Origin: Streptomyces sp. S4.7 | Lineage (GTDB): Bacteria > Actinomycetota > Actinomycetes > Streptomycetales > Streptomycetaceae | DNA: 64,000 nt | NCBI RefSeq assembly: GCF_010384365.1 | Contig: NZ_CP048397.1 | Coordinates: 3,286,001 to 3,350,000 of the forward strand | Direction of reading: 5' to 3' | Notes under the pieces: generated by a model | Seen by the model: only the letters and a program-made list of their open reading frames with translations | Told to the model about the DNA's origin: nothing | The model's database searches: none | Position numbers and translations under genes: made by a program | Shown here: positions 1 to 64,000 of the stretch, piece after piece | Layout of the letters: each line of letters begins with the position of its first letter | How positions within the stretch are numbered: position 1 is the stretch's first letter

Positions 1-165
1 TGCTCCGCGCTGCTCGGCGCGGTGATCGTCGTACTCGCCGACCTCCTCGCGCGCAAGCTGTTCGCGCCCACCGAACTGCCCGTGGGCGTGCTCACGGCCG
101 CGATCGGTGCCCCGTATCTGATCTGGCTGATCATCCGCAGCCGTACCGCAGGAGCTGGAGCATGA
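1..165 (+). CDS. FecCD-family iron-siderophore ABC permease, C-terminal fragment
   Basis: This is the last 54 codons of a gene that starts outside the window. The fragment has a hydrophobic stretch, a short loop containing LFAPTELPVG, then a final membrane segment APYLIWLIIRS. The pattern of E-LPVGV-T--IGAPYF-WL is typical of the end of FecCD/BtuC permeases, which form the membrane channel for ferric-siderophore or vitamin B12 uptake. Its TGA stop overlaps the ATG of the downstream ATPase gene by four bases (ATGA), so the two are surely co-transcribed and translationally coupled. The substrate cannot be told from this piece. Confidence 0.85.
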   Translation, partial: CSALLGAVIVVLADLLARKLFAPTELPVGVLTAAIGAPYLIWLIIRSRTAGAGA

Positions 166-1031
166 GCATGGGCGCAGGCACGGGCACGGGCACGGGCATC
201 GGTGGCCGGACGGAGGCGCGGGAGACCGGCGTGAGCCGGCTCGCGGCCCACGAGCTGACGCTCGCCTACGACGACCGCACGGTCGTACACGGTCTCGAAC
301 TGGCCGTCCCCGACGGGCGGGTGACCGTGATCGTCGGCCCCAACGCCTGCGGCAAGTCGACCACGCTGCGCGCGCTCGGGCGGCTGCTGAGGCCGAAGAG
401 CGGTTCGGTGCTGCTGGACGGCGCGGAGCTGGCGAGCATCCCGACGCGGAGGATCGCGCAGTCGATCGGTCTGCTGCCGCAGTCGCCGTCCGCGCCCGAG
501 GCGATCACCGTCGCCGACCTGGTCTCGCGCGGGCGCCAGCCACATCAGCGCTGGTGGCAGCAGTGGTCGGAGGAGGACGAGCGGGCCGTGACGGACGCGA
601 TGGGGCGTACGGACGTGACCGAGCTGGCCGAGCGGTCGGTCGACGAACTGTCGGGCGGTCAGCGGCAGCGCGTGTGGATCGCGATGGCGCTGGCGCAGGA
701 GACGGATCTGCTGCTGCTGGACGAGCCGACGACGTTCCTGGACATCGCCCACCAGGTGGAGGTGCTCGACCTGGTGCGCCGCCTCAACCACGACCAGGGC
801 CGCACGGTCGTGATCGTGCTCCACGACCTCAACCAGGCGGCGCGGTACGCCGATCACCTGGTGGCCATGAAGGAGGGCCGGATCGTCGCGGAGGGCGCTC
901 CGGGCGAGGTCGTCACGGCGGAGCTGGTACGCGAGGTGTTCGGCCTCGAATCGGTGGTGGTCCCGGACCCGGTGACGGGGTCACCGCTGGTGGTCCCGGG
1001 GGCGCCGTACCGGCCGGGGGACGGGGAGTAG
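162..1031 (+). CDS. FecE-type siderophore ABC transporter ATP-binding protein
   Basis: ATPase subunit of a ferric-siderophore importer, acting on the cytoplasmic face with the FecCD permease just upstream. Visible motifs are Walker A GPNACGKST (about residues 59-67), Q-loop LLPQ, signature LSGGQRQR (163-170), Walker B LLLLDEP (183-189) and a switch His in VLHDLNQA. The Walker A Ala replaces the more usual Gly but is tolerated in this family. The first ~27 residues are a Gly/Thr-rich low-complexity leader made of a short repeat. The ATG at 162 overlaps the permease stop; a GTG at 231 is an alternative start that would remove the leader. Confidence 0.92.
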   Translation: MSMGAGTGTGTGIGGRTEARETGVSRLAAHELTLAYDDRTVVHGLELAVPDGRVTVIVGPNACGKSTTLRALGRLLRPKSGSVLLDGAELASIPTRRIAQSIGLLPQSPSAPEAITVADLVSRGRQPHQRWWQQWSEEDERAVTDAMGRTDVTELAERSVDELSGGQRQRVWIAMALAQETDLLLLDEPTTFLDIAHQVEVLDLVRRLNHDQGRTVVIVLHDLNQAARYADHLVAMKEGRIVAEGAPGEVVTAELVREVFGLESVVVPDPVTGSPLVVPGAPYRPGDGE

Positions 1032-1431
1032 TCGCGCGCGACGGCGCCGTCCCCCCGGACGCCGGACGGGGTCGGGTCGTGCCGCCCGGCGCGGTCGCGG
1101 ATCGAGGACGACCGGGAGCCGCTTCGAAGCGCGGGCGCGCGTCGGCGCGCGGCGTGTGCCGGCGGAGCCGGGAGCGGCACGGAAGCACGTCACCGACAGC
1201 GGAGCATGGCGACCCGGCGGCCACGGAGACGCAGCGACGGCGCCCACCACCTCAGCCCTCACGGTGGCGGGAGCGTGGTTGCGCGGCAACGCGGCAAGCG
1301 TCGACGGCACCGGCGGTCAGCCCGGCAACACGGCGAGAGCCCGTCGGCACGACAGCGGCCGTGGACGTGCGACAAGGCGGTGGCGCCGCGACGGCAACGC
1401 GATTGCGCGGCAGCCCGGTACCGTCGGCAGC
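1032..1431. other. 400-bp region without a recognisable gene
   Basis: This gap lies between the convergent ends of the siderophore ATPase gene and a minus-strand membrane-protein gene. Open frames here encode only Arg/Pro/Gly-rich low-complexity sequence and look like GC artefacts. The stretch from about 1240 to 1440 repeats short motifs such as GCGGCAACGCG. I see no clear terminator hairpin with a T-run. Confidence 0.5.
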
Positions 1432-2559
1432 TCAGCGGCGGCGGGAGCGCCAGACCAGGAAGAGTGCCGAGCTGACCGCCGCCACCCGGATCACCAACGG
1501 CCAGGTCGCCGAGAGCGCCTCGCCCATCGTGCCCTCCGGGATGGGCTCGCCCCAGCGTTCCGTCGCACGGCCCCAGAGCCAGATCCCGCCGCCGACCACG
1601 GCCACGATCGGCAGACCGAAGACCGCCAGCTTCGCCTCGAAGCGGGACAGCCGGCGTGAGGCGTACGCGAGGACCCAGCCGCCCGCGAGCGCCAGCCAGG
1701 AGCCGAGGACCGCGCCGACGACGAGGAGGGCGGCGGCCAGCAGGAGGAACGGGTTGGTGAGCCGCAGCCCGGGGCCCGCGCCCGGGGCGGCGGGGGCGGG
1801 GTCGGGCTTCTTGGCGCGGGGGCGCAGTCGTGACAGCAGCCGGCGCCGCTCGGGCGTCTGCGCCACTTCCATCGCGCCGGCCCCGTCCGCCGCCGCCTCC
1901 GCCTCCGCCTCCGCCGCGAGGCGGGCCTTCTCGTCACGTTCCTCGGGCGTCGGCGGCGGCTTCAGTATCTCGGGGATCTCGACCCCGCCGACGAACCCGG
2001 AGACACCGGTCGCCGTGCCCATCGGGCCGGCGTCGACACGCCACCAGTCCGGTTCACCGCCGGACTCGCCGAGTTCGTGCATGGGCGCCAGATGCGGCGG
2101 GGAGGCGGTGGGTTCGGCGGGCGTCTCGGGTGCGGTCCGGCGCTTCTGCTTCGGCAGCGAGGGCCCGTCAGGCCCCCGCCCCTCGCCGGAAGCACCGAGC
2201 CCGAGCCCGAGCCCGAGGCCCAGCCCGCGCCCCAGCTTGCCGCGCTGCTTGGGAAGCCTGGGCCCGGACCGGGGTTCTGGAACGGGATCGGGTGACGGAT
2301 CCGGCGCCGGCTGCCGGTCGGCGAACGTGCCGCCCGGCGCCGCCGCGCCCACCACCTGGTCCGGCGAACCGAGCCGCCCCAGGATGCGGCGGACGGCGGC
2401 GGGACTGTCGCCGCCGAACTTCCCGCGCTGCTTGTCGATCTCGCCGCGCAGCTCGGAGACGAGTCTCATCCGGTCACCGGAGGGCAACTGCCTTTGCTGG
2501 GCCACGTCTCCGACCCTGCTCAGATAGTCGTAGACGAGCTGGTCGCTCTCGATCCCCAC
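1432..2559 (-). CDS. Conserved Streptomyces integral membrane protein with HAAS-like N-terminus
   Basis: The start is GTG at 2559, preceded by GCGGAGGGCAGT. This gives 375 aa. The N-terminal ~70 residues (DQLVYDYLSRV, then SELRGEIDKQR and a motif about a gap before LGSPDQVV) resemble HAAS/DUF1700-type helical domains found in actinobacterial membrane regulators. A long Pro/Gly/Arg-rich middle follows. The last ~110 residues hold about four membrane helices (LLLAAALLVVGAVLGSWLALA, VFGLPIVAVVGGGIWLWG, and a final segment ending in arginines). The function is unknown. The start lies 40 bp inside the run-on end of the upstream gene. Confidence 0.75.
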   Translation of the reverse strand: MGIESDQLVYDYLSRVGDVAQQRQLPSGDRMRLVSELRGEIDKQRGKFGGDSPAAVRRILGRLGSPDQVVGAAAPGGTFADRQPAPDPSPDPVPEPRSGPRLPKQRGKLGRGLGLGLGLGLGASGEGRGPDGPSLPKQKRRTAPETPAEPTASPPHLAPMHELGESGGEPDWWRVDAGPMGTATGVSGFVGGVEIPEILKPPPTPEERDEKARLAAEAEAEAAADGAGAMEVAQTPERRRLLSRLRPRAKKPDPAPAAPGAGPGLRLTNPFLLLAAALLVVGAVLGSWLALAGGWVLAYASRRLSRFEAKLAVFGLPIVAVVGGGIWLWGRATERWGEPIPEGTMGEALSATWPLVIRVAAVSSALFLVWRSRRR

Positions 2560-3653
2560 ACTGCCCTCCGCACATACGCGCCGTACCTGGGGCCGATGGT
2601 GTCGCGCTCGTCCCCGTACGTCCAGTACGGCGCGTGCGGGCGGCTCCTGGGTCGCGCCTGTCCCCCAGGTCCTGACTTCACACTGGCGTCTGGCTCCCAC
2701 CCTGCCGGCGGACGACGCCAGTTCGAAGACAGGCCCCAGGCGGGCGGACCCGGCGGCCACGGCACGTCCGCGACGAGGGGAAGGATCATCTCCTCCTCGT
2801 AGTCGAGGTGCGCGGTCAGCTCCGTCGTCATCCGTGCCAACTCGGCCCGGAAGCGCGGCGGATCGGCGGCGCCGATGTCGGCGAGCAGCGCCACCAGCCG
2901 CTCCTGGACGCGGGCGACCGTGCGGTGTTCGGCGCGCAGCCGGTCGAAGACGTCGGTCAGATGCGGGTGGTAGTGGGCGATCCCGGGGAACAAGTGCCCG
3001 TCCTCGCCGGTGTGGTGGAACTCCAGCGCCTGGCAGAACGCCAGGCAGCGCTGCCGGATCTGCAACCCGAGACCCGGCGCCGGCGGCTCGCCGGGACCCT
3101 CGTGGGCGTCGAGCGCGGCGAAGTGCGCGTCGATGTCGGCGGTCACCAGCCGCGGTTGGAGGCGCAGTTGGTCATGGACCTCCAGGATCTTGTCGGCGAG
3201 GGTCCGCACCTCGCGCGGGCTCCCGTCGTCGGGCACGGCGGGCTCCAGCACCACGACCGGCAGGGTGCGGGTGGTGGCGGCCTGGTAGTCGCCGTATCCG
3301 GGAGCCTCGCGTACGACGTGCGCGAACAGCTCGTCGCGCCTCGCCCCTTCGGCCGGGACCGCGAGGGCCTGGTAGGCGCTGGTGCCGATCTCGACGTCGA
3401 CCACGGGGTGGGCGAGCAGGTTGCGGTACCAGTGGGGGTCGTCGGAGGCGCCGAGGTTGGAGGCGACGAGCAGGAGCGAGCCGCCGTGGCGGACGTACCC
3501 GAGGGGAGTGGTCCTGGCGGTTCCGGACTTCGCGCCGGTGGTGGTCAGCAGGAGCAGGTTCCCGCCTTCGAAGGGGCCGCCGACCTTCCCCTCGTTGGCG
3601 CGGAACTCCTCGATGACGGACTCATTGACGGATGCATTGAACGATGTGGGCAT
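2520..3653 (-). CDS. DDN-type nitroreductase domain fused to a hemerythrin HHE domain, with run-on C-terminus
   Basis: Residues 1-140 match the deazaflavin (F420)-dependent nitroreductase family (GGPFEGGNLLLLTTTGAKSG, RTTPLGYV, DPHWYRNLLAHP). Residues ~150-295 form a hemerythrin-like helical bundle with candidate metal ligands EVHDQLR, FHHTGEDGHLFPG, LRAEHRTV and LDYEEEMILP. Such two-domain proteins are common in Streptomyces and are presumed to be cytoplasmic redox or oxygen/NO-responsive enzymes. About 75-80 residues after PWPPGPPA are Arg/Pro/Ser-rich, unrelated to either domain, and overlap the next gene's RBS and start. That tail looks like read-through after loss of the normal stop. Confidence 0.82.
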   Translation of the reverse strand: MPTSFNASVNESVIEEFRANEGKVGGPFEGGNLLLLTTTGAKSGTARTTPLGYVRHGGSLLLVASNLGASDDPHWYRNLLAHPVVDVEIGTSAYQALAVPAEGARRDELFAHVVREAPGYGDYQAATTRTLPVVVLEPAVPDDGSPREVRTLADKILEVHDQLRLQPRLVTADIDAHFAALDAHEGPGEPPAPGLGLQIRQRCLAFCQALEFHHTGEDGHLFPGIAHYHPHLTDVFDRLRAEHRTVARVQERLVALLADIGAADPPRFRAELARMTTELTAHLDYEEEMILPLVADVPWPPGPPAWGLSSNWRRPPAGWEPDASVKSGPGGQARPRSRPHAPYWTYGDERDTIGPRYGAYVRRAVWGSRATSSSTTI

Positions 3654-4039
3654 GCGTGTGTGTTCTCCGGAAGATGGAGGCAGCCTTCGGACACGGCAGA
3701 GCCGGGGGCTGCGAAGGATGAGAGACGACGTGCGACAGCGCTGTTCGCGCTCGTGGCTACGTCACGTACGGGTCGCGGAGTACGTACTCGTGCTCATGGC
3801 GGATCCCCTGAATGAAGGGTGCTCGCCCGGTCACCGGCCCGCCCACTGCTCTTCGGCCGGCACCACGCGGCACCGCGTCCATTACACGCAGCCGCCTGCC
3901 GGCTGTCAACAAGCCCCGGACGACGCCCTCCCCGCACCGCGCCGCACGGCCCCCGACGGCCACCACCCCGGCCAGGCGCCCCGCAGGGGCTAACGTGGGG
4001 CGGATGACGGGAATCAGCTAGCCGCCCCTGGAGGCGCAC
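3654..4039. other. 386-bp divergent intergenic region
   Basis: This gap separates the divergently transcribed nitroreductase-hemerythrin gene (minus) and the large helicase-domain gene (plus), so it should hold both promoters. The sequence is less GC-rich than its neighbours around 3700-3800. A Shine-Dalgarno CCTGGAGGCGC lies just before the GTG at 4040. No confident small gene was seen. Confidence 0.5.
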
Positions 4040-6586
4040 GTGTCCGAACGAACCGGCGCAACGCCCCCGCGTACGCTCGCGGAGGCCCTGCGCACCCGCG
4101 ACGACGACGCGCTGGCCGCTCTGCTGCGCACGCGCCCCGACCTGCTGAGCCCCGTACCGAACGACCTCAGCCAGCTCGCCACCCGGGCCGGCACCCGCGC
4201 CTCCGTGATGCGGGCGCTGGAGCGGCTAGACCGATTCACGCTCCAGACCGCCGAGGCGCTGGCGGCCTCGACCGACCCCGCGCCGTACGAGGCCCTGCTC
4301 GCCCTGATGACCGGCGACGAGGGTGACGCGCGGGTCGAGGCGGCCCTGCCGCGCGCCGTCGCGGCGCTGCGCGAACAGGCGCTGATCTGGGGCGCGGACG
4401 ACCGGCTGCGGCTGGTCCGTACGGCCCGCGAGATCCTGGCCCCCTCCCCCGGCCACCCCTCCCCGACCGGCCTCGGCCCGACCGTCGCCGAGGCCACGGC
4501 AGGGATGTCGCCCGGCCGGATCCAGGAGATCATCAGCACCGCCGGTCTGCCCTCCACGCACGACCCGGTCTCGGCGGTCGCCGCGCTGGCCGCGCTGTTC
4601 ACCGACCGCACCCGTATGGCGGCGCTGCTCGACACCGCCCCGCCCGACGCGCTGACCGTCCTCGACCGACTGGTGTGGGGGCCGCCGTACGGCGAGATCA
4701 CCTCGAAGCCCGCGCCGCCCGTGCAGTGGCTGCGCGACCACGGGCTGCTGCTGCCGACCTCCACGCGCACCGTCGTGCTGCCGCGCGAGGCCGCGCTGCA
4801 TCTGCGCGGGGGCCGCGCGCACCGCCACGCCGAGCCGGAGCCGCCGGCGATCCTGCCGCATCCCTCGGCGTCGTCGGCGGCCTCGTCGGCCGTCAGCCGT
4901 CCACAGGTTGTGGACAGCGCGGCGGCGGCACAGGCGTACACCGCGCTGGAGACGATCGAGGAGCTCGCCAAGGAGTGGAACGAGGGCGGCCCGAACGTCC
5001 TGCGCGCCGGCGGTCTCTCCGTACGCGACCTCAAGCGCACCGCCACCGCCCTGGACGTCACCGAGCCCGTGGCCGCCTTCTGGGTCGAACTCGCCTACGC
5101 GGCCGGGCTGTTGGCGGCGGACGGTGAGGCCGACGAGCGGTACGCGCCGACGCCCGCCTACGACCAGTGGCCCGATCTGCCCCCGGCGCAGCGGTGGGCC
5201 GCACTGGCCACGGCCTGGCTCCGCGCCACCCGCACCGCGGGCCTCGTCGGCGGCCAGGACAGCAAGGGCCGTACGCTCGCCGCGCTCGGCCCCGACCTGG
5301 ACCGCGGCGCCGCGCCGGAGGTACGGCGCCATGTCCTCGACCTGCTCGCGAGCCTCCCGGAGGGCACCGCCCCCGACCCGGAGAGCGTGCTCGCCCGGCT
5401 GCGCTGGGAGCGCCCGCTGCGCGGCGCGGCGGCCGGCCGGCCCGAGGACCTGCGCGCGCGCATCGCCGCGTGGACCCTCAACGAGGCGGAGATGCTGGGC
5501 ATCACCGGCCGCGGCGCGCTCTCGTCGCACGGCCGCGCGCTGATCGCCCCGGACGCCGGGGCGGGCGGGGCGACGGGCGCGTTCCCGAAACCGGCCGCAC
5601 GGGCGGCCACCGGCGCCGAACTCCCGGCCGCCGGTCTGCACGCGGCCCACGCCCTGGCCCCCCACCTCCCCGAACCCCTCGACCACGTCCTCCTCCAGGC
5701 CGACCTCACCGCCGTCGCCCCCGGGCCGCTGCTGCGCCCGCTCGCCGAGACGCTGTCCGTGATCGCCGACATCGAGTCACGCGGCGGCGCCACCGTCTAC
5801 CGCTTCACGCCCGCGTCCGTACGCCGCGCCCTCGACGCCGGGCGGTCCGCGTCCGACCTGCACGCGTTCCTGGCCGCCCACAGCCGTACGCCGGTACCGC
5901 AGCCGCTCAGCTATCTCATCGACGACATGGCGCGCCGCCACGGGCATCTGCGGATCGGCGCCGCGTCGGCGTACGTACGCTGCGACGACGAGGCCGTCCT
6001 GGACGAGATCCTGGCCGACCGGCGCTCCCAGGGCCTGCGGCTGCGCCGGCTGGCGCCCACCGTCCTCGCGGCCCAGGCCGACCCGACGACGCTGCTGGAC
6101 GGGCTGCGCACGATGGGCCTCGCGCCGGCCGCCGAGTCCGCCGACGGCGACGTCCTGGTCACGCGCGCCCACGCGCACCGCACCCCGCCGCGTACGCCGC
6201 CTGCCCCCGTGCCGGACGGCCCGCCCGTGCCCGCGCCGCCGCTGCTCGGCGCGGCGGTACGGGCGATCCGGGCGGGCGACCAGGCGGCGACCGTCGTACG
6301 CAAGACGCTCCCCGAACCGGCCGAGGCCGCGGCGACGGCACGCGGGGACCTGCCCCGCACCACGTCGGCCGAGACCCTGGCGACGGTCCAGGCCGCCGCG
6401 CTGACGGGCTCGGCGCTCTGGATCGGTTATGTGAACGCGGAGGGCGCGGCGAGCCAGCGGGTGATCGCGCCCGTGCGGGTCGAGGGCGGCTTCGTGACGG
6501 CGTACGACCACACGGCGGACGAGGTCCGCACCTACCCGCTGCACCGCATCACCGGCGTCTCGGAACTGGCGGACGACCCGGCGTAG
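4040..6586 (+). CDS. Large XPB/Ssl2-type helicase C-terminal-domain protein (helicase-associated protein)
   Basis: The protein has 848 aa with a GTG start behind a GGAGG site. It belongs to an actinobacterial family annotated as helicase-associated or XPB/Ssl2-like C-terminal domain (PF13625-like). There are no Walker A/B motifs, so it is unlikely to be an active helicase on its own. The region around residues 540-700 (DHVLLQADLTAVAPGPLL, VYRFTPASVRRALDAG, PLSYLIDDMARRHG, GAASAYVRCDD) is the conserved winged core. The last ~85 residues look like a small WYL-type beta fold (ALWIGYVNAEG, YPLHRITGV). The true XPB helicase lies two genes away, and the pair probably works together in DNA repair or transcription. 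Confidence 0.85.
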   Translation: MSERTGATPPRTLAEALRTRDDDALAALLRTRPDLLSPVPNDLSQLATRAGTRASVMRALERLDRFTLQTAEALAASTDPAPYEALLALMTGDEGDARVEAALPRAVAALREQALIWGADDRLRLVRTAREILAPSPGHPSPTGLGPTVAEATAGMSPGRIQEIISTAGLPSTHDPVSAVAALAALFTDRTRMAALLDTAPPDALTVLDRLVWGPPYGEITSKPAPPVQWLRDHGLLLPTSTRTVVLPREAALHLRGGRAHRHAEPEPPAILPHPSASSAASSAVSRPQVVDSAAAAQAYTALETIEELAKEWNEGGPNVLRAGGLSVRDLKRTATALDVTEPVAAFWVELAYAAGLLAADGEADERYAPTPAYDQWPDLPPAQRWAALATAWLRATRTAGLVGGQDSKGRTLAALGPDLDRGAAPEVRRHVLDLLASLPEGTAPDPESVLARLRWERPLRGAAAGRPEDLRARIAAWTLNEAEMLGITGRGALSSHGRALIAPDAGAGGATGAFPKPAARAATGAELPAAGLHAAHALAPHLPEPLDHVLLQADLTAVAPGPLLRPLAETLSVIADIESRGGATVYRFTPASVRRALDAGRSASDLHAFLAAHSRTPVPQPLSYLIDDMARRHGHLRIGAASAYVRCDDEAVLDEILADRRSQGLRLRRLAPTVLAAQADPTTLLDGLRTMGLAPAAESADGDVLVTRAHAHRTPPRTPPAPVPDGPPVPAPPLLGAAVRAIRAGDQAATVVRKTLPEPAEAAATARGDLPRTTSAETLATVQAAALTGSALWIGYVNAEGAASQRVIAPVRVEGGFVTAYDHTADEVRTYPLHRITGVSELADDPA

Positions 6587-6604
6587 CCCCGCGCGGGGCG
6601 CTAC
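6583..6604. terminator. Likely bidirectional hairpin between convergent genes
   Basis: GTAGCCCCGC faces GCGGGGCGCTAC with one bulge. It overlaps the helicase-protein stop and the stop of the VanZ-like gene on the other strand, where a shared terminator is expected. Confidence 0.5.
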
Positions 6605-7446
6605 TTCGGACTCTTCTTCGCGGGCGTGGTCTTCTTCACCGGGGACTTCTTCGCGGTCGCGGTCTTCCCGGCCGTGGTCTTCTTCGCCGCCGCCTTCTTC
6701 CCCGCCGTCTTCTTCGCCGCCGTCTTCTTCGCGGCCACGGGCTCGCGCCTCACCGCGGACCGCACGCGCTCGGTCCACGGCGTGCGACCCGTCGTGGGCG
6801 TGCCCACACCCGCGCGCCGGGCCTTCTTCTCCGCCACCCGCTCACGCCGCTCCGCCTCGCGCTCTTCCTCACGCTCCCGCTCGCGCCGGACCTGCGCCTC
6901 CAGCGAGCGGAACCCCAGCGTGTGGAAGCGGTGGCTGAACCGGCGCCCGATCAGCAGATACGCCAGGAACGCACCGCTCGCGTTCATGATCACGTCGTCC
7001 ACGTCGAAGGCCCGGCCCTCGACGATCGCGCCCTGCGCCAGCTCCACCACGGTCATCATGACCACGGTCAGCGCCATCACCCGCAGCATCCGGAACCTGC
7101 GCGGCACCAGCACCGGCAGCAGCAGCCCGAACGGCGCGCCCATCAGCACGTTGCCGCCGACCTGCTTGCAGGCGGCGAGGAAGGTGTAGTCCTCGGCGTA
7201 CTGGCGCAGCGAGTGCCCCGGCTGGAGATTGGACCCGGCGATCTCCGACGAGGCGGGTGACGGCGTGAGTGTCAACTCCGCGAGAACGGCGGCGAACCCG
7301 ACCAGCAGCAGGAGCGCCACGGCCAGAATGACCACCCGCAGCACGGCTCCGCCCCACGACGTACTCCAGGACGACGTCGCGTTCACCGAGCCGTCCACCC
7401 CGCGGGCGCTGCCCCGCCCACCCGTCGGTTCCATTTCAGCGGCCAT
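6601..7446 (-). CDS. VanZ-like membrane protein with lysine-rich histone-H1-like tail
   Basis: About 281 aa from the ATG at 7446 (MAAEMEP). A short N-terminal segment is followed by four hydrophobic segments. VanZ-family signatures are NVLMGAPFGLLLPVL, VVMMTVVELAQ and DVDDVIMNASGAFLAYLL. VanZ-like domains occur in teicoplanin resistance and in many proteins of unknown function. After the last helix come a charged coiled-coil-like stretch (QVRREREREEEREAERRE) and about 50 residues of AAKKTA/GKK/AKKS repeats like the C-termini of histone H1 and actinobacterial HupS. That tail would face the cytoplasm and could bind nucleic acid or acidic polymers. Divergent from the XPB gene; an upstream in-frame extension is unlikely to be translated. 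Confidence 0.8.
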   Translation of the reverse strand: MAAEMEPTGGRGSARGVDGSVNATSSWSTSWGGAVLRVVILAVALLLLVGFAAVLAELTLTPSPASSEIAGSNLQPGHSLRQYAEDYTFLAACKQVGGNVLMGAPFGLLLPVLVPRRFRMLRVMALTVVMMTVVELAQGAIVEGRAFDVDDVIMNASGAFLAYLLIGRRFSHRFHTLGFRSLEAQVRREREREEEREAERRERVAEKKARRAGVGTPTTGRTPWTERVRSAVRREPVAAKKTAAKKTAGKKAAAKKTTAGKTATAKKSPVKKTTPAKKSPK

Positions 7447-7658
7447 ACGCCGCGCCTGCCCCCGACCGCGCCACGTACGCACCCGAGTCGCCCCGGTCCG
7501 GCGCTCGGCGGGGAAGACGCGCGAGAGGGGCGTCCGGTCCGTCCTGAACGCGCGCTTCCGGTGGCCCCGAGGCTCCCCCTCCACGAAAGCACCCGCGATA
7601 CGCCACACTGGACGTTTGGCCGTGGGAAGTGGCCGTACGTAGGACGGAAGGCGCTGCT

Positions 7659-9302
7659 GTGAACGGACCTCTCATCGTCCAGAGCGACAAAACGTTGCTG
7701 CTGGAGGTGGATCACGAGCAGGCCGACGCCTGTCGGCGGGCCATCGCGCCCTTCGCCGAGCTGGAGCGGGCGCCCGAGCACATCCACACCTACCGGCTGA
7801 CCCCGCTCGGGCTGTGGAACGCGCGGGCGGCAGGACACGACGCCGAGCAGGTCATCGACGCGCTCGTGGCGTTCTCGCGCTACCCGGTGCCGCACGCGCT
7901 GCTCGTGGACGTCGCCGAGACCATGGCCAGGTACGGGCGGCTCACGCTGTCCAAGCACCCCACCCACGGGCTCGTGCTGACCAGCACCGACCGGCCGGTC
8001 CTGGAGGAGATCCTGCGGTCGAAGAAGGTCCAGCCGCTCGTCGGTGCGCGGATCGACCCCGACACCGTCGCCGTGCACCCCTCCGAACGGGGGCAGATCA
8101 AGCAGACGCTGCTGAAGCTGGGCTGGCCGGCGGAGGACCTGGCCGGGTACGTGGACGGCGAGGCGCACGCCATCGAGCTGGACGAGCGCGAGTGGTCGCT
8201 GCGGCCGTACCAGAAGCAGGCCGTCGAGGGCTTCTGGCACGGCGGGTCCGGGGTCGTCGTGCTGCCGTGCGGGGCGGGCAAGACGCTCGTCGGCGCGGGC
8301 GCGATGGCGCAGGCGAAGGCGACGACGCTGATCCTCGTCACCAACACCGTCTCCGCCCGGCAGTGGAAGCACGAGCTGATCAGGCGCACGTCCCTGACCG
8401 AGGAGGAGATCGGCGAGTACAGCGGTACGCGCAAGGAGATCCGACCGGTCACGATCGCGACGTACCAGGTCCTCACGGTCCGCCGTAAGGGCGTCTATCC
8501 GCATCTGGAGCTGTTCGACTCCCGCGACTGGGGTCTGATCGTCTACGACGAGGTGCATCTGCTGCCCGCGCCCGTCTTCAAGTTCACCGCCGACCTCCAG
8601 GCGCGGCGCCGGCTCGGGCTGACGGCCACGCTCGTGCGGGAGGACGGCCGCGAGTCGGACGTCTTCTCGCTCATCGGGCCGAAGCGTTTCGACGCGCCGT
8701 GGAAGGAGATCGAGGCGCAGGGCTACATCGCGCCCGCGGACTGTGTCGAGGTACGGGTCAATCTCACCGACAGCGAGCGCCTGGCGTACGCGACCGCCGA
8801 GCAGGAGGAGAAGTACCGCTTCTGCGCGACGACGGCGACCAAACGCAAGGTGACGGAGGCCCTGGTCCGGAAGCACAAGGGCGAGCAGACGCTGGTCATC
8901 GGCCAGTACATCGACCAGCTCGACGAGCTGGGCGAGCATCTGGACGCCCCGGTGATCAAGGGCGAGACGAGCAACGCGCAGCGGGAGAAGCTGTTCGAGG
9001 CGTTCCGGCAGGGCGAGATCTCGGTGCTCGTCGTGTCGAAGGTCGCGAACTTCTCGATCGATCTGCCGGAGGCGACGGTCGCCATCCAGGTGTCGGGCAC
9101 GTTCGGCTCCCGGCAGGAGGAGGCGCAGCGGCTGGGCCGGGTGCTCCGGCCGAAGGCGGACGGCCACGAGGCGCGCTTCTACTCGGTGGTCGCCCGCGAC
9201 ACGATCGACCAGGACTTCGCGGCGCACCGGCAGCGGTTCCTCGCGGAGCAGGGGTACGCCTACCGCATCGTGGACGCCGACGAGTTGCTGGCCGGCAACT
9301 GA
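7659..9302 (+). CDS. XPB/Rad25-type DNA repair helicase
   Basis: The GTG start at 7659 follows AGGACGGAAGG, giving 547 aa; an upstream in-frame ATG at 7629 is less likely. The N-terminal ~180 residues form the DNA damage-recognition-like domain. Superfamily 2 motifs follow: Walker A PCGAGKT (~203-209), motif II DEVH (~297-300), motif III LTATLVRED with the RED element seen in XPB, and motif VI QEEAQRLGRVLRPK. Bacterial XPB homologues unwind DNA 3'-5' and are linked to excision repair; no XPF/Bax1 nuclease partner is visible here. The 3' end overlaps the convergent glycosyltransferase gene by 43 bp. Confidence 0.95.
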   Translation: MNGPLIVQSDKTLLLEVDHEQADACRRAIAPFAELERAPEHIHTYRLTPLGLWNARAAGHDAEQVIDALVAFSRYPVPHALLVDVAETMARYGRLTLSKHPTHGLVLTSTDRPVLEEILRSKKVQPLVGARIDPDTVAVHPSERGQIKQTLLKLGWPAEDLAGYVDGEAHAIELDEREWSLRPYQKQAVEGFWHGGSGVVVLPCGAGKTLVGAGAMAQAKATTLILVTNTVSARQWKHELIRRTSLTEEEIGEYSGTRKEIRPVTIATYQVLTVRRKGVYPHLELFDSRDWGLIVYDEVHLLPAPVFKFTADLQARRRLGLTATLVREDGRESDVFSLIGPKRFDAPWKEIEAQGYIAPADCVEVRVNLTDSERLAYATAEQEEKYRFCATTATKRKVTEALVRKHKGEQTLVIGQYIDQLDELGEHLDAPVIKGETSNAQREKLFEAFRQGEISVLVVSKVANFSIDLPEATVAIQVSGTFGSRQEEAQRLGRVLRPKADGHEARFYSVVARDTIDQDFAAHRQRFLAEQGYAYRIVDADELLAGN

Positions 9303-10492
9303 GACAGCGGGAGCGGGCGGACGGCCGCGAGCCGCCGGTCGGTGATCCGGCGGTGGCGGTGGCGGCGGTGGGCCGCGTAAGCGAGGGCCGCGAGCACCGC
9401 GAGTGCCAGCAGTGCGTACGGGGCCGCCAACACCTGCTGCCACCACGGCAGTTGCAGCTCCGCCCCGTCCTCGTGGGGTACGAGGAGGAAGGTCCGCGCC
9501 GAGAAGACCAGCGCGACCGCCGCCGCCGTACGCCACCGGCCCTCCGCGAGCAGGACGGCCAGCAGCGGCACGCACCACACCCAGTGGTGGGACCAGCTGA
9601 CCGGCGAGACGAGCAGCGCGGTCAGCGCGATGGCCGGCATGCCCCATGTCCCATGTCCCGCCCGCACGACGGCCCTTCGCGCCAGCCACAGGCCGGCGAA
9701 CGTGATGACGACGCAGGCGACCGCCCAGCCGACGCCGGGCTCGGGCGTGTGCAGCGCGCGGGCGAACAGCCCTTGCAGCGACTGGTTGTCGGCGCTCCAC
9801 GCCTCGCCCGGACGGCTGGTCTCGAAGACCCGTAGAGTCCAGAAGTCGAGGCTGGACCGGGGCAGGACGAGCGCGCCGAGCAGCATCGTGCCGATGAGCG
9901 ACGCGAGGGCGGTGAGCCCGGCGCGTACGTCGCCGGACCTGCCCGTGACCAGCAGATAGGCGATGAAGAGGGCGGGCGTCAGCTCGACGCCCGCCGCGAT
10001 CCCGACGGCGAAGCCCTTGCCGAGCGCGTGGTCCGGCCGCGTCAGGTCCCAGAGGACGAGGCAGGCCAGCGCGAGGCTGATCTCTCCGTGCAGGACGGTC
10101 CGGAAGACCGGTTCGAGCCACAGCCCGAAGGCGACGAGTACGGAAACGGGGACGGGGACGGGGGTGGTGGCCGTGTCGGGGCGCCGGGCGGCGAATCGCC
10201 AGGAAAGCCGGACCAGGAGGGCGAGAAGCAGCACGTTGCCCACGACGACAACGGCCTTGAGCGTGGCGACCGGGAGCCAGGTGGCCGGGACGAACAGGAT
10301 CGCGGCGAACGGCGGCGAGGTGGCGGGCAGTCGCCACTCGGTGACCGCGACCCGCTCGGCCACCGGGATCGGCTGAGCGAGCAGGGCGTACTGGGCCGGG
10401 CAGAGCGCGGTGAGTGCGGTGAGTGCGGTCAGCGACAGGACGAGTGCGCCAACTGCGAGGAGTGACCGGACAGTCACGGTCGGGAGCGTCAC
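9260..10492 (-). CDS. GT87/DUF2029-type polyprenyl-phosphate mannosyltransferase-like membrane protein
   Basis: A GTG start near 10492 (VTLPTVTVRSLL) gives about 410 aa with roughly ten membrane segments. Features of the actinobacterial alpha-mannosyltransferase family (GT87) include an early acidic/aromatic loop (VTEWRLPATSPPFAAI), GLWLEPVFRTVLHGEISL, GKGFAVGIAAGVELTPALFI and PVSWSHHWVWCVPLLAVL. These enzymes use polyprenyl-phosphate-mannose outside the membrane to extend lipoglycans or glycoproteins. The acceptor is not evident. The far upstream frame (Cys/Arg-rich, up to 10675) is not plausible coding sequence. Its end overlaps the XPB gene. Confidence 0.82.
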   Translation of the reverse strand: MTLPTVTVRSLLAVGALVLSLTALTALTALCPAQYALLAQPIPVAERVAVTEWRLPATSPPFAAILFVPATWLPVATLKAVVVVGNVLLLALLVRLSWRFAARRPDTATTPVPVPVSVLVAFGLWLEPVFRTVLHGEISLALACLVLWDLTRPDHALGKGFAVGIAAGVELTPALFIAYLLVTGRSGDVRAGLTALASLIGTMLLGALVLPRSSLDFWTLRVFETSRPGEAWSADNQSLQGLFARALHTPEPGVGWAVACVVITFAGLWLARRAVVRAGHGTWGMPAIALTALLVSPVSWSHHWVWCVPLLAVLLAEGRWRTAAAVALVFSARTFLLVPHEDGAELQLPWWQQVLAAPYALLALAVLAALAYAAHRRHRHRRITDRRLAAVRPLPLSQLPASNSSASTMR

Positions 10493-10640
10493 GGCCGCGA
10501 CATTAGCCGATCGGGGCTCGTGCCGAGGTGCCGGTCGGCCGCGCAGCGATGTGCGGATGTACGCGCGGATGCACGCGCGGGTGTACAGACACGTACAGAC
10601 ATGCGGACTTGCGTGCGGTCCTGCGGGTGGATGTGCGTGC

Positions 10641-10850
10641 TCAGCGCATGATGCCCGCCTCCTCTCCGTACTCACCGAGGACGGCCACGCTGAACGCGGC
10701 GGTCACGAAGACCTTGACCGCCCGCAGCGCGTTGCCGACACGATGCGGCTGGTGCGGGCCGGAGTGAGGGGCGGAACCGAGCGCCGTCGCCCCGCTGTGC
10801 GGCGGGCCGACGTCCACGGTCGGGATCGGGGTGAAGGTCGCTGTACTCAT
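10641..10850 (-). CDS. Small hypothetical protein, possibly membrane-associated
   Basis: The 69-residue frame begins MSTATFTPIPTVDVG, continues through a Gly/Pro/His-rich stretch, and ends in an amphipathic-to-hydrophobic segment (NALRAVKVFVTAAFSVAVLG) followed by an acidic tail EYGEEAGIMR. A GGAGG lies 18 bases before the ATG and a GAAG closer to it. The non-random composition and the Met/acidic-tail layout suggest a real small Streptomyces gene, but I cannot name it. It sits between two divergent promoters, upstream of the mannosyltransferase gene on the same strand. Confidence 0.55.
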   Translation of the reverse strand: MSTATFTPIPTVDVGPPHSGATALGSAPHSGPHQPHRVGNALRAVKVFVTAAFSVAVLGEYGEEAGIMR

Positions 10851-11213
10851 ACTTCAATGGTGCGTCCTCCGCGAGCGCGGCACATCGCTCCGCAGGGGGA
10901 ATCGGCCGAGCCGTTCCGTACATCTGCGGGGATACGGCATCCCCTACGGGGACTACGCCCCCGCCCCTGACCTCTCACCGGGGTCGGACGGGGAAGGACG
11001 AGGCCCGCGGCCCGGACGGCCCCGGAAAACCCGTTCGCCCCGCCGCCACCCGCTGACTACAATCGCCCTCTTCTCCCGCCTCCCTCCGAGGAGCGCTGTC
11101 GTCCGGTCGGAAACCGGGCGGCTGCCCTGACGTGATCCACCGCCGACACCGGCCGCCGCCCCGCCACCATCGGGTCGCGGCCCGTCGGCCTGCGTACATC
11201 CGGAGGCACCACC
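10851..11213 (+). promoter_or_regulatory. Intergenic region with probable promoter of the HelD gene
   Basis: The 363-bp region has no convincing gene. A TACAAT -10-like hexamer at about 11056 is preceded 17 bp upstream by TTCGCC, giving a plausible housekeeping promoter with a ~150-nt leader. The start at 11214 has a good Shine-Dalgarno CGGAGG at 11201-11206. Confidence 0.4.
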
Positions 11214-13337
11214 GTGTCCGCGCACGACCCCGCACCGCCCCGGGCCCAGCTCCCGGCCCCGGCGGCCGACACCCGCACCGATCCGCTCGCCCGCGAGCGC
11301 GCCCATCTCGGCGCCTCCCGCGCGGCCCTGCGCTCCATGCGCGAGGACGTCCAGTCCCTCGACATCCGCGACGTGACGGCGAACTGGGTCAACGCCGCCG
11401 TCCTCGAATCGCAGATCGAGGACCGCATCAAGGCCCTCGCCGACCTCTCGCACACCCCGCTCTTCTTCGGCCGCCTCGACTACCTGCACGCGGTCGGCGC
11501 CGCCGAGGCCGAGGGCGCCGAGGGCGAGCGCTTCTACATCGGCCGGCGGCACGTCCACGACGCCGACGGCGACCCGATGGTCATCGACTGGCGCGCGCCC
11601 GTCTCGCAGCCCTTCTACCAGGCGTCCAAGAAGAATCCACTGGACGTCGGCCTGCGCCGCCGCTTCGGCTACACGGCCGGCGAACTGACCGCGTACGAGG
11701 ACGAGCACCTCTCCGACCCGACGGAGACGGCCCACTCCAGCAAGCTCCTCCAGGCCGAGATCGAGCGCCCGCGCGTCGGCCCGATGCGCGACATCGTCGC
11801 GACGATCCAGCCCGAGCAGGACGAGATCGTCCGGTCAGGGCTCGGCGGCTCCGTCTGCGTGCAGGGCGGCCCCGGCACCGGAAAGACCGCGGTGGGCCTG
11901 CACCGGGTGGCGTATCTGCTGTACGCGCACCGTGAGCGGCTGGCCCGTACCGGCACGCTGGTCATCGGACCGAACGCCTCCTTCCTCCACTACATCGAGC
12001 AAGTGCTGCCCGCACTCGGCGAGTTGGAGGTCAAGCAGGCGACAGTCGACGAGCTGGTGGCGTCGGGGCCTGGCCAGGTGCGGGTGCTGGGCACCGACAG
12101 CGCGGCGACGGCCGTCGTCAAGGGCGACGCCCGCATGGCGCGGGTGCTGCGCCGGGCGGTCCGTTCGCACGTCACGCTGCCCACGGAGCCGGTGATGGTG
12201 GTGCGCGGCTCCCGGCGCTGGCGGGTACCGGCGTACGAACTCGAAAAGCTGGTGCGGGAGTTGCTGGACCGCGACATCCGCTACGGCGCCGCGCACGACG
12301 CCCTGCCACAGCGCATCGCGCACGCCGTGCTCGTACAGATGGAGAGATCCGGTGAGGCGCCCGACGACCGGGTGCAGGACGCGGTGGCCCGTGACCCCGC
12401 GGTGAAGGCGGCCGTGAAGGCGATGTGGCCCGCCGTCGACCCGGCGAAGCTGGTGCTGCGGCTGCTCTCCGACGCGGACTTCCTCGCCGAGCACGCGGAG
12501 GGGCTGCTGACGGACGAGGAGCAGAAGGCCCTGCTGTGGACGAAGCCGCCGCGCAGCGTGAAGACGGCGAAGTGGTCGTCGGCGGACGCGGTGCTGATCG
12601 ACGAGGCGAACGATCTGGTCTGGCGCACGCACTCGCTCGGCCATGTCGTACTGGACGAGGCGCAGGATCTGTCGCCGATGCAGTACCGGGCGGTGGGCCG
12701 GCGCTGCTCGACCGGCTCGGCGACGGTGCTCGGGGACCTGGCGCAGGGCACCACGCCCTGGGCGACGGCGAGTTGGGCGGAGGCGCTGGCGCATCTGGGC
12801 AAGCCGGAGGCGGTGGTGGAGGAGCTGACGGCCGGTTTCCGCGTACCGCGCGAGGTGATCGCCTACGCGTCGCGTCTGCTGCCCGCGATCTCGCCCGGGC
12901 TGACGGAGGTGGCGTCGGTACGTGAGTCGCCGGGCTCGCTGGAGGTACGCGCGGTGGGGGCCGAGACCCTGGACGCGGCGGTCGTCGGCGCGTGCGTGGA
13001 GTCGCTGCGGCACGAGGGCTCGATCGGCCTGATCGCGGCGGACGCCCGTATCCCCGGGCTGGCCGCCGCGCTGTCGGCGGCGGGCCACTCGTACCTCGCC
13101 CCGGGCGAGGAGACGACGGCGGCCTCCCGCCTCACGCTGGTCCCGGCGTCGCTGGCGAAGGGCCTTGAGTACGACTACGTGGTCCTGGACGAGCCGTCGG
13201 CGGTGGTCGGCGGCGAACCGGACGAACGCACGGGCCTGCGCCGCCTGTACGTGGCACTGACCCGGGCGGTCTCGGGCCTGGCCGTGATCCACGCCGCCCC
13301 ACTGCCGCCCCAGCTGGACACCGCCTGGGCGGGGTAG
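11214..13337 (+). CDS. helD: HelD-type RNA polymerase-associated superfamily 1 helicase/translocase
   Basis: The 707-aa protein starts at a GTG behind GGAGG. An N-terminal coiled-coil arm (LARERAHLGASRAALRSMRE) and the conserved FGRLDY, YIGRRHV and VIDWRAPVSQPFY elements are the HelD hallmark. Walker A GGPGTGKT is at 218-225 and motif II is LDEAQDLSPMQYRA. A C-terminal GLEYDYVVLDEP and RLYVALTRA complete the UvrD-like fold. In actinobacteria HelD pulls RNA polymerase off DNA and can protect it from rifamycins. It is followed after 5 bp by the lspA-like gene, so the two may be co-transcribed. Confidence 0.92.
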   Translation: MSAHDPAPPRAQLPAPAADTRTDPLARERAHLGASRAALRSMREDVQSLDIRDVTANWVNAAVLESQIEDRIKALADLSHTPLFFGRLDYLHAVGAAEAEGAEGERFYIGRRHVHDADGDPMVIDWRAPVSQPFYQASKKNPLDVGLRRRFGYTAGELTAYEDEHLSDPTETAHSSKLLQAEIERPRVGPMRDIVATIQPEQDEIVRSGLGGSVCVQGGPGTGKTAVGLHRVAYLLYAHRERLARTGTLVIGPNASFLHYIEQVLPALGELEVKQATVDELVASGPGQVRVLGTDSAATAVVKGDARMARVLRRAVRSHVTLPTEPVMVVRGSRRWRVPAYELEKLVRELLDRDIRYGAAHDALPQRIAHAVLVQMERSGEAPDDRVQDAVARDPAVKAAVKAMWPAVDPAKLVLRLLSDADFLAEHAEGLLTDEEQKALLWTKPPRSVKTAKWSSADAVLIDEANDLVWRTHSLGHVVLDEAQDLSPMQYRAVGRRCSTGSATVLGDLAQGTTPWATASWAEALAHLGKPEAVVEELTAGFRVPREVIAYASRLLPAISPGLTEVASVRESPGSLEVRAVGAETLDAAVVGACVESLRHEGSIGLIAADARIPGLAAALSAAGHSYLAPGEETTAASRLTLVPASLAKGLEYDYVVLDEPSAVVGGEPDERTGLRRLYVALTRAVSGLAVIHAAPLPPQLDTAWAG

Positions 13338-13342
13338 GCCGG

Positions 13343-14254
13343 GTGGGCGACACTGTCGGAGTGAACTCGAACGATGAGCCCGATGCGGCGAAGACGGTGC
13401 CCACGACGGACGCACCGGGAGTACCGGACGGCACGGCGGACGTGTCCGACGCCGGTGCGGGGGGCGTGAGCGGGACGGGTGCCCCGGTGGGCGTCGGCGT
13501 GGGCCGGGCCGTCGCCACGAGCGACACGGACAGTGCGACGAACGCTCCCGACGCACCCGCCCCGGCGTCCGGGCCGGCGGACACGGCACATGCGGCCGAC
13601 TCCGTAGGCACGGCGGGGACGGCGGATACGAACGCACCCGACACCGTCGGCACGGAGGGTGTGACCGCCGCCGACCCGGACGCGCCGGACGCGGCCGACG
13701 TCGGCACAACCGACACGGGCGACACGGCCGGTACGGCACCCGCACCCGTACCCCCCAGCCGTCGGCTGTTCTGGTCCACTCTCGGGATCGGCCTCGTGCT
13801 GTTGCTCGTCGATCAGGCGTCCAAGTGGTGGGCCGTCGGGGCGTTGGGGGACTCGGAGTCGATCGATGTCGTCGGCGACGTCATCCGTTTCTGGCTCGTC
13901 TACAACCCCGGCGCCGCCTTCTCCATGGGCACCGGCGTGACCTGGGTCTTCACGATCTTCGCCGGAGTCGCCGTCGTCGCCATCGCCTGGTACGCGTGGC
14001 GCGTGGTCTCCACCCCGTGGGCGTACGCGCTCGGGCTCCTTCTCGGCGGCGCCACGTCCCACTTCGGCGACCGTCTCTTCCGCGAGCCCGGATTCGCGCG
14101 CGGGCACGTGGTCGACTTCATCGACTACGCGGGGTTCTTCGTCGGCAACGTCGCCGACATCGGGATCTTCGCGGGCGCGGTGACGATCGTGGTGCTGTCG
14201 TTCAGGGGCATAGAGGCCGTCGACCGCGACCCGGTCGACAATCCGGCCGGCTGA
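13343..14254 (+). CDS. Signal peptidase II (LspA) paralogue with long acidic N-terminal extension
   Basis: Residues ~1-138 are an Ala/Thr/Asp/Gly-rich disordered extension. The LspA domain starts at ~141 with four predicted membrane helices and motifs LLLVDQASKWWAV, YNPGAAFSMG (188-196), a GGA...DR motif (236-244) and GNVADIGI (268-275). LspA cleaves prolipoprotein signal peptides using two aspartates, here probably D243 and D272. The Asn normally preceding the first Asp (GNxxDR) is absent (TSHFGDR), so activity is uncertain. The GTG at 13343 was used, but a GTG at 13361 is equally possible. Streptomyces usually carry another, canonical lspA elsewhere. Confidence 0.82.
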   Translation: MGDTVGVNSNDEPDAAKTVPTTDAPGVPDGTADVSDAGAGGVSGTGAPVGVGVGRAVATSDTDSATNAPDAPAPASGPADTAHAADSVGTAGTADTNAPDTVGTEGVTAADPDAPDAADVGTTDTGDTAGTAPAPVPPSRRLFWSTLGIGLVLLLVDQASKWWAVGALGDSESIDVVGDVIRFWLVYNPGAAFSMGTGVTWVFTIFAGVAVVAIAWYAWRVVSTPWAYALGLLLGGATSHFGDRLFREPGFARGHVVDFIDYAGFFVGNVADIGIFAGAVTIVVLSFRGIEAVDRDPVDNPAG

Positions 14255-14264
14255 CTCCGCCAAG

Positions 14265-14298
14265 CGCCGGACGGGCACCGCACCGAGCCCGTCCGGCG
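14265..14298. terminator. Bidirectional terminator carrying an interspersed repeat
   Basis: CGCCGGACGGGC and GCCCGTCCGGCG form a perfect 12-bp stem with a 10-nt loop between the convergent lspA-like and cutC genes. The right arm plus GATCGGG matches a repeat family also seen near 21.2-21.3 kb and 39.17 kb. Confidence 0.7.
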
Positions 14299-14320
14299 AT
14301 CGGGAAGGCAGGCCGCGCCA

Positions 14321-15025
14321 CTACGCGTCGATCGCCTCGCGCCACTCCCGTACCGTCGCCTCGTCCACCGGCGCCCCCCAGCCGTTGGGCCGCGCCGCGC
14401 CGCCGATGTGGAACGCGTTCAGGCCGCCCGCACGCAGCCGCGGCAGGTGGTCCAGCCGCAGGCCGCCGCCGACGAGGAGTTCGGGGCCGTAACCCGGTTC
14501 ACCGGCCGCCGCGGACTCCGCCTCGGCCAGCAGGACCGGGATGCCCGCGTCGACCCCGTTCGCCGATCCCGCCGTGAGGTACGTGTCGAGGCCGGGCAGG
14601 TCCGCGAGCTGCTTGCGCAGCGCGTCGCGGTCGGCCGCGCGGTCGATCGCCCGGTGGAACGTCCAGCGGCAGGGGTCCAGCTCCGCGACGAGCCGTTCGA
14701 CCGTGACGAGGTCCACATTGCCGGCGACGTCGAGGAAGCCGAGGACGAACTCGTCCGCACCCTCGACCCGCATGGCGTCCACGCATTCCACCAGCACGTC
14801 CACCTCTTCCGGTGATCCCGCCGAGAACCCGTCCTGGAGCCTCAGCATCACGCGCAGCGAGATGTCGACGGAGGCGCGGATCTTGGCGAAGGTCTCGACC
14901 GGCGGGGTGAGACCGTCCGCCGCCATGTCGGTGACCAGCTCAAGACGGTCCGCCCCGCCCGCCTGGGCCGCGACGGCGTCCTCGGCGTCGAGGGCGATCA
15001 CCTCCAGGACTGCACGCTTGCTCAT
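14321..15025 (-). CDS. cutC: CutC-family copper homeostasis/TIM-barrel protein
   Basis: The 234-aa protein has CutC-family motifs: LEVIALDAEDAVAAQAGGADRLEL at the start, GLTPP, FVLGFLD, TFHRAID, LTAGSANGVDAG and a C-terminal GGLNAFHIGGAAR. CutC proteins form a TIM barrel; an early E. coli link to copper tolerance has been disputed and the enzymatic role is unclear. The next divergent gene is a copper ATPase, but a DasR-like dyad lies directly before cutC, which would place it under amino-sugar control instead. Start ATG at 15025. Confidence 0.9.
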   Translation of the reverse strand: MSKRAVLEVIALDAEDAVAAQAGGADRLELVTDMAADGLTPPVETFAKIRASVDISLRVMLRLQDGFSAGSPEEVDVLVECVDAMRVEGADEFVLGFLDVAGNVDLVTVERLVAELDPCRWTFHRAIDRAADRDALRKQLADLPGLDTYLTAGSANGVDAGIPVLLAEAESAAAGEPGYGPELLVGGGLRLDHLPRLRAGGLNAFHIGGAARPNGWGAPVDEATVREWREAIDA

Positions 15026-15121
15026 GGGAACCCATTCCGTTCGGGAGGCTAGGAAGCCGGGTCAGGACCTGGGACGACCGGTTCGGCAGTCGGCCCGTCG
15101 CAGATCTACAGATCGGTCTCT

Positions 15122-15137
15122 ATAGGTCTAGTCCAAT
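15122..15137 (-). promoter_or_regulatory. DasR-responsive element (dre)-like site before cutC
   Basis: On the minus strand it reads ATTGGACTAGACCTAT, 12 of 16 bases identical to the dre consensus ACTGGTCTAGACCACT as I remember it. It lies ~97-112 bp upstream of the cutC start and includes a possible -35 TTGGAC. DasR is the GntR-family repressor released by GlcN-6-P. Confidence 0.6.
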
Positions 15138-15278
15138 AGCCAGCCTACGACGCCGCACGGCGCGCCCGCATCATCAAACCCCCACCACACCACATCAGCC
15201 GCCACCCGCCGTCGCCGGGCGGCGTCACCCCGCCCTTGCTTCGGATAGGGGCGAGGGGTATACATGGACATGGAAGTA

Positions 15279-15297
15279 GATACCCCCTAGGGGTATC
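15279..15297 (+). promoter_or_regulatory. CsoR-type copper operator before copA
   Basis: GATACCCC-CTA-GGGGTATC has perfect 8-bp arms around a 3-bp centre and lies 30 bp before the copA start. The G-tract/ATACCCC layout is the classic CsoR operator, from which Cu(I)-bound CsoR dissociates. A related half, GAGGGGTATAC, occurs 25 bp upstream. No csoR gene is in the window. Confidence 0.8.
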
Positions 15298-15326
15298 TGG
15301 AGGCGACGCGGAGGAGAATGGCAGTC

Positions 15327-17681
15327 ATGAGCACCACACCGGCAACCGACACACCCGCCGAAGCCCCGGCAGCCACCGGCACCACCGGCGCCCCGGGCAC
15401 CGTCACGGTCGACGTCGAGCTGGCCATCGGTGGCATGACCTGCGCCTCGTGTGCGGCCCGTATCGAGAAGAAGCTCAACCGTATGGACGGTGTCGAGGCG
15501 ACCGTGAACTACGCGACCGAGAAGGCGAAGGTCACCTACGCGCAGGGCGACCTCTCCGTACAGGACCTGATCGCCACCGTCGAGAAGACCGGTTACACGG
15601 CCGCCGAGCCACCCCCGCCCCTGCCGGCGGGCGGCGGCGGCACGCAGCCGGGACCCGGCGCCGGCTCCGGTGCGGAGAGCGGGGCCACCCGCGCCGACGA
15701 CGAACTGCGCACGCTGCGGGAGCGGCTGATCACCGCAGTCGTCCTCGCCGTGCCCGTCATCGCGATGGCGATGGTGCCGGCGTTGCAGTTCGAGTACTGG
15801 CAGTGGCTGTCGCTGACGCTGGCGGCCCCCGTCGTCACCTACGCGGCCTGGCCGTTCCACCGTGCGGCGTGGACGAACGCGCGGCACGGCGCGGCGACGA
15901 TGGACACCTTGATCTCGGTGGGGACGTCGGCGGCGTTCGCGTGGTCGCTCTGGGCCCTGTTCTTCGGTACGGCGGGCACCCCGGGGATGACGCACCCGTT
16001 CGAGCTGACGATCGCTCGGGGCGACGGGGCCGGGAACATCTATCTGGAGGCGGCGGCCGGTGTCACCGCGTTCATCCTGGCCGGCCGGTACTTCGAGGCC
16101 CGGTCCAAGCGCAAGGCCGGCGCCGCGCTTCGGGCGCTGATGGAGCTGGGGGCGAAGGAGGTCACCGTCCTGCGGGACGGCCGCGAGACGACCGTCCCGA
16201 CCGGTGAGCTGGTGGTCGGAGACCGCTTCGTGGTGCGGCCGGGCGAGAAGATCGCCACCGACGGCACCGTCAGTGAAGGCACCTCCGCCGTCGACGCCTC
16301 CATGCTCACCGGCGAATCCGTCCCCGTCGAGGTCGCACCAGGCGACACCGTCACCGGAGCGACCCTCAACGCCGGCGGACGCCTCGTCGTCACCGCCACC
16401 CGGATCGGCGCCGACACCCAGCTCGCCCGCATGGCCCGCATGGTCGAAGACGCGCAGAACGGCAAGGCCGCGGCCCAACGGCTCGCCGACAAGATCTCCG
16501 CCGTGTTCGTCCCCGTCGTCATCGCCCTCGCCCTGGGCACGCTCGGCTTCTGGCTCGGCAACGGATCGGGCATCACCGCCGCGTTCACCGCCGCCGTCGC
16601 CGTACTCATCATCGCCTGCCCCTGCGCCCTGGGGCTGGCAACCCCCACCGCCCTCATGGTCGGCACCGGACGCGGCGCTCAGCTCGGCATCCTCATCAAG
16701 GGCCCCGAAGTCCTCGAATCGACACGGAAGGTCGACACGGTCGTCCTCGACAAGACCGGCACCGTCACCACCGGCCGTATGACCCTCCTGGCCACCCACG
16801 CCGCCCCCGGCACCGAGGAATCGGAACTGCTGCGGCTGGCCGGCGCCCTGGAGCACGCCTCCGAACACCCCATCGCCCGCGCGATCGCCACCGGAGCGAC
16901 CGAGCGGACCGGCCCCCCGCCCGCCCCCGAGGACTTCGCGAACGTCCCCGGCCTCGGCGTCCAGGGCGTCGTCGAGGGTCACGCCGTCCTCGTCGGCCGC
17001 ACGAAACTCCTCGCCGAGTGGGAGATCCGCCTCCCCGGCGAACTCACCGCCAGGAAGGAGGAGGCGGAGCGGCAGGGCCGTACGGTCGTCGCGGTCGCCT
17101 GGGACGGCGAGGCACGCGGCATCCTCGAAGTCGCCGACGCGGTCAAGGACACCAGCACCGAAGCCGTCCGCCGTCTGCGCGCCCTCGGTCTGACGCCCAT
17201 CCTCCTCACCGGCGACAACAGGGCCGTCGCCGAGGCCGTCGCCACCGAGGTCGGCATCGGCGCGCAGGACGTCTTCGCCGAGGTGATGCCCGAGGACAAG
17301 GTGGATGTCGTCAAGCGCCTCCAGGGCGAGGGCAGGTCCGTCGCGATGGTCGGCGACGGGGTCAACGACGCCGCCGCCCTCGCGCAGGCCGATCTCGGTC
17401 TCGCCATGGGCACCGGCACCGACGCCGCCATCGAAGCCGGCGACCTCACCCTCGTCACCGGCGACCTCCGCGCCGCCGTCGACGCCATCCGTCTCTCCCG
17501 TCGCACCCTCGGCACCATCAAGGGCAACCTCTTCTGGGCCTTCGGCTACAACGTCGCGGCCCTCCCCCTCGCGGCCGCCGGGCTCCTCAACCCCATGATC
17601 GCGGGCGCGGCCATGGCCTTCTCCTCCGTCTTCGTCGTCGGCAACTCCCTGCGGCTGCGCGGCTTCAAGGCGTCCGTCTGA
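15327..17681 (+). CDS. copA: Cu(I)-translocating P1B-type ATPase (CopA)
   Basis: The 784-aa protein exports cytoplasmic Cu(I). One N-terminal heavy-metal domain carries GMTCASC (~36-42). The Gly/Pro linker precedes eight predicted membrane helices. The actuator TGES is in [11 protein letters not shown], the intramembrane metal motif is [10 protein letters not shown], the phosphorylation site is DKTGT (~475-479), the nucleotide domain has SEHPIARAI, and the hinge is [10 protein letters not shown]. The conserved NP...SS of the last helices is seen as [26 protein letters not shown] 15327 is chosen because the GGAGGA at 15310 is 11 bp away; an ATG at 15318 is too close. Confidence 0.96.
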
Positions 17682-17700
17682 GCGGTCCGACGGGCCGGAG

Positions 17701-17716
17701 TCTGGTCCAGACCAAA
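17701..17716 (+). promoter_or_regulatory. dre-like/chitinase-promoter-type dyad
   Basis: TCTGGTCCAGACCAAA has a perfect TGGTC-CAGACCA-type dyad and matches the dre consensus at about 12 of 16 positions. Similar GGTCYAGACC dyads next to TTGACA promoters are typical of Streptomyces chitinase and other chitin-response genes. It lies directly before the TTGACA of the next entry. Confidence 0.5.
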
Positions 17717-17719
17717 GCC

Positions 17720-17749
17720 TTGACAGGGTGGCGCTTCACTTCTTAGATC
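17720..17749 (+). promoter_or_regulatory. Strong sigma70-type promoter
   Basis: TTGACA (17720-17725), an 18-bp spacer and TAGATC (17744-17749) form a near-consensus vegetative promoter immediately downstream of the dre-like dyad. It would drive the broken secreted gene at 17835. Confidence 0.55.
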
Positions 17750-17764
17750 GAAGAGGTGAAGCGC
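17731..17764 (+). terminator. Long inverted repeat: copA terminator and/or operator
   Basis: GCGCTTCACTTCTT and AAGAGGTGAAGCGC form 14-nt arms with one wobble and a 6-nt loop, followed by TTTCTGTCGTTT. This looks like an intrinsic terminator for copA. It also covers the -10 and start region of the promoter above, so it could be an operator or an RNA leader hairpin. Confidence 0.55.
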
Positions 17765-17790
17765 TTTCTGTCGTTTCCCGATCCACCTGT

Positions 17791-17808
17791 CTGTCATATG
17801 CATGACAG
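17791..17808 (+). promoter_or_regulatory. Perfect palindrome upstream of secreted-gene remnant
   Basis: CTGTCAT-ATGC-ATGACAG is an 18-bp perfect dyad 27 bp before the ATG at 17835, in what would be the 5' leader. It may be a repressor site; I do not recognise the regulator. Confidence 0.4.
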
Positions 17809-17834
17809 TCTCCCACTCAGGAAGGGATCGTCAC

Positions 17835-18223
17835 ATGCTCACCAGGACGCGTCTCGCACAAGGCCCGTTCCGCCTCTTCCTCCTGCTCGCCGTCCTCCTC
17901 GGACTGGCGGCCGTACCCGCCATCGGTCCCGCGGCGTCGGCGGCGGCGCCCGCGGCGAAGAGGTCGGCGACGCGACGTTCTCCGTACGGCCGGCGCCGGA
18001 CGCCGTCCAGGCGGACGTCGTACGGCTGATCGACGCGGGCCCGGTCGCGGACGCGCGCACGAGCGCCGAGGGCGCGGGGCACGCCGAGGCGGTCGTACGC
18101 CTCCGGGCCCCGGCACGCGCTCCGGCGGGCTCGCGCGGCGGGCTCCGCGGGAGCCGTTGGGCCGACACCACACGTGCGCCGCTGCTCCGAGCCGCGTCGA
18201 ACGCCCGCGGCAGGGCACCCTGA
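17835..18223 (+). pseudogene. Frameshifted secreted-protein gene
   Basis: A good Shine-Dalgarno (AGGAAGGG) precedes an ATG that opens a classic Sec signal peptide: MLTRTRLAQ, a Leu/Ala-rich core and a PAASAAAPA cleavage region. Soon after, around 17960-17975, the frame becomes Arg/Ser-rich and stops at 18029, while another frame continues with ordinary-looking protein (EEVGDATFSVRPAPDAV, ADVVRLIDAGPVADAR) to 18223. I infer a small indel just after the signal peptide. The enzyme it once encoded is not recognisable. The dre-like promoter suggests a chitin- or amino-sugar-induced exoprotein. Confidence 0.5.
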
Positions 18224-18362
18224 GGTCAAGCAGCACGGCGGAACTGCCGCAGGCAGATCGTCACAGGGCCGCACGCACCCCCGCGACCGCTGTGACCGCC
18301 GCCGCGACCCTGCGACCGCCCGACACGAACACCGGACACGAACACCGAACGGGGAGTCGAGA

Positions 18363-19931
18363 GTGCCCAAGTCCCGCCCGGCACACGCCTGGTGGCACCC
18401 GTATCCACCGCGCGCCAAGCGTCCACCGCGCGACGCCCGCCGCTTCGCCCGCGCGCTCCGGCGCACCCCGATCGCGCTGTGGCGGGACGACGCCACCGAC
18501 TGGGCCGCCGCCCTCACGTACTACACCGTCCTCGCGATCATCCCGGCGCTCCTGGTCACCGTGGCCGCCATCGGTCTCGCGGGCACCGACGCGGCGGGCG
18601 AACTGGCCGACCAGATCACCTCCCTGGTCCCGGCCCAGTCCCGGCATCTGATCAGCGAGGCGCTCAACCAGATGACCCGCCAGCGCACCGCGGCCTGGCT
18701 GCTGACGATCTTCGGCACGGTCGGCGCGCTCTGGTCCTCCTCCAGCTATCTGGGCGTCTTCCGGCGGGCGCTGCACCGTATGCACGGCGCGGTCGACCAC
18801 CGCCCGCCGTGGCGCAAGGCCCCGCGCATCGTGATCGCGGCGTGCGCGCTGCTCGCGCTCCTCGTCACGAGCGCGTTCACGCTGGTGCTGACGGGCGACG
18901 CGGTCCACCGGATCGGACCGCTGCTGGGCGTCGGGAGCACGGCGACCGTGCTGTGGACCGTGCTGAAGTGGCCGCTGCTGCTGGCGCTCGCGGCTGTCCT
19001 CGTCCTCATCGTGTTCCGTACGGGCCCGCCCGGCACCCGCCATCTGCGGAGCTCGCTGCCCGGCGGGGTGCTCGCGGTGCTGCTGTGGCTGCTGATGTCG
19101 GCGGGGTTCGCGCTGTACGCGGCCCACTCGGGTACGTACAGCCGGCTCTACGGCTCGCTCGCGGGCAGCATCGTCTTTCTCGTCTGGCTGTGGCTGTCGA
19201 ACCTGTCGCTGGTGGCCGGCGCCCAGTTCAACGCGGAGCTGGCCGCCGGGGACAGGGCTCTAAGCTCTCCCTCCATGTCCGTTCACGACGCCCTCCGCAG
19301 CCGCTGGCTGCGCACCCTCGACGCGGTCCGGGACGGGGAAAGCGCCCCCGGCCCGCTCCCCGATCCCCTCCCCTACGCCGAAAACCTCATGGCCCGCTGG
19401 GCCGAGCCCCAGCGCCGGTACCACAACACCGACCACCTCCTGGCCGTCCTGGACCACATCGACACCCTCGCCGTGTACGCGGCCGACCCCGAAGCCGTAC
19501 GCCTGGCGGCCTGGTTCCACGACGCCGTCTACCGGCCCGACCGCTCGGAGAACGAGGAGCGCAGCGCCGTCCTCGCGGTCCGCGCGCTCACCGAGGCGGG
19601 CGTACGGCCCGACGTCACGGACGAGGTCGCCCGCCTCGTGCGCCTCACCGTCACCCACGATCCGGCGCCCGGCGACACCAACGGCGAGGTGCTGTGTGAC
19701 GCGGATCTCGCGATCCTCGCGTCGGGGCCGGAGGCGTACGAGGCGTACACACGCGCCGTGCGGGAGGAGTACGGCTTCGTCCCGGACGACGCGTTCCGGG
19801 CGGGCCGGGCGGCCGTACTGCGCCAACTCCTCGACCTGGAGAGGCTGTTCCGCACGCCGCACGGCGCGGAGCTCTGGGAGGGACGGGCCCGTCTGAACCT
19901 CACGGCCGAGCTGGAGACGCTCACCCGCTGA
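18363..19931 (+). CDS. YihY/RNase-BN-like membrane protein fused in frame to an HD-domain protein
   Basis: GTG start at 18363 behind GGGGAG; 522 aa. Residues ~25-300 are the YihY/UPF0761 family with six membrane helices (WAAALTYYTVLAIIPALLV, LWSSSSYLGVFRRAL, GGVLAVLLWLLMSAGFALYA, SIVFLVWLWLSNLSLVAGAQFNAEL). From ~305 (MSVHDALRSRW) the chain continues without a stop into a metal-dependent HD-type domain (YHNTDHLLAVLDH, AAWFHDAVY, LVRLTVTHDP, LCDADLAILAS). The HD part has its own Met at 19275 and is normally a stand-alone ~215-aa protein, so this may be a fusion by loss of the YihY stop or two coupled products. Confidence 0.8.
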   Translation: MPKSRPAHAWWHPYPPRAKRPPRDARRFARALRRTPIALWRDDATDWAAALTYYTVLAIIPALLVTVAAIGLAGTDAAGELADQITSLVPAQSRHLISEALNQMTRQRTAAWLLTIFGTVGALWSSSSYLGVFRRALHRMHGAVDHRPPWRKAPRIVIAACALLALLVTSAFTLVLTGDAVHRIGPLLGVGSTATVLWTVLKWPLLLALAAVLVLIVFRTGPPGTRHLRSSLPGGVLAVLLWLLMSAGFALYAAHSGTYSRLYGSLAGSIVFLVWLWLSNLSLVAGAQFNAELAAGDRALSSPSMSVHDALRSRWLRTLDAVRDGESAPGPLPDPLPYAENLMARWAEPQRRYHNTDHLLAVLDHIDTLAVYAADPEAVRLAAWFHDAVYRPDRSENEERSAVLAVRALTEAGVRPDVTDEVARLVRLTVTHDPAPGDTNGEVLCDADLAILASGPEAYEAYTRAVREEYGFVPDDAFRAGRAAVLRQLLDLERLFRTPHGAELWEGRARLNLTAELETLTR

Positions 19932-19964
19932 CCGGCCCGGTCAGGAATCACGGAGCGGGGGCCG

Positions 19965-21242
19965 GTGGTTGTACGTGCCATGCCTGACTCCGCTCCCGTC
20001 GCGCCCAGCCGCGCCCGCATGCCACTCGCCGTGTACATACTCGGGCTCTCCGTCTTCGCCCTCGGGACCAGTGAGTTCATGCTGTCCGGGCTGCTGCCGC
20101 CGATCGCCGAGGACATGGATGTCAGCATCCCGAAGGCCGGTCTGCTGATATCCGCCTTCGCGATCGGCATGGTGGTCGGCGCCCCGCTGCTCGCCGTGGC
20201 GACGCTGCGGCTGCCGCGCCGTACGACACTCATCGCGCTGATCTCCGTCTTCGGCCTCGGCCAGGTCGCGGGCGCGATCGCGCCCAACTACGAGGTGCTG
20301 TTCGTCTCACGTGTCGTCAGCGCGTTCGCGTGCGCGGGCTTCTGGGCGGTCGGCGCGGCGGTCGCCATCGCGATGGTGCCGCAGACCTCGCGTGCCCGCG
20401 CGATGGCCGTGATGATCGGCGGGCTGTCGATCGCGAACGTGCTCGGGGTGCCGGCCGGGGCGTTCCTCGGTACGCATCTGGGCTGGCGTTCCGCGTTCTG
20501 GGCGGTCGGCGCGGCGTCCGCCGTCGCGCTGGTCGGTGTCGCGACGCTGATCCCGCGCATCCCGCTGCCGGAGCGGAAGCCGGAACTCCGGCGTGAGCTG
20601 CTGATCTACCGCGACCGCCAGGTCTGGCTCGCGATCGCCATCACGGCGCTCGCGGCGGGCGGGGTCTTCTGCGCGTTCTCCTATCTGGCCCCGCTGCTGA
20701 CGGACGTGGCCGGTCTGGACGAGGGCTGGGTCCCCACGGTGCTCGCGCTGTTCGGCGTCGGCGCGCTGATCGGCACGGTGATCGGCGGCAGGGTCGCGGA
20801 CGCGCACCTCTTCGGGGTGCTGCTGAGTGGCGTGGTGGCGTCGACGGTGTTCCTGGCCGCGCTGGCACTCCTGGCGTCGAGCGCGGCGGCGGTGGTGGCG
20901 CTGTCGCTGCTGCTCGGATTCTCGGCGTTCTTCACGGCACCGGCGCTGAACGCGCGGATGTTCAACGTGGCGGCGGCGGCCCCGATCCTGGCGGGCGCGA
21001 CGGCGACGTCGGCGTTCAACCTCGGCAACACGGGCGGCCCGTGGCTCGGCGGCACGGTGATCGACGCGGGGCTCGGCTTCGCCTCGACGGCGTGGGCGGG
21101 AGCGGCGATGACCGTGCTGGCGGCGGGCCTGGTGGCGCTGGCGATACGCCACCAGCGGCCGGGCGGCACACGCGTGATCGCGAAGGGCACGGATCGCCCC
21201 CACCCGGCGGTTGAGGGCGCCCGGTCACGGCTCGCACCGTGA
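19965..21242 (+). CDS. MFS drug exporter of the Cmx/CmlR chloramphenicol-efflux family
   Basis: About 425 aa with twelve predicted membrane helices. The N-terminal LAVYILGLSVFALGTSEFMLSG motif and the following ISAFAIGMVVGAPLLA are characteristic of the Cmx/Ara-type DHA1 exporters that confer chloramphenicol resistance; the real substrate may differ. GTG 19965 is 11 bp after GGAGCGGGG; ATG 19980 (MPDSAP) is an alternative. The last ~12 codons fall inside an interspersed GGCGGTTGAGGGCGCCCGG repeat, suggesting that the original 3' end was altered. Confidence 0.85.
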   Translation: MVVRAMPDSAPVAPSRARMPLAVYILGLSVFALGTSEFMLSGLLPPIAEDMDVSIPKAGLLISAFAIGMVVGAPLLAVATLRLPRRTTLIALISVFGLGQVAGAIAPNYEVLFVSRVVSAFACAGFWAVGAAVAIAMVPQTSRARAMAVMIGGLSIANVLGVPAGAFLGTHLGWRSAFWAVGAASAVALVGVATLIPRIPLPERKPELRRELLIYRDRQVWLAIAITALAAGGVFCAFSYLAPLLTDVAGLDEGWVPTVLALFGVGALIGTVIGGRVADAHLFGVLLSGVVASTVFLAALALLASSAAAVVALSLLLGFSAFFTAPALNARMFNVAAAAPILAGATATSAFNLGNTGGPWLGGTVIDAGLGFASTAWAGAAMTVLAAGLVALAIRHQRPGGTRVIAKGTDRPHPAVEGARSRLAP

Positions 21243-21322
21243 AGACAACCCCGGCCACCCGAGGCCCGCCCGCCGATCGAAGGCGCCCGGCCACGGCCCG
21301 TCCGGCGGTTGAGGGCGCCCGG
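21204..21322. repeat. Three copies of an interspersed CCGGCGGTTGAGGGCGCCCGG-like repeat
   Basis: Copies begin near 21204 (CCGGCGGTTGAGGGCGCC), 21269 (CCGCCGATCGAAGGCGCC) and 21301 (TCCGGCGGTTGAGGGCGCC). Related sequence appears inverted at 39168 and in the hairpin at 14287. Such GTCCGGCGATTGAGG elements are scattered in Streptomyces genomes. The first copy supplies the end of the MFS coding sequence. Confidence 0.65.
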
Positions 21323-21345
21323 CAAGCAGGCCCGCCCGGCAACCG

Positions 21346-21612
21346 CTACCCACGCCACCGCTTCCGCTGCCGCAACCCCGCTCCCGTCAGCCTCCGCACC
21401 AGTTCCCGCGAGTCCACCTCCACCGCACCCGCCCGGACGGCGTCCCCGTACCGGTGGGCCGGCACGTCGTAGTGATCGCGCTCGAACGCCCGCGCCGGGC
21501 ACCCGATCCCCGCCGCGAAGGCGTGCAGTTCCTCGTACGAGACATCACTCACCAGGTGCGACCAGAGCCGCCCGTGCCCCGGCCAGGTCGGCGGATCGAT
21601 GTACACGGTCAC
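21346..21612 (-). CDS. DUF4031 domain protein
   Basis: The 88-aa protein carries the family pattern MTVYIDPPTWPGHGRLWSHL, SYEELHAFAA, FERDHYDVPAHRY and an Arg-rich end RKRWRG. DUF4031 proteins are small, widespread in actinobacteria and of unknown function. The start lies 1 bp beyond the stop of the upstream minus-strand gene, so both are probably translated from one message. Confidence 0.88.
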   Translation of the reverse strand: MTVYIDPPTWPGHGRLWSHLVSDVSYEELHAFAAGIGCPARAFERDHYDVPAHRYGDAVRAGAVEVDSRELVRRLTGAGLRQRKRWRG

Positions 21613-21613
21613 G

Positions 21614-22012
21614 TCAGCCGGCCCCCAGAACCGCGCCCAGCGACCCGACCGGCGCCACCACCACGGCCGCCTTCCCGCACACCCAGTGCGGATCCGCGCC
21701 CAACTCCGGCTCCACCTGCAGCGCGTGCGGCCCGCCCTCCGCCGCCAGTTCCGTGCGGGACTCGCCGCAGACGGGGCACAGCGGCCAGCGGCCGTGCGTC
21801 TCCAGGAGGGCGTCCTGTACGTCCTGGGCGATCAGGCCGACGACGAACTCGATCCCCTCCGGCCACTGCTCCACCCACCACCGCCGGTGCGACACGGCGT
21901 CTTCCACCAGCGAGACGATCTCGGCCCGCGCGACGTCACCCGCCGCGAGGTCGGCGAGGACCAGGGCGCGTGCGGTGTGCAACGCCTGTTCCAGGGGGTT
22001 CATGTCTTCCAT
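21614..22012 (-). CDS. Hypothetical protein with zinc-ribbon-like motif
   Basis: The 132-aa protein is mostly helical (ALHTARALVLADLAAGDVARAEIVSLVEDA, WWVEQWPEGIEFVVGLIAQDVQDALL) followed by a CPVCGES motif and a later WVCGKA cysteine, suggestive of a small zinc-binding C-terminus. I do not recognise the family. It is divergent from the MerR regulator gene and adjoins the DUF4031 gene. Confidence 0.7.
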   Translation of the reverse strand: MEDMNPLEQALHTARALVLADLAAGDVARAEIVSLVEDAVSHRRWWVEQWPEGIEFVVGLIAQDVQDALLETHGRWPLCPVCGESRTELAAEGGPHALQVEPELGADPHWVCGKAAVVVAPVGSLGAVLGAG

Positions 22013-22036
22013 GCACCCATTGTCGTACGCTCAAAG

Positions 22037-22054
22037 CTTCACATCCGTGTGAAG
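22037..22054 (+). promoter_or_regulatory. MerR-type operator in the divergent promoter
   Basis: CTTCACA-TCCG-TGTGAAG is a perfect 7+4+7 dyad, 21 bp before the MerR start. MerR-family regulators usually bind such dyads within their own promoter, so autoregulation is likely. Confidence 0.6.
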
Positions 22055-22074
22055 GATCGCCCCGAGGGAGCCAT

Positions 22075-22467
22075 ATGCGCATCGGTGAACTGTCGGACCG
22101 CACCAGCACCTCCCGGCGCCTCCTGCGCTACTACGAGGAGCAGGGCCTCATCGTCTCCACCCGCTGCGCCAACGGCTACCGCTCCTACGACGAGCCGGCC
22201 GTCGACCGGGTCGTACAGGTCCGGGGGCTGCTCGACGCCGGCCTGCCGACCCGGATCATCAAGCAGATCCTCCCGTGTCTCGACAAGCCGCGGGTCATCC
22301 ACTTCCCGGACGCGACCCCGGAGATGCTGGCGACCCTCGAAGTGGAACGGGACCGGATGACACACCGGATCGACTGCCTGACCCGCAACAGGGACGCGGT
22401 GGAGGAGTACCTGGCGACGGTCCGCGAGACGGCCGCGCCCGTCGCGCCGAGCGCGCCCGTCGCCTGA
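22075..22467 (+). CDS. MerR-family transcriptional regulator
   Basis: The 130-aa protein starts at an ATG behind GAGGGAG. Residues 1-70 form the MerR winged helix (MRIGELSDRTSTSRRLLRYYEEQGLI, NGYRSYDEPAVDRV), then the LLDAGLPTRIIKQILPCL motif and an antiparallel coiled coil (EVERDRMTHRIDCLTRNRDAVEEYL). The effector region is short. There is no SoxR-type Cys cluster (CxxCxCx5C), so it is not the regulator of the SoxR box at 55.15 kb. The inducer is unknown; MerR proteins of this size often respond to small organic compounds. Confidence 0.92.
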   Translation: MRIGELSDRTSTSRRLLRYYEEQGLIVSTRCANGYRSYDEPAVDRVVQVRGLLDAGLPTRIIKQILPCLDKPRVIHFPDATPEMLATLEVERDRMTHRIDCLTRNRDAVEEYLATVRETAAPVAPSAPVA

Positions 22468-22503
22468 GAACGACCCTAGCCGCCCCCTTGACGCACCCCC
22501 CGC

Positions 22504-22520
22504 CTGAAATTATCTTTCAG
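22504..22520 (+). promoter_or_regulatory. MurR/RpiR-type operator abutting the murR start codon
   Basis: CTGAAA-TTATC-TTTCAG is a perfect 6+5+6 dyad ending 2 bp before the GTG start. It resembles operators of RpiR-family sugar-phosphate regulators. It occupies the normal Shine-Dalgarno position, so the transcript may be leaderless and directly autorepressed. Confidence 0.6.
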
Positions 22521-22522
22521 AC

Positions 22523-23440
22523 GTGACCAGTGACGTGAAGGAAATTTACAGCGGCGGCGCCCCTCCGGCCCCCGCCGCCCTCGCGGCCAAGGTGCGTACG
22601 CTCGCGCCCTCCATGACCCGCTCCATGCAGCGCGTCGCCGAAGCCGTGGCCGCCGACCCCGCGCGGACCGCCGCGCTCACCGTCACCGGGCTCGCCGAAC
22701 TCACCGGTACGAGCGAGGCCACCGTCGTCAGGACGGCCCGTCTCCTCGGCTACCCCGGCTACCGCGATCTGCGTCTCGCCCTCGCCGGCCTCGCCGCCCA
22801 CCAGGAGTCCGGCGCGGCCCCGGCGGTCACCGCCGACATCGCCGTCGACGACCCGATCGCCGATGTCGTCGCCAAGCTCGCCTACGACGAGCAGCAGACG
22901 CTCGCCGACACGGCGGCCGGGCTCGACACCGTGCAGCTCGGCGCGGTCGTCACGGCCGCCGCGAACGCGCGGCGTATCGACATATACGGCGTCGGCGCGA
23001 GCGGTCTCGTCGGCATGGACCTCGCGCAGAAGCTCCTGCGCATCGGTCTGATAGCCCACGCGCACAGCGATCCGCACCTCGCGGTCACCAACGCCGTCCA
23101 GCTCCGGCCGGGCGACGTGGCCATAGCGATCACGCACTCCGGCTCCACCGGGGACGTCATCGAGCCGCTGCGCGTCGCCTTCGACCGGGGCGCGACGACG
23201 GTCGCGATCACGGGCCGCCCGGACGGCGCGGTGTCGCAGTACGCGGACCACGTCCTCACCACGTCCACGGCCCGCGAGAGCGAGCTGCGGCCTGCCGCGA
23301 TGTCCAGCAGGACGAGTCAGCTCCTGGTCGTGGACTGTCTGTTCGTGGGGGTCGCCCAGCGGACGTACGAGACGGCCGCACCCGCGCTCGCGGCGTCCTA
23401 CGAGGCGCTGGCGCACCGCCACTCACCGCGCTCGCGCTGA
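22523..23440 (+). CDS. MurR/RpiR-family transcriptional regulator
   Basis: The 305-aa protein starts at GTG. Residues ~20-100 are the RpiR helix-turn-helix domain (SMQRVAEAVAADPARTAALTVTGLAELTGTSEATVVRTARLLGYPGY has the core). Residues ~130-270 are a SIS sugar-isomerase-like sensor domain (IDIYGVGASGLVGMDLAQKLLRIG, VAIAITHSGSTGDVIEPLRVA, AITGRPDGAVSQYADHVLTT). It probably senses MurNAc-6-P or a related sugar phosphate and controls murQ, which follows 200 bp downstream on the same strand. Confidence 0.93.
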   Translation: MTSDVKEIYSGGAPPAPAALAAKVRTLAPSMTRSMQRVAEAVAADPARTAALTVTGLAELTGTSEATVVRTARLLGYPGYRDLRLALAGLAAHQESGAAPAVTADIAVDDPIADVVAKLAYDEQQTLADTAAGLDTVQLGAVVTAAANARRIDIYGVGASGLVGMDLAQKLLRIGLIAHAHSDPHLAVTNAVQLRPGDVAIAITHSGSTGDVIEPLRVAFDRGATTVAITGRPDGAVSQYADHVLTTSTARESELRPAAMSSRTSQLLVVDCLFVGVAQRTYETAAPALAASYEALAHRHSPRSR

Positions 23441-23608
23441 TCCGGGACCCGCACACCCGCCGATCGCCGGCCGCCGCGCCGCCGAACGCACACCTGCCGG
23501 TCACAGACCCGCGACCGCACACCGCAGTCGCACACCCGCGCGCCGCTGAACCGGCGCGCACCGCTCGACCGCTCGACCGCGTCACCAAAAAAACGGGGCT
23601 TCCTCAGG

Positions 23609-23629
23609 TTTCTGCCAGCTCGCCAGAAA
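23609..23629 (+). promoter_or_regulatory. Inverted repeat before murQ
   Basis: TTTCTG and CAGAAA flank a 9-bp centre, 14 bp before the murQ ATG, inside an unusually A-rich stretch (CACCAAAAAAACGG). It shares the TTTC/GAAA character of the murR operator and may be a second regulator site. Confidence 0.35.
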
Positions 23630-23642
23630 GAGCCGCTTCTCC

Positions 23643-24668
23643 ATGACCTCCATGCCCACCGATGCCTCATCGACGTCCGGCGCCGGTAGTTCCGCCTCCA
23701 GCCCCGCTTCCAGCTCCTCCGCCGGTTCCTCCTCCTACGGCGAGCTCCGCGCCGAACTCGCGACCCTCACCACCGAGGCGTTCCGACCCGAACTCGCCGA
23801 CATCGACCGCCGTTCGACGGAGGACATCGCCCGCGTCATGAACGGCGAGGACCAGACCGTCCCCGCCGCGGTCGCCGCGCAGCTCCCCCGTATCGCCGCC
23901 GCCATCGACGCCGCCGCCGAGCGGATGGCCCGGGGCGGCAGGCTGATCTACTCGGGGGCGGGCACGGCCGGCCGTCTCGGCATCCTGGACGCCAGTGAGT
24001 GCCCTCCCACCTTCAACACGGACCCGTCGGAGGTCGTCGGCCTCATCGCGGGCGGCCCCGGCGCGATGGTCAAATCCGTCGAGGGCGCCGAGGACTCCAA
24101 GGAGCTCGCCGCGACGGACCTGGACGAGCTGAAGGTGGGCCCGAACGACACGGTCGTAGGCATCTCGGCGTCCGGCCGCACGCCGTACGCGGTGGGCGCG
24201 GTCGAGCACGCCCGCTCGCTCGGCGCGCTCACCGTCGGTCTGTCCTGCAACGCGGACAGCCCGCTCGCCGCCGCCGCCGATCACGGCCTGGAGATCGTCG
24301 TGGGCCCCGAACTGCTCACGGGATCAACGCGGTTGAAGGCCGGTACGGCGCAGAAGCTGGTCCTCAACATGATCTCGACGATCACGATGATCCGGCTCGG
24401 CAAGACGTACGGGAACCTGATGGTCGACGTCCGCGCGTCCAACGAGAAGCTGCGGGCCCGCTCCCGCCGTATCGTCGCGCTCGCGACGGGCGCGGCGGAC
24501 GAGGAGATCGAGGCGGCGCTGGCGGCGACCGACGGCGAGGTGAAGAACGCGATCCTCACGATCCTCGGCGCGGTCGACGGCCCCACGGCGGCAAGCCTTC
24601 TCGCGGACTCGCACGGTCATCTGCGGGTGGCTCTCCAGGCGTCGAAGGGGGCCGCCGCCGATTCGTAG
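23643..24668 (+). CDS. murQ: N-acetylmuramic acid 6-phosphate etherase
   Basis: The 341-aa cytoplasmic enzyme cleaves the lactyl ether of MurNAc-6-P to GlcNAc-6-P and D-lactate in cell-wall recycling. The N-terminal ~30 residues are Ser/Ala-rich and probably dispensable. The SIS domain is clear: RLIYSGAGTAGRLGILDASE, CPPTFNTDP, GGPGAMVKSVEGAEDS, VVGISASGRTPYAVGAVEHA, and GSTRLKAGTAQKLVLNMIST with the catalytic/structural region. The product GlcNAc-6-P would feed NagA, encoded 17 kb away. The Shine-Dalgarno is weak (AGAAAGAG); ATG 23652 is an alternative start. Confidence 0.95.
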   Translation: MTSMPTDASSTSGAGSSASSPASSSSAGSSSYGELRAELATLTTEAFRPELADIDRRSTEDIARVMNGEDQTVPAAVAAQLPRIAAAIDAAAERMARGGRLIYSGAGTAGRLGILDASECPPTFNTDPSEVVGLIAGGPGAMVKSVEGAEDSKELAATDLDELKVGPNDTVVGISASGRTPYAVGAVEHARSLGALTVGLSCNADSPLAAAADHGLEIVVGPELLTGSTRLKAGTAQKLVLNMISTITMIRLGKTYGNLMVDVRASNEKLRARSRRIVALATGAADEEIEAALAATDGEVKNAILTILGAVDGPTAASLLADSHGHLRVALQASKGAAADS

Positions 24669-24749
24669 GATCGTGGCGCCGTGCACGGCCACGCTCCGCT
24701 CCCCCGAATCCCCCGCGCCTCCCGCAACTCCCGGTAAGGACGACCGCCC

Positions 24750-25367
24750 ATGACCACCGCCCACCCCACCGACGCCCCTTCGGCCATATCCCGCGCCGAA
24801 CTGCGCGGTCGCGCGACCGGCGCCGGCGTCATGGCCTTCTTCGGCCTCGGCTGGACGGCGTGCGGTGTCACGGACATGCCGGTGACGGCGGGCCGGGCGG
24901 TGTTCGCGTCCGCCGCACTCGTCTCGGTCACCTTCGCGTTCCTGGCCGCCCGCAGGAGCCGCGCGGCGGCGAACGCCCCGACGCACGGCGACCCGACGGC
25001 GGACACCAGGAAGAAGGTGGGCGTGCGCTTCGCTCTGGTGGTACTGGCGGAGTGGGTGGCCATCTTCGCGATCGCCCGCGTGCTGGTGGCGACGGACCAC
25101 ACGGAGGCGGTCCCCGCGTTCGTCGCCGTGGTGGTGGGCGTCCACTTCTTCCCGCTGGCCCGCCTGTTCGGCGTCCGCGCGTACCACCTCACCGGCGCGG
25201 GGATGTGCGTCTCGGCCCTGACGGCGGCCGTACTGGCGCCACTGACCTCGACCGCCGCCCTGTGGACGGCGCTTCCGGGCTTCGGCTCGGCGGCGGCACT
25301 GTACGCGACCTGCGTGCACCTGCTGCGTGTCCGTCGCGACAACGACGGCCAAGGTCCTCGGCCATGA
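24750..25367 (+). CDS. Hypothetical multi-pass membrane protein
   Basis: 205 aa with six likely membrane segments: GVMAFFGLGWTACGV, AVFASAALVSVTFAFLA, FALVVLAEWVAIFAIARVL, AFVAVVVGVHFFPLARLFG, CVSALTAAVLAPLTS and GFGSAAALYATCVHLL. The HFFPLARLF motif recurs in uncharacterised actinobacterial membrane proteins. A GGTAAGGACG site precedes the ATG. The stop overlaps the ATG of the DinB remnant by four bases, so an intact DinB-like gene was once its operon partner. Function unknown. Confidence 0.75.
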   Translation: MTTAHPTDAPSAISRAELRGRATGAGVMAFFGLGWTACGVTDMPVTAGRAVFASAALVSVTFAFLAARRSRAAANAPTHGDPTADTRKKVGVRFALVVLAEWVAIFAIARVLVATDHTEAVPAFVAVVVGVHFFPLARLFGVRAYHLTGAGMCVSALTAAVLAPLTSTAALWTALPGFGSAAALYATCVHLLRVRRDNDGQGPRP

Positions 25368-25483
25368 CCGAGATCACCGCGCAGGCGTGGCCCGAGCCTC
25401 CGATCGCCGGTACGGAGGCAGCAGCCGTCATCGGCGCGCTCCAACGCCGGCGGGCCACCCTGGCCCACGCGCCCTGGCGCTGA
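25364..25483 (+). pseudogene. N-terminal stub of a DinB-family protein
   Basis: The 39-codon frame reads MTEITAQAWPEPPIAG, then GTEAAAVIGALQRRRATLA, the typical beginning of Streptomyces DinB-like/DUF664 metal-dependent proteins, where the next residues are normally a conserved WKC(A/G)GL. Here the sequence turns to HAPWR and stops. No further DinB sequence follows. I infer a deletion that removed nearly the whole gene. The ATGA overlap with the upstream membrane-protein gene keeps the ancestral operon junction. Confidence 0.65.
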
Positions 25484-25531
25484 CATCCGTGTCCACCGGG
25501 GCCTTGTGCCCCGGGTGCCGGGCCTGGCTTC

Positions 25532-26107
25532 ATGAACGGCATGAGGACTGCGGCATTGCGTTGGCGGGCTCGGTACAAGAAGCCCTGGATCTACGAGGAG
25601 GGAGCCGTCGCGGTCGGCGTCCTGCCGCCGTTGACGGTCCTGTTCTCCTTCGTCGCACCGGCGGTGGCCTTCCTGCTGGGGCTCTGGACCGTCGTCGGAC
25701 TCGCGATATCGGGACCGGCCTGGGTGCGTACATGGCGGTCGGTGATCGAGGTGCGGGTGGAGACACAAGGCGGGCGGCGGCTGGTGCTGCGGCAGCGGTA
25801 CGGGCGTACCCGCGCCTGCCCTCTCGACGCGGTGACCGCGTTGCGCCCGCTCCAGGTCGGGCTCGTCTCACCGGCCGTCGTGGACGACGGAGACGACGAC
25901 GAGTCCTGGGAGACCGACGAGATGGTGCTGCTTCTGGAGGTGGGCGGGGCGTCCCACACCACGTACCAGGCACCGCACATCACCTCGGCCCACATCGCAC
26001 CGCTGATCGAGGCCCTGCGGCACGCCTGCCCCCACCTCGTCGTGGCCGGGACCGAGTACCGCAGGCGCCACGCGGGCGACGTCGAACGGGGCATGTCCCC
26101 CGGCTGA
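25532..26107 (+). CDS. Hypothetical membrane protein with PH-like C-terminal domain
   Basis: 191 aa. Two adjacent hydrophobic segments near the N-terminus (VGVLPPLTVLFSFVAPAVAFLLG and VVGLAISGPAWV) are followed by a beta-rich cytoplasmic domain (VIEVRVETQGGRRLVLRQRYG, MVLLLEVGG) and a C-terminal helix IAPLIEALRHACPHLVV. The layout resembles small PH/YdbT-like membrane-anchored proteins, but I cannot assign a family. An internal acidic loop (DDGDDDESWETDE) is notable. No strong Shine-Dalgarno; ATG 25541 is an alternative. Confidence 0.6.
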   Translation: MNGMRTAALRWRARYKKPWIYEEGAVAVGVLPPLTVLFSFVAPAVAFLLGLWTVVGLAISGPAWVRTWRSVIEVRVETQGGRRLVLRQRYGRTRACPLDAVTALRPLQVGLVSPAVVDDGDDDESWETDEMVLLLEVGGASHTTYQAPHITSAHIAPLIEALRHACPHLVVAGTEYRRRHAGDVERGMSPG

Positions 26108-26108
26108 G

Positions 26109-26142
26109 GGCGCACCGGACCCGCGGCGGAGCCCGGTGCGCC
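26109..26142 (+). terminator. Strong intrinsic-type hairpin
   Basis: GGCGCACCGG and CCGGTGCGCC form perfect 10-bp arms around a 14-nt loop immediately after the stop of the preceding gene. No U-run, as usual in Streptomyces. Confidence 0.6.
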
Positions 26143-26144
26143 GT

Positions 26145-26318
26145 ACCTGTGGGCCAGGCGGGGCGGCCGGGGCTCTCGGGGCGGCCGGGCCGGGTGTGCG
26201 CCGTGGCCGTACCCGCACCGGCCGCCGTGGCGGCGAGCGCGAACGTGGCCGCCGCCGCGCCGCCGAGCACGGCGCGGCGGGTGGGGCGGGAGGAGCCGGG
26301 GGGGGGAGTCAGGGACAT
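26145..26318 (-). pseudogene. Remnant of a Tat-exported protein gene (signal peptide only)
   Basis: An ATG at 26318 opens MSLTPPPGSSRPTRRAVLGG followed by a hydrophobic Ala-rich core and GAGTATA, a textbook twin-arginine signal with cleavage region. Within ~20 residues the frame becomes Pro/Arg-rich and runs into the 3' end of the gene on the other strand. The mature protein is missing, so only the first exported part of a lost gene remains. Confidence 0.5.
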
Positions 26319-26454
26319 GGTGTCGGGCCTCCGGGGCTTCGGGGGTACCTGGGGACAGGGACAACTCCGGTGCGCTATGCGCACGTAACGCGCCGCGGCC
26401 GGGACCGAGTTCCCGGTGCGGGGGGCAAGCCGGCCCGGCTGTAGCCTCGGCGGC

Positions 26455-27786
26455 ATGTCAGCGAATGATCGGGAGACCATGTCCGCCGAGGTGACGGGGT
26501 GGCTGTCGGAGAACTCCGTACCCCTGAGCGGCGGTCTGACCGCCGGCGCGCCCACCGCCGACCTCCAGCCGCTCAAGCGGGTCCTCGACGGCGTCCGGAT
26601 CGTGGGGCTGGGCGAGTCGACCCACGGCACCCGTGAGTTCTTCCAGCTCAAGCACCGCCTGCTGGAGTACCTGGTCACCGAACTGGGCTTCACCGTCCTC
26701 GCCATGGAGGCGAGCGCGTCCGCCGGTCCGGCCGTCGACGCGTACGTACGCGACGGTGTCGGCGACCCCGAACGGGTGCTGACCGGGCTGGGGTTCTGGA
26801 CCTGGCGGACCGAAGAGGTCCTGGCCGTGATCAAGTGGATCCGCGCCTACAACGACGGGCGTCCGGACGGAGAGAAGGTCCGCTTCGTCGGCATCGACCC
26901 GCAGCGGGCGGGGGATTCGCTCGCGGTGCTCGAAGCGTTCCTGACCAGCGTGGCGCCGGACCGGCTGCCCGCCCTGCACTCCGCTCTCGGTGTGCTCGCC
27001 ACCGCGTATCCGGGCTCGCTCCCCGACCCCGAGCAGAAGCTGATGCACGAGGCCACGAGGCTGCTGGAGTACGTACGCGGCTACGACGATCCCGGCACCC
27101 CCGCCGGGGCCGTGGCGGTACGGCACGCCCGCAACCTGGTCAGGGCCGCCGATCTGGTGACGCGCAACGCCCAGCACCCGGACCCGGAACGGACCGTCCA
27201 GGCCGCACGCGACCGGTACATGGCGGAGGCCATCGAGGACGTCCTGGACGCGGACCCGGCCGCCAAGGTGGTGCTCTGGGGCCACAACGGCCACGTCGCG
27301 AAGGGCATCAGCTCCGGCGGCGGCGCCCGGCCGCTCGGACTGCATCTGCGCGAGCGGTACGGCGACGCGTACTACGCCTTCGGGCTCCTCTTCGGTTCGG
27401 GCTCCTTCCGTGCCCACCGCATCTGGCCGGGCCCCTGGAGCGGCGTCGGCGGGCTGACGGGCCGGTCCGCCGAGGGCAACCCCATCGGCGCGGCCCCGGC
27501 GACCACCGTGGAGGCCCAACTGGCCGCCGCCACACCGCGGGACCATCTGCTGGACCTGCGCCCCGCCGGCGCGGGGGACGCGCCGCGCGCCGTACGGGAG
27601 TGGGTCGAGGCCACGCACGGGACACGGACCTTCGGCGCGCTGGTGACGCGCTGGTTCTACCGCCGCGACATCACCCCGGTCCGGCTGTCGGACGCGTACG
27701 ACGGCCTGGCCTACGTCGCCGTCTCGACGGACTCCCGCCCGATCCCGCAGCACCGGCCGCAGAGCCGGGGAACCGGTGTGGAGTAG
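26455..27786 (+). CDS. Erythromycin esterase-family protein
   Basis: 443 aa from the ATG at 26455. The PF05139 family signature GLGESTHGTREFFQLKHRL contains the His that corresponds to the proposed general base of Ere enzymes. Further conserved parts are VLAMEASASAG, FVGIDPQ, VVLWGHNGHVAKG and ALVTRWFYR. Clinical EreA/EreB open the macrolide lactone, but most Streptomyces members have unknown substrates, so macrolide resistance should not be assumed. It is separated from its neighbours by gene debris on the left and a 440-bp gap on the right. Confidence 0.88.
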   Translation: MSANDRETMSAEVTGWLSENSVPLSGGLTAGAPTADLQPLKRVLDGVRIVGLGESTHGTREFFQLKHRLLEYLVTELGFTVLAMEASASAGPAVDAYVRDGVGDPERVLTGLGFWTWRTEEVLAVIKWIRAYNDGRPDGEKVRFVGIDPQRAGDSLAVLEAFLTSVAPDRLPALHSALGVLATAYPGSLPDPEQKLMHEATRLLEYVRGYDDPGTPAGAVAVRHARNLVRAADLVTRNAQHPDPERTVQAARDRYMAEAIEDVLDADPAAKVVLWGHNGHVAKGISSGGGARPLGLHLRERYGDAYYAFGLLFGSGSFRAHRIWPGPWSGVGGLTGRSAEGNPIGAAPATTVEAQLAAATPRDHLLDLRPAGAGDAPRAVREWVEATHGTRTFGALVTRWFYRRDITPVRLSDAYDGLAYVAVSTDSRPIPQHRPQSRGTGVE

Positions 27787-28105
27787 GGCCGCAAGGCCCG
27801 TACCGTTCCCTCGCCGGCCGGGATCACCCGCACCGACAACTCCGTACACACCATCGCGGCCGACCACGGGACTGCCGCCGCCGCTCTCGTATCGGCCGTC
27901 CTCGGCCATCTCGCGTACGTCACGTACCTCGCCGTCGCCCACAGCCCGTCGGCGATCTTCGGCGCGACGACCCGAAGCTCAAGTCCCGTGCTCCGAGTCC
28001 TCTTTCCACAGGGAATGGGAGGAGGTCCTCCCTACCTACCCCACCGGGCGGCTCACCGGCCCCAACTGAGCCGCACACCAAGAGGGATGACTTTTAGTGA
28101 TCGGC

Positions 28106-28134
28106 TTGCAACGCGGCGTGTCGACGGTCTAGCG
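28106..28134 (+). promoter_or_regulatory. Putative promoter of the winged-helix/zinc-ribbon gene
   Basis: TTGCAA and TAGCGT are separated by about 18 bp, within an AT-richer segment. Transcription would start near 28140 and give a ~90-nt leader containing the hairpin at 28157. Confidence 0.4.
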
Positions 28135-28156
28135 TTCCGGATAGCGAACATAGGAC

Positions 28157-28192
28157 GGCCCCCGCCAGGTGCTACCAACACCTGCGAGGGCC
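28157..28192 (+). promoter_or_regulatory. Interrupted hairpin in the leader of the winged-helix gene
   Basis: The inner stem AGGTG/CACCT (28167-28171 with 28179-28183) has loop CTACCAA; the outer stem GGCCC/GGGCC (28157-28161 with 28188-28192) encloses it. The element lies 36 bp before the ATG. I recall similar GGTGCTACCAACACC leaders before related genes in other Streptomyces, but cannot verify this. It could be an RNA element or an operator. Confidence 0.45.
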
Positions 28193-28227
28193 TCGCCCAC
28201 AGATCGACCCACTTAGAAAGCGATCCG

Positions 28228-29118
28228 ATGGCTGAGCCACAGCTTAGTGCTGCCGCGCGCACCGCGCACATGACTTCGCCCACCACTCACCCCTTGGCGA
28301 ACCCCGGCTACGGCAAGCGTTCGACGCCCGGCCAACAGCCCGCCGCCCCCGGCGACTTCGCGCATCTGCCCGACCGCGAGGCGGCGATCGCGCTCTACCT
28401 CGACCGGCTGCCGGACGGCGCGGACATCTCGGTCAAGACGCTGGCGACAATCCTCCCGTACGGCCAGTGCGCGCTCCGCACGGCGCTCCGGTGCCTGCGC
28501 CGCACGGGCCATCTGCGTATCGGCCGGGAGCATGTACGGGGCTCCGGGAGCGCGCGGTGGGTGACGCGTACGTGGTTCTCCCGTACCCCCCGCGGCAACG
28601 CGTGGTGGGCGGCGTTCGCGGCAGGCAACGCGCCGTCACTGCGGGAAGAGCCCGCCGCGCGTCCCACTCGCTCACGCGCGTACATCCTGCTGGCGGCCCT
28701 GAGACGCGCCGCACCCGCCCTCGCGCTCTCCGCGAGGGACTGCGCGGCGCTGGAACCGCTGGCGGCGGAGTGGTTCGCGCGGGAGGCGACGGAGCAAGAC
28801 CTGCTGCGCGAACTGACGTCGGGCCTGCCACCCGAGGTCCACTGCTCGGCGGCCTTCACGCGCGCCCGCCTGATCTCAAAGCTCCCGCCGGAACCGGTCC
28901 GCCTCCCGAAACCGGCGCTCCGCGTCCTCGAATGCGCGAAGTGCGGCGCACCGGCCCGCCCCGAAGCGCTCGCCTTCGGCGAATGCGCCACTTGCCGTGG
29001 CGAACCCGTCCCCGTACGCCAGGCGAACCGCGCTCCGCTGCCACCGCAAAGAGTCCGCGCATTGGCCGCCGATGCCCGCGCGGCGACGTCCCGTCCACCG
29101 GAGAGGACTCACGAATGA
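28228..29118 (+). CDS. Winged-helix protein with C-terminal zinc ribbon
   Basis: 296 aa from ATG 28228. Residues ~45-110 form a winged helix (REAAIALYLDRL, ISVKTLATILPYGQCALRTALRCLRRTGHLRI and a basic wing). A helical middle follows (YILLAALRRAAPALALSARDCAALEPLA). The C-terminus carries CAKCGAP and CATCRGEP about 20 residues apart, a probable four-Cys zinc ribbon. It resembles accessory MarR-like/HTH proteins of Streptomyces whose targets are unknown. The stop overlaps a possible upstream start (29115) of the Uma2 gene by four bases, so the two are co-translated. Confidence 0.75.
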   Translation: MAEPQLSAAARTAHMTSPTTHPLANPGYGKRSTPGQQPAAPGDFAHLPDREAAIALYLDRLPDGADISVKTLATILPYGQCALRTALRCLRRTGHLRIGREHVRGSGSARWVTRTWFSRTPRGNAWWAAFAAGNAPSLREEPAARPTRSRAYILLAALRRAAPALALSARDCAALEPLAAEWFAREATEQDLLRELTSGLPPEVHCSAAFTRARLISKLPPEPVRLPKPALRVLECAKCGAPARPEALAFGECATCRGEPVPVRQANRAPLPPQRVRALAADARAATSRPPERTHE

Positions 29119-29174
29119 CCGTTCAGCCCACCCGTGCCAGAAGCAGGGCACGATGTACGGGAGGAGGCGACGCC

Positions 29175-29753
29175 ATGACCCCCAGCACCGCTGATCACGC
29201 CCAGATGTCCGTCAAGGAGTTCGAGCAGATCGCTCACCACACCCCTGAGACGGTGACGCTCGAATTCATCAATGGGAAGTTGGAGGTCAAGCACGTGCCG
29301 GACGGGGCTCACGACGAGATCATCATGTGGGTCGCCGACCAATGCATGCAGTCCAGGGCGGAACTCCGGCTGTACCGCGAGCGCGGGCTCAAGGTCGAGA
29401 CGTACCGCAATGGTCGAGCCCGTCCTGATGGAGCCCTCGCGCCGCGCGGGCACTTCGCCAACCACGGCGAGTGGTCCGATCCGGGCGGCGTGCTCATGGT
29501 CACCGAAGTGACCTCGTACGACGGCGACACCCACAGCCGCGACCGCAAGGAAAAGCGCGACGGCTACGCGGCAGCCGACATCCCCGTCTACCTCCTCATC
29601 GACCGCGACTCCAACGAGCTTGTCGTCTACACGGACCCGCGAAACGGCGCATACAAGGCCCGTCGCTCGCACCCGTTCGGCGCCACCGTCACGCTCCCCG
29701 ACCCCGTCGCCATCACCCTCGACACCGACGAGCTGAAGAACTACATCAGTTGA
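29175..29753 (+). CDS. Uma2-family (DUF820) PD-(D/E)XK nuclease-like protein
   Basis: 192 aa; ATG at 29175 follows GGGAGGAGGCGACGCC. An in-frame ATG at 29115 overlapping the upstream stop would add 20 residues. The Uma2 fold is visible as LEFINGKLEVKH with the first acidic residue, ARPDGALAPRGHF with the catalytic-type Asp, then LMVTEVTSYDGDTHSRDRKEKRDGYAAADIPVYLLID with E and K of the (D/E)xK-like motif. Uma2 proteins are abundant in cyanobacteria and actinobacteria; nuclease activity is predicted but the biological role is unknown. Paired with the winged-helix gene. Confidence 0.88.
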   Translation: MTPSTADHAQMSVKEFEQIAHHTPETVTLEFINGKLEVKHVPDGAHDEIIMWVADQCMQSRAELRLYRERGLKVETYRNGRARPDGALAPRGHFANHGEWSDPGGVLMVTEVTSYDGDTHSRDRKEKRDGYAAADIPVYLLIDRDSNELVVYTDPRNGAYKARRSHPFGATVTLPDPVAITLDTDELKNYIS

Positions 29754-29758
29754 ACGCC

Positions 29759-29796
29759 CCGAGGGCGGCACCCCCTCTCGGGGGTGCCGCCCTCGG
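29759..29796. terminator. Strong bidirectional terminator
   Basis: GAGGGCGGCACCCCC and GGGGGTGCCGCCCTC pair perfectly, extended by two CC/GG pairs to a 17-bp stem with a TCTC loop. It lies between the convergent Uma2 and groEL genes and is followed by TTCG. Confidence 0.85.
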
Positions 29797-29845
29797 TTCG
29801 TACAACTGCGTGCGTGCTACGCCATGAACCGCCGACCCGTCAGGA

Positions 29846-31625
<1,780 letters not shown>

Positions 31626-31634
31626 CGCCAATGA

Positions 31635-31661
31635 TTAGCACTCGACCCCCGAGAGTGCAAG
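31635..31661 (-). promoter_or_regulatory. CIRCE element 2 (HrcA operator), distal
   Basis: TTAGCACTC-N9-GAGTGCAAG. The left half is perfect and the right half matches 7 of 9. It is separated from element 1 by exactly nine bases, so four half-sites run with constant 9-bp gaps. Confidence 0.8.
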
Positions 31662-31732
31662 CGACTCCCGAGTGACCGCGGAGCCGTGCAGGACCCGCGC
31701 ACGCCTCGCGCACGCCCCCCGCGCGCACGCAA

Positions 31733-31769
31733 GAGGGGCCCGTATCCCCTGCCGGGATACGGGCCCCTC
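31733..31769 (-). terminator. Intrinsic terminator of the cold-shock gene
   Basis: GAGGGGCCCGTATCCC and GGGATACGGGCCCCTC form a perfect 16-bp stem with a 5-nt loop, 40 bp downstream of the cold-shock gene on its strand. Confidence 0.85.
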
Positions 31770-31808
31770 GTGCGTGAGTGAGTGCGTCGTTGGCCGATCG
31801 CGCCGGGA

Positions 31809-32012
31809 TCAGACGGCGAGCTTGACCATGTCCGCCTGCGGACCCTTCTGGCCCTGCGAGATCTCGAACTCAACTCGCTGACCTTCTTCAAGGGTGCGGT
31901 AGCCGTCCATCTGGATCGCGCTGTAGTGGACGAAAACATCCGCACCACCGTCGACCGCGATGAAGCCGTAGCCCTTCTCCGCGTTGAACCACTTGACGGT
32001 GCCCTGAGCCAT
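31809..32012 (-). CDS. Cold-shock domain protein (CspA/ScoF family)
   Basis: The 67-aa single-stranded nucleic-acid-binding OB-fold protein has RNP1-like KGYGFIAV and RNP2-like VFVHYSAI. The start [14 protein letters not shown] follows a GGGGAG site. A long AT-richer leader upstream (32013 to about 32160) is typical of csp messages and may be temperature-sensitive. The ORF can be extended upstream but the family start is unambiguous. Length is standard for the family. Confidence 0.96.
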
Positions 32013-32371
32013 GCCCAACTCCCCTATTACTGGCCCCTCCGCGGGACCGCACTTCGCGCCGGAACGCGTCGACCGCGGCTGAATGTATCTGCCCAACTGC
32101 CCTCTGCAACAGGTCAATCGGACGAGAATTATGGGCATGGCCGAACACGCAAAGGGGTGAATTGCCGGGCCACCAGGGGCAAGTCGGGCCGGGCAAAGCG
32201 TAAGGAACCGCGCAAACAGCGTCCACACTTTGACCGCATCTTGTCGCGAACTCATATGCTCGTGGCACAGGCGGCAGCGGGGCTACCCCAACTGTACCGC
32301 GTTCAACCTCATGGAATTACCCCCTCCGTTTCTCTCGCGGAGGGGGCAACACCGTTCACCGTGCGTGCCGT
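32013..32371 (-). other. 359-bp region holding the csp promoter/leader and the cysO-like terminator
   Basis: No gene is seen. The right end contains the terminator of the upstream minus-strand gene. The rest is lower in GC (for example CGGACGAGAATTATGGGCATG), fitting the promoter and long 5' leader of the cold-shock gene. Confidence 0.5.
32320..32346 (-). terminator. Intrinsic terminator of the cysO-like gene
   Basis: CCCCCTCCG and CGGAGGGGG form a perfect 9-bp stem with a 9-nt loop; on the minus strand it is followed by TAATTCC. Confidence 0.75.
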
Positions 32372-32647
32372 TCAGCCGCCGGCGACCGCCGGGATGATCG
32401 AGATCCCGGCACCGTCCGGGGTGACGGTCTCCAGGCCCTGCTCGAAGCGGACGTCGTCGTCGTTCACGTACACGTTGACGAAGCGCCGGAGCTTGCCCTG
32501 GTCGTCCAGGACGCGGGCGGCGATACCCGGGTGGTTGGTCTCCAGGGACTCGATGACCTGGGAGAGGGTCGTGCCCTCGGCCGCGACCTCGGCCTTCCCG
32601 CCGGTGTACGTACGGAGGATGGTGGGGATACGGACGTTCACGCTCAT
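32372..32647 (-). CDS. MoaD/ThiS-family sulfur-carrier protein (CysO-like)
   Basis: 91 aa ending in the diglycine AVAGG that is adenylated and thiocarboxylated in ubiquitin-like sulfur carriers. The fold-typical MSVNVRIPTILRTYTGG start and FVNVYVNDDDVRF segment match CysO of actinobacteria, which supplies sulfide to the CysM cysteine synthase. A GGAAGG site precedes the ATG. It sits 40 bp downstream of thrC and is probably co-transcribed with it; the cysM and mec genes are not here. Confidence 0.9.
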   Translation of the reverse strand: MSVNVRIPTILRTYTGGKAEVAAEGTTLSQVIESLETNHPGIAARVLDDQGKLRRFVNVYVNDDDVRFEQGLETVTPDGAGISIIPAVAGG

Positions 32648-32687
32648 CGGTTTCTGCCTTCCGGGAAGTAGCGGGTTGGTGAGGTGC

Positions 32688-34013
32688 TCAACGCGCCAGA
32701 CCGGCCGAGCGGAACGCGTCGAGGCTCGGCGGGATCGTCGCGGTCGGCCCCGTCGTCGGCGCGACCGCGTCCAGCGTCTTGAGCCCGTCACCGGTGTTCA
32801 GCACGACCGTCGTGAGCGCCGGGTCGAGCAGACCCGCCTCGATGAGCTTGCGCGTCACGCCCACGGTCACCCCGCCCGCGGTCTCGGCGAAGATCCCCTC
32901 GGTCCGCGCGAGCAGCTTGATCGCGTCGACGACCTGCTCGTCGTTCACGTCCTCCACGGCGCCGCCCGTGCGGCGGGCGATGTCCAGGACGTAAGGGCCG
33001 TCGGCCGGGTTGCCGATCGCCAGCGACTTGGCGATGGTGTTCGGCTTCTGCGGCCGTACGACGTCGTGGCCGGCCTTGAACGCGACGGACACCGGCGAAC
33101 AGCCCTCGGCCTGCGCGCCGAAGATCTTGTACGGCTTGTCCTCGACCAGGCCGAGCGCGATCAGCTCCTTGAGCCCCTTGTCGATCTTCGTCAGCTGCGA
33201 GCCCGACGCCACGGGGATGACGAGCTGGTCGGGCAGCACCCAGCCGAGCTGCTCGCAGATCTCGTACGCGAGGGTCTTCGAGCCCTCGCCGTAGTACGGG
33301 CGGAGGTTGACGTTGACGAAGCCCCAGCCCTCGCCGAGCGGGTCGCCGATGAGCTCCGAGCAGAAGCGGTTGACGTCGTCGTAGTTGCCCTCGATGCCGA
33401 CGAGTTCACCGCCGTAGACGGCGGCCATGACGACCTTGCCCTGCTCCAGGTCGTGCGGGATGAACACGCAGGAGCGGAAGCCCGCGCGGGCCGCGGCGGC
33501 GCCGACGGCGCCCGCGAGATTGCCGGTGGAGGAGCAGGAGAGCGTGGTGAAGCCGAAGGCGCGCGCCGCCTCGACGGCGATGGCGACGACCCGGTCCTTG
33601 AAGGAGTGCGTCGGGTTGCCGGAGTCGTCCTTCACGTACAGGCCGCCGGTCACACCCAGCTCACGGGCGAGGTTGTCGGCCTTGACGAGCTTGGTGAAGC
33701 CGGGGTTGATGTTCGGCTTCGACGCCACGTCGGCGGGGACGGGCAGCAGCGGGGCGTAGCGCCAGATGTTGTCGGGGCCCGCGGCGATGCGCTTCTTCAG
33801 CTCCTCGGGATCGCCCGTCGGCAGGTCGTAGGCCACTTCGAGGGGGCCGAAACAGCTCTGACAGGCGAAGATCGGGCCGAGTTCGAAGCGTTCACCGCAT
33901 TCGCGGCACGAGAGGGCGGCGGCGGGTCCGAGGTCCACGGTGCCGGCGTCGGATGCTGCTGATCCGGCGGCAGTGGTGGCGTCGTTGGTGTTGGAGACGG
34001 TCTGCACAGCCAT
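32688..34013 (-). CDS. thrC: Threonine synthase
   Basis: The PLP enzyme converts O-phosphohomoserine to threonine. From ATG 34013 (MAVQTVSN) it has 441 aa; an upstream ATG at 34085 is possible. An N-terminal zinc-ribbon-like piece (LSCRECGERF, ACQSCFGPLEV) precedes the fold-type II PLP domain with THSFKDR containing the Schiff-base Lys, the STGNLAGAVGA phosphate loop and VASGSQLTKI. The C-terminal FAETAGGVTVGV is typical. No attenuator or riboswitch was recognised upstream. Confidence 0.95.
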   Translation of the reverse strand: MAVQTVSNTNDATTAAGSAASDAGTVDLGPAAALSCRECGERFELGPIFACQSCFGPLEVAYDLPTGDPEELKKRIAAGPDNIWRYAPLLPVPADVASKPNINPGFTKLVKADNLARELGVTGGLYVKDDSGNPTHSFKDRVVAIAVEAARAFGFTTLSCSSTGNLAGAVGAAAARAGFRSCVFIPHDLEQGKVVMAAVYGGELVGIEGNYDDVNRFCSELIGDPLGEGWGFVNVNLRPYYGEGSKTLAYEICEQLGWVLPDQLVIPVASGSQLTKIDKGLKELIALGLVEDKPYKIFGAQAEGCSPVSVAFKAGHDVVRPQKPNTIAKSLAIGNPADGPYVLDIARRTGGAVEDVNDEQVVDAIKLLARTEGIFAETAGGVTVGVTRKLIEAGLLDPALTTVVLNTGDGLKTLDAVAPTTGPTATIPPSLDAFRSAGLAR

Positions 34014-34274
34014 GAAGGCGAGGGCCCTTTCCTCATCTTCCTCGCGACGCATCTCGCCGCGAGACGGAATTGGCACCTTCCCCACCGTGACCTCGCGGTC
34101 GGCGGGAGGGTTGCCGGGGCTTCAACGGGCCGTTCCCTCTGCCCCTCTGGATGAGCGGTATTCGATTGTCAGCCTGATGACCCCCGACGTGCGACGGTCA
34201 TCCGCGTTGTTCAAGACTGTAACCGAACCCCTGGACGGTTGAAGGCCTCGTCCGATCCGCGAGATGGAGATCAC

Positions 34275-35216
34275 GTGCTGGAAGAGGTGGAGCGCTGGCT
34301 GGCCCGGCGGTCCTGGTCCGCGGCGGACCGGCCGCCCGGTCTGCTGGCCGCGGCGAAGCAGGGTACGCAGGTCAGCGTGGTGCTCCCGGCCCTGAACGAG
34401 GAGGCGACGGTCGGCCGGATCGTCTCGGTGATCCGGCGCGAACTGATGTCGGGCCCGGCGCCGCTCGTCGACGAGCTGGTGGTGATCGACTCGGGTTCGA
34501 CCGACCGTACGGGGGAGGTCGCCGCGGCGGCCGGGGCACGGGTGGTGCACCGGGACGACATCCTGCCGAGGCTGCCGGCCGTGCCGGGCAAGGGCGAGGT
34601 GCTGTGGCGCTCGCTGCTGGTGACGAGCGGCGACATCGTCTGTTTCGTGGACGCGGACCTGAAGGACTTCTCGGCGGATTTCGTGACGGGGACCGTGGGG
34701 CCGCTGCTGACCGAGCCGGACGTGCTGCTCGTGAAGGCGATGTACGACCGCCCGCTCGGCGACGAGCCGGGGCAGGGCGGCCGGGTGACGGAGCTGGTCG
34801 CGCGCCCGCTGCTGAATCTGCACTGGCCGCTGCTCGCGGGGTTCGTGCAGCCGCTGGGCGGCGAGTACGCGGTACGGCGCTCGCTGCTGGAGCGGCTGCC
34901 GTTCCCGGTCGGTTACGGGGTGGAGCTGGGGCTGCTCGTGGACGCGCTGCACACGGTGGGGCTGGACGCGCTGGGCCAGGTCGATGTCGGGGTGCGCAGG
35001 CACCGGCACCAGGACGGGCAGGCGCTGGGGCGGATGGCGGCGGCGATCTACCGGACGGCGCAGCTACGGCTGTCGCGGGGGCATCTGGTGCGGCCGGCGC
35101 TGACGCAGTTCGAGCGGGGCGAGGGCGGCTTCGAGCCGCGTACGCACGCGGTGGACACGCAGGAGCGGCCGCCGATGCGGGAGATCGCGGAGTACGCGGA
35201 GCGGCGCGCGGCGTAG
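34275..35216 (+). CDS. gpgS: Glucosyl-3-phosphoglycerate synthase (GT81)
   Basis: About 313 aa from GTG 34275, preceded by GATGGAGATCAC. GT-A glycosyltransferase signs are VSVVLPALNEEATVG, VVIDSGSTDRTGEV, the metal-binding DAD in CFVDADLKDFS, PGKGEVLWRSL and GYGVELGLLVDA. The enzyme joins glucose from a nucleotide-sugar to 3-phosphoglycerate, the first step toward glucosylglycerate or methylglucose lipopolysaccharide. Its neighbour otsA also makes a compatible-solute phosphate, suggesting an osmoprotection cluster. The next 130 bp hold a possible very small gene. Confidence 0.9.
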   Translation: MLEEVERWLARRSWSAADRPPGLLAAAKQGTQVSVVLPALNEEATVGRIVSVIRRELMSGPAPLVDELVVIDSGSTDRTGEVAAAAGARVVHRDDILPRLPAVPGKGEVLWRSLLVTSGDIVCFVDADLKDFSADFVTGTVGPLLTEPDVLLVKAMYDRPLGDEPGQGGRVTELVARPLLNLHWPLLAGFVQPLGGEYAVRRSLLERLPFPVGYGVELGLLVDALHTVGLDALGQVDVGVRRHRHQDGQALGRMAAAIYRTAQLRLSRGHLVRPALTQFERGEGGFEPRTHAVDTQERPPMREIAEYAERRAA

Positions 35217-35346
35217 GCGCGCCGCGAGGGCCCGGCGTGGGCGCGTGGCTCAGGCGCGCGCGTGGGGCTCACCGGGCCCGCCCGGCGGCAGGCTTCACCG
35301 CGTGGCATTACCGGTCCGTTCGTATGATTTGCGTATATTGCCCGGT

Positions 35347-35469
35347 ATGGCGATGACTGCGGTGACCCTGACCACGGAACAGCTCTGGCTGCTGGGCGGC
35401 GTGGCCCTCGCCCTCGTCGCCGCCGGGGTGGTGGCGCTCGCGGCGAGCCGGGGCCGGGGGCGTGGCTGA
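35347..35469 (+). CDS. Possible 40-aa single-pass membrane peptide
   Basis: MAMTAVTLTTEQLWLLGG starts the frame, followed by a hydrophobic helix VALALVAAGVVALAAS and a basic end RGRGRG. The short N-out, helix, Arg-rich C-in layout is typical of small Streptomyces hydrophobic proteins. No strong Shine-Dalgarno precedes the ATG, but the AT-rich sequence just upstream (TATGATTTGCGTATATTG) looks like a promoter, so a leaderless start is possible. Confidence 0.45.
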   Translation: MAMTAVTLTTEQLWLLGGVALALVAAGVVALAASRGRGRG

Positions 35470-35528
35470 TCCTCACCGACCTGAATCCGTACGTTTGAGC
35501 GTTTGTGCGACGGGCTAGATTTCGGCAC

Positions 35529-36953
35529 ATGGTCTCCGAGCAAGCCGCCCAGGTCCTCGTCGCGTCCAATCGCGGCCCCGTCTCGTACACACTCGGCGAG
35601 AACGGCGAGCTGACCTCCGGGCGCGGTGGCGGCGGTCTCGTCTCGGGTCTGTCGGCCATCGGGCCGGACACGAACGCGGTGTGGGTGTGCGCGGCCCTCG
35701 GTGACGGCGACCGCGAGGCCGTACGGCGCACCGGCGGCCGGCTGGACACCGCCGACACGGGCGGGCAGCGGGTCAGGATGCTCGGCATCCCGCCGGAGGT
35801 ATACGCGGACGCGTACAACGGCGTCGCGAACTCCACGCTCTGGTTCGTCCACCACCTGCTCTACCAGACACCGCTGGAGCCGGCCTTCGGCTCGGACTTC
35901 CGGGCGCAGTGGGCCTCCTACGAGGCGTACAACCGCGCGTTCGCGGAGGCCCTGGCCGACGAGGCGGGCGACGGCGCGGCCGTACTGATCCAGGACTACC
36001 ACCTGGCCCTGGTGCCCGGCATGCTCCGGGCGCTCCGGCCCGATCTGCGGATCGGGCACTTCTCGCACACGCCGTGGGCCCCGGTCGACTACTTCCGGCT
36101 GCTGCCCGACGACATCGCGCGCCAGCTGCTGCGCGGCATCCTCGGCGCCGACCGGGCCGCGTTCCTGACCCGCCGCTGGGCCGACGCGTTCACCGCGTGC
36201 TGCGAGGAGCTGCTGGGCGGGACGGGGAAGACACGGATCGGCGTGCACGGCCTGGGCGCCGACGCGGACTTCCTGCGCGAGCGTGCGAACCGGCCCGACG
36301 TCGACGAGCGGCTGGCCGAGCTGCGGGAGCAGATCGGCGGCTCGGACGGGGCGCCGCGCAAGACGATCGTGCGGGTGGACCGTACGGAGCTGTCGAAGAA
36401 CATCGTGCGCGGGATGCTCGCCTACCGGCAGCTGCTGGCTGACCGTCCGGAGTGGCGCGAGCGGGTCACGCATGTGGCGTTCGCCTACCCGTCCCGGCAG
36501 GACCTGGCGGTCTACCGCGACTACACGGCCCGGGTCCAGGAGGTGGCCGACGAGATCAACTCCGCCTATGGCACGCCCGGTTGGACGCCGGTGGTGCTGC
36601 ACGTCAAGGACGACTTCGCGCGCTCGCTCGCCGCGTACCGCCTCGCGGACGTGGCCCTGGTCAACCCGATCCGCGACGGCATGAACCTGGTCGCGAAGGA
36701 GATCCCGGTCGTCTCGGAGGAGGGCTGCGCCCTGGTGCTGTCGCGCGAGGCGGGCGCCTACGAGGAGCTGGGCGACGACGCGCTGGTGGTCAACCCGTAC
36801 GACGTGTCGGCCACGGCGGCGGCCCTGCACGAGGCCCTGACGATGGACGACGACGACCGCACGGCGCGTACGAAGCGCCTGGCCGCCGCCGCGACGGCAC
36901 TGCCGCCGCAGCGGTGGTTCCTGGACCAGCTGGAGGCGCTGCGGAACGGCTGA
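35529..36953 (+). CDS. otsA: Trehalose-6-phosphate synthase
   Basis: The 474-aa GT20 enzyme transfers glucose from UDP/GDP-glucose to glucose-6-P. Motifs: LVASNRGPVSYT, GRGGGGLVSGL, DYHLALVPGMLR, IGHFSHTPWAP, VDRTELSKNIVRGMLAY with the conserved Arg/Lys pair, and DGMNLVAKE. ATG 35529 (MVSEQAAQ) was chosen. The matching phosphatase gene otsB lies at 38.2 kb on the other strand, with the decayed SDR gene between them. Confidence 0.95.
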   Translation: MVSEQAAQVLVASNRGPVSYTLGENGELTSGRGGGGLVSGLSAIGPDTNAVWVCAALGDGDREAVRRTGGRLDTADTGGQRVRMLGIPPEVYADAYNGVANSTLWFVHHLLYQTPLEPAFGSDFRAQWASYEAYNRAFAEALADEAGDGAAVLIQDYHLALVPGMLRALRPDLRIGHFSHTPWAPVDYFRLLPDDIARQLLRGILGADRAAFLTRRWADAFTACCEELLGGTGKTRIGVHGLGADADFLRERANRPDVDERLAELREQIGGSDGAPRKTIVRVDRTELSKNIVRGMLAYRQLLADRPEWRERVTHVAFAYPSRQDLAVYRDYTARVQEVADEINSAYGTPGWTPVVLHVKDDFARSLAAYRLADVALVNPIRDGMNLVAKEIPVVSEEGCALVLSREAGAYEELGDDALVVNPYDVSATAAALHEALTMDDDDRTARTKRLAAAATALPPQRWFLDQLEALRNG

Positions 36954-36957
36954 GCGC

Positions 36958-38123
36958 CTACCAGTCGACGGGCCGGTAGTCCTTGAGCAGTAAGTACGCC
37001 GTGGACGGGGCTGCCCGCCTGCCCCTGCACGATCGGGTGGTAGATCCGCGCCGCGCCGTCCACGATGTCCAGCGGCGGGCGCCAGCCGGTGGCGGCGTGC
37101 CGCTCCCTGGCGGGCAGCGGTTTCTCGTCGGTGACCCAGCCGGTGTCGACGCTGCACACGTGGATGCCGCGCTCGGCCAGCTCACCGGCGCTGGTGCGGG
37201 TGAGCATGTTGAGGGCGGCCTTGGCCATGTTGGTGTGCGGGTGACCGCTCGTCTTCCTGTGGACCGCGAACTGCCCCTCGACGGCCGTCACGTTGAGCAG
37301 ATAGCGCCGCGCGTGGGGTGAGGACTCCAGCAGGGGCGGCAGCCGGTCGGCGAGCAGGAACGGGGCCACCGCGTTGACCAGTTGGACCTCCAGCAGCTCC
37401 GCCGGGTCGATGCCGCCGAGCCGGGCGGTCCAGGAGTTCTCGGCGGCGGTCTCGGTCAGCAGCCCCGCCTCGTCCACGGTCGCGAGCACGGAACCGTCGC
37501 TCTCGGGTGTGCCGGTGTTACGGGGCACGAGCCCGGCGGCCCAGGACCGGCCCGCCACCCCGGTGTTCACGGCGCCGGGGACGCCGAAGCCCGGGGCGGT
37601 CCACACGGCGGGGGCCTTGGCGGCCGGCAGCGCGGTGCGCGCCGGTGCGGCCTCCGCGGCGGCCAGGGCGGAGTAGGCGCGCGGCGAACGGCGCAGCGTC
37701 TGGGCCGCGTTGCGGGCACGGCGCCGGACGAGGTTGTCGCGGGCGCAGTCGGGGCCGAGGCGGTGGTAGAAGTGGTGGATCCGGCGGTAGTGGTCCTCGC
37801 AGACGTAGCAGCGCTGGGGACGCCCCAACTCGCCGGCGAACTGGTCGTCCCGCACCGGATCCGCACCGGCCGGCGGCGCGTCCGTCGTCCGGTCCGGCGC
37901 GCCCATGACGGTGCCGGCCTGGATCCCGGCGTCCGCCGTCGCACGGGCGCCGCGGGTGGCCGACCGGCGTTTGCGCCGCCCGTCCCGGAAGAGTCCACTG
38001 GCTGCGCGCTCCAGCCGCTCCCGCCGCGGATCCTCGATCGACAGCTCCCCGCGCCTCGTTCAGCAACTCCAGCGTCGCCCGTATCCGGTCGTCCGTCGGA
38101 CCGTCCATCAGGTCGTCGTCCAT
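36958..38123 (-). pseudogene. Decayed short-chain dehydrogenase/reductase gene with three lesions
   Basis: The original start is MDDDLMDGPTDDRIRATLEL at 38123. An extra G in GCGCGGGGAGCTG (about 38042-38045) shifts the frame; reading one base on restores a sensible ELSIEDPRRERLERAAS and GLFRDGRRKRRSATRGA, continuing to MGAPDRT at 37906. Next comes a Cys-containing CYVCEDHYRRIHHFYHRL segment. At ~37711 RRRAR jumps to NAAQTLRRSP: the whole TGxxxxxG cofactor-binding part expected before NAAQ is missing. TNMAKAALNML (catalytic Lys) is kept. Near 36989-36996 a duplicated AGTA (TACTTACT on this strand) shifts the frame so the normal end LLKDYRPVDW is out of register. The product cannot bind NAD(P). 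Confidence 0.85.
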
Positions 38124-38225
38124 CGAGCCCTCGCCCCCGCTCGCACCGAACGACCATGATGCGTGAGGGGGCCGCCCGGTGTCGCCCGCGTTTCGGCGCG
38201 GCGCCCGAGATCTGGACCTCTGCTC

Positions 38226-39068
38226 TCAGAGGCGGGCGGACACCGCGGCGAGGAAGCCGGTCAGCGCTCCCGGGCCCGGCAGCACCAGGTCGGCCCGCGC
38301 GGCGAGTTCGGGGACCTCGCCCGTACCGCTGCACAGCAGCAGACCCGGATGGCCGTCGCCGCGCAGGGTGTCGACCGCGGCGAATGCCGGGAGGTCGCCC
38401 AGGTCGTCGCCGCCGTAGACGACCGTCTCGGCGCCGACCTCGCCGACGTACTCGCGCAGGGCCACGCCCTTGTCCACGCCGGGCGGGCGCAGTTCCAGGA
38501 CGAGGCGGCCCGGTTCGAGCATCAGGCCGTGCCGGGCCGCCAGGTCGGCGAGCGGTTCGCGCAGTGCGTCGAAGGCCCCCTGCGGGTCGGTGGCACGGCG
38601 GGTGTGGACCGCGACCGCCTGGCCCTTCTCCTCGATCCACGCACCGCGCCAGGAGTCGAACCGGGCGAGGAGTCCGGGGAGTTCGGCGCGGACCGCGGCG
38701 ACTCCGGGGTGCGGCTCCGGGGTCTGGACGGCGCCGCTGACCGCGTCCCAGCGTTCGGCGCCGTAGTGGCCGAGGACGACGAGGTGTTCCAGGCCGGGTA
38801 CGCCGGCGAAGCCGCCGTACCGTACGGCGACATCGGCCGGCCGGCCGGTGATCACCGCGACGGAAGCCACGTGGGGGGCGAGGGCTACGAGCGCGGGGAC
38901 GGCGCCGGGGTGGGCGCGGGCCTGTTCGGGGTCCGGGACTATGTCGGCGAGCGTGCCGTCGAAGTCGAGCGCGACGACGGCTTTCCCGGGCCGCGCGAGA
39001 AGCGCGGCCAGTCCTTCGGCGCCGGCGGGGGTGACGGGGGTCGGCAGGGGGTGCGGATGGCTGCCCAT
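38226..39068 (-). CDS. otsB: Trehalose-6-phosphate phosphatase
   Basis: The 280-aa HAD-superfamily phosphatase completes trehalose synthesis. HAD motif I is ALDFDGTLADI, motif II is AVITGRP, and the late motif is VVYGGDDLGDLPAF. Trehalose-phosphatase-specific parts are VLGHYGAERW, WIEEKGQAVAVHTRRA and the substrate cap ending LELRPPGVDKGVALREY. Minus strand, convergent with otsA across the SDR pseudogene. Confidence 0.95.
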   Translation of the reverse strand: MGSHPHPLPTPVTPAGAEGLAALLARPGKAVVALDFDGTLADIVPDPEQARAHPGAVPALVALAPHVASVAVITGRPADVAVRYGGFAGVPGLEHLVVLGHYGAERWDAVSGAVQTPEPHPGVAAVRAELPGLLARFDSWRGAWIEEKGQAVAVHTRRATDPQGAFDALREPLADLAARHGLMLEPGRLVLELRPPGVDKGVALREYVGEVGAETVVYGGDDLGDLPAFAAVDTLRGDGHPGLLLCSGTGEVPELAARADLVLPGPGALTGFLAAVSARL

Positions 39069-39167
39069 GCCCCGACCCTATCGGCGTACGGGGCCCGGGG
39101 CCCGCCCTACTGGGTGCGGAGCGGTCGCGGTGGCCGGGTTCGTCTCACCCGGTCCGTCCGGTGGCCG

Positions 39168-39193
39168 GTTCGTCCTCGATCGCCGGACGGGCT
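39168..39193. repeat. Interspersed CGATCGCCGGACGGGC repeat
   Basis: TTCGTCCTCGATCGCCGGAC followed by GGGCT is the inverted form of the GCCCGTCCGGCGATCGAGG element also found at 14287 and 21204-21322. It lies just downstream of the DUF3263 gene and may act as its terminator half. Confidence 0.6.
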
Positions 39194-39203
39194 GTTCTCG
39201 CGC

Positions 39204-39530
39204 TCAGCGGCGGGCGCGGCGGGCGTCCCTGATCCGGCGCAGGCGGTTGACCGTCACCGGGTCGTGGACCAGGGCCAGCGGGTCGTCGATGAGCGCGCCC
39301 AGCAGCTGGTAGTAGCGGGTGGGCGAGATGCCGAGCCGCTCCCTGATGACGCGCTCCTTGGCGCCGGGGCCCGGCCAGGAGCGCTTCTCCACGGCGAGGA
39401 CGGCGCGGTCCCGCTCGGTCAGTTCCGACCGGTCGGCGGGACCGCGGTCCTCGTGCGACGTGTGTCCGGGCTCGGGCTCGGCGCCGGACTCGGCGCCGGG
39501 CTCCGGCTCGGGTATCAGTGCGGCGGTCAT
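39204..39530 (-). CDS. DUF3263 domain protein, probable DNA-binding
   Basis: 108 aa. A Pro/Glu-rich N-terminal third precedes the DUF3263 core: LTERDRAVLAVEKRSWPGPG, KERVIRERLGISPTRYYQLL, a helix-turn-helix-like stretch, then NRLRRIRDARRARR. The family is restricted to actinobacteria and has no known role. It ends 12 bp before the otherwise similar-strand sugar-binding lipoprotein gene begins downstream of it in sequence, so it is the second gene of that transcription unit. Confidence 0.88.
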   Translation of the reverse strand: MTAALIPEPEPGAESGAEPEPGHTSHEDRGPADRSELTERDRAVLAVEKRSWPGPGAKERVIRERLGISPTRYYQLLGALIDDPLALVHDPVTVNRLRRIRDARRARR

Positions 39531-39542
39531 AGGGCTGCCACG

Positions 39543-40811
39543 CTACTCGGCGTTCTCCGCCGTCGTCGCGTCACGGCCGATCCTCGCCAGGATCTCCGAC
39601 GGCACCGCGCCGGGCTGCACCGTCTTGCCGATGTTCTTCTTGATGTCGTCGCTGACGCCCGCCCACGACGTCTTGCCGAACGGGTAAAGCTCGGCGGTGG
39701 GCAGCGCCTCCAGGAACTTCCGCAGTTCCTTGTGCTCGTCGTCGGCGACCATCGTATCGGACGCGCTGTAGGTGACCGGCAGGAGGTCGTACTGTCCGAC
39801 GAAGTCCATGACGTTCTCGTCCTCGAAGGTGAAGTCGAGGAAGATGCCCGCCTGTTCACGGTGGCCGGGCTGCTTGAACGCCATGATCCAGTCGGCGACA
39901 CCCATCGTCGCCTTGGACTTGCCGTTGATGCCGGGCAGCGGCACCATCCCGACATCGACGCCGGCCTTCTCGGCCTCCTGCATCATCGTCGGGTGCCCGT
40001 TGAGCATGCCGACCTTGCCGTCGGTGAACGCCTTGAAGGCGTCGGCGCGGTCCAGTTCGCCGGGCGGTACGGAGCCGGTGAGACCCTTGCCGACCAGCTC
40101 CTTCTGGAGCCATTCGAAGGTCTTGACGTTCGTCTCCGAGTCGACGGCGTACGAACCGTCGGTCGCGTCCGTGTAGCCGCCGCCACCGCTGAGCATCCAC
40201 ATCATCGTCTCCGCCTGCGCCTCCTCGGGGCCGAGCGGAAGGGCGAACGGGGTCGGTACGTCCTGCGCCTTGAGCGCCTCGGCGTCCGACTTGATGTCGT
40301 CCCAGTCCTGCGGCGCGGAGAGACCGGCCCCCGCGAAGAGGCCCTTGTTGTAGAAGAGGAGCCGTGTGCTGGCGACGAACGGCATTCCGTACTGGGTCTG
40401 GTCGACCTTTCCGGCGTCCGCGAAGCGGGAGAGGAAGTTCGCCTGCGTGGGAATGGAGAGCAGCTCGTCCGCGCTGTACAGCTCTTCCTTCTTCACGTAG
40501 TCGGCGTAGGCGCCGATCTGCGCGATGTCGGGCGCCTCGCCGTCCCTGACCATCTTCGCCACGTCGGCGTCCACGGTCTTCCAGGAACGGATGTCGACAT
40601 CGACCTTGATGCCCGGGTTCTTGGACTCGAACTCCTTGGCCAGGCTGTTCCAGTACTTCTCCGAGCTGTTGGCGGCACTGTTGCCGTAGTCCGCCGCGAC
40701 CACTTTCAAGGTGACGTCACCCGAACCGCCGGAGCTGCCGCAGCCGCTCAGCGCCATCGTCATGCCCAGTGCGGCTATCGCCGCGGTATGCCTCAGGAAG
40801 CGCTGTTGCAC
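39543..40811 (-). CDS. Sugar ABC transporter solute-binding lipoprotein
   Basis: 422 aa. The signal peptide ends in the lipobox LSGC (Cys ~24), followed by a Gly/Ser linker and a family 1 periplasmic binding fold (VTLKVVAADYG, GIKVDVDIRSW, APDIAQIGAYADYV, YGMPFVASTRLLFYNKGLF, GKVGMLNGHP, MGVADWIMAFKQ). No permease genes are adjacent, so it must borrow a transporter encoded elsewhere or act as a sensor. Divergent from nagK with two dre-like sites between, which points to an amino-sugar ligand such as GlcNAc, chito- or muro-oligomers. Confidence 0.9.
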   Translation of the reverse strand: MQQRFLRHTAAIAALGMTMALSGCGSSGGSGDVTLKVVAADYGNSAANSSEKYWNSLAKEFESKNPGIKVDVDIRSWKTVDADVAKMVRDGEAPDIAQIGAYADYVKKEELYSADELLSIPTQANFLSRFADAGKVDQTQYGMPFVASTRLLFYNKGLFAGAGLSAPQDWDDIKSDAEALKAQDVPTPFALPLGPEEAQAETMMWMLSGGGGYTDATDGSYAVDSETNVKTFEWLQKELVGKGLTGSVPPGELDRADAFKAFTDGKVGMLNGHPTMMQEAEKAGVDVGMVPLPGINGKSKATMGVADWIMAFKQPGHREQAGIFLDFTFEDENVMDFVGQYDLLPVTYSASDTMVADDEHKELRKFLEALPTAELYPFGKTSWAGVSDDIKKNIGKTVQPGAVPSEILARIGRDATTAENAE

Positions 40812-40923
40812 AGCTCTTTTCCCACCCTTGTATTCGCTCGGCCGTCTTTACGGCGTTCGTTGTCCCGTCGGTCCCCCGCGACGTCCTGCGTTGACGAGCT
40901 GCGATTTTTCCCCATGCACCGTC

Positions 40924-40939
40924 GGAGGTCTACACCAGC
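40924..40939 (+). promoter_or_regulatory. dre-like site 1 between the lipoprotein gene and nagK
   Basis: GGAGGTCTACACCAGC keeps the GGTCTA-ACCA core of the DasR site with a mismatch in the centre. It is about 115 bp from the lipoprotein start and 120 bp from nagK. Confidence 0.4.
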
Positions 40940-41015
40940 CCCGTATCGCTTCGGCAACTTCCCCTGCCCGTCAGGTTTGGCGAAGGCTTTGTATGGGCTG
41001 GCAACAATCCCGCAC

Positions 41016-41031
41016 AGTGGACTAGACCTTT
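41016..41031 (+). promoter_or_regulatory. dre-like site 2 before nagK
   Basis: AGTGGACTAGACCTTT matches the dre consensus at about 13 of 16 positions, counting either C or G at position 2, including the full CTAGACC core. It lies 28-43 bp before the nagK start, a position suited to repression. Confidence 0.75.
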
Positions 41032-41058
41032 CTTGGGTTTTCGCGCGAGAATGCGTCT

Positions 41059-41991
41059 GTGAGACACGTCATCGCCCTGGATGTGGGCGGCACCGGTATG
41101 AAGGCCGCCCTGGTCGGGACGGACGGCGCGCTGCTGTACGAGGCGCGCCGCGCGACCGACAGGGAGCGCGGCCCCGACGCGATCGTCGAGACGATCCTCG
41201 GCTTCGCGGCGGATCTGCGCGCGTACGGCGTCGAGCACTTGGGCGAGAGCGCGGTCGCCGCCGGAGTGGCGGTACCGGGCATAGTCGACGCCGAGCGCGG
41301 GATCGCGCTGTACGCGGCGAACCTCGGCTGGCGCGATCTTCCGCTGCGCGATCTGCTGGCGGCCCGGCTGGGCGGCGTACCGGTCGCGCTCGGGCACGAC
41401 GTACGCACCGGCGGGCTCGCCGAGGGGCGGATCGGCGCGGGCAGGGGCTCGGACCGGTTCTTCTTCGTCCCCCTCGGCACCGGCATCGCGGGCGCCATCG
41501 GCATCGACGGGGCCATAGAGGCGGGCGCGCACGGCTACGCGGGCGAGATCGGACATGTGGTGGTCCGGCCCGACGGACCCGTGTGCGGGTGCGGGCAGAC
41601 CGGCTGCATGGAGACGCTCGCGTCGGCCGCGGCCGTGACCCGGGCGTGGGCGGCGGCCAGCGGTGATCCGGAGGCCGACGCCGCCGACTGCGCGAAGGCC
41701 GTCGCGTCCGGCGACCCGAGGGCCCTGGCGGTCTGGGCGGACGCCGTCGACGCGCTCGCGGCCGGGCTGGTCACCGCGCTCACCCTGCTCGACCCCCGAA
41801 GGCTGATCATCGGTGGCGGTCTCGCCGAGGCCGGGGAAACGTTGTTCACACCCCTGCGGGCCGCGGTCGAGGAGCGGGTCACGTTCCAGAAGCTGCCCGA
41901 GATCGTCCCGGCGGCCCTCGGGGACACCGCCGGATGCCTGGGCGCGGGGCTGCTCGCCTGGGATCTTCTCTCGACGGAGGTATCCGCCTGA
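41059..41991 (+). CDS. nagK: ROK-family N-acetylglucosamine kinase
   Basis: The 310-aa kinase shows the ROK ATP motif IALDVGGTGMKAALV, GHDVRTGGLAEGRIGAG, a catalytic-region VPLGTGIAGAI, and the zinc-binding EIGHVVVRPDGPVCGCGQTGCMETL pattern (HxxV...CxCGxxGCxE). It phosphorylates internalised GlcNAc (or GalNAc) to the 6-phosphate. Its stop overlaps the nagA start by one base (TGATG), so the two are translationally coupled. Confidence 0.9.
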   Translation: MRHVIALDVGGTGMKAALVGTDGALLYEARRATDRERGPDAIVETILGFAADLRAYGVEHLGESAVAAGVAVPGIVDAERGIALYAANLGWRDLPLRDLLAARLGGVPVALGHDVRTGGLAEGRIGAGRGSDRFFFVPLGTGIAGAIGIDGAIEAGAHGYAGEIGHVVVRPDGPVCGCGQTGCMETLASAAAVTRAWAAASGDPEADAADCAKAVASGDPRALAVWADAVDALAAGLVTALTLLDPRRLIIGGGLAEAGETLFTPLRAAVEERVTFQKLPEIVPAALGDTAGCLGAGLLAWDLLSTEVSA

Positions 41992-43190
41992 TGGCCGCAC
42001 GCGCCGAAAGCACTGTTCTCGCCGGGGCCCGGGTGGTGCTGCCGACCGGGATCGTGGAGAACGGACGGGTGAGCGTCGAGGGCGGACGAATCACCGAGGC
42101 CGGGCCGGCCTCCTCCTCCGTAGGAGACACCACCGGATCCTCCGGTGCCGTCGCCCCCGGGACGCTCGACCTGACCGGCCACTGGGTGGTGCCCGGCTTC
42201 GTGGACATGCACAACCACGGCGGCGGCGGCGCGTCCTTCACGTCGGGCGGGGCCGACGACGTCCTCAAGGGCGTCCGTACGCACCAGGAGCACGGCACCA
42301 CCACGCTCGTCGCCTCCACCGTCACCGGCGAGATGGACTTCCTCGCGCAGCGCGCCGGGTTCCTCTCCGAACTCGTCGAACAGGGCGACCTCGCCGGCAT
42401 CCACTTCGAGGGGCCGTTCATCTCGCCCTGCCGCAAGGGCGCGCACAGCGAAGGGCTGCTGCGCGACCCGGACCCCGCCGAGGTGCGCAAGCTCCTCGAC
42501 GCGGCCCGCGGCACGGCCAGGATGGTGACCCTCGCGACCGAACTGCCGGGCGGCATCGACTCCGTACGGCTGCTGGTGGAGCACGGTGTGATCGCCGCGA
42601 TCGGGCACACGGACGCGACGTACGAGCAGACCGTCGAGGCCATCGACGCGGGCGCGACGGTCGCCACGCACCTCTTCAACGCGATGCCGCCGCTCGGCCA
42701 CCGCGCGCCGGGGCCGATCGCCGCGCTGCTGGAGGACGAGCGGATCACCGTCGAGCTGATCAACGACGGCACGCATCTGCATCCGGCGGCGCTGGAGCTG
42801 GCGTTCCACCGCGCGGGCGCGGACCGGGTCGCGTTCATCACGGACGCGATGGACGCCGCCGGTTTCGGCGACGGCGTGTACCAGCTCGGACCGCTGGAGG
42901 TCGAGGTCAAGGACGGTGTCGCGCGGCTCGCCGTGGGCGGTTCGATCGCGGGCTCGACCCTGACCCTGGACACGGCCTTCAGACGCGCGGCGACGATCGA
43001 CCGGCTGCCGGTCACCGAGATCGTGCGGGCGATCTCCGCCAACCCGGCGAAGCTGCTGGGCGTGGACGACCGGGTGGGCTCACTGGAGGCGGGCAAGGAC
43101 GCCGACCTGGTGATCCTGGACGCGGAGTTCGCGATCGCGGGCGTGCTGCGCAAGGGCGAATGGGTGGTCAAGCCCGGACCGGGGCGGTAG
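41991..43190 (+). CDS. nagA: N-acetylglucosamine-6-phosphate deacetylase
   Basis: The 399-aa amidohydrolase removes acetate from GlcNAc-6-P (or GalNAc-6-P) to give the hexosamine-6-P that is the DasR effector. Metal and catalytic signs are VVPGFVDMHNHGGGGASF, HFEGPFI, AIGHTDATYEQTVEAI, THLFNAMPPLGHR and FITDAMDAAG with the catalytic Asp. ATG 41991 follows GACGGAGGTATCC. The last codons lie in the first copy of a 24-bp tandem repeat. Confidence 0.95.
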   Translation: MAARAESTVLAGARVVLPTGIVENGRVSVEGGRITEAGPASSSVGDTTGSSGAVAPGTLDLTGHWVVPGFVDMHNHGGGGASFTSGGADDVLKGVRTHQEHGTTTLVASTVTGEMDFLAQRAGFLSELVEQGDLAGIHFEGPFISPCRKGAHSEGLLRDPDPAEVRKLLDAARGTARMVTLATELPGGIDSVRLLVEHGVIAAIGHTDATYEQTVEAIDAGATVATHLFNAMPPLGHRAPGPIAALLEDERITVELINDGTHLHPAALELAFHRAGADRVAFITDAMDAAGFGDGVYQLGPLEVEVKDGVARLAVGGSIAGSTLTLDTAFRRAATIDRLPVTEIVRAISANPAKLLGVDDRVGSLEAGKDADLVILDAEFAIAGVLRKGEWVVKPGPGR

Positions 43191-43244
43191 ATCCGGCCGG
43201 TGCCGGGGCGGTGGGTCCGGCGGGTGCCGGGGCGGTGGGTCCGG
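43176..43244 (+). repeat. 24-bp tandem repeat at the nagA 3' end
   Basis: GGTGCCGGGGCGGTGGGTCC plus GGCG occurs at 43199-43222 and 43223-43244, with a degenerate earlier copy from 43176 that contains the nagA stop codon. The array is non-coding beyond nagA. Confidence 0.7.
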
Positions 43245-43360
43245 TCATCCGTTCCGCTCCCTCCACTGGGGCGCCCGGCCCGGCTTTGGCATGATCAGAA
43301 CCGATACGGAGCGGGCAGGCGTCCCCTCCCCCGTCGCACCCCCGAGGGAGGGCACCGCGC

Positions 43361-44281
43361 ATGATCCTCACGGTCACGCTCAACACCGCCCTCGACATCA
43401 CCTACCGCACCCCCGCCCTCACGCCGCACGCCACCAACCGCGTCGCCGAGGTCTCCGAACGGCCCGGCGGCAAGGGCCTCAACGTCGCCCGTGTGCTGTC
43501 GTCGCTCGGCCACGGGACCGTCGTGACCGGGTTCGCCGGCGGCCGGACCGGGGACGCGCTGCGCGAACTGCTCGCCGCCGAGGGCCCGTCCGACGCGCTC
43601 GTGGGGATCGCGGGCACCACGCGCCGCACCATCGCCGTCGTCGACGAGGCGACCGGTGACACGACCCAGCTGAACGAACCGGGCCCGACCGTCACACCCG
43701 CCGAGTGGGCCTCGTTCCTCACCTCCTACGAAGGGCTCGCCGCCCGCGCGGACGCCGTCGCGCTGTGCGGCAGCCTGCCGCCCGGCATCCACGTCGGCGC
43801 GTACGCGGAGCTGGTACGCCTCGCGCGGGCGGCGAACCTGCCCGTACTCCTCGACACCAGCGGCGAACCACTGCGCCGTGGCATCGCCGCACGCCCCGAC
43901 CTCGTGAAGCCCAACGCCGACGAACTGGCCCGGCTCACCGGCTCCCGCGAGCCGCTGCGCGCGACGCGCGACGCCCGCAGGCGCGGCGGCCGTGCCGTCA
44001 TCGCCTCGCTCGGCGCCGCCGGGCTGCTCGCCGCGACCCCGGACGGCTGGTGGCGGGCGGCACCGCCGAAGGCCGTACGGGGCAATCCGACCGGCGCGGG
44101 GGACTCGGCGGTGGCGGGGCTCCTGTCGGGGCTCGTGGAGCGGCTGCCGTGGCCCGACAGACTCGCGAGAGCGGTCGCGCTCTCCACGGCGACGGTCCTG
44201 GCGCCCGCGGCGGGCGAGTTCGACCGGGAGGCGTACGCGGACCTGCTGCCGCGGATCGCCGTGACGGAACAAGCACCGTGA
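43361..44281 (+). CDS. PfkB-family hexose-phosphate kinase (1-phosphofructokinase/tagatose-6-phosphate kinase type)
   Basis: The 306-aa kinase begins MILTVTLNTALDITY, shows RPGGKGLNVARVLSSLG and ends with the PfkB signature in GNPTGAGDSAVAGLLSGL with the catalytic Asp. The family contains FruK, LacC and AgaZ-like kinases acting on fructose-1-P or tagatose-6-P. The downstream class II aldolase suggests a route to triose phosphates. The start follows GAGGGAGGGCACCGCGC. Fructose-1-P is less likely because no fructose PTS gene is near. Confidence 0.87.
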   Translation: MILTVTLNTALDITYRTPALTPHATNRVAEVSERPGGKGLNVARVLSSLGHGTVVTGFAGGRTGDALRELLAAEGPSDALVGIAGTTRRTIAVVDEATGDTTQLNEPGPTVTPAEWASFLTSYEGLAARADAVALCGSLPPGIHVGAYAELVRLARAANLPVLLDTSGEPLRRGIAARPDLVKPNADELARLTGSREPLRATRDARRRGGRAVIASLGAAGLLAATPDGWWRAAPPKAVRGNPTGAGDSAVAGLLSGLVERLPWPDRLARAVALSTATVLAPAAGEFDREAYADLLPRIAVTEQAP

Positions 44282-44329
44282 CCGAGCGGGCTCGGTGACG
44301 GAACGAGAACAGTCCGGACAGGGGACCAC

Positions 44330-45196
44330 ATGCCACTCGTAAGTACCGGTGAACTCGTCTCGGCGGCGGCCGAACGGCGGGACGGGCGGGGCGGCGTCGC
44401 CGCGTTCAACGTCATCACCCTGGAGCACGCCGAGGCGATCGCCGCCGGCGCCGAACGGGCGGGGCGTCCCGCGATCCTCCAGATCTCCGAGAACGCGGTG
44501 AAGTTCCACGGCGGCCGGCTGACGGCCGTCGCCGCGGCCACCGCCGCCGTCGCGCGCGCCTCGCACGCCCCGCTCTCGCTCCACCTCGACCACGTCGAAT
44601 CGGCCGAACTGCTGCGCGCGGCCGACGGAGAGGGCTTCAGCTCCGTAATGTTCGACGCGTCGAAGCTGTCCTACGAGGCGAACGTCGAGGCCACGGCGGA
44701 GGCGGTCGCCTGGGGCCGTGCGCGCGGCATCTGGATCGAGGCCGAACTGGGCAAGGTCGGCGGCAAGGACGGCGAACCACCGCTGGGCGCCCACGCCCCC
44801 GGCGTCCGTACGGATCCCGCCGAGGCGGTCGCGTACGTGGACGCCACCGGCGTCGACGCGCTGGCCGTCGCGGTCGGCTCCTCGCACGCGATGACGGACC
44901 GCACGGCGGCCCTGGACCACGAACTGATCGGCGCGCTGCGGCGGGCCGTCGCCGTACCGCTGGTGCTGCACGGCTCGTCGGGCGTCCCCGACGAGGAGAT
45001 CCGGCGGGCGGTCGCGGCGGGCATGGTCAAGATCAATGTAGGCACGGCCCTGAACACGGCCTTCACGACCGCGGTCCGCGTCCGCCTGGAGTCCGACACG
45101 AAGACGGTCGACCCCCGCAAATACCTCGCCCCGGCTCGCGAGGCGATGACCGGGACGGTGGCGGCGTTCCTGAAGGTGATCGGCGGGGAGTCCTAG
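44330..45196 (+). CDS. Class II (zinc) ketose-bisphosphate aldolase, GatY/KbaY/FbaA type
   Basis: 288 aa. Family motifs are GVAAFNVITLEHAEAI, the zinc ligands in SLHLDHVES (His/Asp), EAELGKVGGKDGE, LHGSSGVPDEEIRRAV with a zinc His, and KINVGTALNTAF. It splits fructose- or tagatose-1,6-bisphosphate into DHAP and glyceraldehyde-3-P. Located 48 bp after the PfkB kinase, so the two form an operon that could complete amino-sugar or tagatose catabolism started by NagK-NagA. Confidence 0.9.
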   Translation: MPLVSTGELVSAAAERRDGRGGVAAFNVITLEHAEAIAAGAERAGRPAILQISENAVKFHGGRLTAVAAATAAVARASHAPLSLHLDHVESAELLRAADGEGFSSVMFDASKLSYEANVEATAEAVAWGRARGIWIEAELGKVGGKDGEPPLGAHAPGVRTDPAEAVAYVDATGVDALAVAVGSSHAMTDRTAALDHELIGALRRAVAVPLVLHGSSGVPDEEIRRAVAAGMVKINVGTALNTAFTTAVRVRLESDTKTVDPRKYLAPAREAMTGTVAAFLKVIGGES

Positions 45197-45233
45197 ACCG
45201 GGCTCCCCGGGTGCGGGAACCGGGCGAGCGGGC

Positions 45234-46223
45234 TCAGCCCTTCGCTTTGCCCTGTTCCAGGGAGACCTGGTCGAGGATGGCGTCGCACTGGTCGCCCGCC
45301 TCGCACGACAGCTTCAGCGTGTTGCTGCCCTTGTCGAGGTTGACGTAGGCGTAGGTGGTGGTCCACCCCTTCTCCCAGTCGCCCTCCTTCGCCTTGGCGA
45401 AATTGGACATGTTGACCGAGCGGGGCGTCTCGCCGTTGATCGTGAGCGACGTCTTCGCGTCCTTGCCCGGCACGCCGTAGGTGATGAACAGCGTGTACTC
45501 ACCGGCCTCCGGCAGATCGACGGTCCAGCTGGCCGATCCACCGGGCCCGTTGAACGTCACGTACGCGCCGCCCGCGCCCTTCGCGCCCTTGATGTCCTTC
45601 GCCAGCACCGCCGGCGCCCCGAGCTGGAGCGTCGCCGCGTCCTGCTTGGGAAGCTCGATCGGCTTGTCGGGGTCCGGATCCTGCTTGCCGGGGTCCTCGC
45701 TCGGTGCCGCCGACTCGCCCGTGGTCGGGCCGTCCGTCGGGCCGCCGTCGGCGTTCTTGCTGTCGTCTCCGTTGGAGAGCAGCGCGGCCGTGATTCCGAT
45801 CACGACCACCGCCACGACGGCTACGGCGCCGATGAGCAGGCCCTTGGTGTTGGGTCCGCCGCCGTTGCCACGGCCGCCACCGCCGCGCTGGGCGGGAACC
45901 GTACGCGTGGCGGCGCCGCCGGTCTCGGGGGCCGCGTAGTGCGCGTCGGGAGCCTGGCCGTACTGAGGCTGCTGGCCTCCGTACTGCGGCTGCTGCCCGT
46001 AGGACTGCTGTTGCTGCGGGACCTGACCGTACTGGCGCTCGCCGACGGTCCTGACCTGGTTGTACGACGTTCTCGGCACACCGGGCTGAGAGGCGGGACC
46101 GGGGTAGCCGTAGCCGCCGCGCCGGGCCTGCGCACCGTTCGCGGCCGTCTGTCCGTCCTCGTACAGATAGCCGAACGGATCGTCGTCCTCGGGCTTACTC
46201 GCGCCGTTGTTCCCGGCCGTCAT
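45234..46223 (-). CDS. Membrane-anchored protein with extracytoplasmic carbohydrate-binding-like domain
   Basis: 329 aa from ATG 46223. A Gln/Tyr/Gly-rich disordered cytoplasmic part (repeats such as YGQQPQYG) leads to one helix LLIGAVAVVAVVVIGITAALL, an acidic Pro/Ser/Asp linker, and a ~125-aa beta-sandwich resembling CBM6/CBM35 modules (KGAGGAYVTFNGPG, SASWTVDLPEAGEYTLFITYG, NTLKLSCEAGDQCDAILDQVSL). Two Cys near the end probably form a disulfide. It may bind cell-wall or extracellular polysaccharide. Located between the aldolase and cdgB. Confidence 0.8.
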   Translation of the reverse strand: MTAGNNGASKPEDDDPFGYLYEDGQTAANGAQARRGGYGYPGPASQPGVPRTSYNQVRTVGERQYGQVPQQQQSYGQQPQYGGQQPQYGQAPDAHYAAPETGGAATRTVPAQRGGGGRGNGGGPNTKGLLIGAVAVVAVVVIGITAALLSNGDDSKNADGGPTDGPTTGESAAPSEDPGKQDPDPDKPIELPKQDAATLQLGAPAVLAKDIKGAKGAGGAYVTFNGPGGSASWTVDLPEAGEYTLFITYGVPGKDAKTSLTINGETPRSVNMSNFAKAKEGDWEKGWTTTYAYVNLDKGSNTLKLSCEAGDQCDAILDQVSLEQGKAKG

Positions 46224-46338
46224 CCCTGGGTCACTCCTTACCATCTCGCCAGCGTCGCCGACCGGCCGAGCCTACCTCGATTGGGCAAGCATACGGACGG
46301 GCCTTGATCGGAGTGGGCGGTTGCGCCATCCCCCGGTG

Positions 46339-46371
46339 AACATCGGGAGACATCGGTGGACATCGGTGAAC
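46339..46371 (-). repeat. Short direct repeats ACATCGG in the cdgB/CBM intergenic gap
   Basis: Three 10-bp units (ACATCGGGAG, ACATCGGTGG, ACATCGGTGA) lie head-to-tail upstream of the CBM-like gene. They could be regulator binding sites. Confidence 0.45.
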
Positions 46372-46419
46372 CGCCGTACAGAGAGATAGGACACGACGGG
46401 CCCCGGCACGGCCCCGGCG

Positions 46420-48303
46420 TCACCCCGCCCGGCGCTGGACCTTGCTGCGCGAGCGCTTCTCGATGTACATCCGCTGGTCCGCGGATTTCAGCACTTCCTC
46501 GACCGTCATTCCGCAGCTCGCCCAGCCGATACCGAAGCTGGCTCCCACCCGGACCGCCCTGCCGTCCACCCTGATGGGCGGGATGATCGCGTTCCGCAGC
46601 CGGACCGCCAGGTCGGCGGCGTCCGTGGCGCCGAGGCCGTCGGCGAGGACCACGAACTCGTCGCCGCCGAGACGCGCCACGGTGTCGCCGTCCCGCACTC
46701 CGGTGTTCAGCCTGCGGGCGACTTCGATGAGGACGGCGTCGCCGGTGTTATGGCCGAAACGGTCATTGATCGACTTGAAACCGTCGAGGTCGCAGAAGAG
46801 GACGGCGAGGCCCTTGCTCCCGTCGTCGGGGTCGGCGCCCGGCGCGACGGTGTGCACGTGGTGGTCGAGGGGCACGGGGGCGGCGGACGGGTCGAAGCCG
46901 TCTCTTGGGAAGGCGCGCTCGGCGGGGTCCCCGTAGGAGTCGTAGGAGTCGTACGGCTCGTACGGTCCGTAGCCGGGGTCGTAGCCCCCGGCCGCGCCGC
47001 CGTGGCCCCCGCCGTAACCGGGCGCCGGTACGGGCGCGTAGCCGGCGCCGCTGGTCCCGTTGTAGCCGCCGTAGCCGGGCTCCTGGCCGTACGGGACCAC
47101 TCCGGTGCCGTGACCGCCCTCGTCGTATCCGCCGCCGCTGCCGGCGCCGTTGGCGCCCTCGTATCCGCCGAACGCCTTGTCCACGGTCTGCACCGCCGTC
47201 TCCCGTACCGATATGGCGTTGGGACGCTCGCAGAGGCGGGCACTGAGACGGGCGCGCAGCTCCGCGCTGTTGGGCAGACCGGTCAGGGAGTCGTGCGAGG
47301 CGCGGTGGGCGAGCTGGAGTTCGTTGCGCTTGCGCTCCTCTATGTCCTCGACATGGGTGAGGAGGAAGCGGGGGCCGTCGGTGGTGTCGGCGACGACGGA
47401 GTTGCGCAGCGACACCCACACATAACTGTTGTCACGTCGCGCCAGCCGCAGCTCGGCGCGACCGCCCTCCGCCGAGGTGCGCAGCAGGGTGCCGATGTCC
47501 TCGGGGTGGACGAGGTCGGAGAAGGCGTAGCGGCGGATCGCGGAGGCGGACCGGCCAAGCAGCCGGCACAGCGCGTCGTTCGTCCGCAGCAGCCTGCCGT
47601 GCTGGTCCCCGCCCATCTCGGCGATGGCCATACCACTGGGCGCGTACTCGAACGCCTGCCGGAACGACTCCTCGCTGGCCCGCAACGCCTGCTGCTCCCG
47701 CTCCAGCCGGACCAGCGCGCGCTGCATGTTTGCTCTGAGGCGGGCGTTACTTATCGCAATGGCGGCCTGGGAGGCGTACATCTGGAGCGCTTCACGCCCC
47801 CAGGGGCCCGGACGGCGCCCGCCGCGCGGCCGGTCGACGGATATGACCCCGAGGAGCTCGCGCCCGCCCCCAGGGGCGTACATGGGGGCGTAGAGGCGGT
47901 CCTGCGGGTGCCACTCGTCCTCGAAGCGCGGGTCGGGTCCCTCGGTGTACCACTGCGGGACGTCGTCATCCAGCAGGATCCAGCCCTCGGTGTGGGGTAT
48001 GTACCGCAGCTCACCCCAGGTCTCGCCCATGCTGAGCCGGCGTTCCCAGGAGGCGCGCGCGCCGACGCGGCCGGTGATCAGCGCCTCGGCCGCGGCGTTG
48101 CCGGCGAAGGCGGCGACGACCAGGTCACCGTCGGGCTGTACGAGGTTGACGCAGGCCAGCTCGTAGCCGAGGCCTTTGACTATGCCGTCGGCAACTGTCT
48201 GCAGGGTGTCGGCCAGACTGCGGGCGGTGTTGAGCTCGCCGACAACGTCGTGCAGCTGCCGCAGGGTCGCAAGGCGGACGTACGGCTCCGACTCGGTCTC
48301 CAT
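46420..48303 (-). CDS. cdgB: GAF-PAS-GGDEF diguanylate cyclase (CdgB-like) with large disordered insert
   Basis: About 627 aa from ATG 48303 behind GGGGAGAGCG. GAF-type domain ~25-190, PAS/PAC domain ~210-330 (EESFRQAFEYAPSGMAIAE, FLLTHVEDIEERKRNE), then GGDEF. The cyclase has SHDSLTGLPN, LFCDLDGFKSINDRFGH, the inhibitory RxxD site (RDGD) and an intact GGDEF at ~546-550, so it should make c-di-GMP. About 135 Gly/Tyr/Pro-rich residues (~360-495) split the GGDEF domain after its first helix. In Streptomyces CdgB affects development and is BldD-controlled. Confidence 0.92.
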   Translation of the reverse strand: METESEPYVRLATLRQLHDVVGELNTARSLADTLQTVADGIVKGLGYELACVNLVQPDGDLVVAAFAGNAAAEALITGRVGARASWERRLSMGETWGELRYIPHTEGWILLDDDVPQWYTEGPDPRFEDEWHPQDRLYAPMYAPGGGRELLGVISVDRPRGGRRPGPWGREALQMYASQAAIAISNARLRANMQRALVRLEREQQALRASEESFRQAFEYAPSGMAIAEMGGDQHGRLLRTNDALCRLLGRSASAIRRYAFSDLVHPEDIGTLLRTSAEGGRAELRLARRDNSYVWVSLRNSVVADTTDGPRFLLTHVEDIEERKRNELQLAHRASHDSLTGLPNSAELRARLSARLCERPNAISVRETAVQTVDKAFGGYEGANGAGSGGGYDEGGHGTGVVPYGQEPGYGGYNGTSGAGYAPVPAPGYGGGHGGAAGGYDPGYGPYEPYDSYDSYGDPAERAFPRDGFDPSAAPVPLDHHVHTVAPGADPDDGSKGLAVLFCDLDGFKSINDRFGHNTGDAVLIEVARRLNTGVRDGDTVARLGGDEFVVLADGLGATDAADLAVRLRNAIIPPIRVDGRAVRVGASFGIGWASCGMTVEEVLKSADQRMYIEKRSRSKVQRRAG

Positions 48304-48715
48304 CGTTCGCTCTCCCCGAGACCTCGACAGCAACTCCAGAATTCTCATCGGCTCGCTTGATGCGGTATCCCGGCCACTGAATCACAGCGAGCTGTGCACT
48401 CGGTACACAGGGTCAACAATTCCTCGACCCTGTGAGCCAAGTCACACACGAGGAAGGAGCATTGGCCGGGGGCGTGGGAACGCTCCAGGCCTTCATGAAC
48501 GCAAATATCGAGGTGGGAAGCGGTGCGGTGGGGGCGCGCGGAGGGGCGCATTATGGGCGCACACTCCGGCGTGCAGAGGCGGCGAGGGCCTCACCGGAGC
48601 CGCGTCCCGGGCTCGCGAAGTGCCGCGACGCAGTCGCGCGGAGGGCTGGACCTAGGTCCTGGCTGGTTCTGTGGTCCGATGCGGGCATGTCACCGCCGGG
48701 GCTAGCGTGGACGAC
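48304..48715. other. 412-bp divergent upstream region of cdgB
   Basis: No gene is visible. The left half carries dyads: CAGGGTC/GACCCTG (48408-48432) and the BldD-like GTGA-N6-TCAC. It must hold promoters for cdgB (minus) and the flavin reductase gene (plus). Confidence 0.5.
48431..48446 (-). promoter_or_regulatory. BldD-box-like dyad upstream of cdgB
   Basis: TGTGAGCCAAGTCACA contains GTGA-N6-TCAC, close to the AGTGA-Nm-TCACC consensus for BldD. It lies about 130 bp before the chosen cdgB start. cdgB is a known BldD target in model Streptomyces, which raises the likelihood. Confidence 0.45.
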
Positions 48716-49324
48716 GTGCTGCAGAAGACAACCGCCCGGCGTACCGAGGCGCAGCCTCCCGACGCCGCGTCTCCCGAAGCCGTCCTCCATCCTGAGGGAG
48801 TGAGCAACGACGAGTTCCGCGCCGCGCTCTCCCGGCTGGCCGCCGGGGTGGTGCTGGTCACCGCGCACGACCCGGACGACGGTCCGAAGGGCGCGGACGC
48901 CGGAATGACGGCCACGTCCTTCATGTCCGTCTCGCTCGACCCGCCTCTGGTGGTGGTGAGCCTGCGCAACGGCTCCCGGATGGACGACCTGCTGGACGAA
49001 CAGCCGATGTGGGCGGCGTCGATGCTCTCCGAGAGCCAGGTGCGGATCGCCGGCCGCTTCGCGATGAAGGGCCGGATCAGCGACCGGCTGCTCTTCGAGG
49101 ACATGCCCCACCGGCGCGGTGAGGTGAGCGGGGCACCGCTGATCGACGGCGCGCTGACGGTCCTGGAGTGCCGGACGGAGCAGCGGATCGTGACCGGCGA
49201 CCACACGCTGGTCGTGGGCCGGGTGCTGACGGCGGCGGTGCCGGGCGGATCGGGCGACGGGGGCCCGCTGACGTACTTCCGCGGGAAATACCGGCAGTTG
49301 GGGCAGGGCCAGGGACAGGGCTGA
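48716..49324 (+). CDS. Flavin reductase-like domain protein (FMN-binding split barrel)
   Basis: About 202 aa from GTG 48716; GTG 48800 preceded by GAGGGA is an alternative that trims a disordered leader. The flavin_reduct domain is clear: [39 protein letters not shown], a [11 protein letters not shown] and a C-terminal [13 protein letters not shown] with the conserved His. Such enzymes reduce FMN/FAD with NAD(P)H for two-component monooxygenases or act alone. No oxygenase partner is adjacent. Confidence 0.9.
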
Positions 49325-49352
49325 AGCCGCGGCGCGGCGTCCTCCCGGCCCG

Positions 49353-49784
49353 CTACGACCAATCCCGGCCGTCGCGCCCGCGCTTGGTCTGCGCGCGCTG
49401 CTTCTTCTGCCGCAGCCTGCGCTCGTTGATACCGCGCGGGATCTTCGTGGCCCGGCGCGGACGCGGCGGCGGAGCCGTCGCCTCGGCCAGGAGCGAGGCC
49501 ATCCGCACCAGGGCCGTCTCGCGGTTGCGCCACTGGGAACGGTGCTCCGACGACCGTACGGTCACGACACCGCCCACCAGCCGGCTCGCGAGCCGCTCCA
49601 GCGCCCGCTCCTTCCACGCCTCGGGCAGCGCCTGCGTCTTGGCGAGGTCGAAGCGGAGCTCCACCTGCGAGTCGCTGGTGTTCACATGCTGTCCGCCGGG
49701 TCCCGAGGAGCGCGAGAAACGCCACATGAGCTCGGCCTCCGGAAGGGAGACGGAGCCGCGGATGACGTGCGGGGACCCGGACAT
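49353..49784 (-). CDS. arfB: Alternative ribosome-rescue factor ArfB (ICT1-type peptidyl-tRNA hydrolase)
   Basis: 143 aa from ATG 49784. The codon-independent release factor shows [12 protein letters not shown] with the catalytic [11 protein letters not shown], and a long basic C-terminal tail ([22 protein letters not shown]) that enters the empty mRNA channel of stalled ribosomes. The length is standard. Convergent with the flavin reductase gene. Confidence 0.95.
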
Positions 49785-49931
49785 GTGTCCATCGTCCCGT
49801 GTCCGCACAGACAAATCAAAGGCGTTGAGGAACCTCTGAGTCCTCTCTCCGCGTTATGGCGGGTGACGGTAACTTCGGAAGCCGATCGAAGTCCGCACAT
49901 GAGCTCGTACACAACGAAAGGGACCATCCCC

Positions 49932-50507
49932 ATGGCTGTAAGCCTGTCCAAGGGCGGCAACGTCTCGCTCACCAAGGAGGCACCGGGCCTGACAGCCGTC
50001 ACGGTCGGCCTCGGCTGGGACGTCCGCTCCACCACCGGTACGGACTTCGACCTCGACGCCTCGGCGATCGCGGTCAACGCGGGTGGAAAGGTTGTCTCCG
50101 ACAGCCACTTCATCTTCTTCAACAACAAGTCCACGCCGGACCAGACCATCGTCCACACCGGCGACAACCGCACCGGTGAAGGCGCGGGCGACGACGAGGC
50201 GATCAACGTCAACCTGGCGGGTCTGCCCGCCGACGTCGACAAGATCGTCTTCCCGGTCTCCATCTACGACGCCGAGACCCGCAGCCAGAACTTCGGCCAG
50301 GTCCGCAACGCGTACATCCGCATCGTGAACCAGGCCGGCGGCACCGAGATCGCCCGCTACGACCTGAGCGAGGACGCCGCCACCGAGACCGCGATGGTCT
50401 TCGGCGAGCTGTACCGCAACGGTGCGGAGTGGAAGTTCCGCGCGGTGGGCCAGGGTTACGCCTCGGGCCTCGCGGGCATCGCCACGGACTTCGGCGTCAA
50501 CCTCTGA
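49932..50507 (+). CDS. terD: TerD-family tellurium/stress-response protein
   Basis: The 191-aa protein begins [20 protein letters not shown] and carries the calcium-binding pattern [39 protein letters not shown] and [12 protein letters not shown]. TerD-domain proteins are multiplied in Streptomyces and affect development and oxidative or membrane stress. A AAAGGGA site precedes the ATG. It stands alone here, without terABC partners. Confidence 0.95.
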
Positions 50508-50563
50508 GTCGCTGAATCGTCAACTCGTCGAGTCGCTCAGCGAGTGACCGACCGATTGGTGCG

Positions 50564-50597
50564 AAGGGGCCTCCGGCATTTGCGGCCGGGGGCCTTT
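50564..50597 (+). terminator. Terminator after terD
   Basis: AAGGGGCCTCCGGC and GGCCGGGGGCCTTT form an imperfect GC-rich stem followed by TTTGG, about 55 bp after the stop. Confidence 0.6.
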
Positions 50598-50678
50598 GGC
50601 GTGCGGTCCGCGGACCCGCGACCCCGCGAACCCACGGCCCTGCGGACCCACGCGCCGCGACAGGCACTCGCCGTGGAC

Positions 50679-52241
50679 TCACGCGCCGGGCGGTGGTCGG
50701 TCGGAGCCGTACAGCCAATCGTCCCAAAGAGCCGTCAGATCGCGGTCCGTCCACTTCTGCGCGAAGGCGGTGAAGTCGGCGGTGGACGCGTTGCCGTGGC
50801 GGTACGCCCGCGTCCAGCCGCGTACGAGCGCGAAGAACGTGTCGTCACCGACCGCCAGCCGCAGCTGATGGAGCACCATGGCGCCGCGCCCGTACACCGG
50901 CCGCCCGGAGATGTCCGCGGCGGTCGGCGGTTCGGCCGGCGCGAAGGCCCAGTTCTCGGCGTTCTTGTACGCCCGCTCGAACGCGCTCCGCGCCGGGACG
51001 CCTTCGATGTCCTCCGCCCAGAGCCATGCCGCGTATTCGGCGAAACCCTCGTTCAGCCATATGTCCTGCCAGGACTTGGGGGTCACGGAATCGCCGAACC
51101 ACTGGTGCGCCAGTTCATGGACGAGGATCGCGGTGCTGGTGGGACCGGGCAGGAAGGGGCGGTTCTGCGTCTCCAGCGCGTAGTCGGCGTCGCCGGGCCG
51201 CCCGATGATCACGCCGGTCGAGGAGAACGGATACGGGCCGAACGTCTTCTCGCCCCACTTCATGATCTCCGGGATCTTCTCGAGCAGCCGGGCGCTGTCG
51301 GCGGCCACGGCCGGATCGACGGCGGTGAGGACGGGAACACCGCCGTCGGAGCCCGGGGTGGTCCTGGTCCGGTAGGGGCCGACGGCGACCGTCGCGAGAT
51401 AGCTCGCCATCGGCTCCGCGCAGTGCCAGCCGAAGGTCGTACGGCCGCCGGCCGTCCGCTCGCTCGTCAACTCTCCGTTGGAGATCGCCCGCTGGCCCTT
51501 TGGCACGGTGATCCGGATGTCGTACGCGGCCTTGTCGCTCGGATGGTGGTTGCCGGGGAACCAGGCCATCGAACCGGTCGGCTGGCCCAGCGCGACGGAA
51601 CGCTTCCCCGATCTGAGCCAGCCCTCCCTCGTCCTGTCGGCGTCGGTCAGGGTCCGGGGGACGCCGGAGTAGCGCACGACCGTACGGAAGGTGTCCCCGC
51701 GCCCGATGTCCGAGCGCGGCAGCAGCGTCAGCTCCGTGTCGGCGCGCCGTACGCCGGCCCGCTCGCCGTCGACGGTGACCCGGCCGACGGTCAGACCGGC
51801 CAGGTCGAGGTTGAACGCGCTGAGCCGGCGCGTGGCGCGGGCGGTGATCTCGGCGTCGGCGTCGAGGCGGCCGGTGGCGGGGTCGTAGTCGAGGGTCAGG
51901 CCGTAGTGCGTGACGTCGTAGCCGCCGTTGCCGAGGTGCGGGAAGTACGGGTCACCGAGGCCGGCCGAGCCGGGGGCGCCGGGGGCGCCGGGCTCGTCCC
52001 GTTCCGCGCAGCCCGCGAGGCCGCCGATGACGAGGGTGAGGGCGAGGGCGAGGAAGGGACCGACGGCGAGAGAGGGGGAGGGGAACGGGAGGGGGTCGGT
52101 GCGGCGGACCCGCCCGAGAGGGCTCCGGTGTCGCGGCCGGTGAGGGCCGCGGTCCGGCGGCCGGTACGGGTTCTGGTCCTGCGGCTCGTGCCGGTTCTGG
52201 TCTCGCGGCTCGTGCCGGTTCTGGTCTCGCGGCTGGTGCAC
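50679..52241 (-). CDS. M1-family zinc aminopeptidase, lipoprotein
   Basis: About 520 aa. Catalytic signs are the zinc motif HELAHQWFGD with the distal Glu in WLNEGFAEY, and a substrate-binding-type ALETQNRPFL. A hydrophobic segment ending GGLAGC is a lipobox, so the enzyme is likely anchored outside the membrane. It lacks the usual large C-terminal helical domain and is short for M1. The first ~24 residues are three copies of an eight-residue RDQNRHEP repeat encoded by a 24-bp DNA repeat; translation may really begin later, closer to the signal peptide. Confidence 0.9.
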   Translation of the reverse strand: MHQPRDQNRHEPRDQNRHEPQDQNPYRPPDRGPHRPRHRSPLGRVRRTDPLPFPSPSLAVGPFLALALTLVIGGLAGCAERDEPGAPGAPGSAGLGDPYFPHLGNGGYDVTHYGLTLDYDPATGRLDADAEITARATRRLSAFNLDLAGLTVGRVTVDGERAGVRRADTELTLLPRSDIGRGDTFRTVVRYSGVPRTLTDADRTREGWLRSGKRSVALGQPTGSMAWFPGNHHPSDKAAYDIRITVPKGQRAISNGELTSERTAGGRTTFGWHCAEPMASYLATVAVGPYRTRTTPGSDGGVPVLTAVDPAVAADSARLLEKIPEIMKWGEKTFGPYPFSSTGVIIGRPGDADYALETQNRPFLPGPTSTAILVHELAHQWFGDSVTPKSWQDIWLNEGFAEYAAWLWAEDIEGVPARSAFERAYKNAENWAFAPAEPPTAADISGRPVYGRGAMVLHQLRLAVGDDTFFALVRGWTRAYRHGNASTADFTAFAQKWTDRDLTALWDDWLYGSDRPPPGA

Positions 52242-52242
52242 G
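52171..52242 (-). repeat. Three 24-bp tandem repeats at the peptidase 5' end
   Basis: The unit TTCTGGTCTCGCGGCTCGTG plus CCGG is repeated with few changes at 52171, 52195 and 52219. Being a multiple of three, copy number can vary without shifting the frame; it encodes RDQNRHEP on the minus strand. Confidence 0.8.
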
Positions 52243-52321
52243 CGGTGATCGTAGGCCGCGCCCGGCCCCCGTCCCGGCGGGCACGAACTCGTCCGCGCGG
52301 CGTCGTGACACCATCGGACGC

Positions 52322-52819
52322 GTGCTCGACATCGGCTACTCCCTCTCCCGCCGCTTTCCCGATCCCCCGCAGACGGACTACCGCCTCGCCGACGTCCGGG
52401 CCCTGCGGCACGATCTGTTCTGCGGCGATGTGTACCTGGCCGACACCAAGGCCGACCGCGAGGTGTCCACAGGCTGGGGATGGGTGCCGGTGCTGGACTT
52501 CGCGTGGGCGCTGTGCGACATCGTGGAGCAGCTCGACCGTGATCCGCGCGGCAACCGGTCGGCCAACAGGCAGTACGCCGAGCTGGACTTCACCGAGTCG
52601 GCGGACCGCGTGCTCTTCGAGCGGCGCTTCGGCTGGGTCGACGTGGCCGCCGACTGGATGCCCGCCGACGAACCCCCGCTCACCTTCGGCCACCGGCTGC
52701 TGCGCCGTGAGTCGCGCGACTTCCTGCACGACCTGCTGGCCGACCTCGGGGACATGCACGAGGGGCTGATGGACAACCCCGCGATCTGGGACATCCAGGC
52801 CCGCTTCCCCCGCGTCTGA
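52322..52819 (+). CDS. Conserved hypothetical protein
   Basis: 165 aa from GTG 52322. The sequence is compact and non-repetitive: MLDIGYSLSRRFPDPPQTDY, DLFCGDVYLAD, WVPVLDFAWALCDIVEQLDRD, VDVAADWMPADEPPLTFGHRLLRRESRDFLHDLLADLGDM. The high proportion of Trp, Asp and Arg suggests a soluble cytoplasmic protein; similar ~160-aa proteins occur in Streptomyces without a known role. Divergent from the peptidase gene with an 80-bp gap. Confidence 0.75.
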   Translation: MLDIGYSLSRRFPDPPQTDYRLADVRALRHDLFCGDVYLADTKADREVSTGWGWVPVLDFAWALCDIVEQLDRDPRGNRSANRQYAELDFTESADRVLFERRFGWVDVAADWMPADEPPLTFGHRLLRRESRDFLHDLLADLGDMHEGLMDNPAIWDIQARFPRV

Positions 52820-53063
52820 CCGCCCGCCTCTTACGCGATCGCACACTGTCCGGCCCACTACGAAGTGAGCCGACATCCACCCGGCTGGGCGGACGCGGGT
52901 GAGCATGGGTTGGTATGGGCGAATCCACACGACCCTGTGGGACGTTTTCGGATTGGCAGGAGTACAACCGCCGGGGCCGGGAAGACGCAGTTCTGCCGGG
53001 ACGCCACCAGGAACCCAGACACCAGGGTTCACCCCCCACATGGCCGAGCCCCCGGAGCACATT

Positions 53064-53098
53064 GAAGACCCCGACCCACCCCCACGGTCGGGGTCTTC
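53064..53098. terminator. Strong terminator hairpin
   Basis: GAAGACCCCGACC and GGTCGGGGTCTTC form a perfect 13-bp stem with a 9-nt loop. It lies just beyond the end of the pentapeptide-protein gene on the minus strand and 245 bp after the hypothetical gene on the plus strand, so it may serve both. Confidence 0.8.
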
Positions 53099-53110
53099 CG
53101 CTTGAGCAGC

Positions 53111-53827
53111 TCAGGCGCCCGGCGCGTCCTCCACCCGTACACCGATCTGCGCCGCGAACGCGGGCGCCAGATCGAGCAGTTGCGCCGTACTGATGACGGC
53201 ACCGGCCAGCCGGTCGACCCCGCGCGCGATGCCCAGCTCGGCGACGGTCCGCAGATCGACGTCCTTCATCCGGACGCCGCTGAGGTCCGCGTCCTTCAGG
53301 ACGCAGTCCCGGAACTCGACGCGCTCCAACTCCGCTCCCCCGAAGTCCGGTTCGGCCAGGACACAGCCCTCGAACACCACGTCCTTCAGCTTCGCCTTCC
53401 GCAGATTCAGATAGTCGATCTTGCCGCCCCGGATCAGCACCCGCTCGAACACCGCGCCGTGCAACTGCACCCCGCCCAGTCGCGCGTCCACCACCTCGAC
53501 ATCGCGCAGCGACGCTCCCCCCAGATCCGTGCCCACCCCCCGGATGCCGTCGAGAACGCAGTCCATGAAGCGGGCCCGGCCAAGATCGGTCCGGTCGAGC
53601 CCGCACTCGCGCAGCGCGCAGTCCATGAACCGGGCGCCCAAACCCTCCTGATCCGCCAGATCCAGCCCGCCGAACTCCTGCCCGTCGTAATCCCCGTCGG
53701 GCTCCAGCTCCCCCTCGTACGGCACCAGCGGCGGCAGCCGGACCTCCGGCCGCCGCGCCGGCACACTCCTGCCGGCCGCCGCCGTCTTCCCCGCCGCCGT
53801 TTTCCGCGTCGCCGCTCTCCGAACCAT
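53111..53827 (-). CDS. Pentapeptide-repeat protein
   Basis: 238 aa from ATG 53827. A basic N-terminus (VRRAATRKTAAGKTAAAGR) is followed by successive A(D/N)LxX-type pentapeptides: GLDLADQEGLG, CGLDRTDLGRA, GTDLGGASLRD, ARLGGVQLHGAVF, LNLRKAKLKD, FEGCVLAEPDFGGAELERVEF and DADLSGVRMKDVDL. They should fold into a right-handed quadrilateral beta-helix. Qnr/MfpA-like members mimic DNA and protect gyrase, but most have unknown partners. A short non-repeat C-terminal helix (VISTAQLLDLAPAFAAQIG) closes the protein. Confidence 0.9.
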   Translation of the reverse strand: MVRRAATRKTAAGKTAAAGRSVPARRPEVRLPPLVPYEGELEPDGDYDGQEFGGLDLADQEGLGARFMDCALRECGLDRTDLGRARFMDCVLDGIRGVGTDLGGASLRDVEVVDARLGGVQLHGAVFERVLIRGGKIDYLNLRKAKLKDVVFEGCVLAEPDFGGAELERVEFRDCVLKDADLSGVRMKDVDLRTVAELGIARGVDRLAGAVISTAQLLDLAPAFAAQIGVRVEDAPGA

Positions 53828-53971
53828 GAACCCATCGTGACGCACACCACTGACAGTCGCCCGAAATGTCCGGCTCGTCATGTCACAGACCGCACCCGCG
53901 TCTCGTCATATCCGTGAGGACCAACGCGCAGGCACACCGGGAACGAGTGAACGAGTGAAGGGGCAACAGCC

Positions 53972-55138
53972 ATGGATCACATCACCGTCGTCGGCGGCGG
54001 CTTCGCCGGACTCACCGCGGCCATCTCGGCGGCCGAGTCGGGCGCCAGGGTGACCGTTTTCGAGGCGCACCACACCTTCGGCGGGCGGGCCCGCACCACC
54101 GAGGGCCCGTACCACGCCAACGAAGGGCCGCACGTCTTCTACCACCGCGGCCCGCACTGGGCCTGGCTCCGGCAGCGCGGTCTCCTCGGCCCGATGGCCC
54201 GCGTCCCGGCCCTCGAAGCCGCCCGCCTCCGCTTCCACCGTGACGGCGCTCTCCGCAAGGCCCCACCCTTCGGACTGCTCAAGGCGAGCCGCAGCAGGGC
54301 CGAACGGGCGCCCGTGGACATCGACTTCCACACCTGGGCCACCGAGCGACACGGCCACGACGCGGCCGTCGCCGCCGCCCGTTACGCCGCCGTCGTCCTC
54401 TTCCACCACGATCCGGGCTCTCTGTCCGCCGCCTTCGTCCAGGAACGGCTCCGGCGCGCCGCGACCATCCCGCCGGAGGCCCACATCGCGGTCGGCGGCT
54501 GGAGCCAGGTCATCGACCGGATGCTCGGGCGGGCCTGGAATCTGGGCGTACGCGTCGAGACCGTCTCCCGCGTCGACGCCCTCCCCGAGGACGGTCCGGT
54601 GATCGTCGCGACATCGCTCGACTCGGCCCGGCCGCTGCTCGGTGACGACAGCCTTCGGTGGGAGAGCGGGCGCACCGCGCTGCTGGACCTCGGGCTCACC
54701 ACGCGCAGGGGCGACCCGTTCGTCATCTGCGATCTCGACGCGCCGGGCTGGCTGGAACGCTTCACCGCCGCCGATACGTCGCTCGCACCCGCCGGTGAAC
54801 AACTGCTCCAGGGTCAGTTCCCGGTCGCCCCCGACGAGCCGGCGGCCGTCGGCATCGCGCGCGCGGAGAACCTGCTGGACCTGGGCTTCCCCGACTGGCG
54901 CGAACGGGCCCTCTGGCGGCGCCAGTCGCTCGCCGCGGGCCGTACGGGAGCGGTCGATCTGCCGGGCACCACCTGGCGCGACCGGCCGCACATCGACCGG
55001 GGCGACGGCGTCTATCTCGTCGGTGACCAGGTCGCCGCGCCCGGTGTCCTGTCCGAGGTGTCGTTCAACAGCGCGATCGAGGCGGCCTCGCTCGCGCTGC
55101 GCAAGGCCGACGGGGCCCGGCTCCGCCGCTCCGCCTGA
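53972..55138 (+). CDS. FAD-dependent NAD(P)-binding oxidoreductase (amine-oxidase/phytoene-desaturase-like)
   Basis: 388 aa. The dinucleotide-binding N-terminus ITVVGGGFAGLTAAISAAES, a conserved E in VTVFEAHHTFGGRART, and a C-terminal GVYLVGDQVAAPGVLSEVSF FAD motif define the family. The substrate cannot be predicted; related Streptomyces enzymes are often annotated as dehydrogenases or protoporphyrinogen-oxidase-like. ATG 53972 follows GAAGGGGCAACAGCC. It is upstream of the SoxR-box oxidoreductase gene but has its own promoter. Confidence 0.82.
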   Translation: MDHITVVGGGFAGLTAAISAAESGARVTVFEAHHTFGGRARTTEGPYHANEGPHVFYHRGPHWAWLRQRGLLGPMARVPALEAARLRFHRDGALRKAPPFGLLKASRSRAERAPVDIDFHTWATERHGHDAAVAAARYAAVVLFHHDPGSLSAAFVQERLRRAATIPPEAHIAVGGWSQVIDRMLGRAWNLGVRVETVSRVDALPEDGPVIVATSLDSARPLLGDDSLRWESGRTALLDLGLTTRRGDPFVICDLDAPGWLERFTAADTSLAPAGEQLLQGQFPVAPDEPAAVGIARAENLLDLGFPDWRERALWRRQSLAAGRTGAVDLPGTTWRDRPHIDRGDGVYLVGDQVAAPGVLSEVSFNSAIEAASLALRKADGARLRRSA

Positions 55139-55152
55139 CCCCGAGCCCACTT

Positions 55153-55174
55153 GACCTCAAGCCCGCTTGAGGTC
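55153..55174 (+). promoter_or_regulatory. SoxR operator
   Basis: GACCTCAAGC-CC-GCTTGAGGTC is a perfect 10+2+10 dyad closely matching the actinomycete SoxR box (CCTCAAG-N4-CTTGAGG). TTGACC (55151-55156) forms the -35, and the dyad fills the long spacer typical of MerR-family-activated promoters. No soxR gene is in the window. Confidence 0.85.
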
Positions 55175-55279
55175 GGAGGCTGGCTTCCGTACGCCGACCC
55201 GGAACGCGCGCCGCGACGCGGAGCACGACGCGACAGAACGCGCGACGCGACGTGCCGGGACCGAACGAGGGAGCCAGCC

Positions 55280-56299
55280 ATGCACGCCATCCGCCTCCAC
55301 GCCTTCGGGCCCGCCGAGAACCTGGTCCACGAACGGGCAGACGATCCCGTCCCCGGCCCCGGCCAGGTCCGGATCGCCGTCGCAGCGGCGGGGGTCCATG
55401 TCCTGGACACCGCCCTGCGCGAGGGCGGACAGGGCCCGCTGCCCCACCCCGTCGAACTGCCCACCGTCCCCGGCCGGGAAGTGGCGGGCACGGTCGACGC
55501 GCTCGGTGAGGGCACCGACCCGAGCTGGCTCGGCAAGCGGGTCGTCGCCCACCTGGGCATGGTCCCCGGCGGCTACGCGGAACTCGCCGTCACCGATGCC
55601 GCCCGGCTCCACGAGACCCCCGACAACCTCGACGCCGCCGAGGCCGTCGCCATGATCGGCACCGGCCGCACCACCATGGGCATCCTTCAGTTCACCACCC
55701 TCGGCCCCGAGGACGTCGCGGTCGTCCCCGCCGCCGCCGGAGGCATCGGCACGCTCCTCGTCCAGTACGCGAAGAACGCCGGCGCGACCGTCGTCGGCCT
55801 CGCCGGCGGCCCCGCCAAGGTGGCGCGCGTCACCGAGAACGGCGCCGACATCGCCGTCGACTACACGCTGCCCGGCTGGCCCGGGAAGGTCCGCGCCCTA
55901 CTCGACGGGCGCCCCGCCACCGTCGTCTTCGACTCGGTCGGCGGCGACACCGGCCGCGCCGCCGTCGACCTCCTCGGCAAGGGCGGGCGCCACATCGTCT
56001 TCGGCTGGGCCGGGGAAGGCATCCTCGACGGCGAACCGCTGACCTACACGAAGGAGGAACAGGCGGCGCGCGGCATCACCTCCGAGGGGGTCCTCGGCCC
56101 CGTGATGCTCCAGAAGGCGGGCGGCGACGTCCGCGTACTGGAGGCGCGTGCCCTGTCCGAGGCCGCCGCGGGCCGCCTGCGTCCCGCCGTCATGCGCTTC
56201 CCGCTCGCCGACGCGGCCCGCGCCCACCGCGCGATCGAGACGCGCGGCACGATGGGCAAGGTGGTCCTGGAGCCACCGCTCGGCGGGGCGGACGTCTGA
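55280..56299 (+). CDS. Zinc-type alcohol dehydrogenase/quinone oxidoreductase, probable SoxR-regulon member
   Basis: 339 aa from ATG 55280 behind GAGGGAG. The MDR (medium-chain) family shows an N-terminal GroES-like domain (HAIRLHAFGPAENLVHE, VPGREVAGTVDALGEG) and a Rossmann domain with AAAGGIGTLLVQYAKNAGATVVGLAGG. Zinc ligands are not evident, so it fits the NADPH:quinone reductase branch. In S. coelicolor a SoxR-controlled oxidoreductase (SCO4266 from memory) has the same kind of promoter, and its orthologues respond to redox-active antibiotics such as actinorhodin. Confidence 0.9.
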   Translation: MHAIRLHAFGPAENLVHERADDPVPGPGQVRIAVAAAGVHVLDTALREGGQGPLPHPVELPTVPGREVAGTVDALGEGTDPSWLGKRVVAHLGMVPGGYAELAVTDAARLHETPDNLDAAEAVAMIGTGRTTMGILQFTTLGPEDVAVVPAAAGGIGTLLVQYAKNAGATVVGLAGGPAKVARVTENGADIAVDYTLPGWPGKVRALLDGRPATVVFDSVGGDTGRAAVDLLGKGGRHIVFGWAGEGILDGEPLTYTKEEQAARGITSEGVLGPVMLQKAGGDVRVLEARALSEAAAGRLRPAVMRFPLADAARAHRAIETRGTMGKVVLEPPLGGADV

Positions 56300-56362
56300 C
56301 CGGACCGGGAACAGGCGGAGAACGGAACGGGCCAGGCGGGATTCGGGCCGGGACCGGCGGGC

Positions 56363-56851
56363 TCAGGCCGACGAAGGACCGGGTGCCGACAGTCGCTCGG
56401 CCAGCCGGTCGAGACCGCCTCTGATCAGCTGCCCGTACCCGTCGTCACCGAGCGTGCCCACCGCCTCCTGCCCGCGCGCCAGATGATCACGGGCCCGGTC
56501 GAGATCGCCCAGCCGCCGGTACACATCCCCCAGGTTGAGATGCAGCGACGGGTAGAACGCGGCCACCGGACCCGCCACCCCCGCGAGCCGCGCCCGCTCG
56601 TCCGAGACCAGATCCGCCGCCTCCAACGCGCGCAGGTCCCAGACCAGTTCCTCACCCGGATCGTCCTGGACATCGGCCATGGAGTGAGCCAGCGCGCATA
56701 TGTGGAACGGGTCGCCGTCCGCGCCCAGCCGGTCCCACACACCGGCGAACACCCGCCGGGCGGCGTCCCGTTCACCGCGCTGTCCCAGCTCCATGCCACG
56801 GCCGATCTCCGCCATCACCGGATCGGTCTGCTGCGTCGTCGTCCCGGACAT
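56363..56851 (-). CDS. TPR-like hypothetical protein
   Basis: 162 aa from ATG 56851 (MSGTTTQQTDPVMAEIG). Helical hairpins of tetratricopeptide type are visible: MELGQRGERDAARRVFAGVW, then LVSDERARLAGVAG, SLHLNLGDVYRRLGDLDRARDHLARGQEAV and a final AERLSAPG. These folds mediate protein contacts. Common in Streptomyces without known role. Minus strand, downstream of the GNAT gene, possibly in one operon with it. Confidence 0.85.
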   Translation of the reverse strand: MSGTTTQQTDPVMAEIGRGMELGQRGERDAARRVFAGVWDRLGADGDPFHICALAHSMADVQDDPGEELVWDLRALEAADLVSDERARLAGVAGPVAAFYPSLHLNLGDVYRRLGDLDRARDHLARGQEAVGTLGDDGYGQLIRGGLDRLAERLSAPGPSSA

Positions 56852-56957
56852 GAGGTCCCCCAGAAAAGTCGGTCTCCGCACTCGTCACCGAGCGTAGAGG
56901 GCCCCACTGACAACGCGGCCGACGGAGCCGACGCAGCCGACACGCACCTGACGCATG

Positions 56958-57437
56958 TCAGGCGCCGGGCGCCCCCAGCGCGGCCAGTTCCCCGTCCGTC
57001 AGCCGGAACACCGTCCACCCGTCCTGCGGCCGCGCCCCCAACGCCCGGTAGAAGGCGATCGACGGCTCGTTCCAGTCCAGTACGGACCACTCCAGCCGCT
57101 CGTACCCGCGCTCCACACAGATCCGCGCCAGCTCCGTCAGCAGCGCCTTCCCGTGCCCGCCGCCGCGCAGCTCCGGACGGACGTACAGGTCCTCCAGATA
57201 GATGCCGTGCACCCCGCGCCACGTCGAGAAGTTCAGGAACCACAGCGCGAACCCCGCCACCGCGCCGTCGTCCGTCTCCGCGATGTGCGCGTACGCGGCG
57301 GGCCGCTCCCCGAACAGCGCCTCCCCCAGCTGCGCCTCGGTCGCCCGTGCCTCGTCCGGGGCCTTCTCGTATGCCGCCAGTTCACGGATCATCGCGTGGA
57401 TCACCGGAACGTCGGCGGCCGTCGCCGTACGAATCAT
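56958..57437 (-). CDS. GNAT-family N-acetyltransferase
   Basis: 159 aa. The GNAT core is complete: MIRTATAADVPVIHAMIREL, FALWFLNFSTWRGVHGIYLEDLYVRPELRGGGHGKALL with the Q/RxxGxG/A acetyl-CoA loop, and WSVLDWNEPSIAFYRALGA. It resembles spermidine/diamine or rimI-like acetyltransferases, but the acceptor is unknown. Confidence 0.92.
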   Translation of the reverse strand: MIRTATAADVPVIHAMIRELAAYEKAPDEARATEAQLGEALFGERPAAYAHIAETDDGAVAGFALWFLNFSTWRGVHGIYLEDLYVRPELRGGGHGKALLTELARICVERGYERLEWSVLDWNEPSIAFYRALGARPQDGWTVFRLTDGELAALGAPGA

Positions 57438-57533
57438 GACCGCAGCCTGCCCTTTCTCCGGCTGCCGCGCCAGCGGCGCCCGGAGCGGCCCGCACTCGGC
57501 GCTCCGGGCCCTGAACGATCCCGGCCGCGGCGG

Positions 57534-58445
57534 TCAGAGCCGACGGTCCCGCAACTTCCGCCCCACGGCCAGGTGCACGGGCGACAGCCCCCGCTCCCCG
57601 TCATCGATGTCCCACAGACAGCTCTGGAGCACCCGCCCCAGCGTCCACGCCCGCGCGCGCTCCCGGTCCAGTCCCATGACCTCCGTCATGAGATCGAACC
57701 TCCACAGGATGTCGCCCGCGTCGAACCGGTTGACGACGGCGGGCAGCAGCTCGAACCCCGGATCCCCGGCCAGCGGCTTCGGATCGATCGCCAGCCACGG
57801 CTCACGGCCCCCGTCCCCGGCCGCCGGGCCCGCCACGGGCGCCAGCACGTTCTCGAAGTGCAGATCCCAGTGCAGCAGCCGGTCGTCCGGCTCACCGGCC
57901 ACCTCGCGTACCGCCGCCGCGCAGTCCAGGAGCAGCCGCCGCTCCGCGCCGCCGGGCAGCGACCGCACCGTCACCGGCGTCTCGTCGAGCATCGCCCCCG
58001 CGATCCCGTCCAGCGTCCGCAGGCCCGCCGGCGCGGCCCGCGCCGTCAACCGGGCCAGCAACCCGGCGATGACCGCCACCCCGTCCCGTACCGGTACACC
58101 GGTCAGATCCCGCGCCGCGTCCAGCCGCTCCAGCAGCAGCGTGCCCGACGCCTCGTCGTACTCCAGCAGCCGCACCGCGCCGTCGCCGTCCCACAGCCGC
58201 AGCGCCAGCGGCTCACCGGCCGTCTCCTCGTCCAGGTTCTGGAGCTTCAGCACGGCCGGCGTACCGTCCGCCCGCTCCACCGGCAGGACCAGCGCGCACA
58301 TGCCGTGCGTCGCCGGGCCCGTACGCCGAAGCTCCCACCCCTTCAGCAAGTCGGCCGCGCGCCCCGGGAGCGCGGCGATGAACGCGCGCCCCCGCGCACC
58401 CAGAAACTTCGACTGTGTCCTCGCCAGCCCCGCCGGGATCTCCAT
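57534..58445 (-). CDS. Aminoglycoside phosphotransferase-like kinase (APH(6)/StrA-type, PF04655)
   Basis: 303 aa from ATG 58445. Kinase-fold signs are VLKLQNLDEETAGEPLALRLWDGDG, RLLLERLDAARDL, the catalytic LHWDLHFENVL (HxDxxxxN) and WLAIDPKPLAGDPGFEL with the metal-binding Asp. The family includes streptomycin 6-kinase and hydroxyurea phosphotransferase. Such genes are common in Streptomyces chromosomes outside biosynthetic clusters; resistance to streptomycin or hydroxyurea is possible but unproven. Confidence 0.88.
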   Translation of the reverse strand: MEIPAGLARTQSKFLGARGRAFIAALPGRAADLLKGWELRRTGPATHGMCALVLPVERADGTPAVLKLQNLDEETAGEPLALRLWDGDGAVRLLEYDEASGTLLLERLDAARDLTGVPVRDGVAVIAGLLARLTARAAPAGLRTLDGIAGAMLDETPVTVRSLPGGAERRLLLDCAAAVREVAGEPDDRLLHWDLHFENVLAPVAGPAAGDGGREPWLAIDPKPLAGDPGFELLPAVVNRFDAGDILWRFDLMTEVMGLDRERARAWTLGRVLQSCLWDIDDGERGLSPVHLAVGRKLRDRRL

Positions 58446-58560
58446 CGCCCCGAGCCTACGAGCGCACCGACCGAACCTCGACCGCGTTTTCGCGCCGCCG
58501 CCGCGCCAGCCCGGAATGTCGATCCCGTCCAAGACCCCGCCCCCGTGGGTGAATCGCCCC

Positions 58561-58998
58561 ATGCGCCGCCATCTCCGCAAGGCCGCCCACACCACCTGGA
58601 CCCGGGTCAGGACCGCCCCCGGCACCTGGCTCTGCCTCGCGGCCGTCGCCGCGCACATCGGTGCCACCCTCGTCAGCGAAGGCATCCTCAACTGGGCCGT
58701 CCAGCACGGCCGCACGCACCAAGCCGCCGCGCGCACCCTCGACGTGGGAGGCGGCTACGCCCTCTCGGGCGTAGCCGCCGCCCTCACCTACCGGATCACC
58801 CCGCACTGGCGACCTCCGTACGTAGGAGCCGTTTTCATCATCTACGGCGTCCCGCTCATCGCCGGGCCGGACTTCACCGACATCGGCCACGTCACCGCCG
58901 TCCTCATCGGCCTCGCCTGCTACCCCCTCCCCCGGGGTCGCCCCCGTACCCCGAACCTGGACACAGGCACGGAAAGCGGTGTACGAACACCGTCATGA
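58561..58998 (+). CDS. Rhomboid-like membrane protein, apparently shortened
   Basis: 145 aa. Three to four helices are seen: WLCLAAVAAHIGATLVSEGIL, LDVGGGYALSGVAAALTYRI, YVGAVFIIYGVPLIAGPDF and HVTAVLIGLACYPLPRG. The C-terminal part matches Streptomyces rhomboid-like proteins as I remember them, which have two further helices between APGTW and AAHIGAT. The two parts are joined directly here, so an internal deletion is suspected. A classic rhomboid Ser/His dyad is not evident. The ATGA stop/start overlaps the next gene. Confidence 0.65.
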   Translation: MRRHLRKAAHTTWTRVRTAPGTWLCLAAVAAHIGATLVSEGILNWAVQHGRTHQAAARTLDVGGGYALSGVAAALTYRITPHWRPPYVGAVFIIYGVPLIAGPDFTDIGHVTAVLIGLACYPLPRGRPRTPNLDTGTESGVRTPS

Positions 58999-60389
58999 GC
59001 AGCACCACCAACGGCGGCATCTCCTTCTGGTACGCCCAGGACGGCATACCCGCGCCCCGCGAACCCCTCCCCGGCGACGCGACGGCCGACGTCTGCATCG
59101 TCGGCGGCGGCTTCACCGGCCTGTGGACGGCCTACTACCTGAAGAAGGCCGTGCCCTTCCTCAACATCACCGTCCTGGAAGGCAGGTTCTGCGGATACGG
59201 CGCCTCCGGGCGCAACGGCGGCTGGCTCTACAACGGCATCGCCGGACGCGCCGCGTACGCCCTCAAGCACGGCCACGACGCCGCCGTACGCCTCCAGCAG
59301 GCCATGAACGACACCGTGGCCGAGGTCGTACGCGTCGCCGCCCACGAGACGATCGACGCCGACATCCACCAGGGCGGCGTCCTCGAAGTCGCGTACACAC
59401 CGGCACAGCTCGCCCGCCTCAAGGACTTCCACACCACCGAGATCGCCTTCGGCGAGACGGACCGCACCCTGCACGGCGCACGCGAGACCGCCGATCGCGT
59501 ACGGGTCACCGGCGCCGTCGGCTCCAGCTGGACCCCGCACGGCGCCCGGCTGCACCCCGTCAAACTCCTCAAGGGCCTCGCCGCCGCCGTAGAGGCGCTC
59601 GGCGTCACCATCCACGAATCGACGCCCGTCACGCAGATCAAGCCCAAACACGCGACCACCCCGTACGGCACCGTCCGCGCGCCCTACGTCCTGCGCTGCA
59701 CCGAGGGCTTCACCGCCGGCCTCAAGGGCCAGCGCCGCACCTGGCTCCCCATGAACTCCTCGATGATCGCCACCGAACCGCTGCCCGCCGCGGTGTGGGA
59801 CGCCATCGGCTGGGAAGGCCGCGAGACACTCGGCGACATGGCGCACGCCTACATGTACGCCCAGCGCACCGCCGACGACCGCATCGCGCTCGGCGGCCGG
59901 GGAGTCCCGTACCGCTACGGCTCCCGAACCGACAACGACGGCCGCACGCAACCCGCCACCGTCGCCACGCTGCGCGACATCCTGGTCCGCTTCTTCCCCA
60001 CCACGGCCGGCGTCCGCATCGACCACGCCTGGTCGGGCGTCCTCGGTGTCCCCCGCGACTGGTGCGCCACGGTCACCCTCGACCGCTCCACCGGCCTCGG
60101 CTGGGCGGGCGGCTACGTCGGCTCGGGAGTGGCCACGACCAACCTCGCGGCCCGCACCCTGCGCGACCTGATCCAACAGGACTCCGGCCAGGGCGGCCCC
60201 ACCGACCTCACGACCCTGCCCTGGGTCAACCACAAGGTCCGCAAATGGGAACCGGAACCCCTGCGCTGGCTGGGAGTCCACACCCTCTACGCGGCCTACC
60301 GCACGGCGGACCGCCAGGAGTCCACGGCCCGCACGACGACAACCCACCGCATCGCCCGCACGGCGAACCGCATCGCGGGCCGCCACTGA
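58995..60389 (+). CDS. FAD-dependent oxidoreductase (DadA/GlcD-like amino-acid oxidase family)
   Basis: 464 aa, ATG 58995 overlapping the upstream stop. FAD-binding GGGFTGLWTAYYLKK, a GYGASGRNGGWLYNG loop typical of DAO-family proteins, and a C-terminal GWAGGYVGSGVATTNLAARTL are visible. This branch includes gamma-glutamylputrescine oxidase-like proteins, which oxidise amines or amino acids to aldehydes and H2O2. The true substrate is unknown. Confidence 0.9.
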   Translation: MSSTTNGGISFWYAQDGIPAPREPLPGDATADVCIVGGGFTGLWTAYYLKKAVPFLNITVLEGRFCGYGASGRNGGWLYNGIAGRAAYALKHGHDAAVRLQQAMNDTVAEVVRVAAHETIDADIHQGGVLEVAYTPAQLARLKDFHTTEIAFGETDRTLHGARETADRVRVTGAVGSSWTPHGARLHPVKLLKGLAAAVEALGVTIHESTPVTQIKPKHATTPYGTVRAPYVLRCTEGFTAGLKGQRRTWLPMNSSMIATEPLPAAVWDAIGWEGRETLGDMAHAYMYAQRTADDRIALGGRGVPYRYGSRTDNDGRTQPATVATLRDILVRFFPTTAGVRIDHAWSGVLGVPRDWCATVTLDRSTGLGWAGGYVGSGVATTNLAARTLRDLIQQDSGQGGPTDLTTLPWVNHKVRKWEPEPLRWLGVHTLYAAYRTADRQESTARTTTTHRIARTANRIAGRH

Positions 60390-60434
60390 CCCCGACACCC
60401 CGAAGAGCCACGCCCCCGCCCCCCGATAAACCGA

Positions 60435-60465
60435 AAGGCCAGGTCACCGTGGACGACCTGGCCTT
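60435..60465 (+). terminator. Terminator after the FAD oxidoreductase gene
   Basis: AAGGCCAGGTC and GACCTGGCCTT form a perfect 11-bp stem with a 9-nt loop, ~45 bp downstream of the stop and just beyond the 3' end of the tRNA gene on the other strand; it can terminate both. Confidence 0.8.
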
Positions 60466-60471
60466 CCCCCG

Positions 60472-60545
60472 AGCCCCCTGTCGGATTCGAACCGACGACC
60501 TACGCATTACAAGTGCGTTGCTCTGGCCAGCTGAGCTAAGGAGGC
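60472..60545 (-). tRNA. tRNA-Thr (anticodon TGT)
   Basis: On the minus strand the 74-nt gene folds into a standard cloverleaf: acceptor GCCTCCT/AGGGGGC with one G-T pair, D arm GCTC-AGCTGGCCA-GAGC, anticodon stem ACGCA/TGCGT with loop CTTGTAA giving TGT, and T arm GTCGG-TTCGAAT-CCGAC. CCA is not encoded. Confidence 0.95.
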
Positions 60546-60609
60546 GTGCGGGGAAACTATAACCGGCACCGATCACGGGTCGGCCGGGAATTTCGTCGCG
60601 GCTCACCTA

Positions 60610-60638
60610 CTGACAGATCTTGAAACGCGGGGTAGCGT
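60610..60638 (+). promoter_or_regulatory. Promoter of msiK
   Basis: CTGACA (60610-60615) and TAGCGT (60633-60638) with a 17-bp spacer form a vegetative-type promoter. Its start (~60645) lies just before the dre-like site. Confidence 0.5.
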
Positions 60639-60655
60639 CACCTCAAGTTCATCCA

Positions 60656-60671
60656 GGTGGACTAGACCCAT
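60656..60671 (+). promoter_or_regulatory. dre-like site before msiK
   Basis: GGTGGACTAGACCCAT shares the TGG-CTAGACC core of the DasR site (about 12 of 16, allowing C or G at position 2). It lies ~80 bp before the msiK start and immediately after the predicted transcription start, suited to a roadblock-type repression. Confidence 0.65.
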
Positions 60672-60750
60672 CCTCCGCCACTCGGCGGAGGAGCCATTCC
60701 TTTACTCGGATCGTCCGGCACGTTCCTGCCGGTGAAGGGACCACATCACC

Positions 60751-61887
60751 ATGGCCACTGTTCAGTTCGACAAGGCGACCCGTGTGTACCCGGGTTCCAC
60801 CAAGCCCGCTGTCGATCAGCTTGAGCTCGACGTCGCCGACGGCGAGTTCCTCGTACTCGTCGGCCCTTCCGGCTGCGGCAAGTCGACCTCCCTGCGCATG
60901 CTCGCGGGTCTTGAGGACGTCAACGGCGGCGCCATCCGCATCGGTGACCGCGACGTCACGCACCTGCCGCCCAAGGACCGGGACATCGCGATGGTGTTCC
61001 AGAACTACGCGCTCTACCCGCACATGTCGGTCGCCGACAACATGGGCTTCGCGCTGAAGATCGCGGGCGTCAACAAGGCCGACATCCGTAAGAAGGTCGA
61101 AGAGGCCGCGAAGATCCTCGACCTCACCGAGTACCTGGACCGCAAGCCGAAGGCGCTCTCCGGTGGTCAGCGCCAGCGTGTGGCGATGGGTCGCGCGATC
61201 GTGCGTGAGCCGCAGGTGTTCCTCATGGACGAGCCGCTGTCGAACCTCGACGCCAAGCTCCGTGTGTCGACCCGTACGCAGATCGCCTCGCTCCAGCGCC
61301 GTCTGGGCATCACGACGGTGTACGTCACGCACGACCAGGTCGAGGCCATGACCATGGGTGACCGGGTCGCCGTCCTCAAGGACGGTCTGCTCCAGCAGGT
61401 GGACTCGCCGCGCAACATGTACGACCGTCCCGCCAACCTCTTCGTCGCCGGCTTCATCGGCTCCCCGGCCATGAACCTGGTCGAGGTCCCGATCACCGAC
61501 GGCGGCGTGAAGTTCGGCAACAGCGTCGTCCCGATCTCCCGCGAGGCGCTGTCCGCCGCGGCCGACCGCGGTGACAGCACCGTCACCGTCGGTGTCCGCC
61601 CGGAGCACTTCGACATCGTGGAGCAGGGCGGCGAGGTCGCGAAGACGCTGTCGAAGGACGCCGACGACGCGCCGGCCGGTCTGGCCGTCACCGTCAACGT
61701 CGTCGAGGAGCTCGGCGCCGACGGTTACGTCTACGGCGACGCGCAGGTCGGCGGCGAGCACAAGGACCTGGTGGTCCGCGTCAACGGCCGCGCCGTTCCC
61801 GAGAAGGGCGCCAAGCTGCACGTCGTGCCGCGTCCGGGCGAGACGCACGTCTTCGCCTCGTCCACGGGCGAGCGCCTCAGCGACTGA
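60751..61887 (+). CDS. msiK: MsiK, shared ATPase of CUT1 sugar ABC importers
   Basis: The 378-aa ATPase powers several Streptomyces sugar importers (cellobiose, maltose, chitobiose). Walker A GPSGCGKST, Q-loop MVFQNYALYPHM, signature LSGGQRQRVAMGRA, Walker B VFLMDEPLSNLDAKLR and switch His VYVTHDQVEAMTMGD are present. A C-terminal regulatory/OB-type domain (TVGVRPEHFDIVEQGG, VVEELGADGYVYGD) follows. It would energise transporters that use the sugar-binding lipoprotein at 39.5 kb, although no permeases are here. GAAGGGA precedes the ATG. Confidence 0.96.
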   Translation: MATVQFDKATRVYPGSTKPAVDQLELDVADGEFLVLVGPSGCGKSTSLRMLAGLEDVNGGAIRIGDRDVTHLPPKDRDIAMVFQNYALYPHMSVADNMGFALKIAGVNKADIRKKVEEAAKILDLTEYLDRKPKALSGGQRQRVAMGRAIVREPQVFLMDEPLSNLDAKLRVSTRTQIASLQRRLGITTVYVTHDQVEAMTMGDRVAVLKDGLLQQVDSPRNMYDRPANLFVAGFIGSPAMNLVEVPITDGGVKFGNSVVPISREALSAAADRGDSTVTVGVRPEHFDIVEQGGEVAKTLSKDADDAPAGLAVTVNVVEELGADGYVYGDAQVGGEHKDLVVRVNGRAVPEKGAKLHVVPRPGETHVFASSTGERLSD

Positions 61888-61920
61888 CCCCTCGGGGCGA
61901 CCGAACTGAAGAACGTACTT

Positions 61921-61950
61921 ACGGCCCCGCACCTCGGTGCGGGGCCGTTT
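61921..61950 (+). terminator. Terminator after msiK
   Basis: ACGGCCCCGCACC and GGTGCGGGGCCGT pair perfectly around a minimal loop, followed by TTTGCG, ~35 bp after the msiK stop. Confidence 0.85.
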
Positions 61951-62100
61951 GCGTATGCCGCCCGAGCGGACAAATACCCCGGAACACAGGCCATTTCGCA
62001 TCGCGTGCGTCAACACCCGATTCGAAAAGCCCAGTCGAACCATCCCTCGGCCGGGTGACTAAATGTCGCCAAATCATCACTGACCGCTACGCTCGCCTCC

Positions 62101-62523
62101 GTGACCCACACTGCCCGCCGAATCGGCCGAACTCTCGCCCTCGTACTGCCCGTCGTCCTCGTCCTCTCCGGAACCCTGGCGGTCGCGACCGTCCCGTGGG
62201 CGGCGAAGAACTCCGAGGCACAGATCCTCACCGCCTCCTCGGACAAGGCGTCCGTACGCGCCAAGTCCCGCGCCCCGCAGGACGTTCTCCGCGACAAGCT
62301 GCTCGTGGAGCTTCAGGAGAAGGACCCGGGGATCGCCCTGACCCACCTCCAGCGCCAGATCGAGGAGCGTCCCTCGCTCGCCAAGCACTGCATGTCCCTG
62401 GCCCGCGCGCTCGGCCGCGCCGCTGTCGCGCACTACGGACCCACCCGCGCGCAGTCGTTCTCCCGACCCGTGTGCGACACCTCGTTCGCCTACGGGGTCT
62501 CCCAGCAGACCGCGGGGCACTGA
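62101..62523 (+). CDS. Conserved small exported or membrane-anchored protein
   Basis: 140 aa from GTG 62101. One N-terminal hydrophobic helix (LALVLPVVLVLSGTLAVATV) serves as signal or anchor. The rest is charged and conserved-looking: VLRDKLLVELQEKDPGIALTHL, a KHCMSLARALGRAAV with Cys and a second Cys in RPVCDTSFAYG, likely a disulfide outside the cell. Function unknown. A -10-like TACGCT ends 6 bp before the GTG, so the message may be leaderless. Confidence 0.75.
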   Translation: MTHTARRIGRTLALVLPVVLVLSGTLAVATVPWAAKNSEAQILTASSDKASVRAKSRAPQDVLRDKLLVELQEKDPGIALTHLQRQIEERPSLAKHCMSLARALGRAAVAHYGPTRAQSFSRPVCDTSFAYGVSQQTAGH

Positions 62524-62561
62524 GCAGCGCCTCCCCGACCGCCCCGCCTATCGTTCACGGC

Positions 62562-63278
62562 ATGATGACGTTTCCGACGCAGGCCGTGGTCCTCGCGGGC
62601 GGCCAGGGATCGCGGCTGCGCCCGTACACCGACGACCGTCCGAAGCCGATGGTCGAGATCCCCGGGACGGGGACCCCGATCATCGGCCATCAACTTGCCT
62701 GGCTGGCCGCCGAGGGCGTCACGGACGCCGTCGTCTCGTGCGGCCATCTCGCCGAGGTGCTCCAGGAGTGGCTGGACTCGTCGCAACTCCCGCTGCGTGT
62801 CACGACCGTGGTGGAGAAGGAGCCGCTCGGCCGCGGCGGTGGTCTCAAGTACGCCGCCGCACGGCTGCCCGAGCCCGAGCACCCCTGGTACGCCACCAAC
62901 GGCGACATCTGGACGCGTTTCTCGCTGCGCGAGATGGCCGCGTTCCACGCCGAGCGCGATGCCACCGCGACGCTCGCCCTCGCCCGGCCGCGGATTCCCT
63001 GGGGGGCCGTGGAGACCGACGAGTTCGGCCATGTGCTGGACTTCATCGAGTCGCCGCCGTCGCCGTATCTGATCAACGCGGGTGTGTACGTGTTCTCGTC
63101 GGAGTTCGCGGGTCTGCTGCCCGACCGGGGCGACCACGAGCGGACGACCTTTCCCCGGCTGGCGCGCGAACGTCGGCTGGCGGGCTTCCCGCTGCCGCAG
63201 GGCGCGTACTGGCGGGCCATCGACACCGCGAAGGACCTCACCGAGGCGGCCAAGGAGCTGGCGACCGCCGCGCGTTGA
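62562..63278 (+). CDS. Nucleotidyltransferase (NDP-sugar pyrophosphorylase family)
   Basis: About 238 aa. The GT-A-like nucleotidyltransferase starts with AVVLAGGQGSRLRPYTDDRPKPMVEI, a full signature for binding NTP, and continues with PIIGHQLAWL, EKEPLGRGGGLKYAA, WYATNGDIWTRF with the metal Asp and INAGVYVFSSE. It resembles mannose-1-P guanylyltransferase/RfbA-type enzymes that make NDP-sugars for glycans, without the C-terminal hexapeptide domain. ATG 62562 or 62565 can start it. Confidence 0.9.
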   Translation: MMTFPTQAVVLAGGQGSRLRPYTDDRPKPMVEIPGTGTPIIGHQLAWLAAEGVTDAVVSCGHLAEVLQEWLDSSQLPLRVTTVVEKEPLGRGGGLKYAAARLPEPEHPWYATNGDIWTRFSLREMAAFHAERDATATLALARPRIPWGAVETDEFGHVLDFIESPPSPYLINAGVYVFSSEFAGLLPDRGDHERTTFPRLARERRLAGFPLPQGAYWRAIDTAKDLTEAAKELATAAR

Positions 63279-63478
63279 CGTTCCCCCGGCCGTTCCCCCG
63301 GTCTTTCCCGCTGAGTTCCCGTCGCCCCTCCCCCGGCCGCTCCCCCGGCCGCTTCCCTCGCGTTCGACGCCGGATGCCGGCGCGGCGCGCTCCTGGCGGG
63401 GCCTGACGGGCGCCGGGGCACCCTGTACACCCCTCGGAGCCGTACCGGGCGCCTCAGGCCCGCAGACGGGCGCACAGC

Positions 63479-63531
63479 ACACGTACGAGGGCGGCCACCC
63501 GATCCCGCCGGGTGGCCGCCCTCGTACGTGT
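63479..63531. terminator. Very long perfect hairpin terminator
   Basis: ACGTACGAGGGCGGCCACCC and its exact complement GGGTGGCCGCCCTCGTACGT flank GATCCCGCC; two more pairs extend the stem to 22 bp. It separates the convergent nucleotidyltransferase and low-complexity genes. Confidence 0.85.
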
Positions 63532-63552
63532 TCCGGTCGTCGCCGCGTCGCG

Positions 63553-64000
63553 TCAGCCGAGCAGGCCGCCGATCGGGTTCTTGGCGCCGCCACCGCCGCC
63601 GCCGGACGAGCCGCCCTCGCCGCCCGTGGTGCCGCCGCCGTCACCTCCGCCGCCCGTGGTGCCGCCACTGCCCGTCGAGCCGCCGCTCGTCGCGGGGCCC
63701 TGGCTGCTGGACGGCGGTGGTGCCTGCTGCTGTGACGTCTGCGGGGGGGCCTGGCCGGTGCCCTGGGACTGGCTGGGCTGCCCGCTCGCGCCGGTCCGGC
63801 CGGGCTCGCGGGCCGGGTTCCGGCCCGGCGTCGACTGCTCGGCCGCCGGACCGCTGGTCTGGCCGGCGGTCGGCGCGGCGCTGCCGCCGTTCTGCCGGGC
63901 CTCTCCGGTGGGCGAGCCCGACGCGCTGCTCTTGCCGGACTTCTGCGGGAGCGGCGAGCCGGGGAGCTGGTTGACCGGGTTGTTCGGTCCGGGCACGGTC
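63553..64000 (-). CDS. C-terminal part of a low-complexity Gly/Ser/Thr/Gln-rich protein (cut by window edge)
   Basis: The frame is open to the window edge; only 149 codons are seen. Composition is dominated by G, S, T, Q and P (PGPNNPVNQLPGSPLPQKSG, then many GG/SG repeats), ending AKNPIGGLLG. This looks like an extracellular or cytoplasmic disordered tail of a larger protein. No domain can be assigned. GTG 63996 is possible but the gene probably starts further right. Confidence 0.6.
   Translation of the reverse strand, partial: TVPGPNNPVNQLPGSPLPQKSGKSSASGSPTGEARQNGGSAAPTAGQTSGPAAEQSTPGRNPAREPGRTGASGQPSQSQGTGQAPPQTSQQQAPPPSSSQGPATSGGSTGSGGTTGGGGDGGGTTGGEGGSSGGGGGGAKNPIGGLLG

Follow-up and report, generated by a model that had tools for sequence, protein, structure and literature searches.

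The window, by which we mean the whole 64,000-nucleotide stretch of Streptomyces sp. S4.7 DNA that was analysed, contains two convergent, intact genes tied to trehalose, which we take to be otsA (35505-36953, plus strand) and otsB (38226-39068, minus strand), following the original prediction and general knowledge for their names. They flank the remains of an SDR-like gene on the minus strand (36958-38123), whose original ATG (38121-38123) and original stop (36958-36960) were placed by alignment with a 474-codon copy in another genome of the genus, G368. Two changes of frame are needed to follow an SDR gene along the minus strand from 38123 to 36958. Two open reading frames (ORFs) run through it: one of 201 codons from the original start (37518-38123), in which the frame is lost after about codon 25, and one of 382 codons from an internal ATG (36758-37906), which lacks the cofactor half and extends beyond the former stop into sequence antisense to otsA.

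The otsA-otsB spacer of the window spans 36954-38225. Across the 56 genomes in which this gene pair, and only this pair, was measured, the median length of the convergent spacer is 72 nt; it reaches at least 1 kb in four of them (G040, G170, G158 and G147), and two further wide spacers came from other searches (G015 and G004; loci L197-L202 for the six). The wide spacers hold differing genes, namely an M24 peptidase, a trypsin-like/TPR protein, a beta-helix protein, a Fic protein, and a kinase with reductive-aminase-like and HxlR genes; the ORF examined in the G170 spacer gave no Pfam match. In one genome, G159, otsA and otsB lie on the same strand.

When otsB was used as a query against 392 genomes of the genus, 391 gave a match, the best being G368, at 95% nucleotide identity, followed by G044 at 89%. 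G368 carries an intact SDR-like ORF of 474 codons (L169:8586-10010, P0002) between convergent otsA and otsB, alike to the window relic in locus and orientation. Against its coding sequence, alignment places four length differences in the window copy: one additional nucleotide after nt 73, loss of nt 411-683 (273 nt, in frame), nine additional nucleotides in frame after nt 753, and four after nt 1390. On the minus strand of the window these correspond to a run of four G at 38047-38050 (C on the plus strand), one more than in G368, at which the frame is lost at codon 25; a deletion junction at 37712/37713, with about 2 nt of microhomology (CA) at its ends, where the nucleotide-binding segment has gone; an insertion at about 37634-37642, in a variable linker and probably harmless; and a 4-nt tandem duplication, AGTAAGTA, at 36989-36996, which puts the last eleven codons out of frame. 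A full-length product is blocked by the first, the second and the last of these. The original prediction, made from the window alone, had read a dead SDR gene with exactly these three lesions and had proposed alignment with intact Streptomyces homologues as a check; the G368 comparison reveals all three, with the AGTA duplication at precisely the coordinates given, the extra G a few nucleotides from where it had been noted (near 38043), and the loss of the cofactor-binding part, noted at 37711, at the junction above.

The protein sequence that survives in the window is clearly related to the G368 product: the internal in-frame ORF matches it at 89% over 246 residues (E 2e-135) and at 79% over 66 residues (E 7e-35) in two-sequence BLASTP, values that put the match above chance. 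The two copies differ in integrity, the G368 gene being open over 474 codons whereas the window copy has two frameshifts, the 273-nt deletion and a lost cysteine. This last change, C123G, falls in the remnant of a four-cysteine (Cys4) module (37745-37810, CYVC...GPDC), where the third cysteine has become glycine (codon 37754-37756), leaving three of the four cysteines of CYxC...CPxC. It is accompanied by K109E at the lysine that follows the second cysteine. Both sites are invariant in six intact outgroups and in the 40 relatives of a wider alignment (A2; see below), and the two belong to a larger set of window changes at positions invariant in those six outgroups.

Homologues were gathered as a sample, comprising the best 80 loci from one scan and the best matches from 199, 61, 392 and 391 genomes; among the matches listed, 166 homologue loci correspond to 135 distinct genes when compared over their last 150 residues. 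Within this sample a TGGRxKIG segment is present in 133 of the 135 distinct homologues listed, and 132 of the 135 have both this segment and the Cys4 motif. The three exceptions are the window copy, in which TGGRxKIG was deleted and the Cys4 motif is incomplete, a frameshifted copy (G162), and a copy ended by a contig edge (L102). Since both motifs occur together in 132 of the 135 distinct homologues listed and the rest are broken or cut, this family does not naturally lack the cofactor segment; natural absence had been named in advance as an observation that would overturn the reading of a decayed gene, and the segment is missing only from the window copy and the one truncated at a contig edge. 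The frameshifted homologue, from Streptomyces sp. CB02009 (L177, L060), belongs to the same subgroup as the window relic and is likewise broken. It has a single lesion, a gap of 4 nt immediately ahead of the glycine motif, and sits at a different locus with neither otsA nor otsB next to it. That gap lies in a draft genome, where an error is possible.

The Cys4 module is a trait of the whole family, judging from its sequences: C95, C98, C113 and C116 (in the numbering of the relative L059) are invariant in 40/40 aligned relatives in A2, which takes 40 of the best 80 loci and covers many actinobacterial genera. The description of the cysteine-rich N-terminal module as unusual thus holds for SDRs at large and fails within the family itself, where the module is normal. 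Because the N-terminal module of the intact protein matched zinc-ribbon-like Pfam entries (DUF2039 and DZR_2) only below their cut-offs, we go no further than to infer that it may bind zinc. We call this group the actinobacterial Cys4-SDR family, a descriptive name coined in this analysis; the window copy is a relic of it and no working member.

Several lines of evidence bear on what the ancestral protein was. The intact copy matches the Pfam families adh_short and adh_short_C2 (PF00106 and PF13561), and a predicted model of L059 (mean pLDDT 76) matches FabG structures in Foldseek with E about 1e-11, so that the family is predicted to have a Rossmann-type SDR fold, part of which would be missing from the relic. 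Canonical SDR motifs are TGxxxGxG and YxxxK. Compared with classical SDRs such as FabG, the Cys4-SDR family has TGGRxKIG for the first and TNMAK for the second, in addition to its N-terminal module. TNMAK (L059 positions T373-K377 in A2) aligns with YCTSK of PDB 3r1i, such that across the family the lysine is kept and threonine stands in place of the catalytic tyrosine of YxxxK; it is found in 166/166 loci among the matches listed, the window's own copies counted. The altered glycine motif and the threonine for tyrosine are both strongly conserved family-wide. Because threonine occupies the catalytic tyrosine's place in all 166 loci listed, an ordinary reductase role is uncertain, and the protein may bind a nucleotide while its redox role is altered or missing. 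From the sequences and the model, the ancestor was probably a nucleotide-binding SDR-like protein, for which we claim no substrate.

Substitution patterns were compared next. Synonymous divergence between the window and G368 is 0.143 for the SDR gene, 0.128 for otsB and 0.111 for otsA, similar values that fit the descent of one locus from their common ancestor. The window-G368 dN/dS of the SDR gene is 0.39 over 380 codons, inside the range obtained at the same codons for G368 against the six intact outgroups (0.32-0.42); the neighbours give 0.21 (otsB) and 0.17 (otsA). Polarised changes, with 41 ambiguous ones left out, number 15 synonymous and 14 nonsynonymous on the window branch and 5 and 10 on the G368 branch (Fisher p 0.34). 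Substitution counts thus give no signal of relaxed selection, so the lesions are probably recent, as is the death of the gene. With the gene intact in G368 and broken in the window, the loss dates to after their split.

Taken together, these observations are very probably explained by a gene of the actinobacterial SDR-like family, marked by its N-terminal Cys4 module, that became a pseudogene not long ago; it occupies 36958-38123 on the minus strand and as a pseudogene is ordinary in kind. The common ancestor of the window and G368 lineages would have carried the unbroken gene in the convergent otsA-otsB spacer, as the G368 copy suggests, and the window lineage would then have gained the 1-nt insertion, the 273-nt deletion and the 4-nt tandem duplication. 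The open frame and the length of the G368 gene and the other homologues suggest that the changes arose on the window side. Translation from the original start would leave the frame at codon 25 and yield only the 201-codon ORF, and a product begun at the internal ATG would lack the cofactor half, carry a foreign tail and presumably be non-functional.

It might instead be supposed that the living strain has an unbroken gene and that the lesions are errors of sequencing or assembly. They are read in a single assembly of the strain, and the extra G sits in a short G run, a context in which indel errors are common, so this lesion alone could be one. An explanation by error would nevertheless need three different kinds of it within one gene; of these, neither the loss of 273 nt nor the tandem duplication of 4 nt is typical of base-call errors, and the loss of the cysteine is an independent sign of decay. 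All ten neighbouring ORFs tested (the ones in the G368 stretch left after filtering by length and codon composition, a step that removed the SDR ORF itself) match between the window and G368 in one piece with no frameshift, and the strain's own genome is recorded as 100% complete, in 3 contigs. We regard error as very unlikely, in keeping with the original prediction, which had doubted it as a sole cause; the types of lesion and the ten frameshift-free neighbours both bear this out.

The remnant could alternatively be in use, the 382-codon ORF making a shortened protein that has no cofactor site and has taken a new role. The 273-nt deletion does preserve the frame, no stop interrupts the ORF between 37906 and 36758, and dN/dS does not exceed the values for intact homologues. 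Against this, the short form is absent from the other 134 distinct homologues listed, bar the one cut by a contig end, one cysteine of the Cys4 motif has gone, and the C-terminal tail, with a lysine invariant in 40/40 relatives, has been swapped for sequence antisense to otsA; on the sequence evidence, continued use of the remnant would be scarcely credible. Phase variation at AGTAAGTA was considered and found no support, there being just two repeat units.

Returning to the recently formed pseudogene, its distribution is narrow. Among 30 otsB loci fetched, of which 24 include a convergent otsA inside the stretch and 6 (G368 among them) show only otsB within 1.5-kb flanks, so that wider spacers are partly read, an SDR gene at the otsB locus occurs only in the window and in G368. 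The otsA-otsB spacer of G044, second-best match by otsB, is 96 nt long and has no SDR gene. The G368 gene, used as a query against 391 genomes, has no other match of at least 90% nucleotide identity among the matches listed, the next being G274 (80%, covering three quarters of the gene) and G039 (84%, covering a part), and neither otsA nor otsB was found within the stretches examined around the other homologous loci. As far as sampled, the insert appears restricted to the window and G368 pair.

Two possible clues to the origin of the insert were followed and set aside. Synonymous divergence between G368 and G274 is similar for the SDR gene (0.565), otsA (0.591) and otsB (0.638), and these high values support neither horizontal transfer nor relocation. 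When the homologous loci were compared for synteny, many common flanking genes were seen, among the first 25 clusters, only in G251 and G293, and shared synteny was dropped as an indication of source.

The genome of the strain itself (G000) encodes a full-length paralogue (C1:7065464-7066588) in a 508-codon open frame with 48% identity to the relic. It belongs to the same family, having the Cys4 motif, TGGRAKIG, HPHTNMAKA and a C-terminal LKDY, and differs from the relic in lying elsewhere on the chromosome with its frame open. With this paralogue present, we infer, the lost copy may not have been needed; the loss would probably have been tolerated since the copy was a lineage-restricted accessory one and a presumably redundant full-length member of the family exists elsewhere. 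A broader proposal, that accessory genes repeatedly settle in the convergent otsA-otsB spacer in Streptomyces, here with the gene intact in one sister lineage and decaying in the other, is tentative, and we consider it rather doubtful.

Among the titles and abstract openings consulted, nothing concerned this gene, a statement that applies to those texts and claims no absence from print. Annotations should flag the locus as a broken gene rather than list it as a short SDR, and as a pseudogene it has little wider weight. The G368 and window pair nonetheless provides a clean small example of accessory-gene loss, and the Cys4-SDR family, present in many actinobacterial genera and without the catalytic tyrosine, merits more attention than the dead copy.
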